A stretch of 37,763 nt of DNA, from the IMG/VR virus record IMGVR_UViG_3300032331_002003, positions 1-37,763 of that record, one strand, 5' to 3'. The notes below the pieces were generated by a model. That model saw only the letters and a program-made list of their open reading frames with translations. It was not told where the DNA came from and did not search any database. The DNA is from a virus. The translations under genes and the position numbers were made by a program. Positions 1-37,763 of the stretch are shown piece after piece. How positions within the stretch are numbered: the first letter of the stretch is position 1; the number at the start of each line of letters is the position of its first letter.

Positions 1-123
1 AAGTGGTATGCCAGCGTTCCTGCTGGTATTCGCTTCGACATTCACATGGTCAGCGGTACTCTGATTGCTGATCAGCGGATGAAGTTGGTCCGCATGGCCT
101 TGGAAGGCGGTGCTGACTACATC
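1..123. repeat. Terminal direct repeat, left copy (circle junction)
   Basis: These bases are identical to 37641-37763. The repeat lies inside a coding sequence that reads in frame across the joined ends, so it most likely marks the overlap left when a circular or circularly permuted genome was written out linearly. A genuine short terminal repeat cannot be excluded, but splitting a gene makes that less likely. Confidence 0.95.
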
Positions 124-543
124 CTGTTTCTCGACAGCGATATGCGGTTTCCGTCTGATGTAATTGTGTCTCTGATGCGGCATGATTTGGACATTGTCGC
201 GGCAAACTATGCGACGCGCCGGTTACCTGTTAAGACTGTCGCGTTTAAAAATTTCCAGAAGTTACAGTATGTTACGTCTGACTCTTCAAAGACAGGGTTA
301 GAAGAAGTTGATGCTGTCGGTATGGGCTGTATGCTGATTAAGGCAAACGTGTTCCGTAATATGGCAGAACCGTGGTTTCAGATTGGCTATTCGCCAGACT
401 GGAAGGCGTATATCGGCGAGGACATGTACTTCTGCCGTGAAGCGCAAAAGGCAGGCTTCAAGGTCTACATTGACCATGATGTCTCGAAACAAGTAAGACA
501 TATCGGTGTGCTAGAGTTCATGCACGAACATGTTGATCTTTAA
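1..543 (+). CDS. Glycosyltransferase family 2-like protein, 3' part of a gene that crosses the circle junction
   Basis: The frame is open from base 1. It joins the 26 codons at 37563-37640 to give a 206-residue protein. The fold looks like a small nucleotide-sugar transferase: an N-terminal beta-strand (LAICIPARDE) starts a Rossmann-like half, and LFLDSDM near residues 68-74 supplies the DxD metal/nucleotide site. It is shorter than stand-alone GT2 enzymes, as is common in phage versions. It sits between a Cys-rich protein and a DUF6496 protein just upstream of the methyltransferase and portal. A role in modifying DNA, virion protein or host glycan is possible, but the sequence does not say which. 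The internal ATG at 46 is not the true start; it only looks like one because the gene is cut. Confidence 0.75.
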   Translation, partial: KWYASVPAGIRFDIHMVSGTLIADQRMKLVRMALEGGADYILFLDSDMRFPSDVIVSLMRHDLDIVAANYATRRLPVKTVAFKNFQKLQYVTSDSSKTGLEEVDAVGMGCMLIKANVFRNMAEPWFQIGYSPDWKAYIGEDMYFCREAQKAGFKVYIDHDVSKQVRHIGVLEFMHEHVDL

Positions 544-553
544 GGAGTTTCCG

Positions 554-721
554 ATGAAGGGTAAGTCGAAAGTCGCTAAGGTTATGGGTGAGTACAAGAA
601 GGGTACGCTTCACGCTGGCGTTAATCCTAAAGGCCCGAAGAAAGCTCCATTAGCCAAGAGCCGCAAGCAGGCGATTGCTATCGCTCTTTCTGAAGCAGGC
701 ATGTCGAAAAAGAAGAAATGA
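554..721 (+). CDS. DUF6496-like small basic protein
   Basis: This 55-residue, very lysine-rich protein carries the family pattern KVMGEYKKGTLHAG near the N-terminus and RKQAIAIALSEAG near the C-terminus, ending in a KKKK tail. I chose ATG 554 because AAGGAG lies six bases upstream (542-547); an earlier in-frame ATG at 530 lies inside the preceding gene and has no such site. The stop overlaps the methyltransferase start (ATGA), which points to coupled translation. The function of the family is unknown. Its charge suggests nucleic-acid or capsid-interior contact, which is inference only. Confidence 0.75.
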   Translation: MKGKSKVAKVMGEYKKGTLHAGVNPKGPKKAPLAKSRKQAIAIALSEAGMSKKKK

Positions 722-1272
722 ACCACTTCTACGAAGAGATTCAGGGTTGGTTTAACTTCACCAAACCCTATCGCGAAGCAGTTCTGAGTGCTCCTAAAAG
801 CGGTGCCGTGTTCGTTGAAATCGGCTGCTGGAAGGGGCGCTCTTCTGCATATCTTGGTGTCGAAATAGTAAACTCTGGCAAAGACATACAGTTGCATTGC
901 GTCGATCACTGGAAAGGTTCAGACCAAGTCCATAAAGATGACCCGGAGCTGAAGTCGGTGTACTCAATCTTTAAAGCGAACATGAAGAAGATCGAGGGTC
1001 TTAAGATGACCACTATCCGGTCTGATAGTGCTTCTGCCGCGTCAAAGTTTGAGGACGAGTCAGTCGATTTTGTGTGGGTCGATGCGGGTCACGAATACGA
1101 AGAAGTGAAGGCTGATATCGAAGCGTGGATGCCTAAGCTGAAACGGGGCGGAGTCATGGGAGGTGACGATTACCCGTTCGATGGTGTATCTAAGGCTGTG
1201 AAAGAATTACTGCCCAAGCACGAGGTTGGCTCAGAGACCGGCTGGAAGTGGTGGCGCGTGAGAAAGGTTTAA
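718..1272 (+). CDS. Class I SAM-dependent methyltransferase (Methyltransf_24-like)
   Basis: The 184-residue protein has a Rossmann methyltransferase core. Motif I is VEIGCWKGRSS at about residues 33-43, the acidic end of strand beta2 is CVDHW (61-65), and the VWVDAGHEYEEVKADIEAW segment at about 119-137 is typical of Methyltransf_24 proteins, followed by GGVMGGDDY. The substrate is unknown; relatives often act on sugars or small molecules. Its position next to the glycosyltransferase suggests a pair that decorates one target, possibly a glycan. Translation is probably coupled to the DUF6496 gene through a 4-base overlap. Confidence 0.8.
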   Translation: MNHFYEEIQGWFNFTKPYREAVLSAPKSGAVFVEIGCWKGRSSAYLGVEIVNSGKDIQLHCVDHWKGSDQVHKDDPELKSVYSIFKANMKKIEGLKMTTIRSDSASAASKFEDESVDFVWVDAGHEYEEVKADIEAWMPKLKRGGVMGGDDYPFDGVSKAVKELLPKHEVGSETGWKWWRVRKV

Positions 1273-1275
1273 GGC

Positions 1276-3522
1276 ATGGCGATCTCAGGATATGACCCCG
1301 ACAACATTCCCGTTAATGTTTCGACTCCCCGTGCCTATGACGATGATACGGGTATCCTGACACCGGGTATGCAAGACCAGCCGATGGACGAGGAAGAGTT
1401 TCGCTCTCGCGTTCGCCAGTCCATCGAAGACGCATCAATTTATATCGATACCTATATCGCCCCAGAGCGCGAAGCCGCGATGTCCTACTATCTGGGCAAC
1501 GCTTTCGGTAACGAGGAAGAGGGCAGCTCGCAGGTCGTGCTCACAGAAGTGCGCGACACAGTTCTCGCGATGCTCCCATCGTTGCTCCGTATTTTTACCG
1601 GCGGCGATAAAGTTTTAGAGTTTGTTCCGAAGACGGCTGAAGACGTAGAAGCTGCCGAACAGCAGACCGATTTCATCAACTACATCTTCATGCAAGAGAA
1701 CCCCGGTTTCCGCATTCTCCACGATGCGATGAAAGATGCGCTTATTCTGAAAGACGGCGTTCTGACTTGGTATAAGTTAGACGAAGAAACTGTTGAGGAA
1801 TACAGCTACTCTGGTTTGTCGCAGGAAGAAGCTGCGATGATCGCGCAAGATCCGAGCGTTACTGTTCTTGAGTACACCGAAGAGCAGTCAATCATGCAGC
1901 GCGATAATGTGGTGACCATGACGCCTGACGTTATGATGATGCCACAGATGATCTCGATGCGGATTAAGCGCGTCATTCGCGAGCCTCGCTATGTGGTTGA
2001 GTGTATCCCAGTTGAGCAATTCATTATCGATAATCAGGCAAACAACATTAAAGATGCGTTGCTCGTTGGCCGTCGCAAACTGGCAACTGTGTCTGAGCTT
2101 GTGGCGATGGGTTACGACAAAGACCTGATCGAGATGAACGCTGGTTCAGGTGGGTTTGAGTTGAACATGGAAACGCTTGTGCGTAATCCTGCTGACCAAA
2201 CATTCTTTGGAATTTCTAACGGTAACGACGAGTCAACAGATCGGGTTTACTACGTCGAAGCCTATATCCGCATCGATAAAGACGGTGACGGTATCGCAGA
2301 ATTGCATAAGGTATGCACGGTCGGTAATGGCGGTTACATCGTCCACCAAGAGATCGTAACAGAAGCACCATTCGCTCTTCTGTCACCAGACCCAACACCG
2401 CACACGATTTTCGGTAAGTCGATTGCAGATCAAACGATGGACCTGCAACTGATCAAGTCGAGCATCATGCGTAACACGCTTGACTCATTGGCTCAGTCTA
2501 TCCGACCTCGGACTCTTGCAGTTGAGGGCCAAGTCAACATGGATGACCTGCTCAACAACGAGATCGGTGCCATCATCCGTGCCCGTAATCCCGGTGCAGT
2601 TGTGCCGTTTGCGACACCGTTTGTGGGCCAACCTGCACTTGGCGTTATGGCCTATGTGGACGAGATTAAGACACAGCGCACAGGTCTTTCTCGTGCGTCT
2701 CAAGGCTTGGATGCAGAGGCTCTCCAAAGCACGACAAGCGCAGCGGTGCAGGCTCAGTTGTCCTCGTCGCAGGAGCGCATCGAAATGATCGCTCGCCTGT
2801 TTGCTGACGGTTTGAAGCAGTGCTTCCAAGGTCTTCTGCGTCTCGTTGTTCAGCATCAGGACAAGCCTAAGATTATCCGTTTGCGTAACAAGTTTGTTCC
2901 GATTGATCCGCGTGGCTGGACAGCCGATATGGATATGATCGTGAATATTGCTCTCGGACGTGGCTCAGATGAGCAACGGATGATGTTCTTGCAGCAGATT
3001 GCCGCGAAGCAGGAGCAGATTCTCCAGCAGTATGGACCGAATAACCCGATGGTATCGATCCAGCAGTATATCTCGACATTGAACCAAGTAACGCAGTTGG
3101 CTGGCTTCCAGAACCCGGCTCAGTTCTACTCTGAGCCATCTCCAGAGCAGGTACAGCAGTTCATGCAGTCTATGGCTCCTGAGAAGAAGCAAGACCCAGC
3201 AGAAATGCTTGCACAGGTTGAAGCAGAGAAGACCCGTGCCGATATTCTCATTGCTGCCGCGAAGCAGGAACTTGAGACCAAGAAGGCACAGGCAGACGCA
3301 GATCTTAAGCGTGACCAGTTGATCGCAGACGTGATGCTCAGAGCTGCCGAGATTCAGGCAAAGTATGGCTCACAGGTCGATGTTGCGACGATTAACGCTG
3401 AAGTGAACCGTCAGCGCGCAGAGATCGAAGCAATGTTCAATCTACAATCACAGCGTGAGCAGGCGATCTTACAGCAACCGGCACCACAGCCGATGATGCC
3501 ACAGGGGATGATGTATGGTTGA
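1276..3522 (+). CDS. Portal protein (SU10-like podovirus portal)
   Basis: This 748-residue protein would form the dodecameric ring at the capsid vertex through which DNA is packaged and ejected. I recognise the portal by the N-terminal region (ERE and MSYYLGN segments near residues 60-75), the long central domain, the helix with the segment AEALQSTTSAAVQAQLSSSQERIEMI around residue 480 that is typical of podoviral portals, and the Gln/Ala/Glu-rich C-terminal coiled coil (about 640-735) that would make the barrel. The neighbouring scaffold and capsid genes and the terminase 3 kb upstream on the circle support the call. The C-terminal 8 bases overlap the next gene. Confidence 0.9.
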   Translation: MAISGYDPDNIPVNVSTPRAYDDDTGILTPGMQDQPMDEEEFRSRVRQSIEDASIYIDTYIAPEREAAMSYYLGNAFGNEEEGSSQVVLTEVRDTVLAMLPSLLRIFTGGDKVLEFVPKTAEDVEAAEQQTDFINYIFMQENPGFRILHDAMKDALILKDGVLTWYKLDEETVEEYSYSGLSQEEAAMIAQDPSVTVLEYTEEQSIMQRDNVVTMTPDVMMMPQMISMRIKRVIREPRYVVECIPVEQFIIDNQANNIKDALLVGRRKLATVSELVAMGYDKDLIEMNAGSGGFELNMETLVRNPADQTFFGISNGNDESTDRVYYVEAYIRIDKDGDGIAELHKVCTVGNGGYIVHQEIVTEAPFALLSPDPTPHTIFGKSIADQTMDLQLIKSSIMRNTLDSLAQSIRPRTLAVEGQVNMDDLLNNEIGAIIRARNPGAVVPFATPFVGQPALGVMAYVDEIKTQRTGLSRASQGLDAEALQSTTSAAVQAQLSSSQERIEMIARLFADGLKQCFQGLLRLVVQHQDKPKIIRLRNKFVPIDPRGWTADMDMIVNIALGRGSDEQRMMFLQQIAAKQEQILQQYGPNNPMVSIQQYISTLNQVTQLAGFQNPAQFYSEPSPEQVQQFMQSMAPEKKQDPAEMLAQVEAEKTRADILIAAAKQELETKKAQADADLKRDQLIADVMLRAAEIQAKYGSQVDVATINAEVNRQRAEIEAMFNLQSQREQAILQQPAPQPMMPQGMMYG

Positions 3523-3763
3523 GGAAGCGGATCTTCATAGAGCTGCGGTAGCGCTGAAAAACAGTATCACTACCAAGGCTTTGTTCGACGCTCTTAAGAA
3601 AAACTATACAGAGATGTGGATGTCATCAGATCCAGATGACTCCGAGGCAAGGGATGAGGCGTATTTAATGATACGTGCCATCGCGGATCTACAGGGGCAG
3701 ATTGACACGATGGCATCAGCCCCAGATGTAGTCGCGTTTAACCGCCGCTTGAAGGGGCGATAA
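3515..3763 (+). CDS. Small protein between portal and scaffold, unknown function
   Basis: The 82-residue protein is predicted to be all-helical, with no cysteine and no membrane segment. Its start ATG lies inside the last codons of the portal gene, so expression is likely coupled to it. Small helical proteins at this place in podoviruses are found with the portal and scaffold, but I recognise no named family. A head-assembly role is inference from position. Confidence 0.65.
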   Translation: MVEEADLHRAAVALKNSITTKALFDALKKNYTEMWMSSDPDDSEARDEAYLMIRAIADLQGQIDTMASAPDVVAFNRRLKGR

Positions 3764-3780
3764 TTTAGGAGTATTTACTA

Positions 3781-4806
3781 ATGAGTTTAACCGAGCAGTC
3801 GCAGACCCGCGAAATCGGTATACCAGAAGCTGCAAACCGTATGGCGGCACTATTGGGAGGCGATGAGCCGAAACCCACGGCGCAGCAGGAAGCAGCTCCT
3901 GCCGAGGCACAAGAGGCCGAGGCGACGGCAGATGAGGTCGAAGAGACTCCAGTGCAAGATGAAGGTCACGCTGTAGAAGCGTCAGACGGCATTGAGGAGA
4001 CCGAGTATGTCGGGGACCAAGAAGGTGGCACAGAAGAGAATCTGTCACCGGAATCGCTCGTAACCGTCAAGATCGACGGTCAGACGCAGCAGATCCCGTT
4101 GAAGGAAGCTCTGGAGGGTTACCAGCGACAGTCCGATTATTCGCGTAGAATGAACCAACTCCGCGAGGAGAAGGTCGCATTCGAGCAAGAATCTGAGGCA
4201 GTAAGAACGGAACGCCAGCAATACGCGACCCTGATCGAAGCGCTTGACTCACAACTGCAACAGTTGATGCCGCAAGAGCCAGATTGGGAACGGTTGCACC
4301 GGGAAGATCCGTTAAACTTTCCTCTGGTCGAAAAGCAATGGCGAGACTATCAGTCCCGCATGGTTGCGACGAAAGCCGAAAAGGAACGTCTCAGCTATTT
4401 GCAGCAGAAGGAAGAGCAAGATCGGTTGAAGACTATTGTGGACCAAGGTCGCCAGTATTTGGTGAAGCAGGTTCCGGAATGGAACGATGCCGATAAGTGG
4501 AACGAGGCACGGACACGTTTGAAGGAATACGGACAGAAAGTCGGTTATTCTGAAGACGAACTAGCCCAAGCCTATGATCCACGAGCTATTCTTGTTCTTG
4601 AGAAGGCAAGGAAGTACGACATGTTAATGGCTAAGAAACCCCAGCCTGATAAAAAGGAAGGTCCTAAGCCGTTGCGTTCAGGTACAGTTGCCTCTGCACC
4701 AAAGCAGCAGACCGAAGTTTCTCGCGCGAAAATGCGTCTCAGTAAAACTGGTAGCGTCGATGACGCTGCTAAACTCTTTGGTCTAATGGAAAGCAGGAGA
4801 AAATAA
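3781..4806 (+). CDS. Capsid scaffolding protein
   Basis: The 341-residue protein is strongly acidic at the N-terminus (Glu/Ala/Gln-rich, residues 30-90) and then has a long charged helical stretch (about 100-250) suited to coiled-coil formation. A basic C-terminal part follows (KKPQPDKKEGPK near 284-295) that could bind the capsid protein. Composition, size and position directly before the major capsid gene are those of a podoviral scaffold, which directs procapsid assembly and then leaves. AGGAG precedes the start (3768-3772). The stop overlaps the capsid start (TAATG). Confidence 0.82.
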   Translation: MSLTEQSQTREIGIPEAANRMAALLGGDEPKPTAQQEAAPAEAQEAEATADEVEETPVQDEGHAVEASDGIEETEYVGDQEGGTEENLSPESLVTVKIDGQTQQIPLKEALEGYQRQSDYSRRMNQLREEKVAFEQESEAVRTERQQYATLIEALDSQLQQLMPQEPDWERLHREDPLNFPLVEKQWRDYQSRMVATKAEKERLSYLQQKEEQDRLKTIVDQGRQYLVKQVPEWNDADKWNEARTRLKEYGQKVGYSEDELAQAYDPRAILVLEKARKYDMLMAKKPQPDKKEGPKPLRSGTVASAPKQQTEVSRAKMRLSKTGSVDDAAKLFGLMESRRK

Positions 4807-5786
4807 TGGCTTCCGTAAGCAAAATTCAAACCTACCAAGCTGTAAACGAACAGCGCGAAGATCTCTCGAACATCATCTATGACATCAGCCCAACTTCGAC
4901 CCCGTTCATGTCGAACGTAGGCCGCGACACGGCTGACAACACCTATTTCGAATGGCAGACCGATGCCCTCGCAGCAGCGAACGGCTCAAACGCCCTCGTC
5001 GAAGGTGCAGACGCTGGTAACACGGACTTCACCGATACTAACCGCGTTGCAAACTACACGCAGATCAGCGGTAAGGTCATTGCAGTTTCTGGTACGGCTC
5101 AGTCTGTCAATATGGCTGGTATGCGTACGCTCTTGGCCTACAATCAGGCTAAAGCTGCGAAGGAACTCAAGCGCGACATGGAAAAGATCCTCCTGTCGAA
5201 CCAAGCTGCTTCTGCTGGTAACAGCTCAACAGCTCGTTACACCGCTGGCGTTCCTGCATGGTTGATCACGAACTCGATCACCAACGGAGCAACGAAGCCT
5301 ACGCTCTCGTCTTCGCCTAACGGTTATCCAAACGCTGCATGGACGAACCTCTCGACAGCGACGGACGTTGCTTTCACTGAAACCATGCTCAAGACGGCAA
5401 TTCAGAACGTCTGGGCAGAAGGCGGCGAAGCAAAGATCCTTATGACGGGTCCGTACAACAAGACGGTTGCTTCTGGCTTTGCAGGTATCGCTCAACAGCG
5501 CATCACCTACAATCAGGTTCAGCCTGCTGGCATCATCGCTACCGCTGACGTGTATCTCAGTGATTTCGGTGAAGTTTCAATGGTTCCGAACCGCTTTGCT
5601 GATGAGCGCTTCGCACTCGTTCTCGACCCAGAATACGCATCTGTTGCATATCTCCGTCCTTTCGAGACAATCGACATCGCCCAGACCGGCGACTCGATGA
5701 AGAAAGAACTCGTTGTGGAATACGGTCTCCGCATGAAAGCTGAAAAGGCTCATGCTGCTATCGCAAACCTCACGCCTTCAGCCTGA
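4806..5786 (+). CDS. Major capsid protein (SU10/DUF5309 family)
   Basis: The 326-residue protein begins with the segment VNEQREDLSNIIYDISPTST followed by PFMSNVGRD, the signature of the SU10 major capsid family with an HK97 fold. The segment with VSGTAQSVNMAG and a long helix LKRDMEKILLSNQAA (about residues 120-135) matches the spine helix. The C-terminal motif EYGLRMKAEKAHAAI is also typical. A strong terminator follows seven bases after the stop, a common way to set a high capsid dose. Codon use is visibly more biased than in neighbours, as expected for the most abundant protein. Confidence 0.93.
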   Translation: MASVSKIQTYQAVNEQREDLSNIIYDISPTSTPFMSNVGRDTADNTYFEWQTDALAAANGSNALVEGADAGNTDFTDTNRVANYTQISGKVIAVSGTAQSVNMAGMRTLLAYNQAKAAKELKRDMEKILLSNQAASAGNSSTARYTAGVPAWLITNSITNGATKPTLSSSPNGYPNAAWTNLSTATDVAFTETMLKTAIQNVWAEGGEAKILMTGPYNKTVASGFAGIAQQRITYNQVQPAGIIATADVYLSDFGEVSMVPNRFADERFALVLDPEYASVAYLRPFETIDIAQTGDSMKKELVVEYGLRMKAEKAHAAIANLTPSA

Positions 5787-5792
5787 TAATAG

Positions 5793-5819
5793 AGAGGGGC
5801 GGTTCGCCGCCCCTCTTTT
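5793..5819 (+). terminator. Rho-independent terminator after the capsid gene
   Basis: A perfect 10-bp stem (AGAGGGGCGG at 5793-5802 with CCGCCCCTCT at 5807-5816) closes a TTCG loop and runs into TTTTC. The very GC-rich stem and tetraloop make this one of the strongest hairpins in the window. Some read-through must occur, or another promoter must exist, because the following genes are also virion genes. Confidence 0.9.
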
Positions 5820-5834
5820 CTCTTGGGGAGCACT

Positions 5835-6164
5835 ATGAAGCAGCAAGATTACGCACCGGGTGAGTTCATCATTGGGCATGACGGGTTTACCGGAACGACT
5901 ACCAAGATGAAGGTCGAGCATGATGGTACGATGCACCTGATTGACACGACAGATATCGCTGATGTTGCAAAGTTTAACCAAGAAGAGATGAACAATGTTT
6001 CACGGACAACCAGATCTGGAGACATGGTTAGAGTCGCTCGTCTTCCTATGCTTGTTTTGTTGCAGCTTAAGGAGCGTGGTATTCTTCACGACAAGAATGC
6101 CTTGAAGCGGTGGTTGACTACTGAAGAAGCCCGTCCGTATCGGACTCACCATTACACGAGCTGA
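5835..6164 (+). CDS. Conserved virion-region protein, unknown function
   Basis: The 109-residue protein starts at ATG 5835, nine bases after the start of GGGGAG. The N-terminal half is beta-like (GEFIIGHDGFTG, MKVEHDGTMHLID); the C-terminal half is helical and basic and ends with LTTEEARPYRTHHYTS. It sits between the capsid and the adaptor, where podoviruses of this type often place a small protein of unknown role. There is no membrane segment or catalytic motif that I can name. Confidence 0.65.
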   Translation: MKQQDYAPGEFIIGHDGFTGTTTKMKVEHDGTMHLIDTTDIADVAKFNQEEMNNVSRTTRSGDMVRVARLPMLVLLQLKERGILHDKNALKRWLTTEEARPYRTHHYTS

Positions 6165-6166
6165 CG

Positions 6167-6784
6167 ATGACAATTACGAGTTACGCCACACTCCAGTCCG
6201 AGATCGCGTCATGGTTGAACCGTGACGATTTAACGTCGCAGATCCCGACTTTTATTCAATTCGTAGAAGCTGATGTGAACAGCCGTTTGCGCCACCAGAA
6301 GATGGCTGTGCGCGCTCAGGCTACCAGTGATCAAGAATATGTAGCGCTTCCTGCTGACTGGCTTGAGGCAATCAATATCCATATCATTGACGGTAAGCAG
6401 CCGCTGCGTTTCGTGACGCTCGATGAGGCAGACCGCATCTTGAAGCAGCAGATTATCACTCAGCCGTCATTCTATTCGATTATGGATGATGCGCTTGAGA
6501 TTGTTCCTGCGCCAGCGACAGATATCGACATCGAGATGATCTATTACGGTAAGATCCCGTCTCTCAGTGTAAGCGTTACTTCTAACTGGTTGCTCGTCAA
6601 AGCTCCAGACCTGTATCTCTATGGTGCTCTCGTTCACGCATCACCGTTCCTCTTGGACGATCAGCGCGTCGGGTTATTCGGTGGCATGTACAACTCTCGA
6701 CTTGATTCATTGCAACTTGAGAGCGACAAGGCATTGCATAGCGGTGGGCCATTGGTAGCCCGTAATCGCGTAGTATTCGGTTAA
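6167..6784 (+). CDS. Head-tail adaptor protein (SU10 adaptor/gp4-like)
   Basis: The 205-residue protein has the usual layout of podoviral adaptors that bind beneath the portal and close the DNA-filled head. There is an N-terminal helical part (YATLQSEIASWLNRDD, then IPTFIQFVEADVNSRLRHQKM), a beta-rich middle with LPADWLEAINIHI (about residues 61-73) and a Tyr-rich helix PDLYLYGALVHASPFLLDD near residue 150. The helix-strand order, length and position two genes after the capsid agree. GGAG-type ribosome sites are weak here, so translation may be coupled to the previous gene, which ends three bases upstream. Confidence 0.82.
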   Translation: MTITSYATLQSEIASWLNRDDLTSQIPTFIQFVEADVNSRLRHQKMAVRAQATSDQEYVALPADWLEAINIHIIDGKQPLRFVTLDEADRILKQQIITQPSFYSIMDDALEIVPAPATDIDIEMIYYGKIPSLSVSVTSNWLLVKAPDLYLYGALVHASPFLLDDQRVGLFGGMYNSRLDSLQLESDKALHSGGPLVARNRVVFG

Positions 6785-6794
6785 GGAGTTTCTG

Positions 6795-7175
6795 ATGGCT
6801 TTTACCGCTTACACAGATCAGAACCTCTTGAACCATTTGCTTGGTCCAACGGCTTTCACAAAACCTGCTGCGCTTTATGTGGCGCTGTTCGTAGGTAATC
6901 CTGAATCTGGTGGAACAGAAGTATCTACTTCTGGCTCTGCCTATGCGCGTCAGTCTGCTACGTTTACCGTAACATCTGGGGCTGCGACTAATTCAGCAGC
7001 TATAGAGTGGTCACCCGCTACGTCAGCTTGGGGGTCAATTAACTGGGTTGCAATTTATGATGCTTCTACATCTGGTAACCAATTAGTTACAGCGCAGCTA
7101 AGTTCTGCGAAGACTATTGGAGTTGGTGACGTTTTGCGTATTCCGACTAACGATTTAGATGTGACGTTGACTTAA
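6795..7175 (+). CDS. Tail appendage protein, small beta-rich (Gp80-like)
   Basis: The 126-residue protein resembles small phage appendage proteins that begin with an ALYVALFVGNP segment and continue YARQSATFTV. The segment WGSINWVAIYDAS near residue 90 is also typical. It is beta-rich, poor in charged residues and without membrane segments. TAAGGAG precedes the start by nine bases. It opens a run of five tail-appendage genes. Which part of the tail it forms is not visible. Confidence 0.65.
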   Translation: MAFTAYTDQNLLNHLLGPTAFTKPAALYVALFVGNPESGGTEVSTSGSAYARQSATFTVTSGAATNSAAIEWSPATSAWGSINWVAIYDASTSGNQLVTAQLSSAKTIGVGDVLRIPTNDLDVTLT

Positions 7176-7187
7176 AAGGATTGAGAA

Positions 7188-7595
7188 ATGGCTGTTGTAT
7201 ATACAACCACACTTAAGAATAACCGCATGCAGCTTGTCTCTGACCTTATTGCGTCAAAGACAGCGGCAGCTTCTACTGGCACAGCTTTGGCCGGTACGCT
7301 CGTAATTGGAACATCTGCTCTTTCAGGTGCTACCGGGGTTCTTGCTTCAGTCCCACTATCAGCAACACCCGGAACAGTATCGAGCGGTGTATTCACTCTT
7401 TCTGGTGTCCCATTACAGGGTACAGCAACTGGAACTGGCACTGCCGCTTTAGCCGAATTTCGCAATAATGCTGGAACAACAATAGTATCAGGTTTGACTG
7501 TAGGAACATCAGGTGCAGATGTTATTATTAACTCAACATCGATCTCTACTGGTCAAGCAGTTCTTGTCACCGCTGGTACTATCACTCACGGGTAA
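7188..7595 (+). CDS. Tail appendage/fibre protein, Gly/Thr/Ser-rich
   Basis: The 135-residue protein is almost entirely beta-prone, with Gly-Thr-Ala repeats ([18 protein letters not shown]) and the ending [14 protein letters not shown], frequent in phage proteins that trimerise along tail fibres. It is spaced only 12 bases from the gene before and 5 from the next. The family is not named with certainty; the tail assignment rests on composition and context. Confidence 0.6.
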
Positions 7596-7600
7596 TACAA

Positions 7601-8677
7601 ATGGCTGTATCTCTAAAACACGCATTCACATCTGCTGTTGCTGATGGTGGAGATACGACTCTTGTTCAGCCTTCCAACTGGAATGCAGAGCATACGCTGA
7701 CTCTTGCTCAGGGTAATATTCTTGGTCGTTTGGCCGCTGCCGGTACCGGCGCTGCCACCGAAATCCCTTTATCCTTTGATGCAAGCAATAATGCTACGTT
7801 TCCGGGGCAGGTAAATCTTGTTGCTGGAACTACGTCTATTGCACCGTTGGATTTTGCATCAGGATCTCTTTTAACATCTGCTAATGCTGGTGCCGTAGAG
7901 TACGATGGCAAAGTGATTTATGTGACTCCGCAAGGGGCACAGCGCGGCGTTGTCCCCGGAATGCAATACTTCCGCAGAGAAACAACAACTGCTGGTATAA
8001 GTTCTAACGCCGCACAACCGTGGTTTGTAAACGGTAACTCAACAGCATCTTCAATTTCTGGAACAACTTTGACAGTTGGTGGCACTGTCACAGGAACTTT
8101 TGCGGTTGGTCAGTATCTCACTGCATCTGGTATTACTGCTGGAACATACATTACAGCTCTTGGTACTGGTACTGGCGGGGCGGGAACTTACACTGTTAAT
8201 AATAGCCAGACAATCGCTTCTACTACAATTCAATCCATGTATGGAGTGACTTTATCGTCATCGACCGTGTATAAGTTTGAGGCTGACTTTCTGATTTCAA
8301 AATCTGCTGGAACAACATCACATACACTTAGTACTCTTTTTGGCGGAGCAGCAACCATAAATAGCATTGCTTATCTAATTCTTTCTGCTTCTACAGGTAC
8401 GCAATCAACTTTTAACTTTACTGATACTGCAGTTACAGGAACTGCTGTTACACAAGCGTCCGCAACAGTAGCAGCTGCGGCAACAGCGGCAGCGGCAGTT
8501 GCAAGATATTTCAGGGTAAGTGGTATAGTTTCAATTAACGCTGGTGGAACATTCGTCCCGCAGTATCAGCTATCTGCTGCACCCGGTGGTGCGTATAGCG
8601 TAAATGCTAATTCAAGTTTTTCAATTTACCCAATCGGAGCATCAGGCGCTAATACTAGCGTCGGGACGTGGGTCTAA
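7601..8677 (+). CDS. Tail fibre-like protein with an inserted beta module
   Basis: The 358-residue protein starts with a segment shared by many phage tail proteins ([20 protein letters not shown]), and [15 protein letters not shown] at about residues 89-103 is another common tail-fibre landmark. From about residue 146 to 215 lies a Gly/Thr-rich module ([20 protein letters not shown], then [17 protein letters not shown]) that looks inserted between two halves of a second domain. Exposed receptor-facing proteins often gain such modules. The stop overlaps the next start (TAATG). Confidence 0.7.
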
Positions 8678-9408
8678 TGGTAGAACAGGCATTTCAGTCT
8701 AGCGCATTCCAAACAACCGCATTCCAAAGCGCGGCCGTTCTTTCCATTGCTACGACCGAAGCGCAGGATACAGCAAATATCCAAGGCGCTAATTATACGA
8801 TGCCTGAGGCCCCTACAGATGGCTATTACGGGTCTGGGTATTACGGCGAAGGTGTTTACGGTGTAGCTACATTCAATTCTAGTTTGGCAGCTACAGAAGC
8901 CCCAGATACAGCGTCTGCGGCAGGATCTGTTTTTTGGGATGTTGTTCTAGCCGCCACTGAAGCTCAAGATACTGCTGCGGTTTCTGTCTCCGTATATACC
9001 CAAATTACGCTTGCTACGACTGAGGCTCAAGATACAGCCGCAATTAGCTCGACAGTGTTTACTGACGCTTCAGCGAGCGCCGCTTCTACAAGTTCAGCGA
9101 CAGTTGCAGCCCAAGCTGTATACCTTGCCGCTGCTTCGACAAATGTGGTATCTATAGCCAATTCGCAGGGTTTCCTTGTGTATTCTGGGGCAGCTTCTGT
9201 CCTACAGTTGAGTGCTGCTACTGCTATTGCGCGCTATCTGTGGGAACCAGAGCAAGTTGAATCGGTGGTATGGCAAAACGATACAGTCGATGGGACAATT
9301 TGGAGTGCTGCTTCGAACGAATCGAGTTCATGGACACCGGCTACGCAAAATTCTAGTACTTGGACACCTATTGTTAACAACCCTGCAAACTGGCAAGAGG
9401 CGGCTTAG
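8677..9408 (+). CDS. Tail protein with 21-residue TEAQDTA repeats
   Basis: The 243-residue protein opens with AFQ repeats ([15 protein letters not shown]) and then carries the motif ATTEAQDTA or a close variant four times. The last three copies, with Glu at residues 74, 95 and 116, are spaced exactly 21 residues apart. A Tyr/Gly stretch ([15 protein letters not shown]) lies between copies one and two. The C-terminus has Trp-centred repeats ([28 protein letters not shown]). These features suit an elongated beta-structured virion appendage. ATG 8677 was chosen because it overlaps the preceding stop; no catalytic motif is visible. Confidence 0.65.
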
Positions 9409-9410
9409 AA

Positions 9411-10946
9411 ATGGCTGATACATATACCACTAACCTTAATCTGACGAAGCCAGAGGTTGGCGCGTCGCGTGATACTTGGGGCGGCAAGGTTAATTCTGAC
9501 TTAGACAGCATTGATGCTGTGTTTAACGCAGCCGGTAACGGTACATCTGTTGGCTTGAATATCGGATCTGGGAAAACTCTAACAGTAGGTGGCAATATTG
9601 CTGCCGGTGTTGTTATTTCTGGTTCGACAGCCTCTGACGCTTTGCGCATCACGCAAACAGGTGCTGGTAATGCGTTGGTTGTAGAGGATAGCGCTAATCC
9701 TGATAGCTCTCCGTTCTTGATCGATGCTAGTGGAAATACAGTTGTTGGGTATACAACAACATTAAATTCAAGAATTAACGCTTCAACTATTACTCCTGCT
9801 GTCCAAATTTCAGCAACGTCTTTTAGTAAAGCATCGTTAGGTCAATGGGGATATAATACAACGCCATATCACGTATTCTCAAGGAGTGCATCATCAACTA
9901 TTGGTTCTTATAGTGTTTTAAGTTCTGGTGATGTTATTGGAAGAATTGAATTTACTGGCGATGATGGAGCAAATTTCACTTCGGCTGCTAGAATTGCATC
10001 AGAGGTAGACGGCACACCCGGCTCAAATGATATGCCGGGACGATTGGTATTCAGCACTACTGCTGACGGCGCATCGATACCTACAGAACGTATGCGTATT
10101 TCTAACACCGGTCAGGTAAATATTGGCGCTAATGGTTCTTCTGGAACAGCTGCATTATTACAACTTGGTGCGGACAATACAATTATTCCAGCAGCCGTTG
10201 ATACATCTCATCATGGTATTGGAATAATATATGATGCGCCTGTAGGAGCTACTACTGGGCAGCGTGGTTTATCTGTATCATTTAATGGCGGAGACAGCGC
10301 AAGCCCGTACACAACAAGTGGAATCAATGGGATCGTAATCGATACCTATGCAAAAGGAACCAACCAAACTGTTAATAGTGCTTATGGTGTAAATATCGCA
10401 AGTGTAACAGCAGGTGGCACAAATAATTACGGTATCTATATTTCAGGCGCGTCTGGTGGTTCAGGAAATAACTATGGATTATACAATAACGGCACAACTT
10501 ATCTAAATGCTGCTGTAACTGCCACAAAGGGCGTTACTGGGTATCCTACTTTCCATGCAAGTGCGTCTGGAAGCCAAACTGTAACTAGTGCTACGTTAAC
10601 AAAAGTTACATTTACGACAGAAGAGTGGGATACAGCAACTGATTTTGCATCAAGTAGGTTCACCCCTTCAGTCGCTGGGTATTATCAAATAAACGCAATC
10701 ATTAGATGTACTGTCGGTTCTGGTGCTAGTAGCTCAGTTGTTCAAATTTATAAGAATGGGTCATCTTGGGCTATCAATACTGCTAGTGCTCCGAGCGGTA
10801 CATTAAATTCTGTTTCTGTTTCTGATTTGGTTTATTGTAACGGGACATCTGACTATATTGAGATTTATAGCAGTCAGACAGGAAGTGGTACGCTTACCAT
10901 TACAAGCGGTAGCTCATTTTCAGGATGCTTAGTAAGAGGTGCGTAA
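9411..10946 (+). CDS. Tail fibre with C-terminal C1q-like head
   Basis: The 511-residue protein begins with [20 protein letters not shown], a widespread anchor segment of phage tail fibres. A long Gly/Thr/Ser/Asn-rich shaft follows, with repeated beta turns. The last 130 residues look like a C1q/TNF-like jelly roll: [16 protein letters not shown], then [14 protein letters not shown] and [10 protein letters not shown]. Such C-terminal heads trimerise and bind surface ligands, so this is a good candidate receptor-binding protein. The base composition of the shaft is more AT-rich than the capsid genes, in keeping with exchange between phages. Confidence 0.75.
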
Positions 10947-10947
10947 T

Positions 10948-11151
10948 ATGAATATTGTTGAAGCAATCATGGCAATCTATACGGATCTTAAGCAAGAAGA
11001 TTTTCTTTTAGGTGGGTCTATCGTTTTGCAAAATGATAGTGATGGCCGTGGAGATTATATTCGTGAATGGAACCACCAAACATACGTTCAACCAACGGAA
11101 GAAGAACTTGTGCAGGCTGGTTGGTCTGAAAAACAAGATTATTTTTCGTGA
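10948..11151 (+). CDS. XkdW-like small protein after the tail fibre
   Basis: The 67-residue protein has the layout of XkdW-type proteins found behind tail-fibre genes: an N-terminal helix with YTDL, then DGRGDYIREWN and PTEEELVQAGW. ATG 10948 is preferred, with AGAGG about nine bases upstream; a GTG three codons earlier is possible. By position it may help fibre folding or attachment, which is inference. Confidence 0.55.
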   Translation: MNIVEAIMAIYTDLKQEDFLLGGSIVLQNDSDGRGDYIREWNHQTYVQPTEEELVQAGWSEKQDYFS

Positions 11152-11182
11152 TTTAAAAATACTATAAAGCAATAGGTGATCT

Positions 11183-11386
11183 ATGTCAGATGATCTGAAT
11201 CAGCAAATCGGGCGCATGGAAGCTCAAATCGAGATGCTTCATCGCGACATGGGTGAACTTAAAACTGAGGTTAAATCTATCGCTTCTGCCATGAACCGGT
11301 GGAAGGGTGCAGGTGCACTTCTCGCTTTGATTGGCGTAGTGTTTGGGTTCTTTGTTGACTTGGTCTTTAAAGCGTTAGGTCGATGA
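11183..11386 (+). CDS. Small coiled-coil membrane protein of the lysis cassette
   Basis: The 67-residue protein has a coiled-coil helix (residues 5-38) followed by one hydrophobic membrane segment (about 43-63, ALLALIGVVFGFFVDLVF) and a short basic tail. This is the design of XhlA-like accessory lysis proteins, which sit on the inner face of the membrane. AGGTGA precedes the start. The two genes that follow also encode membrane proteins, then the muramidase, so a role as holin partner or antiholin is likely but not shown. Confidence 0.65.
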   Translation: MSDDLNQQIGRMEAQIEMLHRDMGELKTEVKSIASAMNRWKGAGALLALIGVVFGFFVDLVFKALGR

Positions 11387-11857
11387 ATGGACCCGTTTAC
11401 TATCCTTGCAGGTGCAACTGCGATCTATAACGGGCTGAAGTCTGCTGTCAGCACTGGCGAAGATGTAGTTGATACTGCAAGACGAGTTGGCAATCTCATG
11501 TCCGAGGTGGCTAAAGTTGTCCAGATTGTTTCTCTTCCTCACAAGAAAAAGCTATTCCAATCTACTGCTGACTATGAAGCAGAAGCGATACAGCGTTTCA
11601 CAGCAAAGAAAAAAGCGCAAACCTTAGCTTTTGAGGCAAAGAATCTCTTTATCTCTCAGCACGGCGTTGCATCGTGGGAGCAGATCCAGAAAGAGGTTAC
11701 TGAGATGCGAAAAGAAGCAGCTCGTCAGGCGCGACTTGAAGCTGAAGCCGCAGAAGAGGCAAAGAAAGACATCATCCTTGTTTCATCAATCGTTGGCGGT
11801 CTGATTTTGGCTATGGGTGTAATCGGACTTGTCCTAGTACTCAGGGGAGCACATTAA
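11387..11857 (+). CDS. Tail-anchored membrane protein of the lysis cassette, unknown function
   Basis: The 156-residue protein has a helical, highly charged body (Ala/Lys/Glu-rich, about residues 55-127) and a single strong membrane segment near the C-terminus (129-152). It starts on the base after the previous stop and ends overlapping the holin start by one base. It lacks a lipobox and lacks the outside-facing topology expected of an i-spanin, so it is not an obvious Rz. Whether it acts in lysis or is a virion membrane protein cannot be decided here. Confidence 0.6.
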   Translation: MDPFTILAGATAIYNGLKSAVSTGEDVVDTARRVGNLMSEVAKVVQIVSLPHKKKLFQSTADYEAEAIQRFTAKKKAQTLAFEAKNLFISQHGVASWEQIQKEVTEMRKEAARQARLEAEAAEEAKKDIILVSSIVGGLILAMGVIGLVLVLRGAH

Positions 11858-12354
11858 TGGATTTTCTCAAAACATTCGGTCCACTGATTAACTCAGTCGC
11901 ACCAACTCTTGCTACGGCTATGGGTGGTCCAGTTGCAGGAATGGCTGTGAAAGCTCTGTCTGGTGCGCTTTTCGGTCATCAGGACGCCTCTGATGAAGAG
12001 ATCAAACTCGCACTGGCAAACCCTACAGCGGAACAATTAGCTGCGCTGAAAAAGGTTGACGCTGACTTCAAGGTGCAGATGAAGTCTCTCGACATCGACT
12101 TGGAGCGCATCGCTGCCTCTGACAGAGATAGTGCCAGAAACTACGCAATCATGACCCACGACCTTACTCCGCGTATCTTGGCGGTTATCGTTGTCGTGGC
12201 ATGGGGATGCGTCCAGTGGTTCATGCTACACAATGTGATCGAGCCTTCGATGCGCGAGTTAATCGCACGTGTTCTCGGTACACTTGATGGCGCGCTGATG
12301 CTCGTTCTCTCATACTATTTCGGTTCAGCTCACCGGCATACGGACAGCAAGTAA
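11857..12354 (+). CDS. Three-helix holin (GTA-type holin 3TM family)
   Basis: The 165-residue protein has an N-terminal hydrophobic stretch (about residues 8-40), a charged cytoplasmic part with the family motif SDRDSARNYA (88-97), then LTPRILAVIVVVAWGCV (103-119) and a third segment near 134-156. That pattern is the GTA_holin_3TM family, common in alphaproteobacterial phages and gene-transfer agents. It would form the membrane lesion that times lysis and releases the muramidase encoded next. Start and stop each overlap the neighbouring genes by one base. Confidence 0.85.
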   Translation: MDFLKTFGPLINSVAPTLATAMGGPVAGMAVKALSGALFGHQDASDEEIKLALANPTAEQLAALKKVDADFKVQMKSLDIDLERIAASDRDSARNYAIMTHDLTPRILAVIVVVAWGCVQWFMLHNVIEPSMRELIARVLGTLDGALMLVLSYYFGSAHRHTDSK

Positions 12355-12890
12355 TGCGCGATAACTTTGACCATTGCCTGAAAGCTGTGCTGAAGCACGA
12401 AGGCGGCTATGTTGACCATCCGCGTGATCCCGGCGGTGCTACCAATCTCGGCTGCACCAAAAAGGTCTGGGAAGAGTGGGTCGGTCACGAGGTGTCGAAG
12501 GACGATATACGCGCACTAACAGTGTCAGATGTAGCACCGCTTTACCGCAAGCGTTATTGGGACGCTGTTAGGGGCGACGATCTCCCTTCCGGTGTAGATA
12601 TGGCTGTCTTCGACTGCGCTATCAATTCTGGCACAGGACGAGCGGCAAAGATTGCCCAGAAGATTTCCGGTGTGTCGCAGGATGGAGCGATAGGGCCAGC
12701 GTCGCTTGCCGCAATTCGTAAGATCGTCGATGACACGGGTGCGATGTTCTTCATCGATCAGTTCTGCGATGCCCGTATCGCGTTTCTCCAAGCACTGCCG
12801 ACCTTTGAGACATTCGGTAAAGGTTGGATGCGGCGCGTAAATGAGGTAAATAAAGAGGCAGTAGACCTTTCCCGTTCTGGAGATGCCTAA
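12354..12890 (+). CDS. Endolysin, GH108-type muramidase
   Basis: The 178-residue protein begins with the hallmark of glycoside hydrolase family 108: KHEGGYVDHPRDPGGATNLG at residues 14-33, in which Glu16 is the expected catalytic acid. YRKRYWDAVRGDDLPSG near residue 65 and the segment FDCAINSGTGRA near 86-97 belong to the same fold, and the C-terminal part carries the peptidoglycan-binding-3-like region. It cleaves the glycan strand after release by the holin. No signal peptide is visible, in line with holin-dependent export. Confidence 0.92.
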   Translation: MRDNFDHCLKAVLKHEGGYVDHPRDPGGATNLGCTKKVWEEWVGHEVSKDDIRALTVSDVAPLYRKRYWDAVRGDDLPSGVDMAVFDCAINSGTGRAAKIAQKISGVSQDGAIGPASLAAIRKIVDDTGAMFFIDQFCDARIAFLQALPTFETFGKGWMRRVNEVNKEAVDLSRSGDA

Positions 12891-14614
12891 TGCCGTTCGT
12901 CCCATTGAGCATGCCGTCTGGAGTAGTTAAACCTGCGACACCGCTTATGGCGAAGGGGCGTTATTGGGATACCAATCTCATCCGCTGGCAGTCGAACAAA
13001 CTCCTACCTGTTGGCGGTTGGCAGCGTATTAACCAGACGGCATTCCCCAGCGCTGTAAGAGCACTATACCCTTGGCGGGATAGATTTAGCTCACCGTGGC
13101 TTATGATCGGCTGCGAGACAAAACTGTATGCCAATAACGGATCAACATACACTGACATCACACCTGTAAACTATCAAACATGGTCTGGTGGTGGGGCTTA
13201 CGGATCGTGGACGTACGGTACTTTGCTTTACGGCGATGATACAGACGCGACTTATCCACGTCCTGCAAGTTTGCTCAATCCTCCTGTCTATACATGGACA
13301 ATGGATAACTGGGGCGAAGATGTACTTGCAGTATCTTCAAGCGATGGGAGACTGTTTGTTTATCACCCAAATGATACTCAAGCAGCCATTGTAGGATACT
13401 CAGATATTTCTGGTGTTGTGCGGTCATCTAACGTGGTTACTGTTTCAACTGTTCTTGATCACTCATTCAGAGTAGGCCAGAGCGTCGTAATCGCTGGCGT
13501 AACAAACACGTCTTTCAATGGAACATTTACAGTTGCATCTGTTCCTTCATCTGACACTTTTACATACGCTCAAACCGGAACGAATGCTTCTTCTAGCGGC
13601 GGAACTGTAACGCATAGTGGCACACCATCGCAGAGCAACGGTGTCATCGTAACTCCTGAGAGACATTGTGTTGTTTATGGCGGTGAGTCTGGTCGGCAGG
13701 TAGCATGGTCTGACCAAGAAGACTACGCAGAGTGGGATTTTGCCTCTGTAACCAATACTGCTGGCTTTTTTGAGCTAGATACGCAGTCTCAAATTCTTAT
13801 GGCTACAGCAGTCAGAGAAGGAACAATCTTCTGGACAGAAGATGAAGCATGGCTGATGCGGTATATCGGTTCGCCATACATCTACAGCTTTGAGCGTCTT
13901 GGTTGGGGTTGCGGCTTGGTTGCACCAAGAGCATTCGCAACATTTTCCGGTAGATGTATTTGGATGGGTAAGGAGAGTTTCTTTATCTATGATGGTGGTT
14001 ACGTAAAACCGTTGCCATGCGATGTATTTGACTATCTCTCAAAGGATATGGATCAGGCTGTTAGCTCGGCTTATGCGCATGGGTCTGAAAACGGTTTATT
14101 TTCTGAAATATGGTTCTGGTATCCGTCACAGGGTGCCGCTGAACCAGATAAGTACGTGATCTATAATTATGCAGAAAATTGGTGGTCTATTGGATCAATG
14201 ACACGAACAGCAGCCTGTGGTGCTGGTGTTTTCGATTACCCTATCGCTGCGGATGAAAACTTCAATTTGTTCTATCAGGAGAACGGTTGGACTGATAACG
14301 GCGCGTCTTTGGTCGGACAAAGATATGCTGAAACAGGATCTCTGAATCTGCAAGACGGTAATAACCTTATCATGGTCCGCCAAGCTCTTACCGATAGTGG
14401 CTATGGGTATGAGGCAACTCAGTTGCAGTTCTATAAGTCTTACGCGCCAGACGGCACTGAAACGATATCTTCAGCGTATAATCCTAGACCTAATGGCTAT
14501 ACAGACATTCGGGTAACTGGAAGAGATCTACGGTTGCGCATCGAAGCTACTGAAGATGCACCGTGGAGCGTTGGAGAGACGCGCCTAGACCTAGTTCCAA
14601 GGGGCGAAAGATGA
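12890..14614 (+). CDS. Tail nozzle/hub-like protein (P22 gp10-like), with an inserted beta module
   Basis: The 574-residue protein is rich in Trp, Gly and Tyr and has repeated beta blades, as in podoviral nozzle proteins that extend the tail below the adaptor. Landmarks include GRYWDTNLIRWQSNKLLPVG (residues 23-42) and ERHCVVYGGESGRQVAWSD (257-275). Between about residues 176 and 244 there is a self-contained module of Ig-like composition (NVVTVSTVLDHSFRVGQSVV, FNGTFTVASVPSSDTFTYAQ) that interrupts the blades. The assignment rests on size, composition and order; the family name is less certain than for the capsid genes. Confidence 0.6.
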   Translation: MPFVPLSMPSGVVKPATPLMAKGRYWDTNLIRWQSNKLLPVGGWQRINQTAFPSAVRALYPWRDRFSSPWLMIGCETKLYANNGSTYTDITPVNYQTWSGGGAYGSWTYGTLLYGDDTDATYPRPASLLNPPVYTWTMDNWGEDVLAVSSSDGRLFVYHPNDTQAAIVGYSDISGVVRSSNVVTVSTVLDHSFRVGQSVVIAGVTNTSFNGTFTVASVPSSDTFTYAQTGTNASSSGGTVTHSGTPSQSNGVIVTPERHCVVYGGESGRQVAWSDQEDYAEWDFASVTNTAGFFELDTQSQILMATAVREGTIFWTEDEAWLMRYIGSPYIYSFERLGWGCGLVAPRAFATFSGRCIWMGKESFFIYDGGYVKPLPCDVFDYLSKDMDQAVSSAYAHGSENGLFSEIWFWYPSQGAAEPDKYVIYNYAENWWSIGSMTRTAACGAGVFDYPIAADENFNLFYQENGWTDNGASLVGQRYAETGSLNLQDGNNLIMVRQALTDSGYGYEATQLQFYKSYAPDGTETISSAYNPRPNGYTDIRVTGRDLRLRIEATEDAPWSVGETRLDLVPRGER

Positions 14615-14826
14615 AGCTTTTCATTCCCAACCCCCCTGCCGTATATAGTCAATCTACGTTTAATACGATTTTCGATACAATTAAGAGGTCTATATTATCG
14701 GGTGTTTCTGTCGATGAAGCAGTAGAAAGCGTGCTTCTTCAAAGTCCAGACGGAACGGTGTATAAGGTTACAGTTAGTAATACGGGAACTCTTACGACTA
14801 CGGTGGTGCCTCTTGGCTCTCGATGA
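14611..14826 (+). CDS. Small virion-region protein, unknown function
   Basis: This 71-residue protein starts at ATG 14611, overlapping the previous stop (ATGA), with AGGGG about ten bases upstream. The N-terminal helix (TFNTIFDTIKRSILSG) is followed by a short beta hairpin (GTVYKVTVSNTG). I recognise no family. It lies between the nozzle and the ejection-protein genes, and many podoviruses have a short gene there. Confidence 0.65.
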   Translation: MKLFIPNPPAVYSQSTFNTIFDTIKRSILSGVSVDEAVESVLLQSPDGTVYKVTVSNTGTLTTTVVPLGSR

Positions 14827-15178
14827 ACAGCAGATAATCAGGCTTTTAGAGTCTGGATTAAAGAAAGGTGGATACACGCATTCCGTTTTGGATATCGTTG
14901 CAGATCTGAAGGCCGGGCGCATGCAGGCTTTCTTAAATGACGGGGCAATCGCAATTACTCAGATCGCGAGCTTTCCTCAAAAACGTGTCCTTGAACTTCT
15001 GTGGTGTGCCGGTGTTCTTGATGATGTGATTGGGCTAAAAGAAAAATTGATAGAGTTTGCAAAAGAGAATGAGTGCACAATGGGTCGGGCGTATGTCAGG
15101 CCGGGACTTGTTGGACCATTAGAGCAGGCTGGATGGCGTAAAGCACAGACAGTTATGTTCTTTGACATGGAGAATTGA
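14813..15178 (+). CDS. GNAT-like small protein of the virion block
   Basis: The 121-residue protein begins at TTG 14813, overlapping the preceding gene by 14 bases; no better ATG exists in frame. Its strand-helix order (an AIAITQIASFPQKRVLELLWC strand-turn-helix region, then CTMGRAYVRPGLVGPLEQAG and a final strand KAQTVMFFDM) resembles a reduced GCN5-type acetyltransferase, but no clear acetyl-CoA loop is visible. Proteins with this look sit before the ejection proteins in several podoviruses. Function is unknown. Confidence 0.6.
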   Translation: MALDEQQIIRLLESGLKKGGYTHSVLDIVADLKAGRMQAFLNDGAIAITQIASFPQKRVLELLWCAGVLDDVIGLKEKLIEFAKENECTMGRAYVRPGLVGPLEQAGWRKAQTVMFFDMEN

Positions 15179-15179
15179 T

Positions 15180-16322
15180 ATGAGTGGCGGCGGCTCGCAA
15201 AGCACTACGACAACAAATAACGTACCTCAATGGATTCAAAAGTTCGGGCAAGAGAACGTCGATTTTGCTAAACGCATAGCAAATCGCCCTTATCAAGCGT
15301 ATGGCGGTAACACTGTCGCTGGGTTTTCTCCAGACCAGCAAGCCGCCTTCAACATGTTGCGCGGTAATGTTGGCGCGTATCGGCCAGCGTATGAGTCTGC
15401 GCTGCGTTCTGCTCAAGACGTTGCTGGTACAAAAGCCGGAGAGTTTAGCGCACAAGATCTCCAGCGCTACATGGACCCATACCAACAGCAGGTAGAACAG
15501 GGCGCTCTCTCTAATATTGAACGTCAGCGTCAGTTGGCCCAGAACCAAGTATCACAGCAAGCCGCATCTGCTGGAGCTTTTGGTGGTTCTCGGCAGGCTA
15601 TCGCTGAAGCCGTTTCTAATGCTGAAGCTGCGCGAGTTGCTGGCGAAACTTCTGCCAATATTCGCTCTCAGGGATTCAAAACCGCTGCCGAACTTATGGC
15701 TCAAGACCAAAACCGTGCTCTGCAAGCTGCTCAGTTGCGTCTTGCTGGTGCAGGTCAGGTTGGCGCTCTTGCTCAAGCTGGCCAGCAGTCAATGATGAGC
15801 GATGTGTCAGCTCTTTCAGCGGCTGGTAATCAGCAACGTGCTCTGCAACAGCAGCGCCTTGACGAAGCCTATCGTCGCTGGGCTGAACAACGGAATTATC
15901 CATTACAGCAGCTCGCTATCCGTCAGGGTGGTCTTAGCGGTATACCGTATAGCACAAGCAGCACGTCTTCTACTTCAGGAGGTGGTAACCCTTGGCTCTC
16001 AGCGCTTGGTGGTGCAGGTATGGGAGCTAATATCGGTGGTATGATTCCGGGGCTTGGTGCTGGTTGGGGCGCTGGACTTGGATCTCTAATGGCGTTCCTT
16101 TCAGATGAAAGCATGAAGACTGACATTGAGAAGCTTGGCAAGGATAAGGAAACTGGCATCACGATGTACGCATATCGGTACAAGGGCGATCCGAAGAGCT
16201 ATCCAAAAGTGGTCGGCCCTATGGCGCAAGAGATTGAGAAAAAGTATCCAGATCAGGTCAAGAAGGTTGCAGGTAAGCTTGCAGTTAATCTTGGTTTCGG
16301 ACCTATGACGCAAAACGCGTAA
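15180..16322 (+). CDS. Ejection/internal virion protein with C-terminal S74-type (endosialidase chaperone) motif
   Basis: The 380-residue protein starts at ATG 15180 with GGAG nine bases upstream. It has a Gln/Ala-rich helical body (about residues 50-250), a glycine-rich hydrophobic stretch (273-306, membrane-active in appearance) and a C-terminal region SDESMKTDIEKLG, MYAYRYKGD, VGPMAQEIEKKYPDQV. That is the start of a Peptidase_S74 / intramolecular chaperone domain. Ser308 and Lys313 have the five-residue spacing of the catalytic Ser-Lys dyad. The domain is short (73 residues after the serine). In tail spikes S74 cleaves itself off after trimer folding; here it is attached to an ejection-type protein. 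Confidence 0.7.
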   Translation: MSGGGSQSTTTTNNVPQWIQKFGQENVDFAKRIANRPYQAYGGNTVAGFSPDQQAAFNMLRGNVGAYRPAYESALRSAQDVAGTKAGEFSAQDLQRYMDPYQQQVEQGALSNIERQRQLAQNQVSQQAASAGAFGGSRQAIAEAVSNAEAARVAGETSANIRSQGFKTAAELMAQDQNRALQAAQLRLAGAGQVGALAQAGQQSMMSDVSALSAAGNQQRALQQQRLDEAYRRWAEQRNYPLQQLAIRQGGLSGIPYSTSSTSSTSGGGNPWLSALGGAGMGANIGGMIPGLGAGWGAGLGSLMAFLSDESMKTDIEKLGKDKETGITMYAYRYKGDPKSYPKVVGPMAQEIEKKYPDQVKKVAGKLAVNLGFGPMTQNA

Positions 16323-16332
16323 GGAATAGCAG

Positions 16333-17901
16333 ATGGCTGACGATACCGACCGTTACCGTGAAACAGGCAGTAACCCCCGAGCTGGTGATACTCCCGGCTT
16401 TGGCACGGGTGGTGGTGGATCAGTTGGCGGCGGTGGTGGGTATGGATCAGGAGGAGGCCTGCTATCTGGCGGCGGTGATAACGGTCGCGATAATTATGGA
16501 CGTGATGCGTCAATCAACGCCACAGAGGCAGCCAATCGTGCATTAGCTGAAGAGCGTGCACGTCAGCAGGCGTACATGAATTTCATTGCGTCTCAAGCTG
16601 CTGGCGGTCCTAGAACGCGTGGTGGCCCTGCATCTGTAGAGGCAGATTTAGCGCAACGCGATGCAATGATTAAGGACTTTATCACCAAGACTATTATGGC
16701 TGAGTCTGGTGGTATTGCGAATATTAAAAATCCACTTTCATCTGCAACTGGTCTTGGACAGTTCACAAAAGGAACATGGTTAGATTTAGTTGACAAGTAT
16801 CGCCCAGATCTAAAGCGCGACTTAACACAAGGACAAATTCTTGACCTGAGAACAGATCCACAACTCTCTACGGAGATGGTTGGCAATCTGGCGAAAGATA
16901 ATGCTGCATATCTTGAATCTCGTAACCTTCCAGTTAACGAGGGGTCTCTATATCTTTCTCATTTTCTTGGTGCAGGAACAGCAGCAAATGTGTTGAAGTC
17001 ATCGCCTGACACGCCAATTAGCGACATTGTCGGTGAAGACGCAATTAACGCAAACAAGCGAATCCTTGGTGGTGACCGTACAGCAGCAGATATTGCTCAA
17101 TGGGCATCAAATAAGATGATGGCAAGCGTTCCCGCTCGCGGTGCAGTTCAGGCATCTGCAAATGAGCCGTCAGTGCGTTCTGGATTTAACCCTCCAGAAA
17201 CAGGTCAACCTTCAACTCAACCTGCGCAAACTGGTGGCTTTTTTAATCAATTATTTGGTGGGCCAGCCGCGCTTCAAACTCGCATCGCTGATTTAGAAGC
17301 TGCCGGTCGCACATCAACTTACCCGACTTTCGGGAATAATAACCCAGAAGCTGATTGGAATGCGGGAGACGTAAAGCAGTGGTACGCAGATCAGTTTGCT
17401 GGCGGAGATATTAGCAAGGTTAAATCACGAATCACTGATTTTGGTGAAGGTCCGGTCGTTGACTATTACACAAAAGATTTAGCAGAAGTTCCGGGTGATA
17501 TTATTTCTGGACTGCTAGGTGGGATCGGCAAATCCTTTGGAGGTGCCGGTGGTAAACCGTATAAAGGCGCAGAGTCAGACCGCGCATCATCTATCGCAAC
17601 TGGCAGTATTTTCGGAAATCTTTTCAGTGGTACTCCTCGTGCTGATTATGGCCCTTATGGAAATCTCACACCCGAACAGTATCGTCAGCAATATGGCGCT
17701 ATCGGTGTCCCACAACGTCAAGCTGTTGCGGCGTTAAGCCCTGCTATCACACCTGCATCAATACCTGCACCTACGCCAGAGGAAATGGCAAAAGACCCAT
17801 ATCTTTGGCAGCAATACTATAACCGTATTCCTCAAAACTATGGTATCGAAATAGCTCAAGCACCACTGATGGGTCCATCGATACGCGGCATATTCTCTTA
17901 G
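16333..17901 (+). CDS. Virion transglycosylase (SLT domain) ejection protein
   Basis: The 522-residue protein opens with a low-complexity Gly-rich segment (residues 22-50), then a lytic-transglycosylase-like domain at about 105-250. The catalytic glutamate is Glu124 in IMAESGG, with the companion motif SSATGLGQF (136-144) and LYLSHFLGAG further on. Such proteins are carried inside the virion and open the peptidoglycan during DNA entry. The remaining 270 residues are low in recognised domains. It is flanked by other ejection-type proteins. Confidence 0.82.
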   Translation: MADDTDRYRETGSNPRAGDTPGFGTGGGGSVGGGGGYGSGGGLLSGGGDNGRDNYGRDASINATEAANRALAEERARQQAYMNFIASQAAGGPRTRGGPASVEADLAQRDAMIKDFITKTIMAESGGIANIKNPLSSATGLGQFTKGTWLDLVDKYRPDLKRDLTQGQILDLRTDPQLSTEMVGNLAKDNAAYLESRNLPVNEGSLYLSHFLGAGTAANVLKSSPDTPISDIVGEDAINANKRILGGDRTAADIAQWASNKMMASVPARGAVQASANEPSVRSGFNPPETGQPSTQPAQTGGFFNQLFGGPAALQTRIADLEAAGRTSTYPTFGNNNPEADWNAGDVKQWYADQFAGGDISKVKSRITDFGEGPVVDYYTKDLAEVPGDIISGLLGGIGKSFGGAGGKPYKGAESDRASSIATGSIFGNLFSGTPRADYGPYGNLTPEQYRQQYGAIGVPQRQAVAALSPAITPASIPAPTPEEMAKDPYLWQQYYNRIPQNYGIEIAQAPLMGPSIRGIFS

Positions 17902-17910
17902 GAGCAGATA

Positions 17911-19155
17911 ATGGCAGACGGTCTTCTTGGCGATTGGTTTTCTGGCACAGGTGTATATGGCAACCCTAATGCGGTCGATCCGCAGACAGGTGTTCCTTAT
18001 GCCGATACCCGTGCAGCGCAACTCGGTGCTCTTGGCAATATCGGGTCACTTCTGATCGCTGCCGGTCAACCTATGACTGGTGCTCAACGTGCACAGCTTC
18101 TTGGTCAGATCGGGCCTCAGATCTCTGGTATGCAAACCGACATCTATAACGCTGCACAGCGTCGCTTGATGCAGTCACAGTTTGCTGAGAAGCAGGCAGA
18201 GTTGGCTGACACGTCAAAGATTCGCGATCTGATGAAAGACCCGACCGCATTCAAAGCGGCAACGGGTTACGATCTCGGTCAGTTCACTGGGTTAGGACCA
18301 AGTGAAATTGGTGCTGCGATTAAGCAGATCACAGTTTCAAAACTTACTCGTGATCCAACTCAGGCTGCGCTTTCAGAGGCACAGTTAAAGAAGACAATTC
18401 AGGATTTGGAAAAGCCAGAGACCAAAGAGGTTAATGGTGTTTTATACGAGTATAACAAGGCCGATAAGAAATGGGTTCCAGCGACTGCTGCTACCGAAGA
18501 AGGAAGGCCATTAACTCCTGACGAGTTAAAAAAATATGGTCTACCTTCAACCACATCTGCTAAGATGACAAAGACTGGGCCAGTTGTTCTTAACAAGCCT
18601 TCGATGAATGCACCGCAAGGGTTCTATTTCTCGCGTCAGCCGGGGACATTGTCGCCTGATGATCCGGGGGAACTGTTGCCAACTCCCGGTGGCCCAGCAA
18701 CACAACTTTCTTCAGAGATTGCCGGTAAGAAGGCAATTATTGATACGTTCTTTGATAGAGCACCAATGATTGATGAAGCCATTAAATCGGGTGCTTTTGC
18801 TGAGACAAACGTTACTGGGAGAATGGCGCTTGCTGCTAATGTCGGAGAGATGGGTGAAATTAACCGTATCTTCAAGCAGGGTGAAGATGCAATTCGCCGT
18901 ACATTAACTGGTGCTGGGATGGCTATTTCAGAAGCTAGTGATTACGCATCTCAATATCTTCCTTCTGCCGCTGATAGTGAATATACTATCAAGAAAAAAT
19001 ATGACGCAATGACTAAAACATTGAACAACATGCGTTCATCTATCACTCAAGGGCGTGGCGGTGTTCAAGATTTAACATCCGCAGTCACATCAAATCTACC
19101 AACTGCAAAGAAAAAATCAGACGAAGATTTGATTAACCAGTATCTAAACCAGTAA
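17911..19155 (+). CDS. Probable internal virion (ejection) protein
   Basis: The 414-residue protein is largely helical (Gln/Ala/Leu-rich, for example the run around IYNAAQRRLMQSQFAEKQAE near residue 77) with a Pro-rich linker at about 225-265 and a helical C-terminal domain containing ATNVTGRMAL-type segments. No enzymatic motif is visible. Its neighbours are the transglycosylase and a long Gly/Ala-rich protein, an order that matches P22-like ejection gene sets. The call is from context and composition. AGGAG (17900-17904) precedes the start. Confidence 0.62.
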   Translation: MADGLLGDWFSGTGVYGNPNAVDPQTGVPYADTRAAQLGALGNIGSLLIAAGQPMTGAQRAQLLGQIGPQISGMQTDIYNAAQRRLMQSQFAEKQAELADTSKIRDLMKDPTAFKAATGYDLGQFTGLGPSEIGAAIKQITVSKLTRDPTQAALSEAQLKKTIQDLEKPETKEVNGVLYEYNKADKKWVPATAATEEGRPLTPDELKKYGLPSTTSAKMTKTGPVVLNKPSMNAPQGFYFSRQPGTLSPDDPGELLPTPGGPATQLSSEIAGKKAIIDTFFDRAPMIDEAIKSGAFAETNVTGRMALAANVGEMGEINRIFKQGEDAIRRTLTGAGMAISEASDYASQYLPSAADSEYTIKKKYDAMTKTLNNMRSSITQGRGGVQDLTSAVTSNLPTAKKKSDEDLINQYLNQ

Positions 19156-19165
19156 GGTATCGCCA

Positions 19166-20941
19166 ATGGCTACTCTTGAGCAGGTAATGCAAGCACTTCG
19201 CAACGCTGATGCTTCAGGTAACACTGAAGATGCAAAGCGTCTTGCGAAGATTGCAAGTGAAATGCGTAAGGTTGCGCCAAAAACTGAGCCAGTTGTTCAG
19301 CAAATAGCACAACCTTCAGTTTCAGCTGAACAGCCAAAGGGAACCTACGTCCCAGAGATTGACCCGGCATCTGGCGCTGCAACTGGCGGAATGACGTTTG
19401 TACCAGAAGTGGCACCTATGCCGTACTCAGAGCAGGTCATGCGCTCTCTCTCGGCAATAGGAACTGGTGCTGATATTGCCGCTCGCACGTTAGCTTCAGG
19501 CGCGTCTTTAGGATACGCCGACAAACTTGCTGCTGCGATGTCATCTGGCGACTATGAAAAAAACCTTGCAGTTGAAAGAGCAAGGACAGAGCAAGCAAAA
19601 CAAGCATTAGGTCCATTCGGAACTCCGACTGAAGTTGCTGGCGGTATTGCAGGAACAGTCGCAATGGCACCTGTTTCAATCACTGCGCGTATGGCAGGAG
19701 CTGCTCCAACTTTAGCAAATCTTGCGAAGACAATAGTTGCAGGAGGAATTGAAGGTGCTGGTCTTGGAGCTTTAGAAGCCAAAGGTAGAGATCAAAATGT
19801 AGAAGCTGGTGCTGCTATGGGCGGAGCACTCGGAGCGGCTATTCCGGGCGTTCTTGGCGTTGCAAGCAGAGCAATTTCTCCGTTACGTCCTGCGCTTTCT
19901 ACGGCAGAGCAAAAGGCAGTTGATATTGCGTCGGCAAAAGGTATTCCACTTACTCCCGGTCAGCAAACACAGTTGCGTCCGTTGCGGTTTTTGGAAAGTC
20001 AGTTAGAGAACATATCTGGAATTTCACAGCGCCCAGCACAACAAGAGGCGGTAAACCGTGAAGTTGCAAAAACTTTTGGCGCGACTGCTACAGAGATTAC
20101 TCCGAAAGTTCTTGATGAGAGTTTCTCTCGTCTTGGAACCCAGTTTGACTCATTTACTCAGAATAAAACAATCGACACTGGTTCTGAATTTAAGAATGAA
20201 GTGCAACAGATTTTGAATGAGTATAGCCAAACTATTGATGCTAACATCAAGCCGATTTTAGTTAATCAGGCTAAAGGACTTCTTAAACTTGCTCCTCAAA
20301 CTTCAGGCGATGATTTGCAGAAAATCAGAAGCACGCTTGCTCGTCTTGAGAGAACCAAGAAAGAAGACCCAGAGCTAAACGCAGCTATTTCTCGCTTGCG
20401 TGACTCAGTAGATGACGCGATTGAACGGTCTCTTCCAGCAGAAGAAGCGGCAGGCCTTAGATCTGCGAGAGACCAATACCGCAACTTGAATATCGTATCT
20501 CAGTCAATTGGTACTGGGGCTGAAGCGCAAGCAGGAAACGTATCTCTTAAAAACATTGCTAACACTTTGTATAACAGAGACAGAGTTGGTTATGCGCGCG
20601 GTCGCGGTGGTGCGTTAGAAGAACTTTCGCGTGTTAGCGGTATTGTTGCAAACCCACCATCATCTGGAACGGCTGAAAGAACATTCCTACAAGGACTTCT
20701 ATCTCCGCAGACTATGGCACAAGGCGGCGGCGGTGCTGTTGGTTATTCACTTGGTGGAATACCGGGGGCGATGATCGGGTATCTCGGAACTCCTATCGCA
20801 GCTAACATGGCATACTATAACCCTGCTGTAAGAGGTTATCTGCTCAACCAAGCGGCAGCTCCGTTAGAGAGAGCGATACCATCTTTTACACGGTATGGAA
20901 CAATGGGCGGGTTATTAGCGACAGATAACTCGAAACGCTGA
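19166..20941 (+). CDS. Large internal virion (ejection) protein, membrane-active composition
   Basis: The 591-residue protein begins with a helical repeat-like segment (VMQALRNADASGNTEDAKRL) seen in many phage internal proteins. It then has two Gly/Ala-rich hydrophobic stretches, at about residues 170-245 and 515-560 (GGAVGYSLGGIPGAMIGYLG), separated by a charged helical domain. Stretches of this kind are found in ejectosome proteins that line a channel across the cell envelope. No catalytic motif is visible. Its stop abuts the HNH gene start without any gap. Confidence 0.65.
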   Translation: MATLEQVMQALRNADASGNTEDAKRLAKIASEMRKVAPKTEPVVQQIAQPSVSAEQPKGTYVPEIDPASGAATGGMTFVPEVAPMPYSEQVMRSLSAIGTGADIAARTLASGASLGYADKLAAAMSSGDYEKNLAVERARTEQAKQALGPFGTPTEVAGGIAGTVAMAPVSITARMAGAAPTLANLAKTIVAGGIEGAGLGALEAKGRDQNVEAGAAMGGALGAAIPGVLGVASRAISPLRPALSTAEQKAVDIASAKGIPLTPGQQTQLRPLRFLESQLENISGISQRPAQQEAVNREVAKTFGATATEITPKVLDESFSRLGTQFDSFTQNKTIDTGSEFKNEVQQILNEYSQTIDANIKPILVNQAKGLLKLAPQTSGDDLQKIRSTLARLERTKKEDPELNAAISRLRDSVDDAIERSLPAEEAAGLRSARDQYRNLNIVSQSIGTGAEAQAGNVSLKNIANTLYNRDRVGYARGRGGALEELSRVSGIVANPPSSGTAERTFLQGLLSPQTMAQGGGGAVGYSLGGIPGAMIGYLGTPIAANMAYYNPAVRGYLLNQAAAPLERAIPSFTRYGTMGGLLATDNSKR

Positions 20942-21430
20942 TTGGTAAAGCAGGCATACGATATCCTCGACATCGCTCGGTTCTATTCGAAGGTTGATGT
21001 TGGGAAGAAGCACGAGTGCTGGCTCGTGAACGGTATTCACGTCGATAAATTCGGGTATGGCTGCTTTACTCTTTCAGGTGTGCAGATAAGAGCGCATCGT
21101 TTCTCGTATCAGGTATTTAACGGCGAGATCGGCGATGGGCTAGTCGTGCGGCACAAGTGCGATACGCCGCTGTGCGTGAACCCGTATCACCTTGAGACTG
21201 GCACCGTCGCTGACAACGTCATGGATCGAGTGATTCGCGGTCGGTCGGCATTCGGTGAGCGCAACGGCAAAGCGAAGCTGACAGCAGAATTAGTGAAAAA
21301 GATTTTCTATGATGAGCGCTCTTATCCAGTGATCTGCGCCGAGTATGGTCTCAACAAGTCCACCGTATCCCAGATCAAGGTTGGCAAGACGTGGTCTCAC
21401 GTGACCGGCAAGAAGTACATAAAACGCTGA
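20942..21430 (+). CDS. HNH endonuclease with C-terminal helix-turn-helix
   Basis: The 162-residue protein has the HNH_3 core (AHRFSYQVFNG near residue 54, then VVRHKCDTPLCVNPYHLETG near 74-93), with His, Asn and His positions intact. A C-terminal recognition segment follows (GKAKLTAELVKKIFYD, then YGLNKSTVSQIKVGKTW), of the type seen in free-standing homing endonucleases. It starts at TTG 20942, the base after the stop of the ejection gene; no ATG is near. It lies just before the late terminator, at a block boundary. It could be a mobile homing enzyme or could help packaging; position and family favour a mobile gene. Confidence 0.85.
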   Translation: MVKQAYDILDIARFYSKVDVGKKHECWLVNGIHVDKFGYGCFTLSGVQIRAHRFSYQVFNGEIGDGLVVRHKCDTPLCVNPYHLETGTVADNVMDRVIRGRSAFGERNGKAKLTAELVKKIFYDERSYPVICAEYGLNKSTVSQIKVGKTWSHVTGKKYIKR

Positions 21431-21492
21431 TTTATGCTATTATCTGAACGCGTTGAGCCTTGCTCCGCGCTGCTCTTCCTCCCTAGGGCAGC

Positions 21493-21531
21493 GGCCCCTG
21501 CGTCTCCCATCAGGCGTGGGGGCCACTTTTT
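21493..21531 (+). terminator. Strong terminator at the end of the late block
   Basis: Bases 21493-21505 pair with 21512-21524 in a 13-position stem that contains a few G-T pairs, closing a 6-base loop, followed by ACTTTTT. It ends the long virion block and separates it from the replication block, which begins about 100 bases on. Confidence 0.88.
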
Positions 21532-21535
21532 AGAG

Positions 21536-21580
21536 TTATCCACAGGTTTGTTAAACAGGTGTTGCATATAAAAAAATATA
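21536..21580 (+). promoter_or_regulatory. Perfect DnaA box next to an AT-rich stretch
   Basis: TTATCCACA at 21536-21544 is the consensus DnaA box. It is followed by TTTGTTAAACAGG and then an AT-rich run from about 21566 to 21580 (21 bases with almost only A/T). No clean sigma70 pair could be fitted here: TATGAT is present but lacks a -35 at a sensible distance. The site lies 200 bases upstream of a gene for a protein with a DnaA-type DNA-binding domain, so it may be a replication start, an autoregulatory site, or both. Confidence 0.6.
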
Positions 21581-21635
21581 TGATACGGTCTCAGAAATCA
21601 GCGATGGGGCTGAGTAACACGGAGACACGGAAACT

Positions 21636-21749
21636 ATGTCAGAGCCAGATCCGCGCGTCGTAAGATTCCTAATAAATTTACTTGCGATGTGCCTATTCTC
21701 GATTATCGTATTCGGTCTAGCTTATATCGTTGATGGGTATGTGCAATGA
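21636..21749 (+). CDS. 37-residue single-span membrane protein
   Basis: A short open frame starts at ATG 21636 and ends in TGA overlapping the next gene's ATG (ATGA), which strongly suggests that it is translated and coupled. The product has a short charged N-terminus (SEPDPRVVR) and one hydrophobic segment, residues 10-32. The leader carries the sequence ACACGGAGACACGGAAA, similar to leaders of the minus-strand genes. It is the first gene of the replication block. Function unknown. Confidence 0.65.
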   Translation: MSEPDPRVVRFLINLLAMCLFSIIVFGLAYIVDGYVQ

Positions 21750-22216
21750 CCAGCGTTGATTGGAGATCGCATTACAAAGACGTGCGACAGAGACTTCGTG
21801 CTGCACCGCAGCATAACTTTGTCAGAGCACAGTTAAGGGAGCTACCTGCACCACAGCCTGAGCCAGAACCTGTACAGGAAGAGGTACAAGTCGAAGAAGG
21901 ACCGGCACCGCTTCCGCCATTGCTTGCAAGGCAATTCAGCGAAGCACATGAGCTTCTCCGCGCAGCTAAGATCACGGTTGTACCACGGTGGAAAGAAATT
22001 CTGAGGGAGACATGCGCCAAGTACAAGATTCACCCGGAAGAAGTTCTTGGAAAATCGCGAGAGTCGCCTTTGATATATTGCAGAAGGGAAGTCTACTACC
22101 GACTGAGGACAGAGTTAGGGATGAGTCTGAATCAGATCGGACTAAAGCTGAACAAGGATCACACGAGCGTACTGCACGGTGTGAGGGAATACGCAAAAGC
22201 ACTAGGGAAGCAATGA
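21746..22216 (+). CDS. DnaA domain IV-like DNA-binding protein
   Basis: The 156-residue protein has a basic N-terminal helix, a Pro/Glu linker (residues 34-58), and a C-terminal region (about 80-152) matching the DnaA DNA-binding domain. It shows a helix with ILRETCAKYKIHPEEVLGKS, then RREVYYRLRTELGMSLNQIG, and the signature KDHTSVLHGV at 137-146 (DnaA has DHTTV). There is no AAA+ ATPase part, so it cannot act like full DnaA. It could guide the host replication machinery to DnaA boxes, compete with host DnaA, or act as a repressor. Two perfect DnaA boxes occur in the window, one 200 bases upstream. Confidence 0.82.
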   Translation: MTSVDWRSHYKDVRQRLRAAPQHNFVRAQLRELPAPQPEPEPVQEEVQVEEGPAPLPPLLARQFSEAHELLRAAKITVVPRWKEILRETCAKYKIHPEEVLGKSRESPLIYCRREVYYRLRTELGMSLNQIGLKLNKDHTSVLHGVREYAKALGKQ

Positions 22217-22572
22217 TGGACCACAGAGATGTACTTAAAGAAGCACAGTCGCTTCTATCGCAACGCGGCAATAGCTATGGTGAAGCGCAGTTAAACTTTG
22301 AACGAGCAGCGACACTGATGAGCGTGCTTTCAGGTAAAACTGTCACGGCATACGATATGTCGTTGGCGATGCTTGCGATCAAACTATCACGTCTTGCTCA
22401 TAGTCCAGATCATCATGACTCATGGGTAGACGGTATTAACTACATGGCATTCTGTGCAGAGTTCACAGGAAGAGACGCACCAGATGCTGTGCTTGAACTA
22501 TCACTAAAGCGCGTACAGTCGAACTTAAACGAAGCAATCAGGGGAGAGAGCAATGGTGGAAGTAAGACCTGA
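22213..22572 (+). CDS. DUF6378 (MazG-like dNTP pyrophosphohydrolase) protein
   Basis: ATG 22213 overlaps the preceding stop (ATGA). The 119-residue helical protein has LKEAQSLLSQRGNSYGEAQL near the N-terminus and then MLAIKLSRLAHSPDHHDSWVDGINYMAFC at about 50-80. The Asp/His-rich pattern followed by a second helix with DGINY is typical of DUF6378, proposed as all-alpha NTP pyrophosphohydrolases (dATP/dGTP). In a phage replication block this would shape the nucleotide pool or guard against host defence nucleotides, an inference. Confidence 0.75.
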   Translation: MMDHRDVLKEAQSLLSQRGNSYGEAQLNFERAATLMSVLSGKTVTAYDMSLAMLAIKLSRLAHSPDHHDSWVDGINYMAFCAEFTGRDAPDAVLELSLKRVQSNLNEAIRGESNGGSKT

Positions 22573-22756
22573 CGGACCAAACGAATACGTGATTCTCAGA
22601 GATCACTCTATCGCTGGGTGGGTGCATCTCGCAAACGACAAGAAATACCGTGCGCTGACAGTTGACGGTCATCTCACACATCATTGGACACTCACATCAG
22701 CACTCTCAGCAGTAGCGGATGACGCAGAGGACATCGAAGTACATGCGACTCGATAA
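22553..22756 (+). CDS. Small unknown protein
   Basis: The 67-residue protein starts at ATG 22553 with GGGGAGAG nine bases upstream, inside the end of the previous gene. Composition suggests a mixed strand-helix fold (EYVILRDHSIAGWVHLAND, then LTHHWTLTSALSAV). Its end overlaps the nuclease gene by 14 bases. I do not recognise the family. Confidence 0.6.
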   Translation: MVEVRPDGPNEYVILRDHSIAGWVHLANDKKYRALTVDGHLTHHWTLTSALSAVADDAEDIEVHATR

Positions 22757-23537
22757 CGTACCAGCATCAGAGTATCACTCTTGGGATGCACTCTCAGCTT
22801 CAGGCGCAAAGCAGTTGCTGAGATCACCGGCACACTATCTCGCAGCGAAAGAAGTGCAGCGTGATCCAACACCGGCAATGAAATTTGGCACACTCGTTCA
22901 CGCAATGGTGTTAGAGCCAGACACAGTGGACACTGACTTCGCAGCGATGCCGAAAGTCGATAAGCGCACCACAGCAGGCAAACAGCAAGCTGAACTCTTT
23001 GCAGTGACAAACGCGGGTAAAGTGATCGTTGATATGGATGACTTTCAACGCGCGCAGAGGACCGCAGATGCAGTGCGATCACATCATCTCTATAACGATC
23101 TATTGAAAGGCGCGAGTGTCGAGCAATCGTTCCGGTGGGATCAACACGGTGTACCGTGCAAGGCTCGCATGGACGCGATACAGGGCGATCTCATAGTGGA
23201 CCTGAAGACAACGCAAGACGCGTCGCCTGATGGTTTTGCTAAAACGATGGCAGGGCTGAAGTACTACGTGCAAGCGGCCCATTATCTCGACGGGTTCGCC
23301 CGTGTCACTGGCACCGAGCAGCGCAACTTCATCTTCGTCGTAGTAGAGACAGAAGCGCCATTCGCCATTGGCATATACGAACTCGACTTCGTGGCGCTCG
23401 AAGCTGGTCGCCAAAAGATGGCTCTTGCAGCCGAAGCCTATAAAGCAACGAAGAGCGCGACAGCGTGGAAGGGTTACTCGCCCGACATTGTCACTCTCTC
23501 TGTTCCGGGATGGGTGGCAGGTGAAGTAAATGGATGA
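22743..23537 (+). CDS. PDDEXK exonuclease (RecE/Cas4-like, DUF3799)
   Basis: From ATG 22743 the protein has 264 residues; an in-frame ATG at 22719 would add eight but has a poorer ribosome site. The N-terminus (ASEYHSWDALSASGAKQLL) and KFGTLVHAMVLEPD at 47-60 are typical of the exodeoxyribonuclease VIII-like family. The active site is formed by Asp144 (ARMDAI) and the motif VDLKTT (Asp153, Lys155), with the QxxxY helix YYVQAAHYLDG at 174-184. It would resect DNA ends for recombination. It stands near the RuvC-like and SSB-like genes. No single-strand annealing protein is evident next to it. Confidence 0.85.
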   Translation: MRLDNVPASEYHSWDALSASGAKQLLRSPAHYLAAKEVQRDPTPAMKFGTLVHAMVLEPDTVDTDFAAMPKVDKRTTAGKQQAELFAVTNAGKVIVDMDDFQRAQRTADAVRSHHLYNDLLKGASVEQSFRWDQHGVPCKARMDAIQGDLIVDLKTTQDASPDGFAKTMAGLKYYVQAAHYLDGFARVTGTEQRNFIFVVVETEAPFAIGIYELDFVALEAGRQKMALAAEAYKATKSATAWKGYSPDIVTLSVPGWVAGEVNG

Positions 23538-23736
23538 GATCATCGACGAGTTAGAGAGTGTCCGCATCACTGCTGGCATGAGCACGAGGGAGCTGTCATC
23601 TCGCGCCGGTCTTACTCCGAGTCATTGGTGGCAGATATCGCGCAAGACCAGATCAGCGAACTTTGACACGCTGATGCGAATAGCAAAGGTGCTTGGCTAT
23701 ACCATTGTCGCGATACCAGTGCCGGTGACAGAATGA
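23530..23736 (+). CDS. Small XRE-type helix-turn-helix protein
   Basis: The 68-residue protein contains one complete XRE-like HTH: RITAGMSTRELSSRAGLTPSHWWQI (residues about 12-36) and FDTLMRIAKVLGYTIVAIP. It overlaps the nuclease end by 8 bases and the next start by 4. A role as transcription regulator of the replication block is plausible; it is too small for a classical CI-like repressor with a dimerisation domain. Confidence 0.75.
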   Translation: MDEIIDELESVRITAGMSTRELSSRAGLTPSHWWQISRKTRSANFDTLMRIAKVLGYTIVAIPVPVTE

Positions 23737-24206
23737 AGATCTGCGGCATCGATCCGGGAGCAAGCGGAGCAATCGCGATACTCGATATCGAAAAAGGATA
23801 TCTGTCAGTGATTGATATGCCGGTCCACGCGGTCGAGCGCAACGGAAAGAAGAAAAACGAAATCTCAGCGCAGATACTGGCTCGCTATCTCGAAGACGAG
23901 AAACCGGATCACGTATGGGTTGAGAGAGTCGGTGCAATGCCGGGACAGGGCGTCAGCTCGATGTATCAGTTTGGCAGAAGCGTCGGCACAGTCGAAGGAA
24001 TAGTTGCAGCACTACGTCTCCCTATCTCGTATGTCACGCCGCAGAAGTGGCAGAAGGCATCAGGTATGCGAGCAGGTAAAGACGGATCACGGCAACGAGC
24101 ACAGGAACTTTTTCCTACATTCGCCCAACACTTCAGCAGAGTGAAGGACAACGGAAGAAGTGACGCTGCGCTCATCGCTTGGTTTGGTGCGACACAGGAA
24201 CCCTAA
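23733..24206 (+). CDS. RuvC-like Holliday-junction resolvase
   Basis: The 157-residue protein has an RNase H-like fold with ICGIDPGASGAIAI at 3-16 (catalytic Asp7), VWVERVGAMPGQG at 61-73 (Glu64) and a C-terminal DNGRSDAALIAWFG at 139-152 (Asp139 and Asp144). It matches the length of phage RuvC family members. It would cut four-way junctions formed during recombination-dependent replication and before packaging. It belongs to the tightly overlapping operon 21636-24206. Confidence 0.88.
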   Translation: MKICGIDPGASGAIAILDIEKGYLSVIDMPVHAVERNGKKKNEISAQILARYLEDEKPDHVWVERVGAMPGQGVSSMYQFGRSVGTVEGIVAALRLPISYVTPQKWQKASGMRAGKDGSRQRAQELFPTFAQHFSRVKDNGRSDAALIAWFGATQEP

Positions 24207-24250
24207 TGAGAGAGGGATTACTCTCATCCGACATGGTCACGGTCTGACCA
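24206..24250 (+). promoter_or_regulatory. Two successive small hairpins upstream of the SSB-like gene
   Basis: ATGAGAG (24206-24212) pairs with CTCTCAT (24221-24227), and TGGTCA (24234-24239) with TGACCA (24245-24250). Neither has a T run, so these are not classical terminators. They could be an operator pair or an mRNA element controlling the SSB-like gene, whose GAAGGAG ribosome site begins 16 bases on. Confidence 0.5.
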
Positions 24251-24274
24251 ATCAGTAACTCTGAAGGAGTAACA

Positions 24275-24814
24275 ATGTTGAACTTTCCACAGCAAGCATC
24301 AGGCAAACCTTGGGCGCGTCTCGATGCACGTACAGGCATTCTATTTGTGTCATCGGCAGATGGGGAAAAGACGCCGGTCGACATGAAAGGGAAAGTATTC
24401 GGGTTAGACATCGCTAACGCTACACAGGGCTGGCTCATGGTGGGCGCAGCAGGTGTTGACTGGCAAGAGGTCAACGGTGCATGGGGCAACCCACCATCGC
24501 CAGACCATAAGCCCGGCGTGGATGTCACGATCTACTCAAAGGATGCGTCATTCGGGGACGCGCCTTTCCGTAGTGCTCGTGGCAACTCCAGAGCGTGGAC
24601 CCAATTCGTTGCAGATGTTGCGAAGAAGGCAGGAGCGATCCCAGCCGGTAAACTCGCAACGCTGAAGGTTGATGCGGTCAAGGCGATCAAGGTCGGTCAG
24701 GGCACATCTGTGCAGATCGACTTTACGCTTGCACCGAAAGAGAAGTGGTTCTCGGCTGAAGAGGCAGCATCTCCTGCACCTGCAGCAGCACCAGACTCGG
24801 ATGACGAGTTCTAA
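24275..24814 (+). CDS. Single-stranded DNA-binding protein (gp2.5-type)
   Basis: The 179-residue protein has a beta-rich core and ends in a Pro/Ala linker and an acidic tail with terminal aromatic residue, DSDDEF. This ending is shared by SSB and T7 gp2.5-like proteins, in which the tail recruits replication enzymes. The gene has its own good ribosome site and lies between the RuvC-like and primase-helicase genes, where SSBs are often found. No sequence-level family name can be fixed by eye, so the assignment relies on tail, size and context. Confidence 0.72.
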   Translation: MLNFPQQASGKPWARLDARTGILFVSSADGEKTPVDMKGKVFGLDIANATQGWLMVGAAGVDWQEVNGAWGNPPSPDHKPGVDVTIYSKDASFGDAPFRSARGNSRAWTQFVADVAKKAGAIPAGKLATLKVDAVKAIKVGQGTSVQIDFTLAPKEKWFSAEEAASPAPAAAPDSDDEF

Positions 24815-24824
24815 GTAAAAGAAA

Positions 24825-24857
24825 CCCCCGTACCGGAACCCAAAACCGATACGGGGG
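24825..24857 (+). other. Strong hairpin between SSB-like and primase-helicase genes
   Basis: CCCCCGTA (24825-24832) pairs with TACGGGGG (24850-24857), and CGG (24834-24836) with CCG (24846-24848). There is no T run after it on the plus strand. On the minus strand it is followed by TTTCTTTT, so it could terminate minus-strand transcripts. On the plus strand it may stabilise or partly attenuate the mRNA. Confidence 0.55.
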
Positions 24858-24889
24858 ATACTCTAACAAGAACAACAACGGAGATTGCT

Positions 24890-27103
24890 GTGAGTGAAAG
24901 CCTACAACAAGATGAAGTGATACACAACGCTGCATCTCACAAGATGTCGTTAGCCTTTGCCAATAACGGTTTTAAGGACACCAGTCTTACGTCTAAAGAT
25001 TACACGTTGCAGGATCTCAGTGACCGCTTAAAGCGCGTCCGTGTCGGGCCAAAGGATGGCTCATACATGATACGGGGCGGTGATCTCACGATCTGCAAGC
25101 GAGCCGACGAGAATCTCAGATCAGCGGAACTGATTATCCTCGACGGTGATTCGTCGATCGATCCAGAGACAGGCGAGATCACACCCGGTGCCCCTTATTT
25201 CTATGACGTCCACGAAGCGCTTAAAGACATGGGCATCGCTCACATCATGCACACGTCACACAGCAACCGTGGCTCTGATGGCGTGGTGAGCTTCTGGAAA
25301 TTCCGTGTAGTCATCCCGTGCCAGATGCAGTCGCAAGAGGATCTGACCGCTGCTGTCGATTACCTGATCGCGGAGCTGCACAAGCGTAAGATATGGATGA
25401 ACTGCGTCACCGAAAACTATCGCTGGTCTCAGCCGTGGTTCCTCCCTCGCGTCAGCAAAGAGGAAGAGCGCGAGCGTTTCGTGCATCGCGATTACCTCGA
25501 CGGGCAGATCTTTAACATTGCGACAGCCCTAAAGTGGCAGCGCGAACAGACCAGTTTAGACGTACACATAGACCTGTTGAAGATCGCCCTGCCGCACAAC
25601 CAGTCGAGCAGCACGATCACCGACTTCAACGAGCAGCACGGTCTCGAATGGATGCGAGCGCAGCTGGCATCGATGGGTTACAAGTTTAGCCATTACGACA
25701 AGCGGCATGACGCATACCGATACGTGTCACCAACGAGCAGCACAGGCACAGCAGGAGTACTCCTGTTCCGTGGATCGCGTGGCGACTGGATCACCTATTC
25801 CCATCACGGGGCACACGATCCGTTGTCAGAGAAAGTGATGGACCCATTCGCGATCTACTCACTCGTAAATTTTTCTGGGGATAACTCTTCCGCACTCCGG
25901 TCGCTGCAACCCAGAGAAAAGAGCATCACGGAACAGCTATCGGAGATGCGGGATCACAGCGCGAGCATCGCTGCACCGCAACAAGATAATGCTGCACCGC
26001 AAAACAAAAAGCGCATCGAAATCCTGCGCATGGACCAGCTTACCGACGAGCCAGTGCAATGGCTGATAGAAGACCTGATCCCGGCAAAGGCATTCGCAGC
26101 GATCTACGGTAAACCCGGCAGCTTCAAGTCATTCGTGGCAATATATCTGAGCCAGATGATAGCGGCAGGCAAACCAGCATTCGAGAAGCCGACTACTCAA
26201 GGGACGTGCCTATACATCGCAGGGGAAGGCCAAGCAGGGCTAAAGAAGCGCTCGGACGCATCGCGTATAGCCCACGAGATTGAGCCCTCTGTGCCTCTCT
26301 ATTTCATTAAGCGAAGCCTGAACCTCAGCTCGACGCTGGAAGACATGCAGGAGCTCATCAAGGAGATCAGGGAACTCGGTATCGCGCCATCCCTCATAGT
26401 CATAGACACGCTCGCTCGTAACTTCGTCGGGGACGAGAACAGCTCATCAGACATGAGCCAATTCATATCGGTCATCGGCGAGCTCATAGCCCAGCTCAGT
26501 TGCTCAGTCTTAGTGGTCCACCATGCCGGTAAGGATGAGTCAAAGGGGATGCGTGGCTCGTCAGCTTTGCTCGGTGCAGTGGACGCGGAACTCGAATGCA
26601 CACGCACATCAGATGAGGAGGACAAGGACCACCTGACCGGAAAACTGACCACAACAAAGCAGAAGGAATCGGAGGACGGGGTCGAGTTTCACTTCAAGAT
26701 GCAGCGGATTCTGACAGACAAACTGGACCCGAATATCGTCTCACTAGGGCTTAGACCCTGTGAGAAACAGGAGCAGAAAAAGCGTCAGAAAAAGAAGCTC
26801 ACAGAGGCCGAGATTTTCGTGCTCGATGCTCTCGACAAAGCCATCACGGACTTTGGAAAACGGTATGGTGTACCCGGAATACCGTCAGAAAAACTGTGTG
26901 TCAGACGCGCAGATCTACTATCCTCATTCCGACATTTGTGTGCTGCGGACGACAAATTCAGCGACAGAACGTACCAAAGAGCCGTCAAAGACCTCAGCAT
27001 CGCAAAAATCATAGGCGTCATGGGCGACATTTTATGGAAAAACGATATAAATCAACGAGTTACAGCGACAAGCGACACGGCGACATTGGGCGACACGGAA
27101 TAA
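24890..27103 (+). CDS. Primase-helicase fusion (AEP-like primase plus RepA/AAA_25 helicase)
   Basis: The 737-residue protein starts at GTG 24890 behind CGGAGA. The N-terminal part (about 1-240) shows features of archaeo-eukaryotic-type primases: LIILDGD (Asp85, Asp87), MHTSHSNR near 120-127 and KFRVVIP near 137-143. The C-terminal part (about 380-610) is a RecA-type helicase of the RepA/AAA_25 group: Walker A YGKPGSFKS (406-414), Walker B LIVIDT (Asp506) and VVHHAGKD (542-549). Such fusions start and unwind at replication origins. The 3' end of the gene carries GCGACA hexamers that continue into the intergenic region. Confidence 0.85.
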   Translation: MSESLQQDEVIHNAASHKMSLAFANNGFKDTSLTSKDYTLQDLSDRLKRVRVGPKDGSYMIRGGDLTICKRADENLRSAELIILDGDSSIDPETGEITPGAPYFYDVHEALKDMGIAHIMHTSHSNRGSDGVVSFWKFRVVIPCQMQSQEDLTAAVDYLIAELHKRKIWMNCVTENYRWSQPWFLPRVSKEEERERFVHRDYLDGQIFNIATALKWQREQTSLDVHIDLLKIALPHNQSSSTITDFNEQHGLEWMRAQLASMGYKFSHYDKRHDAYRYVSPTSSTGTAGVLLFRGSRGDWITYSHHGAHDPLSEKVMDPFAIYSLVNFSGDNSSALRSLQPREKSITEQLSEMRDHSASIAAPQQDNAAPQNKKRIEILRMDQLTDEPVQWLIEDLIPAKAFAAIYGKPGSFKSFVAIYLSQMIAAGKPAFEKPTTQGTCLYIAGEGQAGLKKRSDASRIAHEIEPSVPLYFIKRSLNLSSTLEDMQELIKEIRELGIAPSLIVIDTLARNFVGDENSSSDMSQFISVIGELIAQLSCSVLVVHHAGKDESKGMRGSSALLGAVDAELECTRTSDEEDKDHLTGKLTTTKQKESEDGVEFHFKMQRILTDKLDPNIVSLGLRPCEKQEQKKRQKKKLTEAEIFVLDALDKAITDFGKRYGVPGIPSEKLCVRRADLLSSFRHLCAADDKFSDRTYQRAVKDLSIAKIIGVMGDILWKNDINQRVTATSDTATLGDTE

Positions 27104-27204
27104 TTTGTCGCTTCTGGACAGGACGTGAGGCGACATGTCGTTTGGGGTTACCCCCTTTAGGGGGTACCCAACAATGTCGCTTCGCTGTCGCCGGTTTCTG
27201 TCGG
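26961..27204. repeat. Iteron-like cluster of GCGACA/TGTCGC hexamers, candidate origin
   Basis: GCGACA starts at 26961, 27024, 27065, 27072, 27080, 27090 and 27130; the reverse TGTCGC starts at 27106, 27175 and 27186. CGACATGTCG (27131-27140) is a perfect palindrome, and TGTCGG at 27199 is a near match. The orientation flips around the hairpin at 27145-27169. The density over the last 140 bases is far above what six bases would give by chance. Position right behind a primase-helicase resembles iteron origins of RepA-type plasmids; function is inference. Confidence 0.6.
27145..27169. other. Hairpin inside the hexamer cluster
   Basis: CCCCC (27151-27155) pairs with GGGGG (27160-27164) across TTTA. 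The arms extend outward as GGG and TA on the left with TA and CCC on the right, with one bulged T. It lies between the plus- and minus-oriented hexamers. No T run follows, so a terminator role is unlikely; a structured single-strand origin or protein-binding site is more plausible. Confidence 0.6.
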
Positions 27205-27258
27205 GGTGAGTTTTAGGGTTAGACTGAGTTGTGAGTTTTGGCTGAAGGGAGATGAGCC

Positions 27259-27561
27259 GTGAGTGAGAGCGATGAGAATGACGGGGACTCTGGTGAGCGT
27301 CCCGTGATCCAGTTGTACCAGCTCGTGATGCAGGAGCAGGGTGACGCGGACAGGGTCAAGAAAGGGTGCTGCGAGCGGTGTCTCTTTTGGGTGGGGTTCA
27401 ATGAGAATGAGGAAAACGAGCAGGAGGGAGAGTGTCACCGGTTGCCGCCACAGGTTCAGGCGACAGGGTCAACCAAGGATCCCTTCATCAGTTGCTCGTG
27501 GCCGATCACCGGTGCCTCGGACTGGTGCGGCGAGTTTGATGAAGCTGTGAGGATGAACTGA
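27259..27561 (+). CDS. Cys-rich small protein (probable metal-binding)
   Basis: The 100-residue protein starts at GTG 27259 with AAGGGAG upstream. Cysteines at 37, 38, 41, 59, 79 and 90 follow the pattern CCxRC, GECHRLPP, SC and DWCGEF, which is that of a known group of small bacterial and phage proteins with four conserved cysteines. The spacing suits zinc or an iron-sulfur centre. The N-terminal 15 residues are acidic. Function unknown. Another protein with a different six-cysteine array is encoded at 37101-37562. Confidence 0.7.
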   Translation: MSESDENDGDSGERPVIQLYQLVMQEQGDADRVKKGCCERCLFWVGFNENEENEQEGECHRLPPQVQATGSTKDPFISCSWPITGASDWCGEFDEAVRMN

Positions 27562-28118
27562 TGGCGCGCTCGGAAATCAAAACACCGAATGACCTCATGG
27601 TCTGGGAGATGCGGCAGAGGCAGGTGGACGCGGCGCTCGTTCCGCTCGACCGGGTTGCGAGAGAGTTCGAGGGCAAGTGGGGGTACCGCCGTCTTCAGTC
27701 GCTCGCCTCGCCAGAGTTAGCCGTGAAGTTCGAGGGAGCGCGTCAGAAGCTCGATGATGCGATCAGGGCACAGGACACTGACGAGGTGGCTAAACGTGCC
27801 GCGATCATGATCAGGGGGTGGCAGGCACTGGAGAAGGCAGCAGCCGACGCAGGACACACACCTCTCGGTCATGGGCTGTGGCAGGCCAAGAGCGGCGGGA
27901 AGACGTTCACGGTGGCACTGCTCAGGGAAGACGTTGATGCGCCAGCCTTGAGTGCCTCCGAGCCAGAGACGGTTGTGTGCGTCGAGGAGCTGCTGGTCTG
28001 CTGGCAGAATCGCTACGAGGGCGTGGGGAAGGTGAAGGCAGCCTTTCCGGGCGCAACCGTATCGGATGAGCGGCCTCGGACACGGTTGCCGCGTGGTGGG
28101 GATGAGATACCGTTTTAA
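27561..28118 (+). CDS. Unknown protein
   Basis: The 185-residue protein begins at ATG 27561, one base into the preceding stop. The first two thirds are helical and charged (EMRQRQVDAALVPLDRVARE; LDDAIRAQDTDEVAKRAAIM), then comes a segment LCWQNRYEGVGKVKAAFPGA-like beta region. It ends DEIPF, an acidic-aromatic ending close to the SSB-type tail (DDIPF), which may be a site for replication-protein contact; this is a guess. I do not recognise the family. Confidence 0.65.
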   Translation: MARSEIKTPNDLMVWEMRQRQVDAALVPLDRVAREFEGKWGYRRLQSLASPELAVKFEGARQKLDDAIRAQDTDEVAKRAAIMIRGWQALEKAAADAGHTPLGHGLWQAKSGGKTFTVALLREDVDAPALSASEPETVVCVEELLVCWQNRYEGVGKVKAAFPGATVSDERPRTRLPRGGDEIPF

Positions 28119-28133
28119 CGAAGGAGTAAAAGC

Positions 28134-28427
28134 ATGTGGGAAGTAGTTTGCCGTGACGCGGTGTCGGCTGAATTTGGCAAAGTCGAAGAAAAAGCAACAC
28201 GGATTAGTTTTAGGAGCAGGACGCCGTTTTTGACTGGTGCCCGCAAAATTCTGGAAAACGGGGGAAGTGAGAGCGATGCTGTCACAATGATCGGGCCGAG
28301 CGGCACTGTCTCGTTCAGAGGGAAAGTAGGCCAGTTCTCCGGTCTCTCGATACTGGAAAACGAAAAGCGTGGACCGGTATTCGTGAAGTACAGGAAATTC
28401 GAACTCAAAGAGTCGATGGTGGACTGA
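28134..28427 (+). CDS. Unknown small protein, last gene of the replication block
   Basis: The 97-residue protein starts behind a good AAGGAG (28121-28126). It is beta-rich (WEVVCRDAV, RISFRSRTPF, VSFRGKVGQF, VFVKYRKFELK) with no cysteine cluster. It ends 290 bases before the terminator that faces the minus-strand operon. A 287-codon open frame on the other strand (28580 to 27717) is judged a shadow because the plus frames here have ribosome sites and tight spacing. Confidence 0.6.
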   Translation: MWEVVCRDAVSAEFGKVEEKATRISFRSRTPFLTGARKILENGGSESDAVTMIGPSGTVSFRGKVGQFSGLSILENEKRGPVFVKYRKFELKESMVD

Positions 28428-28721
28428 TACCGGATACCGGATGGGTGGCTCGACGGCGCGGAAATCAAAATTTCGAAAAGTTTCATTCCTACCGATTGGC
28501 TGAAAAGTAAAACCGGGGGTAAATCTGCGGCAGGTTTCTTGGTTTCGCGCGCCGCGTCGCCGCGCATTGCTGCGCCGCACAAGCGCGCGCCGTCGCGTTC
28601 ATAGCGTCGCAGGCATACGGTCGCCGAATCAGGCAAGCGGAAGCAAGCGCGTGACGCGTGATAGCATTGGATAGGGTGCGACCTATCGCCGCATGGTGAG
28701 CGTGTTAGGGCATGGGGAGCC
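28428..28721. other. GC-rich intergenic region between convergent blocks, with an inverted repeat
   Basis: No gene with a usable start is seen in this 294-base stretch. The middle (about 28540-28600) is packed with CGCG and GCGC words, in contrast to the surrounding AT-neutral DNA. GATAGG (28670-28675) and CCTATC (28682-28687) form an exact inverted repeat with a 6-base centre. I see no T-run hairpin for the plus-strand transcripts, which may end here or in the minus-strand terminator hairpin. It may hold an operator or a packaging/replication site. Confidence 0.5.
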
Positions 28722-28758
28722 TCAAAAAGAAAAAGCGCAACCGTCTCCGGTCGCGCTT
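28722..28758 (-). terminator. Terminator of the minus-strand operon
   Basis: AAGCGC (28733-28738) pairs with GCGCTT (28753-28758) and ACCG (28740-28743) with CGGT (28748-28751). On the minus strand the stem is followed by TTTTTCTTTTTG (complement of 28722-28733), a typical Rho-independent ending. It stands after the last minus-strand gene and faces the plus-strand block, and the same hairpin may slow transcription from the left. Confidence 0.9.
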
Positions 28759-28789
28759 AGGGTTTATGGGGAGAGCATGGGGGGGGGAG

Positions 28790-29056
28790 TCAGAAGCCGT
28801 GAGCGTTTACCCCGTCGCGCTTAAGGCGAAGCGCCTCTTTTCTCGTAACGCGTCTATGTGAGCGCGCCCCGAATCCTAAACCGTTATCATAAAGAGCGTC
28901 GCATATATCGTTTACCGTAGAGCGCGCCTTAATCTGGAAGTAGCGGTCCGACCGGTCCAGCCATTGTTTAGCAGTGCGAGAAAAATCATCCCGCGAATCG
29001 TAAGCGCATATATGACGCGCGCCGCGACCGTGAATCTCAGTTGCAATGTAAATCAT
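28790..29056 (-). CDS. Unknown small protein, last gene of the minus-strand operon
   Basis: The 88-residue basic protein starts with MIYIATEIHGRGARHICAYD and continues RDDFSRTAKQWLDRSDRYFQ. The Arg-rich C-terminus (RSHRRVTRKEALRLKRDG) could contact nucleic acid. CGGGAGA lies about eight bases upstream of the start. The family is not recognised. The operon terminator lies 30 bases after its stop; between them is a run of nine G (28779-28787). Confidence 0.65.
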   Translation of the reverse strand: MIYIATEIHGRGARHICAYDSRDDFSRTAKQWLDRSDRYFQIKARSTVNDICDALYDNGLGFGARSHRRVTRKEALRLKRDGVNAHGF

Positions 29057-29066
29057 AAAAGTCTCC

Positions 29067-29126
29067 CGTGTTTCCGTTTCGATTTACCGACTGGCAATCG
29101 TGAAACGCGCGCCGCGTGACGCGCGT
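29067..29126 (-). repeat. Intergenic leader module, copy 1 (hairpin plus CGATTGCCAGTC box)
   Basis: Reading the minus strand: ACGCGCG (29120-29126) pairs with CGCGCGT (29105-29111) across an 8-base loop, then TTTC, the 12-base box CGATTGCCAGTC (29089-29100), AAATCGAAAC and GGAAACACGG just before the ribosome site of the gene at 29056. The same order occurs at 29638-29693. It looks like a terminator or attenuator joined to a conserved leader. Confidence 0.7.
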
Positions 29127-29136
29127 AACAAGAGTG

Positions 29137-29373
29137 TCAGAAAACGCGAATCGCGCGGCTTAATCTTTGAGTCGAACCGTAAGCCGTTTCATGGCTAACC
29201 TCGATCCAGTCGACCCTATAGATTGGCTCAACCCCGCGCTGAAATTCATCATGGATAAACTTGTGCCAATCGCGGATTGCGTGATCTATCCACGCGTCAA
29301 AGCTATAGCGCCCCATGCGACGGGCATTCAATCTCCGGATCGCGGCAATAGCGTAAGTTATATTATGAGTCAT
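29137..29373 (-). CDS. Unknown small protein
   Basis: From ATG 29373 the protein has 78 residues. I chose this start because GGGGAG lies nine bases upstream; longer starts at 29385 and 29412 lie on or before that site. It is basic and aromatic (ARRMGRYSFDAWIDHAIRDW, then EPIYRVDWIEVSHETAYG). Its start overlaps the end of the upstream gene by 11 bases. No family recognised. Confidence 0.6.
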   Translation of the reverse strand: MTHNITYAIAAIRRLNARRMGRYSFDAWIDHAIRDWHKFIHDEFQRGVEPIYRVDWIEVSHETAYGSTQRLSRAIRVF

Positions 29374-29620
29374 GGTTATCATCTCCCCAATGATAAATAT
29401 TTTCGCCATCAACTAATACGGCATCAAGATAAGCCTCTACGTTCAGACAGGTGAGAGCGGTAACAAGAGCTTGCATCGCGTCAGCCAATGCCCCGCCACG
29501 CCATCCGTAACGATGAAATTCGTCTTCATGTGCGGGCGCATCACATTCGTGAATTGCCCCCGCCGCTTTAGCCTCAGCGTAGGTAGGATGAATCTCACGG
29601 TTCCAAAAATGTATTTCCAT
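29363..29620 (-). CDS. Unknown small acidic protein
   Basis: The 85-residue protein is His/Trp/Asp-rich (HFWNREIHPTYAEAKAAGAI; HEDEFHRYGW). The C-terminal half is helical with TALTCLNVEAYLDAVLVDGE. AAAGGA lies upstream of the start behind the leader module at 29638-29693. No family recognised; it is coupled to the next gene by an 11-base overlap. Confidence 0.62.
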   Translation of the reverse strand: MEIHFWNREIHPTYAEAKAAGAIHECDAPAHEDEFHRYGWRGGALADAMQALVTALTCLNVEAYLDAVLVDGENIYHWGDDNHDS

Positions 29621-29637
29621 GTCGCAGTTTTCCTTTT

Positions 29638-29693
29638 CCGTGTTTCAGTGTCGATTGACTGGCAATCGGAAAAGCCGCGCCTTGCGACGCGGC
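29638..29693 (-). repeat. Intergenic leader module, copy 2
   Basis: On the minus strand GCCGCG (29688-29693) pairs with CGCGGC (29674-29679) across TCGCAAGG and runs into TTTT, a plausible terminator for the gene at 29718. The box CGATTGCCAGTC (29657-29668) follows at once, then AATCGA and GAAACACGG before the start of the next gene. Box and leader match copy 1 while the stem bases differ, so the hairpin is kept as a shape. Confidence 0.7.
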
Positions 29694-29717
29694 AAATCGA
29701 ATTGTTATTCTCTCTTT

Positions 29718-29948
29718 TTAGGCGATTTCTTTTCTAGCAATGGCTCCCAAAAGCCGCCATGTGTCTGTTGTCTGAGTCAAAACATCATGTAAGGCGGCAA
29801 GCATTGGAGTTGCGCGGTTTCTCTTTCGATCATAGCGCGCCTCTAAGGATTTCTTCCCATAAACGCGACAAAGCTCATCCTGCCAAAGATTCTCAGCAAG
29901 ACATGCGGCTTCATAAGCTGCCTTTCGTGTCTGTGTTAGCTCGTCCAT
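29718..29948 (-). CDS. Unknown small helical protein
   Basis: The 76-residue protein is all-helical, rich in Ala, Leu and Arg (TRKAAYEAACLAENLWQDEL; RKRNRATPMLAALHDVLTQ). CGGAG lies about eleven bases before the start. It begins one base after the stop of a 30-residue membrane peptide gene. No family recognised. Confidence 0.62.
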   Translation of the reverse strand: MDELTQTRKAAYEAACLAENLWQDELCRVYGKKSLEARYDRKRNRATPMLAALHDVLTQTTDTWRLLGAIARKEIA

Positions 29949-29949
29949 C

Positions 29950-30042
29950 TCAATTCACTCCGATTGCGATTGCGAAAATAGCGGCGAGGAATACGCCTAG
30001 CGCGGCAAGCTCAATGATATCTTCAAGGATTGCGCGGATCAT
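29950..30042 (-). CDS. 30-residue single-span membrane peptide
   Basis: The open frame starts at ATG 30042, overlapping the stop of the upstream gene (ATGA), with GAGGAAG nine bases before. It encodes MIRAILEDII followed by a hydrophobic run of about 20 residues ending in IGVN, and stops one base before the next gene's ATG. The tight ATGA coupling on the 5' side and one-base spacing on the 3' side make translation likely in spite of its size. Function unknown. Confidence 0.6.
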   Translation of the reverse strand: MIRAILEDIIELAALGVFLAAIFAIAIGVN

Positions 30043-30314
30043 GCTGCGGCTTCCTCTTCGGCGTATTCTTCAAGCATGTGTTTGGCAATCTCGTTCCAAT
30101 TTACATTGGCAATAAAGGCTAGGGCATAGTCTAAAGATAGGCCTTTGCCTTCCATCTCTAAGTAATCGGTAACGTATTCCTTCAAATAAAGACCGACTTC
30201 ATAAGGGTCTTTTTCTTCCGTCATAAGATCGCGCGGGTCTATTCCGTCGAAAATTTCAAGATTGACGCGCCAAGTCGCATAGTTAGTCCAACCGTTATAA
30301 GTTTTATCTGTCAT
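30039..30314 (-). CDS. DUF7249-like protein, first gene of the minus-strand operon
   Basis: The 91-residue protein starts with KTYNGWTNYATWRVNLEIFD, a segment that I know from many unrelated phages and associated with early-expressed small proteins. The rest is acidic and helical, ending EEYAEEEAAA. AAGGAAACACGG precedes the start. Its promoter lies at 30364-30393. The family function is not known; early position suggests host interaction or counter-defence, which is inference. Confidence 0.75.
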   Translation of the reverse strand: MTDKTYNGWTNYATWRVNLEIFDGIDPRDLMTEEKDPYEVGLYLKEYVTDYLEMEGKGLSLDYALAFIANVNWNEIAKHMLEEYAEEEAAA

Positions 30315-30363
30315 TGCCGTGTTTCCTTGTTTCCGTGTTTCTGTTTTCCCGTTAGGGTGAGCC

Positions 30364-30393
30364 TATATAGGAATATCTTTAAGGAATAGTCAA
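30364..30393 (-). promoter_or_regulatory. Sigma70-like promoter for the minus-strand operon
   Basis: On the minus strand TTGACT (complement of 30388-30393) and TATATA (complement of 30364-30369) are separated by 18 bases. The match to the -35 is five of six. It is the only good promoter in front of the minus-strand operon and lies 50 bases upstream of its first start. It is placed back to back with a plus-strand promoter at 30401-30428. Confidence 0.72.
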
Positions 30394-30400
30394 GCGCATT

Positions 30401-30428
30401 TTGTCTTTTTAGGATCGGGTGCTATAGA
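30401..30428 (+). promoter_or_regulatory. Sigma70-like promoter for the small-terminase gene
   Basis: TTGTCT (30401-30406) and TATAGA (30423-30428) are 16 bases apart. It fits less well than the divergent minus-strand promoter seven bases away. The two form a divergent pair, so one regulator could control both. Confidence 0.5.
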
Positions 30429-30459
30429 TTTTGGGAACGCGTTGAAATTGCGGGGGAAA

Positions 30460-30933
30460 ATGGCGAAAGAAGCTAAAAAGAACGGCAGGCCAACCATGAA
30501 AAATCAGGCTTTGCTTGAAGAATTTTGCCGCAGAATCGCTGCTGGGCGTTCTGTTGCAAATGTTTGCTCCGAAGATGACATGCCTGCGGATAAGACAATC
30601 TGGCAATGGTTGTCGCAAGACAAGAGCTTTGCAGATGACTATGCGCGCGCAATTCAGGCGCGAGCCATGCACCATGCTGACGGGATTCTCGATCTCGAAC
30701 AAAAGTTGCTGAGCGGGGAAATTCCGCCAGACGTTGCGCGGGTTGCGCTCGATACGAGGAAATGGGTTGCCTCACGCCTGCTGCCAAAAACTTATGGCGA
30801 CCGGCAAAGCGTTGACGTTTCCGTGACTCACACTCATCAACTGCACTTGGACGCGCTGAAACGGCTTAACGACACGGCCAAAGCGTTACCGGCAAGCGAT
30901 ATAATAGACGGGGAAATTGTTAGCGTTTCCTAA
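30460..30933 (+). CDS. Small terminase subunit (Sf6-type)
   Basis: From ATG 30460, behind GCGGGGG, the protein has 157 residues; an upstream in-frame TTG is less likely. The N-terminal HTH region (EFCRRIAAGRSVANVCSEDD then MPADKTIWQWLSQD, residues 21-54) and the helical DDYARAIQARAMHHADGILD match Sf6/P22-like small terminases, which bind the packaging site. The C-terminus is variable. The large subunit lies 3.7 kb away, an unusual gap filled with accessory genes. Confidence 0.8.
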   Translation: MAKEAKKNGRPTMKNQALLEEFCRRIAAGRSVANVCSEDDMPADKTIWQWLSQDKSFADDYARAIQARAMHHADGILDLEQKLLSGEIPPDVARVALDTRKWVASRLLPKTYGDRQSVDVSVTHTHQLHLDALKRLNDTAKALPASDIIDGEIVSVS

Positions 30934-30955
30934 TAGGGCTTGATCTAGTGGGAAG

Positions 30956-30964
30956 TTATCCACA
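30956..30964 (+). promoter_or_regulatory. Second perfect DnaA box
   Basis: TTATCCACA at 30956-30964 lies in the 264-base intergenic region upstream of the serine recombinase. Together with flanking bases it shares 13 bases (AGTTATCCACAGG) with the box at 21536, more than the 9-base consensus alone. Confidence 0.6.
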
Positions 30965-30992
30965 GGCAGAAAACAGTCCCACAGAAATGTTA

Positions 30993-31090
30993 TTGACGTT
31001 TTGGGAAATCAGTCTTACAGATTCTTAGACTTAAACGGGAAAGGATTCTGTAACATGTAACAGGCGCGACGAGCGACGGGGTGAGCGACG
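30993..31090 (+). promoter_or_regulatory. Recombinase upstream region: promoter and short repeats (possible res-like site)
   Basis: TTGACG (30993-30998) and TACAGA (31016-31021) are 17 bases apart and may drive the recombinase. Downstream, TGTAACA occurs twice in tandem (31049-31055 and 31056-31062), and GCGACG three times (31066, 31073, 31085). Small serine recombinases usually bind crossover and accessory sites next to their own gene, so a res-like role is plausible; no consensus could be matched by eye. The gap up to 31197 also contains a C/G-rich stretch with CCCC and GGGG arms. Confidence 0.4.
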
Positions 31091-31197
31091 CGGAAACCGT
31101 GAAACTGCAAGACCCCCCGTCTCGACCCCCCACCGGGGTGCGCCTGCTGCAGCCAACCCGCTCCCCCAAAACTGAAAAACTCACACGGAGATAAGGT

Positions 31198-31749
31198 ATG
31201 CTTATAGGTTATGCTCGTACTTCCACCAATGACCAGCACGCAGGTCTCGACGCGCAACGGCGTGACTTATCCGCGTCAGGGTGCGAGCGCATCTTTGACG
31301 AGCAGGTGTCATCTGTAGCGCGTCGTGACAGGCTTGATGAGGCCATCCAGTACTTGCGCGATGGCGATGTTCTTGTCGTGACCAAGTTGGACCGGCTTGC
31401 TCGCAGTGTCGCGGATCTAGTGACGATTGTTGCTGAGATTGAAAAGCGCGGCGCGAGCCTGCGTATCCTCGCCATGAATCTTGATACACACACACCGACA
31501 GGCAAGCTGATGCTGAATGTGATTGGCTCTGTGGCGCAGTTTGAGCGTGAGATCATGCTTGAGCGTCAGCGTGAGGGTATCCAGAAGGCGAAGCGAGACG
31601 GGAAATACAGGGGCAGGAAGCCGACTGCGGCTGTGCGGAAAGACGAGATCGTGACGCTATTGGCTGGCGGGGTTAAGCCCTTGGAGATCGCGTCACAGTT
31701 GCAGATCTCGAAGAGCAGCGTTTACCGTTTGATAGGGGAGATGGGATGA
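31198..31749 (+). CDS. Small serine recombinase (resolvase/invertase family)
   Basis: The 183-residue protein has catalytic Ser9 in GYARTSTNDQ, KLDRLARSVADL at 63-74 (Arg66 and Arg69), and FEREIMLERQREGI at the start of the linking E helix. A C-terminal HTH (about 145-180: VTLLAGGVKPLEIASQLQIS, SVYRLIG) follows. Length and layout are those of Tn3-type resolvases and DNA invertases, not of large integrases. It could resolve genome dimers or invert a segment; no inverted-repeat-flanked segment was noticed. GGAGATAAGG precedes the start. Confidence 0.9.
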   Translation: MLIGYARTSTNDQHAGLDAQRRDLSASGCERIFDEQVSSVARRDRLDEAIQYLRDGDVLVVTKLDRLARSVADLVTIVAEIEKRGASLRILAMNLDTHTPTGKLMLNVIGSVAQFEREIMLERQREGIQKAKRDGKYRGRKPTAAVRKDEIVTLLAGGVKPLEIASQLQISKSSVYRLIGEMG

Positions 31750-32501
31750 TTTCTGATGGCGATAAGATTGCTGTTTGGTTTTCCTGTGGCGCTGCCAGTG
31801 CTGTCGCTGCCAAATTAACGCTAGAGAAGTACGGAGATCGGTGTAGCGTATCTGTTCTGAATAGCCCGGTTGCCGAGGAAGATGAGGATAATCGGCGCTT
31901 TCTTTCTGATGTGGAGAAATGGTTGGGCGTTGAGATTGGCATCGTCAGGGCAAAGAAATATCCGTCATGTTCTGCTGTTGAGGTTTGGAATGACCGGAAA
32001 TTTATGAGCGGTAATGCTGGTGCTCCGTGTACCTTGGAGCTGAAGAAGAAGGCGCGTCAGGAATGGGAGAGGCAGAATCAAGTTGACTGGCACGTTCTTG
32101 GTTTTACCTTTGACGAGATCAGGCGGCATGAGAGGTTTGTTTTAACTGAGAGGGATAATGTTATTCCTGTGCTTATAGATGAGCGCGTAACGAAGGACAT
32201 GTGCTACGACTATTTGCGTAAGGTAGGGATTGAGTTGCCAAGGATTTATAGTCTTGGGTATCCGAATGCGAATTGCATTGGCTGTGTTAAAGCGACATCC
32301 GCAACGTATTGGAGCCATGTTAAGTCTGTGCATCCAGATGTGTTTAGAGATCGTGCCGAGCAATCGCGTCGCATTGGAGCGAAGCTAGTGCGGCACAAGG
32401 GTAAGCGGATGTTCTTGGATGAGCTGCCAGATGGGGCTTTAGGCAGACCGATGAAGAACATGGATTTTGAGTGCGGGTTGTTCTGCGAGGAAAAGATCTA
32501 G
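31746..32501 (+). CDS. PAPS-reductase-like (PP-loop) protein
   Basis: The 251-residue protein begins with an adenine-nucleotide alpha-hydrolase fold: AVWFSCGAASAVAAKL (residues 9-24), a PP-loop variant. Cysteines cluster as APC95, CIGC (177-180) and CGLFC (243-247), enough for an iron-sulfur or zinc site. Related phage and defence proteins (DndC-like, PAPS reductase-like) transfer sulfur or modify nucleic acid. Whether this one acts on sulfate, tRNA or DNA is not visible. Its start overlaps the recombinase stop (ATGA), so it belongs to the same transcript. Confidence 0.78.
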   Translation: MISDGDKIAVWFSCGAASAVAAKLTLEKYGDRCSVSVLNSPVAEEDEDNRRFLSDVEKWLGVEIGIVRAKKYPSCSAVEVWNDRKFMSGNAGAPCTLELKKKARQEWERQNQVDWHVLGFTFDEIRRHERFVLTERDNVIPVLIDERVTKDMCYDYLRKVGIELPRIYSLGYPNANCIGCVKATSATYWSHVKSVHPDVFRDRAEQSRRIGAKLVRHKGKRMFLDELPDGALGRPMKNMDFECGLFCEEKI

Positions 32502-32514
32502 GGGAGATGTGATG

Positions 32515-32748
32515 ATGGATATTGTTGAACGGTTAGGTGAATTACGTTTGGGTGATAAAGAATATGATGTTGTTGTTGACGCAATAGACGAGATTGAGTT
32601 GCTCCGTAAGGAGCGTGATGGGTTGCGGAAAGTCAATGTCATGCAAGCAGGATGGCTACATGAAGCGCAACAAGAGCATAAAAAGTTCAAAGATTATGTT
32701 CGCCAGTTATTGAGTGTTGAAAGCGCCGCGCTGAAGGATGGTGAGTGA
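32515..32748 (+). CDS. Small coiled-coil protein of the MDIVERL group, copy 1
   Basis: ATG 32515 lies eight bases after GGGGAG. The 77-residue protein begins MDIVERLGEL, is helical and charged with AIDEIELLRKERDGL, and ends AALKDGE. The first 20 coding bases are identical with those of the next gene and the last bases are nearly identical too, so the two arose by duplication. The pattern resembles Ea22-like accessory proteins of phages. Function unknown. Confidence 0.65.
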   Translation: MDIVERLGELRLGDKEYDVVVDAIDEIELLRKERDGLRKVNVMQAGWLHEAQQEHKKFKDYVRQLLSVESAALKDGE

Positions 32749-32966
32749 TGGATATTGTTGAACGGTTGCGTAAACCGGAAAATTTTTTGAATACGGATAG
32801 GACTGATGCTGCCGATGAGATTGAACGGTTGCGAGTAAAATTTTGGGAAATAATCAAACTTAACCCATTCCATAATGCTACTCCGCCAATAGACAAGCAG
32901 TATTACGCTCAAATAATTATAGAAATGATTAATGTAGCAAACGCCGCGCTGAAGGAGGGTGAGTGA
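32748..32966 (+). CDS. Small protein of the MDIVERL group, copy 2
   Basis: ATG 32748 overlaps the preceding stop by one base (TGATG). The 72-residue protein starts MDIVERLRKP, has ADEIERLRVKFWEIIK in the middle and ends AALKEGE, the same ends as copy 1 around a different centre. The middle part (residues 35-58) is less charged. Function unknown. Confidence 0.65.
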   Translation: MDIVERLRKPENFLNTDRTDAADEIERLRVKFWEIIKLNPFHNATPPIDKQYYAQIIIEMINVANAALKEGE

Positions 32967-33166
32967 TGGTTGGCTTTGACTCGAAGCGTAAGATGGCGGC
33001 TTTACGGCATTGCGATGATGAGACGATGGCGCACATTGTAGATCTGCGTAAGAGGTTGGCTTCTGCTGAGACGCAGCGGGATAACTCTCTCGATGTTGTG
33101 ATGGACCTACGCCGCGAGAACGCAAAGCTGATCCGCATTGTGCAAGAAGTGACGAGGGAACAGTAA
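32966..33166 (+). CDS. Small coiled-coil protein
   Basis: The 66-residue protein is a long charged helix: HIVDLRKRLASAETQRDNSL and VVMDLRRENAKLIRIVQEVT show heptad-like spacing. The start (ATG 32966) overlaps the previous stop in the same TGATG arrangement as the two genes before. No family recognised. Confidence 0.6.
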   Translation: MVGFDSKRKMAALRHCDDETMAHIVDLRKRLASAETQRDNSLDVVMDLRRENAKLIRIVQEVTREQ

Positions 33167-33312
33167 TGGGCAAGCACTTGATCATTTCGATGGCGTTGTT
33201 TGATTTTGCTATTGCTGCGTCTTTTGGCATTGAGGGCAAGTATGCGTGGATGGTTATCTTTCTCTGCGCGACTGTCAGCAACATTGCGTCGCTGTGGCTG
33301 TTTGCAGAGTAG
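33166..33312 (+). CDS. 48-residue membrane protein with two spans
   Basis: The frame starts at ATG 33166, overlapping the preceding stop by one base. It encodes MGKHLIISMALFDFAIAASF, a short polar loop GIEGK and a second hydrophobic run ending SLWLFAE. This looks like a two-span hairpin in the membrane. The next gene begins six bases after its stop. Overlap and spacing support real translation. Function unknown; a small holin-like or superinfection-exclusion role is possible but unsupported. Confidence 0.62.
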   Translation: MGKHLIISMALFDFAIAASFGIEGKYAWMVIFLCATVSNIASLWLFAE

Positions 33313-33317
33313 AGTTA

Positions 33318-33965
33318 GTGAAATCGGTAATCGCCATCTTTCGCCATGATCCTGTCGCGTCGCAGGATTGCGTTGACGGTATGATCGAGGCGTTATCGGG
33401 TGACTTTGCGATTAAGCTGTTCGATGAAAATGACTTGGCACATGATCCGTTACGCGATGCAGATATTGTCGCGTTTCCCGGTGGAATTGGTAATGCGTAT
33501 TACAGATTCTTTGACTGCTTCAAGCGGAGAGAGACGAATGAGATTGCTGATTTCATATCTCGCGGTGGCAAGTATTTGGGTATCTGTATGGGGGCCTACT
33601 GGGCTGGGAGAAATTATTTTGATCTTCTTTCTGGCCTTGAGCCTGTCCAGTATATCAAGAGCACTGCTGCCGACATTAAGCGATCATATCCCACAGTGGC
33701 TCAAGTGAGTTGGGGTACCCGAGATGAGAAAATCTTCTTCTATGATGGGCCTACTTTTGTCGGCGATGGTCGTTGCCAGCATCATGCTCGTTACGCGAAT
33801 GGCTTACCTATGGCAATTATTCAGGGCCGCGTTGGTCTCATTGGTTGCCACCTTGAGTCGCAGCATAAGTGGTACGCGAAACCGTATATGCAGAAGTACT
33901 GGCATGGCGGCGCGCATCATGAATTACTTTTATCTTTTACGAAGAAGCTGATGAGGGCTAAGTGA
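33318..33965 (+). CDS. BPL_N-type class I glutamine amidotransferase-like protein
   Basis: From GTG 33318 the protein has 215 residues. It shows AFPGGIGNAYYRFFDCF at 52-68, then SRGGKYLGICMGAYWAG at 81-97 with the nucleophile elbow cysteine Cys90, and GCHLES (His178, Glu180), the expected triad. This is the arrangement of the biotin-protein-ligase N-terminal (BPL_N) family, related to class I amidotransferases. In phages the substrate is unknown; such enzymes may act with DNA-modification pathways. It lies among small accessory genes between the terminase subunits. Confidence 0.8.
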   Translation: MKSVIAIFRHDPVASQDCVDGMIEALSGDFAIKLFDENDLAHDPLRDADIVAFPGGIGNAYYRFFDCFKRRETNEIADFISRGGKYLGICMGAYWAGRNYFDLLSGLEPVQYIKSTAADIKRSYPTVAQVSWGTRDEKIFFYDGPTFVGDGRCQHHARYANGLPMAIIQGRVGLIGCHLESQHKWYAKPYMQKYWHGGAHHELLLSFTKKLMRAK

Positions 33966-34183
33966 TGGAGTCAGTTCCATGCGAATATCTGACTAACTCT
34001 GACCTTGGTCCTTGGGTGCGCGAGGAGCAGTGCTACAGAGTTGATGGTAAGATTTACATTGGCGCTCGACCTGAAGCTCGTACTCCAACTCAGACTGAGC
34101 AAGCTAAATGTAAGGACAAGGATCGCAAAACACATACACGATATAGAATTGGAGATGGGGAATGGATTTGCATATTGCCGTAG
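33965..34183 (+). CDS. Unknown small protein
   Basis: The 72-residue protein starts at ATG 33965, overlapping the preceding stop by one base. It has four cysteines, two early and two late (CEYLT, EEQCYRVDGKIYIG, AKCKDKD, WICILP), and is hydrophilic. Disulfide or zinc binding is possible, without a match to a known motif. Confidence 0.6.
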   Translation: MESVPCEYLTNSDLGPWVREEQCYRVDGKIYIGARPEARTPTQTEQAKCKDKDRKTHTRYRIGDGEWICILP

Positions 34184-34193
34184 GGAGACGCAG

Positions 34194-34409
34194 ATGTGGA
34201 AGACTAATCTGAAACCGATTAACGAATGGGATAAGCTCGTCAACAGCCTGAATACCGTGAAGGCTGACGCGATGCTGTCATTCCGATACGGGTGCCCATT
34301 TGACCATAATCCTTTTGAGGTCGGCACTGACCAGCATAAGGCATGGTCTGAGGGATGGGTGATGGGCAAGGAGAAATGGGGAGAGCCACTCAGTGAAAAG
34401 CGAAGCTGA
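34194..34409 (+). CDS. Rmf/CrpP-like small protein
   Basis: From ATG 34194, seven bases after AGGGAG, the protein has 71 residues. The C-terminal half (GCPFDHNPFEVGTDQHKAWS then EGWVMGKEKWG) resembles the ribosome modulation factor/CrpP fold with its CPF and WxxGW elements. Family members bind ribosomes or modify small molecules; here the role is unknown. The match is by pattern only. Confidence 0.5.
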   Translation: MWKTNLKPINEWDKLVNSLNTVKADAMLSFRYGCPFDHNPFEVGTDQHKAWSEGWVMGKEKWGEPLSEKRS

Positions 34410-34602
34410 ACAACTATTGGAGATGCTCGTTCCGTCTTACTTCAAGTTGATCGATCAACTGAGAAAGAGAGAAGAGATCGCGACGATGATGGAGTCAGCC
34501 GGTGAGAGCGATGCTTTCAACATGGCTATCGGTTATACTTACGCGGCTTTCGATCATCTGATGATGTACGCTGAAGAGATAGTGAGTAGGTCTGAGAAAT
34601 GA
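34393..34602 (+). CDS. Small helical protein before the large terminase
   Basis: The 69-residue protein starts at GTG 34393, with GGGGAG nine bases before, inside the end of the previous gene. It is helical (EAEQLLEMLVPSYFKLIDQL; YAAFDHLMMYAEEIVSR). Its end overlaps the terminase start by 4 bases (ATGA). No family recognised. Confidence 0.6.
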   Translation: MKSEAEQLLEMLVPSYFKLIDQLRKREEIATMMESAGESDAFNMAIGYTYAAFDHLMMYAEEIVSRSEK

Positions 34603-36002
34603 GCAAGGCTTCTGCTGACGCTAAAGAGTTCGACGATTTCATTCGGCTGTATCGCAATGATCCGGTCAAGTTTGTCCGCGTCGTGCTGCAAGAGAACCCG
34701 TTAAAGTGGCAAGAGGAACTGTTGCGGAAGATCGCGGCAGGAAAGCGGCGCATCTCTGTGCGCGCGGGTCACGGTGTTGGTAAAAGTACTGTGTGCTCGT
34801 GGGCCATTGTCTGGGTCATGTGTACGCGGTTCCCACAGAAATGCGTAATGACCGCGCCTACAGCGGGGCAGTTGTTCGATGCGTTGTTCTCTGAACTGAA
34901 AGCGCAAGTGAACAAGCTGCCGCCTGTATTGCGCGACTCATTCGATGTGCTGAGTGACCGGATTAGCTTGAAGGCAGCGCCAGAGTCGAGCTTTGCCTCA
35001 GCGCGTACCTCGTCCTCAGAGCGACCAGAAGCCCTCGCCGGTATTCACTCAGAGAATGTGTTGCTGATTGTGGATGAGGCATCCGCTGTGCCAGAGCCCG
35101 TGTTCGAGGCAGCGGCAGGGTCTATGTCTGGTCACAGCGCTTGCACAATTCTCATTGGTAACCCGACGCGTAATAGCGGCTTGTTTTACCGGACGCACCA
35201 TGAGCTGTCATCTGACTGGGACACGATGCACGTCTCGTGTCTCGATATTCCATTGGTGTCGAAGGACTTCGTTGAGCAAATCAAGGCAACCTATGGCGAG
35301 GGCAGCAATGCGTTTCGTATTCGCGTACTGGGAGAATTTGCTGTTGCTGATAATGATACTCTTATTGCGGCAGAGCTAGTTGATACGGCGATGGGGCGGG
35401 ATGTGCCGGTCGATGTGTCAGACGGGATGATCTACGGGTTAGACGTTGCGCGGTTTGGCACCGACAGATCTGCTCTTTGCAAGCGGAAAGGCAATGTCGT
35501 GATGGAGGTCAAGTCATGGGGTGGGCTTGATCTGATGCAGTTGGTCGGTGCTGTGGTGAATGAGGCGCGCACAGATAATCCGGTTGAGATCTGCGTGGAC
35601 ACCATTGGTCTTGGTTCCGGTGTAGCCGATAGGTTACGGGAGATGGGGTACAATGTCAGGGATGTGAACGTCGCTGAATCTTCAGCCATGAACCCTAATG
35701 CTAATAAGCTCAGGGATGAACTGTGGCTTGCGGTGAAGGATTGGCTCGCTACTCGAACTGTGCGTATCCCGAATGACCAGACGTTGCGCCATGAGTTAGT
35801 CGCGCCCCGGTATAACTTTTCCTCGTCCGGTAAGATTGTGGTAGAGTCCAAGGACGCGATGAAGAAACGCGGGATGCGGTCGCCTGACTTGGCTGACGCG
35901 GTTTGCTTGACTTTCGCCGGTAATGCGGCGCTAGTCGGTGGACGTGGCACACCTTGGGTAAGGGGAAAACCGCTCAAGAGGAAGATTTCCGGTATCGTAT
36001 GA
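34599..36002 (+). CDS. Large terminase subunit
   Basis: The 467-residue protein has both motor and nuclease parts. Walker A is RAGHGVGKST (55-64) and Walker B LLIVDEAS (155-162, Asp159 and Glu160), followed by the coupling motif IGNPTRNSG (186-194). The RNase H-like nuclease carries Asp282 (GLDVAR), Asp334 (CVDTIGLG) and Asp430/Asp433 (RSPDLADA). It packages DNA into the procapsid and cuts it. The size and motifs fit headful-type terminases of P22-like or related podoviruses. Confidence 0.93.
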   Translation: MSKASADAKEFDDFIRLYRNDPVKFVRVVLQENPLKWQEELLRKIAAGKRRISVRAGHGVGKSTVCSWAIVWVMCTRFPQKCVMTAPTAGQLFDALFSELKAQVNKLPPVLRDSFDVLSDRISLKAAPESSFASARTSSSERPEALAGIHSENVLLIVDEASAVPEPVFEAAAGSMSGHSACTILIGNPTRNSGLFYRTHHELSSDWDTMHVSCLDIPLVSKDFVEQIKATYGEGSNAFRIRVLGEFAVADNDTLIAAELVDTAMGRDVPVDVSDGMIYGLDVARFGTDRSALCKRKGNVVMEVKSWGGLDLMQLVGAVVNEARTDNPVEICVDTIGLGSGVADRLREMGYNVRDVNVAESSAMNPNANKLRDELWLAVKDWLATRTVRIPNDQTLRHELVAPRYNFSSSGKIVVESKDAMKKRGMRSPDLADAVCLTFAGNAALVGGRGTPWVRGKPLKRKISGIV

Positions 36003-36012
36003 GGGGTTTACT

Positions 36013-36792
36013 ATGGCTAACATCGCAGACAATTTCTCAATTTCCCAGAACAAGCGCACTGAGCCTTTTAACTTACAGGTAGCGCGCGGACAGATCGCAC
36101 AGCACCAGTCAGTAGTCGTGTTTGGGTATAACTCTGACGTTGACACATCTGTTGAGACAGTTTGGCCTTATGGCGGGATTCTCACGTTTCCGTCTGCCGC
36201 ATTACAGATGAAGGTGTCATCTGACAGCGCAAACGATACGGCTGCCGGTACAGGTGCACGTACTGTGTATATCGAAGGGCTTGACGCAAACCATGCTGTT
36301 ATTTCTGAGACAGTGACGCTCAATGGGCAGACAGCGGTGCTTACGACTCAGTCTTTTCTGCACGTTAATAATTTCTACGTTGCCACTGCTGGCTCAGGTA
36401 AAAGCGCAGCAGGTAGCATCTATATCGGGACTGGCACAGTGACAGCGGGTGTTCCAACAACTGTGTATGACGTGATCCTACTTGACTACAATGCTCGTAT
36501 AACTGGCAGCTATACTGTTCCTGCTGGCTATACGGCGTATCTTGAACAAGGTTTGTTTTCTGCTGGTCAGGTGTCTGGTTCTAACGCTGTAACCGGTCGA
36601 TTGGTGACGAGAGGACAAGACGATATCCGTCGCACTGCTGCTATCGTTACATTGAACAATGGAGCGGCTGACTATGCGTTTGAGTATCCTGTTTCTATCC
36701 CTGAAAAGACTACGATTGAAGCACAAGCTGTTGGCGCTGCCGCGAACAATGCCTGCTCCAGCATGTTTATCCTTGTCCTTGTGAAGAACTGA
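36013..36792 (+). CDS. Structural protein (putative), beta-rich
   Basis: The 259-residue protein is Gly/Thr/Ala/Val-rich with little charge. It shows a beta pattern throughout (TVETVWPYGG-like segments, YIEGLDANHAVISETVTLNG) and ends VPIPEKTTIEAQAVGA-type loop and a hydrophobic strand IFLVLVKN-like. Position between terminase and portal and the composition point to a virion surface or head protein such as a decoration protein. No family can be named with certainty. Confidence 0.6.
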   Translation: MANIADNFSISQNKRTEPFNLQVARGQIAQHQSVVVFGYNSDVDTSVETVWPYGGILTFPSAALQMKVSSDSANDTAAGTGARTVYIEGLDANHAVISETVTLNGQTAVLTTQSFLHVNNFYVATAGSGKSAAGSIYIGTGTVTAGVPTTVYDVILLDYNARITGSYTVPAGYTAYLEQGLFSAGQVSGSNAVTGRLVTRGQDDIRRTAAIVTLNNGAADYAFEYPVSIPEKTTIEAQAVGAAANNACSSMFILVLVKN

Positions 36793-36800
36793 GGCGCGTA

Positions 36801-37100
36801 ATGGCTAAAACACCTGCGTGGCAGCGTAAGGAAGGCAAGAACCCAGCCGGGGGGTTAAACGCCAAGGGGCGCGCGTCAGCTAAGGCTGAAGGCATGAACT
36901 TGAAGGCACCGGTAAAGTCAGGCGATAATCCCCGTCGTGCTTCGTTTCTGGCGCGTATGGGGAACATGCCGGGACCAGAGAAAGATGATAAAGGTAAGCC
37001 GACGCGGTTGCTCCTGTCCTTGAAGGCATGGGGTGCTTCGTCAAAGGAAGACGCGCGGAAGAAGGCTAAGGCTATCTCTGCAAGAAACAAGGGTAAGTAA
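36801..37100 (+). CDS. DUF6321 basic protein
   Basis: The 99-residue protein is a clear match to the DUF6321 pattern: PAWQRKEGKNPAGGLNAKGR at 5-24, NPRRASFLARMGNMPGPEKD further on and a Lys-rich end. It is strongly basic. Proteins of this family occur in podoviruses near portal genes; the function is unknown. DNA or RNA contact is suggested by charge. Confidence 0.82.
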   Translation: MAKTPAWQRKEGKNPAGGLNAKGRASAKAEGMNLKAPVKSGDNPRRASFLARMGNMPGPEKDDKGKPTRLLLSLKAWGASSKEDARKKAKAISARNKGK

Positions 37101-37562
37101 ATGGTTGAAGCATGTCCGGTCGCTACGAACGATATTACGGTGAACTTACAGAATCGCGGTAAGGCTATCGACAAGGCCCACTACGGCCCGATGGACCCGA
37201 ATCAGCCGAATGACCGTTACTGGGCTATGAAGGCCAAGATGTGGGACGTATCACCGGATGAGGCGAAGTCTCAGCGTTGCGGTAACTGCGCCGCTTTTAG
37301 CCAGACCTCTCACATGATGGGCTGCATCGAGAAGGGATTAGAGGGCAAGGATGCACGTGCACAAGATGCGATGGATGTTGTCGATGCTGGTGATCTCGGT
37401 TTCTGTGAAATCTTTGACTTTAAGTGCGCGGCAGCTCGGACATGCGATGCGTGGATTGTTGGCGGCCCTATTACCGACGAGACAGAGCAGGATTCAGAGT
37501 CCGAGGACGAGTACAGTTCTATGGATGAGGAAGAAGATATGTCTGAGGGTGAGGTAGACTAA
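37101..37562 (+). CDS. Cys-rich protein with acidic tail (possible Fe-S/HiPIP-like)
   Basis: The 153-residue protein has six cysteines in the array CGNC (60-63), GC (75), FCEIFDFKC (102-109) and TCDAW (114-118). The spacing is reminiscent of high-potential iron-sulfur-like phage proteins. The last 25 residues are almost all Asp, Glu and Ser. Its stop meets the GTG start of the glycosyltransferase gene with no gap. Role unknown. Confidence 0.65.
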   Translation: MVEACPVATNDITVNLQNRGKAIDKAHYGPMDPNQPNDRYWAMKAKMWDVSPDEAKSQRCGNCAAFSQTSHMMGCIEKGLEGKDARAQDAMDVVDAGDLGFCEIFDFKCAAARTCDAWIVGGPITDETEQDSESEDEYSSMDEEEDMSEGEVD

Positions 37563-37763
37563 GTGAATTTGGCAATCTGTATACCGGCTAGGGACGAGGT
37601 CCACTCCGGTTTTGCGAAGGATCTCGCTGTGCTTTCCGCGAAGTGGTATGCCAGCGTTCCTGCTGGTATTCGCTTCGACATTCACATGGTCAGCGGTACT
37701 CTGATTGCTGATCAGCGGATGAAGTTGGTCCGCATGGCCTTGGAAGGCGGTGCTGACTACATC
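37563..37763 (+). CDS. Glycosyltransferase family 2-like protein, 5' part (joins to 1-543)
   Basis: GTG 37563 begins directly after the previous stop. The 26 codons to 37640 plus the 181 codons from base 1 form the complete gene; the part from 37641 on repeats bases 1-123. The N-terminal segment LAICIPARDEVHSGFAKDL is the first strand and loop of the nucleotide-binding half. See the 1-543 entry for the rest. Confidence 0.8.
   Translation, partial: MNLAICIPARDEVHSGFAKDLAVLSAKWYASVPAGIRFDIHMVSGTLIADQRMKLVRMALEGGADYI
37641..37763. repeat. Terminal direct repeat, right copy (circle junction)
   Basis: Identical with 1-123. It shows that the sequence closes on itself, with unique length 37,640 bp. 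Confidence 0.95.

Follow-up and report, generated by a model that had tools for sequence, protein, structure and literature searches.

Does a phage protein that carries only the DNA-binding domain of DnaA act on the DnaA boxes of its own genome, or are those boxes read by the DnaA of the host? The question is raised by an IMG/VR virus record (IMGVR_UViG_3300032331_002003), analysed here as a single stretch of 37,763 nucleotides that is referred to as the window. A direct terminal repeat of 123 nt marks the window as a complete phage genome. Neighbours of its recombinase and portal point weakly to a host among the Alphaproteobacteria, and a search for the host with the helicase returned two MAG matches only. 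Rfam and PADLOC searches of the window give no match, and relatives of the DnaA-like protein were not found in genome_contigs. The protein encoded at 33246-33965 matches the N-terminal domain of biotin-protein ligase (glutamine-amidotransferase-like) at 51 bits and has no PHROG match.

A stand-alone DnaA domain IV protein

An earlier note on this DNA had described the protein starting at 21746 as a DnaA DNA-binding domain without an AAA+ part. Profile, fold and contact residues confirm that the gene product is a stand-alone DnaA domain IV (Table 1). Residues 84-147 match Bac_DnaA_C (PF08299) in Pfam at 50.1 bits against a cut-off of 31.5, and no other helix-turn-helix family scores better in this profile search, which the note had proposed as a check. 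A Pfam search of all 156 residues gives no AAA+ match. The NCBIfam model of DnaA (TIGR00362) aligns over profile positions 347-418 of 437 only and yields 42.2 bits, below its cut-off of 343.9. With this score and with AAA+ domain III absent, the protein is ruled out as a full chromosomal initiator DnaA. Because it has no AAA+ domain, it would be unable to oligomerise on ATP or to open DNA.

The AlphaFold2 model of the protein has pLDDT values of 89-95 over residues 81-150. Its top three fold matches (8btg, Z 13.4; 3pvp, Z 13.0; 1j1v, Z 12.8) are all DnaA domain IV, either alone with DnaA-box DNA or within DnaA, and the next unrelated fold follows at Z 7.4. Domain IV occupies residues ~80-153 and is preceded by an N-terminal helix with an HYKDVRxRLR motif, a Pro/Glu-rich linker and a helix at residues 58-73. 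The motif recurs, as HYKxVRxR, across much of the phage DnaA-C family.

The window protein has conserved the residues equivalent to R399, R407, D433, H434, T435 and H439 of E. coli DnaA. Of 97 phage clusters, 94 retain R399 and 96 retain R407, and D433, H434 and T435 are retained too; the last three sat in several search patterns, which accounts for part of their conservation among the wider family and leaves R399 alone as largely unbiased. Position 408 is Arg, not Gln, and position 439 is His or Tyr within the window's genus. From its sequence, the protein is predicted to bind TTATCCACA and should do so as DnaA domain IV does.

Proteins of this type are widespread in uncultured phages, where they are found on hundreds of contigs, and all 41 members of set A8 match Bac_DnaA_C. 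On contigs L090 and L089, a second and weaker DnaA-C-like reading frame lies ~0.8 kb upstream of the first.

Table 1. Features of the window around the two DnaA boxes.
Feature	Position	Strand	Basis or remark
Intrinsic-terminator-like stem-loop followed by T run	21493..21524	+	Directly before box 1; stem letters changed but structure kept in relatives
Box 1, AGTTATCCACAGG containing the perfect DnaA box TTATCCACA	21534..21546	+	Flanks invariant; conservation in 14 sequences
Putative early promoter, TTGCAT-16-TACGGT	21562..21589	+	Overlaps AT-rich dyad; by eye, TTGnnn-16/17-TAnGGT in all four sub-lineages
AT-rich dyad, CATATA-A6-TATATG	21565-21582		Alignment of relatives
Possible leader hairpin, TCAGC-GATGGG-GCTGA	21598..21613	+	Before the Shine-Dalgarno element; weak support from some compensating changes (both arms altered in 3 cells)
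Shine-Dalgarno-like CACGGAGACACGGA, invariant	21618..21631	+	Alignment
Small hydrophobic ORF, 37 aa, first gene of operon	21636..21749	+	ATGA overlap with DnaA-IV gene; present in aligned relatives
Stand-alone DnaA domain IV protein, 156 aa	21746..22216	+	Pfam, AlphaFold2 model, fold search
Helicase-primase (AAA_25 / DNA primase), same early operon	24890..27103	+	Profile matches
Terminase small subunit, last gene before box 2	30442..30933	+	PF20901 (101 bits), phrog_1482
Box 2, same 13-mer as box 1	30954..30966	+	9-mer starts ~25 nt after terminase small subunit ORF
Putative promoter downstream of box 2, TTGACG-17-TACAGA	30993..31021	+	TTGAC invariant in six aligned sequences

A conserved DnaA box at the head of the early operon

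The perfect box TTATCCACA occurs at 21536-21544 and at 30956-30964, each time within an identical 13-mer that has two copies in 37.6 kb. The consensus box that had been placed about 200 bases upstream of the gene is thus present, 210 nt before its ATG, and the second copy with 13 shared bases is where it had been reported. Counting such sites is of little help: TTWTNCACA is found twice in the window against 2.77 expected from shuffled sequence, which is not above chance, and the evidence for the boxes is therefore their conservation. The 13-mer of box 1 is unchanged in 14 of 14 distinct upstream sequences, which come from four sub-lineages and share 65-92% identity with the window in this region. 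It stays invariant while the sequence from the box to the Shine-Dalgarno element turns over, and this element provides the sole other invariant run of at least 10 nucleotides in the aligned upstream region. Judged by these alignments, the association of box 1 with the DnaA-IV gene is real and under selection in the window's genus.

The early operon that follows box 1 encodes, in order, the 37-aa protein, the DnaA-IV protein, DUF6378, exonuclease VIII, a Holliday junction resolvase and the helicase-primase. Boxes 1 and 2 have the same orientation, and both lie ahead of promoter-like sequences. These promoters are listed as putative because a consensus promoter scan calls neither of them.

The AT-rich stretch previously noted beside box 1 is real in the window, but it is replaced by unrelated sequence in three sub-lineages (L067, L085 and L014) and so is not a conserved unwinding element. 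An origin would be expected to combine several DnaA boxes with a conserved AT-rich element of this kind; box 1 is a single box beside a tract that is replaced. There is no GC-skew minimum at box 1, and nothing found places a replication origin there.

Two further observations concern this region and the genes behind it. In L009-L013 the dyad reads CGTATA-A6-TATACG, a matched change on both arms that keeps the symmetry as in an operator. The sequence AGTTATCCCCAGA at 25874 was considered as a conserved box and rejected, since it lies inside the helicase gene, where conservation may be coding.

Distribution of boxes among phages with DnaA-C genes

The conserved box ahead of the operon that encodes the protein is a finding for the window's genus only. 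Among dereplicated phage DnaA-C clusters, 3 of 100 have TTWTCCACA at most 400 bp upstream of the gene. One-mismatch boxes are found at most 300 bp upstream in 7 of 97 clusters, a number that lies within permuted-word controls. These counts reject a general rule by which DnaA-C genes in phages are accompanied by a box. The link between box and protein drawn in the earlier note therefore holds for the window's genus but does not extend to most other phages with such proteins, and box-mediated autoregulation is not a trait of the family.

The converse search gives a similar picture. At least 120 viral stretches contain the extended 13-mer preceded by a T run; in 117 of 120 no DnaA-C gene was seen nearby, and the other three have a DnaA-C reading frame, one of them being from the window's genus. 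The 13-mer is thus not reserved for phages that encode such proteins. Contig L105, with three TTTTCCACA boxes, was rejected as a second lineage because not all of them are kept in its relative L129. An upstream TTATCCACA in L040 and L044 looks coding, judged by eye, as it lies in a RusA-like reading frame.

Boxes at the terminase junction

Box 2 is also found in relatives of the window. At its site, TTATCCACA is kept in G003, G004, G016 and G017, and one-mismatch forms occur in G002 (TTTTCCACA) and G014 (TTATCAACA). In portal-related phages, TTATCCACA is present at the junction of the small and large terminase genes in 20 of 25 loci, a set that includes the window's own genus and near-duplicates. 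The boxes number 1-4 per locus, lie between -36 and +200 from the stop codon and are almost absent elsewhere. When ten lineages with less than 90% TerL identity are considered, 15 boxes fall in the 4.0 kb around the terminase-small stop, versus one (box 1 of the window) in 170 kb elsewhere. Eleven of these 15 follow the stop, and some of those before it fall in terminase codons (Leu-Ser-Thr). The window has a single box at this junction, where most related loci carry 1-4 perfect ones.

A DnaA-C search of 20 portal-related contigs, 17 of them with a box, found the gene in two, both without a box. Another five contigs that encode DnaA-C and are 25-39 kb long (G039, G040, G042, G044 and G054) also lack a box; taken together, G037-G040, G042, G044 and G054 have no TTATCCACA in 25-40 kb. 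Four others (G049-G052) have one or two boxes each, at least four of these being in coding sequence, and most of their DnaA-C matches do not reach the family cut-off. Most contigs with box arrays are fragments, in which the absence of a DnaA-C gene is unproven, and the set was partly chosen for having boxes, so that mutual exclusion of gene and array is suggestive only. Relatives that have junction boxes, and in which no DnaA-C gene was found, suggest that box 2 is probably a host-DnaA site independent of the DnaA-IV protein.

Seven junction arrays (L495, L504, L520, L522, L527, L532 and L534) comprise 1-4 perfect boxes and are accompanied by a shared AT-rich element, TAACATAATGnnnnnTGTATyAA, and a C-run/G-run stretch. 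No array is seen in the stretches compared from the isolates phiM5, MJing1, C72C1, Venkman, SCYZ1, DB2, MW202879 and MW202462. Box-2-like matches in L417, L418, L431, L436 and L438 are not homologous, as they belong to one reading frame (GLIHKE), nor is the match in L425, which lies within the large terminase gene.

The DNA that follows box 2 has features of its own. A non-coding block of ~50 nt at 31112-31167, between box 2 and the recombinase gene, is nearly invariant in 6 of 6 aligned sequences and is possibly a packaging or recombination site. The serine recombinase region (31102-31750) has 96-97% DNA identity to G002, G003 and G004, compared with 72-90% for most neighbouring stretches, and has possibly been exchanged recently.

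Roles for the protein and its boxes

Most likely, the phage protein and host DnaA share both boxes. As to what the protein does there, the reading placed first, tentatively, is that it competes with host DnaA and regulates its own expression at box 1. This reading is ranked first because, in the window's genus, the gene follows closely on a box that never varies. When the phage enters, the box ahead of the early operon would be filled by host DnaA. After its synthesis, the phage protein would compete for box 1 and thereby regulate its own early operon, perhaps displacing host DnaA. Box 2, at the terminase junction, and boxes in the host might be further sites that it occupies.

We infer the binding, competition and regulatory effect of the protein. 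They are supported by the identification of domain IV through profile and fold, the contact residues, the invariance of box 1, its position at an operon head behind a terminator and the shared orientation of the two boxes ahead of promoter-like sequences. Weighing against competition and autoregulation, most DnaA-C phages have no box near the gene, and two members of the same phage group (MW202711 and MW202496) have none upstream of it. In addition, the promoters are not called by the scan, and equivalent boxes exist in phages in which no DnaA-C gene was found.

Close behind, at a somewhat lower probability, comes the reading that host DnaA alone uses the boxes, as an origin or a DnaA-controlled promoter. 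The phage protein would then act mainly on host boxes, for example oriC, as a natural dominant negative, and its nearness to box 1 would be indirect. Perfect boxes at the terminase-small stop of related phages in which no DnaA-C gene was found argue for this reading, as do the many viral contigs that have the extended 13-mer without such a gene nearby and the missing box in most DnaA-C phages. Because of the site of box 2 in relatives and these two distributions, host DnaA is at least as good a candidate reader of the boxes as the phage protein. However, in the window's genus box 1 exactly heads the operon of a box reader and never varies, and the many array contigs that are fragments leave the absence of the gene unproven.

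A broader proposal, which we consider unlikely as it stands, is that the terminase-small stop carries an oriC-like array for host DnaA that serves as a phage origin or as a DnaA-controlled late promoter. Lineages would use either this array or their own DnaA-IV reader, and the window's genus would use both. The junction array points to host DnaA in origin function or late control; the timing of these phages would in that case be tied to the initiator of host replication.

Less likely than the first two readings is a role for the protein in recognizing the phage's own origin, where it would mark the box and recruit the helicase-primase through its N-terminal HYKxVRxR motif. The gene stands at the start of a replication operon, it also lies upstream of related helicase-primases (40-46% identity), and its N-terminal motif is recurrent. 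Set against these points are the single box per site in the window, the unconserved AT-rich tract, the lack of a GC-skew minimum at box 1 and the DnaA-C relatives that have no box at all in 25-40 kb.

It is improbable that drift has given the domain another target sequence, leaving the box unrelated to the protein. The residues at positions 408 and 439 and the orthologues without upstream boxes would fit such a drift, but R399, R407 and the DHT residues are retained and the box is invariant. That the boxes are chance matches is very improbable: their number equals the shuffle expectation, yet box 1 is invariant in 14 sequences, the identical 13-mer occurs twice and box 2 is kept in position. 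For competition with host DnaA, the reading that we place first, the window's genus, in which an invariant box heads the operon of the protein itself, offers a clean and testable case.

Comparison with known systems

The window protein shares its fold over ~77 residues, at 2.0-2.1 Å, with domain IV of E. coli and M. tuberculosis DnaA bound to DnaA-box DNA (PDB 1j1v and 3pvp, respectively). Unlike these DnaA proteins, it has no domains I-III and instead carries its own N-terminal helix and Pro/Glu linker.

Stand-alone Bac_DnaA_C proteins like that of the window are encoded by the Pelagibacter phages HTVC034P, HTVC010P, Greip and Skadi. They also occur in Cellulophaga phi19:3, Olleya Harreka_1, Microcystis Mae-JY35, uncultured Caudovirales and PHROG 27829. 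The known phage DnaA-C proteins are ~25-36% identical to the window protein, and TTWTNCACA is absent from the 500 nt upstream of the DnaA-C gene in seven phage isolates. The open-access literature searched holds no experimental or functional study of stand-alone phage DnaA domain IV proteins.

The Manatee Spring phages MW202711 and MW202496 belong to the same phage group as the window (portal identity 48-49%) and have a DnaA-C gene with an N-terminal HYxxVRxRxR motif. They differ from the window in having no TTATCCACA near or upstream of this gene.

DnaA-like proteins are also encoded by the Rickettsia felis plasmid pRF, and the authors of that study suggest that they act in initiation of plasmid replication (PMC1800911). 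Like the window protein, they reside on a mobile element, but they are plasmid-borne and the likeness is one of description. Among these systems, the window protein is one ordinary representative of a known kind, and what is new is the invariant box at its own operon together with the box array at the terminase junction.

Follow-up and report, generated by a model that had tools for sequence, protein, structure and literature searches.

The replicative helicase locus

The window, by which we mean the whole stretch of DNA analysed, is the 37,763-base virus record IMGVR_UViG_3300032331_002003, in which genes for a portal, a scaffold, a major head protein, a terminase, an exonuclease, and a Holliday-junction resolvase were recognised. 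AAA_25 is the sole Pfam match of its 737-residue replicative helicase (Table 1), and a profile of the motor and C-terminus retrieves a single solved relative, the hexameric helicase RSF1010 RepA (1g8y, E 8e-17), which also ranks first for this protein in Foldseek; the motor is homologous to that of RSF1010 RepA, and the protein belongs to the RSF1010 RepA-type (AAA_25) helicases. Its N-terminal half is probably primase-like: the primase signal there is weak (phrog_9765, E 3e-4), a clear N-terminal Prim-Pol domain is found in two relatives (L044 and Rhizobium phage 16-3), and a domain search of the window helicase gave no match to a Toprim primase domain. At the opposite end, the AlphaFold model predicts a helix, a strand, two helices, and a two-stranded wing (H-E-H-H-E-E), mostly at pLDDT 80-95 and at pLDDT 81 when this part is modelled separately; the best PDB matches of this candidate winged helix are CRP/GlxR and ORC winged helices, with probabilities up to 1.00 and E values of only 0.02-0.2. 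Farther along the window, at 31198-32501, lie a gene resembling a DNA invertase/serine recombinase and, behind it, one resembling a phosphoadenosine phosphosulfate reductase; here the GC skew of the window is at its strongest (+0.32 to +0.34).

Table 1. Features at and around the end of the helicase gene, in coordinates of the window.
Feature	Position	Strand	Basis or remark
RepA-type (AAA_25) replicative helicase gene	24890-27103	+	737 aa; AAA_25 E 7e-35
AAA_25 / RecA-like motor domain, residues 385-550	26042-26539	+	Pfam match
C-terminal winged helix, about residues 639-717, proposed repeat reader	26804-27040	+	AlphaFold model
GCGACA copy, intragenic	26961-26966	+	CGACA lost in L006
GCGACA copy, intragenic	27024-27029	+	Kept in 10 of 14 close relatives; GCGACG in L009-L012
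Four GCGACA copies (27065, 27072, 27080, 27090) in the last codons	27065-27095	+	Exact matches
Proposed origin: repeat array and hairpin	27065-27204		Enrichment in relatives, covariation
Reverse copy (TGTCGC) just past the stop codon	27106-27111	-	TGTCG kept in 12 of 12 aligned sequences
GCGACATGTCG: forward copy (27130) fused to 10-bp palindrome (27131-27140)	27130-27140		Invariant in 12 of 12 aligned sequences
Perfect hairpin TACCCCC-TTTA-GGGGGTA	27149-27166		7-bp stem
Two reverse copies (27175, 27186) beyond the hairpin	27175-27191	-	TGTCG at both kept in 12 of 12
Extra core site TGTCG	27199-27203	-	Core search, alignment
Next gene, 100 aa, outside the proposed origin	27259-27561	+	No family match
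Terminase small subunit gene	30442-30933		Several kb from the array
Terminase large subunit match	34599-36002		Several kb from the array

Repeats and hairpin at the end of the gene

A first-pass annotation of the sequence had pointed to ten exact copies of GCGACA or TGTCGC within 231 bases, and these are indeed found at 26961-27191, seven in the forward and three in the reverse orientation (Table 1); by their coordinates, five forward and all three reverse copies fall in the last 140 bases, again as annotated. Most of the copies had been placed outside the gene, which is incorrect: six of the ten are intragenic because the helicase gene ends at 27103. The intragenic hexamers occupy two different codon phases (by arithmetic from the coordinates), which argues for a constraint at the level of DNA rather than protein. 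CGACA is the common core of the repeats, with 14 sites within 26930-27203. Over the whole window GCGACA/TGTCGC occurs 43 times against 26.4 +/- 5.1 expected, and the shuffle comparison that the annotation had proposed yielded at most three GCGACA in any 231 nt across 60 dinucleotide shuffles; no 6-mer rose above five per 400 nt in 20 shuffles, and the nine copies in 400 nt at the gene end were reached by none of the 364 other 400-nt segments of the record.

The reported 10-base palindrome, CGACATGTCG, is present at 27131-27140, as is the hairpin, whose 7-bp stem is perfect. Folded as single-stranded DNA, the interval 27126-27205 scores z = -4.3, and the inverted hexamers make its outer stem. 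No obvious AT-rich melting element was seen at the array. GC skew, suggested as a check around 27.1 kb, stays positive to the left and right of the array and shows no more than a local step near 26.5 kb, and third-position skew per gene is without a clear switch; because its sign is the same on both sides of the array, GC skew was dropped as support for an origin.

Conservation in close relatives

Loss of the cluster from close relatives had been named as an outcome that would speak against it, and the reverse was found: array and hairpin are kept in every one of the 13 close relatives whose sequence extends beyond the helicase stop; the contig of a fourteenth (L003) stops 1 nt after the match, and the array is seen there in the coding part. 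Letters do change within this group. In L006-L016 the last three coding-end positions read CCGACA rather than GCGACA and the first (27065) is not kept; the hairpin there is ATACCCC-TTTA-GGGGTAT, shifted in its letters with the stem still a perfect 7 bp.

Arrays behind RepA-type helicases in wider relatives

The wider comparison drew on two collections. Of 207 viral-contig sequences, a helicase ORF was present in 201, and it was closed and followed by 300 nt or more in the 182 usable ones, which were reduced to 105 representatives at 90%; the other collection was a set of bacterial and archaeal genomes with 80 loci (the best 80 of a longer match list), 78 of them usable and 76 kept as representatives; loci from three match lists, the genome set included, were the best 80 of longer lists. 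As array statistic we took the number of copies, both strands included and overlaps excluded, of the commonest 6-mer from -100 to +300 of the helicase stop. Among viral contigs, at least six copies were found at 68 of 105 helicase stops, as against 42 of 1012 stops of other long ORFs and 91 of 3613 other segments of the same loci; at least seven copies were found at 51 of 105 versus 17 of 1012 (Fisher p 1e-43, for representatives that are interrelated and form 21 clusters at 50% single linkage, 14 of which have an array in at least one member). In the genome set, drawn from the best 80 matches, the corresponding counts are 39 of 76 versus 30 of 606 for at least six copies and 34 of 76 versus 7 of 606 for at least seven. 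The hairpin core C3+[AT]3-8G3+ is likewise concentrated at helicase stops, both in viral contigs (31/105 versus 6/1012) and in the genome set from the best 80 matches (29/76 versus 5/606).

The place of the array is shared and its word varies by lineage (GCGACA, CGGACA, GGGACA, GTGACA, GTATCA, CGGAAGT, and others), and a fixed GCGACA was rejected as a family signature. Relatives at 40-48% protein identity carry CGGACA, GGGACA, or GTGACA in the same place, and L041, at 36%, carries GTATCA. In distant relatives the forward copies come first and the reverse copies last, with a hairpin between them whose core is CCC-TTTA-GGG or CCC-TTAA-GGG; among 33 loci, 14 have the apex TTTA, more than have any other. 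In a manual tally of these 33 loci, the majority orientation of the repeats was opposite across the hairpin in 22, the same in two, and tied in nine. The strict rule of forward copies before and reverse copies after the hairpin held in only eight of the 33, and the majority form alone is claimed here.

Other hairpins also occur: an identical one, TGTGTGTCTGAAAGACACACA, replaces the CCC-TTTA-GGG form in L187, L180, L197, and L205, between about +112 and +228 relative to the helicase stop, and a further class is made up of the GTGTGTATGTAATACACAC hairpins of L117, L076, L132, and L186. The 10-base AAGTCATTGA, on either strand, lies between or near iteron blocks in L045, L048, L052, L209, L217, L219, L252, and L058, in L048 and L052 also within displaced arrays; it is perhaps a melting or host-factor site. 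Of 188 loci, 6 have an exact copy in the 450 nt that follow the helicase (about 0.8 expected), and it was judged too rare to build on as a common spacer element. One locus with a RepA-type helicase (L235) lies on a metagenome-bin contig titled Borreliella garinii, and the bin may be misassigned.

The array was absent within +300 in 37 of 105 viral-contig representatives and in 37 of 76 from the genome set (best 80 matches), and for at least six of the former 37 an array lies 0.4-2.0 kb farther downstream. MW202711 (L020), the first of the distant relatives, lacks a GCGACA/CGACA array behind its helicase gene and has a displaced GGGACA array with a hairpin about 1.3-1.7 kb downstream. CGGAAGT arrays lie 1.2-2.0 kb downstream of the helicase in L048 and L052 and directly behind the gene in L045 and L096, whose C-terminal type is shared with the former two at 27-52% identity. 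The RepA-like protein of L020 (L020:3959-6259) has a ERATIERAVDERASEPT-like repetitive linker between its halves and terminates in ...FDDIPFD, an end that we take to resemble the acidic tip of SSB proteins; the helicases of several further relatives also terminate in acidic residues and F.

Of 1240 matching phage records, 17 of the 60 listed were examined, namely MW202711 and 16 others, and seven of these 16 named phages have an array: Rhizobium phages 16-3 and RHph_X2_25 (GTGACA) and RHph_N65 (CGGAGAT), Roseobacter phages CRP-823 (CTACAAA) and CRP-406 (GCTGGAA), Vibrio phage 1.076.O (CGGACA, six copies), and Burkholderia phage BcepGomr (AAATAA-like), the last counted as weaker because its word is AT-rich. 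No array above background was found in the other nine of the 16, Caulobacter phage GB2A and eight actinobacteriophages, the latter infecting Corynebacterium, Gordonia, Nocardia, Mycobacterium, and Tsukamurella. In KYD2, a GC-rich word reaches six copies, a count matched by 17 of 126 segments.

In the window, the two genes behind the array (27259-28118) encode the Cys-rich 100-aa protein and a WG..RL..L protein, and by eye counterparts of both apparently lie right behind the arrays of L021, L023, L024, L040, L035, and L207, which suggests a conserved replication neighbourhood.

Covariation of the repeat word with the helicase C-terminus

If the winged helix reads the repeats, word and C-terminus are expected to change together. 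This was examined in the 100 of 151 distinct tails that have an array. For pairs whose motors share 80% identity or more, the mean motif cosine is 0.02 where the C-termini are less than 40% identical and climbs to 0.83 where they are at least 90% identical; when all pairs are taken together, partial rank correlation gives 0.24 for the C-terminus given the motor and -0.04 for the motor given the C-terminus. Within motor clusters, motif similarity correlates with C-terminal identity at r 0.79, a value reached by none of 5000 restricted permutations (maximum 0.57). The word, in short, tracks the predicted C-terminal winged helix rather than the motor. L026 and L164, for example, have motors that are 100% identical, C-termini that are 52% identical, and the words CGGGACA and CAGCACA, respectively.

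Swaps can also be recognised in the DNA of pairs that differ in their word. L087/L078, L100/L115, L191/L181, and L023/L024 can be aligned in the motor, lose their alignment over the C-terminus and array, and regain it in the genes that follow. Across the 24 of 35 motif-switch pairs with enough flank, nucleotide identity averages 0.83 over the motor, falls to 0.58-0.59 over the final 200 nt of the gene (the C-terminus) and to 0.51 over the 100 nt that come next, and is back at 0.76 from +400 to +600, whereas same-motif controls (60 of 85 pairs drawn at random, 44 with enough flank) have no C-terminal dip, at an identity of 0.85. These profiles argue that some pairs have exchanged winged helix and array between conserved flanks. 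Joint exchange could reflect linkage of adjacent stretches, yet linkage alone is made less likely by the distance of the arrays from the gene in L048 and L052 and by the conservation of the genes downstream. Given the strong covariation and the swaps, the C-terminal domain may set iteron specificity. The layout of repeats and hairpin is conserved across the comparison, the words are lineage-specific, and word and C-terminus vary and are exchanged jointly.

A candidate replication origin and competing explanations

The first-pass annotation had offered two readings of the cluster, a replication origin and a binding platform for the primase-helicase, and the comparison supports both, since the array is kept and its word follows the C-terminus; origin and platform are probably the same thing. 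We consider it likely, with good confidence, that 27065-27204 is a phage replication origin whose repeats are bound by the C-terminal winged helix of the helicase itself; direct binding of the repeats by this domain, origin activity, and a role for the hairpin are what we infer from the comparative pattern. The helicase made from the upstream gene would recognise the GCGACA repeats through its own winged helix, and copies in both orientations would bring helicase subunits together to the left and right of the CCCCC-TTTA-GGGGG hairpin, the flanks of which are themselves inverted repeat copies. The helicase would then be loaded or activated at the array, with the hairpin, once single-stranded, as the likely priming or loading site. 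It may prime as ssiA/ssiB of RSF1010 do or aid melting; that it serves in priming is a tentative proposal by analogy, somewhat more doubtful than probable.

Clustered repeats behind a gene admit other explanations, of which an operator, through which the helicase or another regulator would control its own or downstream transcription while replication starts elsewhere, is the most substantial, although unlikely. Iteron initiators often autoregulate, and the arrays lie between co-directional genes, both of which would suit an operator; on the other hand, no promoter-like site was found near the array (the only one is at 26711), up to 15-16 copies plus a hairpin exceed the usual operator, and a regulator encoded elsewhere would leave unexplained why the word follows the C-terminus while motor and downstream genes are conserved. 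A reading of the hairpin as a transcription terminator or RNA element, with hexamers present only by coincidence, appears highly improbable: a GC-rich hairpin behind a gene and T-rich tails in some relatives would fit, but the terminator scan of the window did not call the hairpin at 27149, Rfam at gathering scores had no match in the window, and lineage-specific words that occur in both orientations, lie partly within the gene, and track the C-terminus would have no explanation.

Partition and packaging sites can also be clustered short repeats, and the array could be such a site, read by another phage protein; the covariation of the word with the helicase C-terminus and the position of the terminase genes, several kb off in the window, make this a slightly poorer candidate still than a terminator. 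Chance, codon bias, or a simple tandem-duplication artefact could be suspected from the four copies in the last codons, and we regard any of these as having next to no likelihood, given that shuffles never exceeded three copies, that the hexamers occupy two codon phases and both strands, extend outside the gene, and are kept in relatives, and that arrays are enriched at helicase stops in both collections, which refutes chance.

Relation to known replication systems

SaPI Rep carries an SF3-like helicase, as opposed to the RepA/AAA_25 type found here, and because its motor matches RSF1010 RepA the window helicase is not filed as a SaPI Rep. The likeness to SaPI Rep/ori lies in the iterons directly downstream of the helicase gene, found in the window, in 68 of 105 viral-contig relatives, and in 39 of 76 relatives from the best 80 genome matches; SaPIs, however, are phage satellites and the present locus belongs to a phage, in which the conserved hairpin with its CCC-TTTA-GGG apex and the many different words are distinguishing features. 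As summarised in one account, the C-terminal domain of SaPI Rep recognises iterons directly downstream of its own gene (PMC7581432, citing Ubeda 2007), and the same account describes an SCCmec helicase, Cch2, that binds direct repeats downstream of its own gene, at a putative origin, in vitro (PMC7581432). The repeats behind the helicase gene are common to Cch2 and the window, whereas Cch2 is a D5-type helicase with three 5-nt iterons and a separate primase.

In P4 alpha, according to the description in PMC4234260, one multifunctional protein binds the origin repeats by a winged helix and then performs unwinding and priming, its primase being of the bacterial (Toprim) type (PMC4234260). The origin of P4 is known as ori/crr. 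A winged helix as proposed reader of origin repeats within the replication protein is the point of likeness; Toprim in P4 contrasts with the RepA-type motor here and the Prim-Pol domain of relatives. RSF1010 oriV is described in the same source as iterons plus short hairpins, of which ssiA/ssiB are priming sites (PMC4234260). Shared with it are a homologous helicase motor and iterons plus short hairpins, with a priming role only proposed for the phage hairpin; iteron reader (RepC), helicase (RepA), and primase (RepB') are separate in RSF1010, whereas here the reader is proposed to be fused to the helicase. ORF904 of pRN1 combines primase, helicase, and winged helix and needs a stem-loop just downstream of its gene, and a layout like that of pRN1 has been proposed for Bordetella phages, as outlined in PMC4234260. 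The window resembles pRN1 in the stem-loop behind the replication gene (27149-27166 and the longer fold) and differs in its ten iterons and its motor, pRN1 having an SF3 helicase, a stem-loop of about 100 bp, and, as it is described there, no iterons.

The general kind is already known, since SaPI Rep, Cch2, P4 alpha, and pRN1 have similar arrangements. The present loci differ in having a RepA-type motor, in belonging to phages, and in their constant hairpin core, their many different words, and the swaps. In the open-access PMC literature, a scope that leaves subscription journals mostly uncovered, no description of iteron arrays behind RepA-type phage helicases was found.

Implications

There is perhaps an even chance that these loci represent a very large class of origins, as yet without a name, in phages and prophages whose replicative helicases read the origin through a winged helix of their own. 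In this class the winged helix and the array matched to it would form an exchangeable cassette around a constant CCC-(A/T)-GGG hairpin, by which near-identical replication modules would repeatedly have gained new origin specificities. To our knowledge, the origins of most phages are not known; if the arrays are origins as proposed, those of many RepA-type phages and prophages would become readable from sequence, by locating the helicase stop and then the repeats around a CCC-TTTA-GGG hairpin. Cultured carriers, such as Rhizobium phage 16-3, permit direct tests. The dozens of words paired with diverged winged helices offer a set from which rules of winged-helix recognition may be derived and, should the cassette reading hold, would amount to a library of winged-helix/word pairs supplied by nature. 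Changing selection on origin specificity is suggested by the swaps, as might arise through escape from satellites or rival phages that share the initiator, and, if the cassette reading is true, related co-infecting phages would be replicatively incompatible with or insulated from each other.
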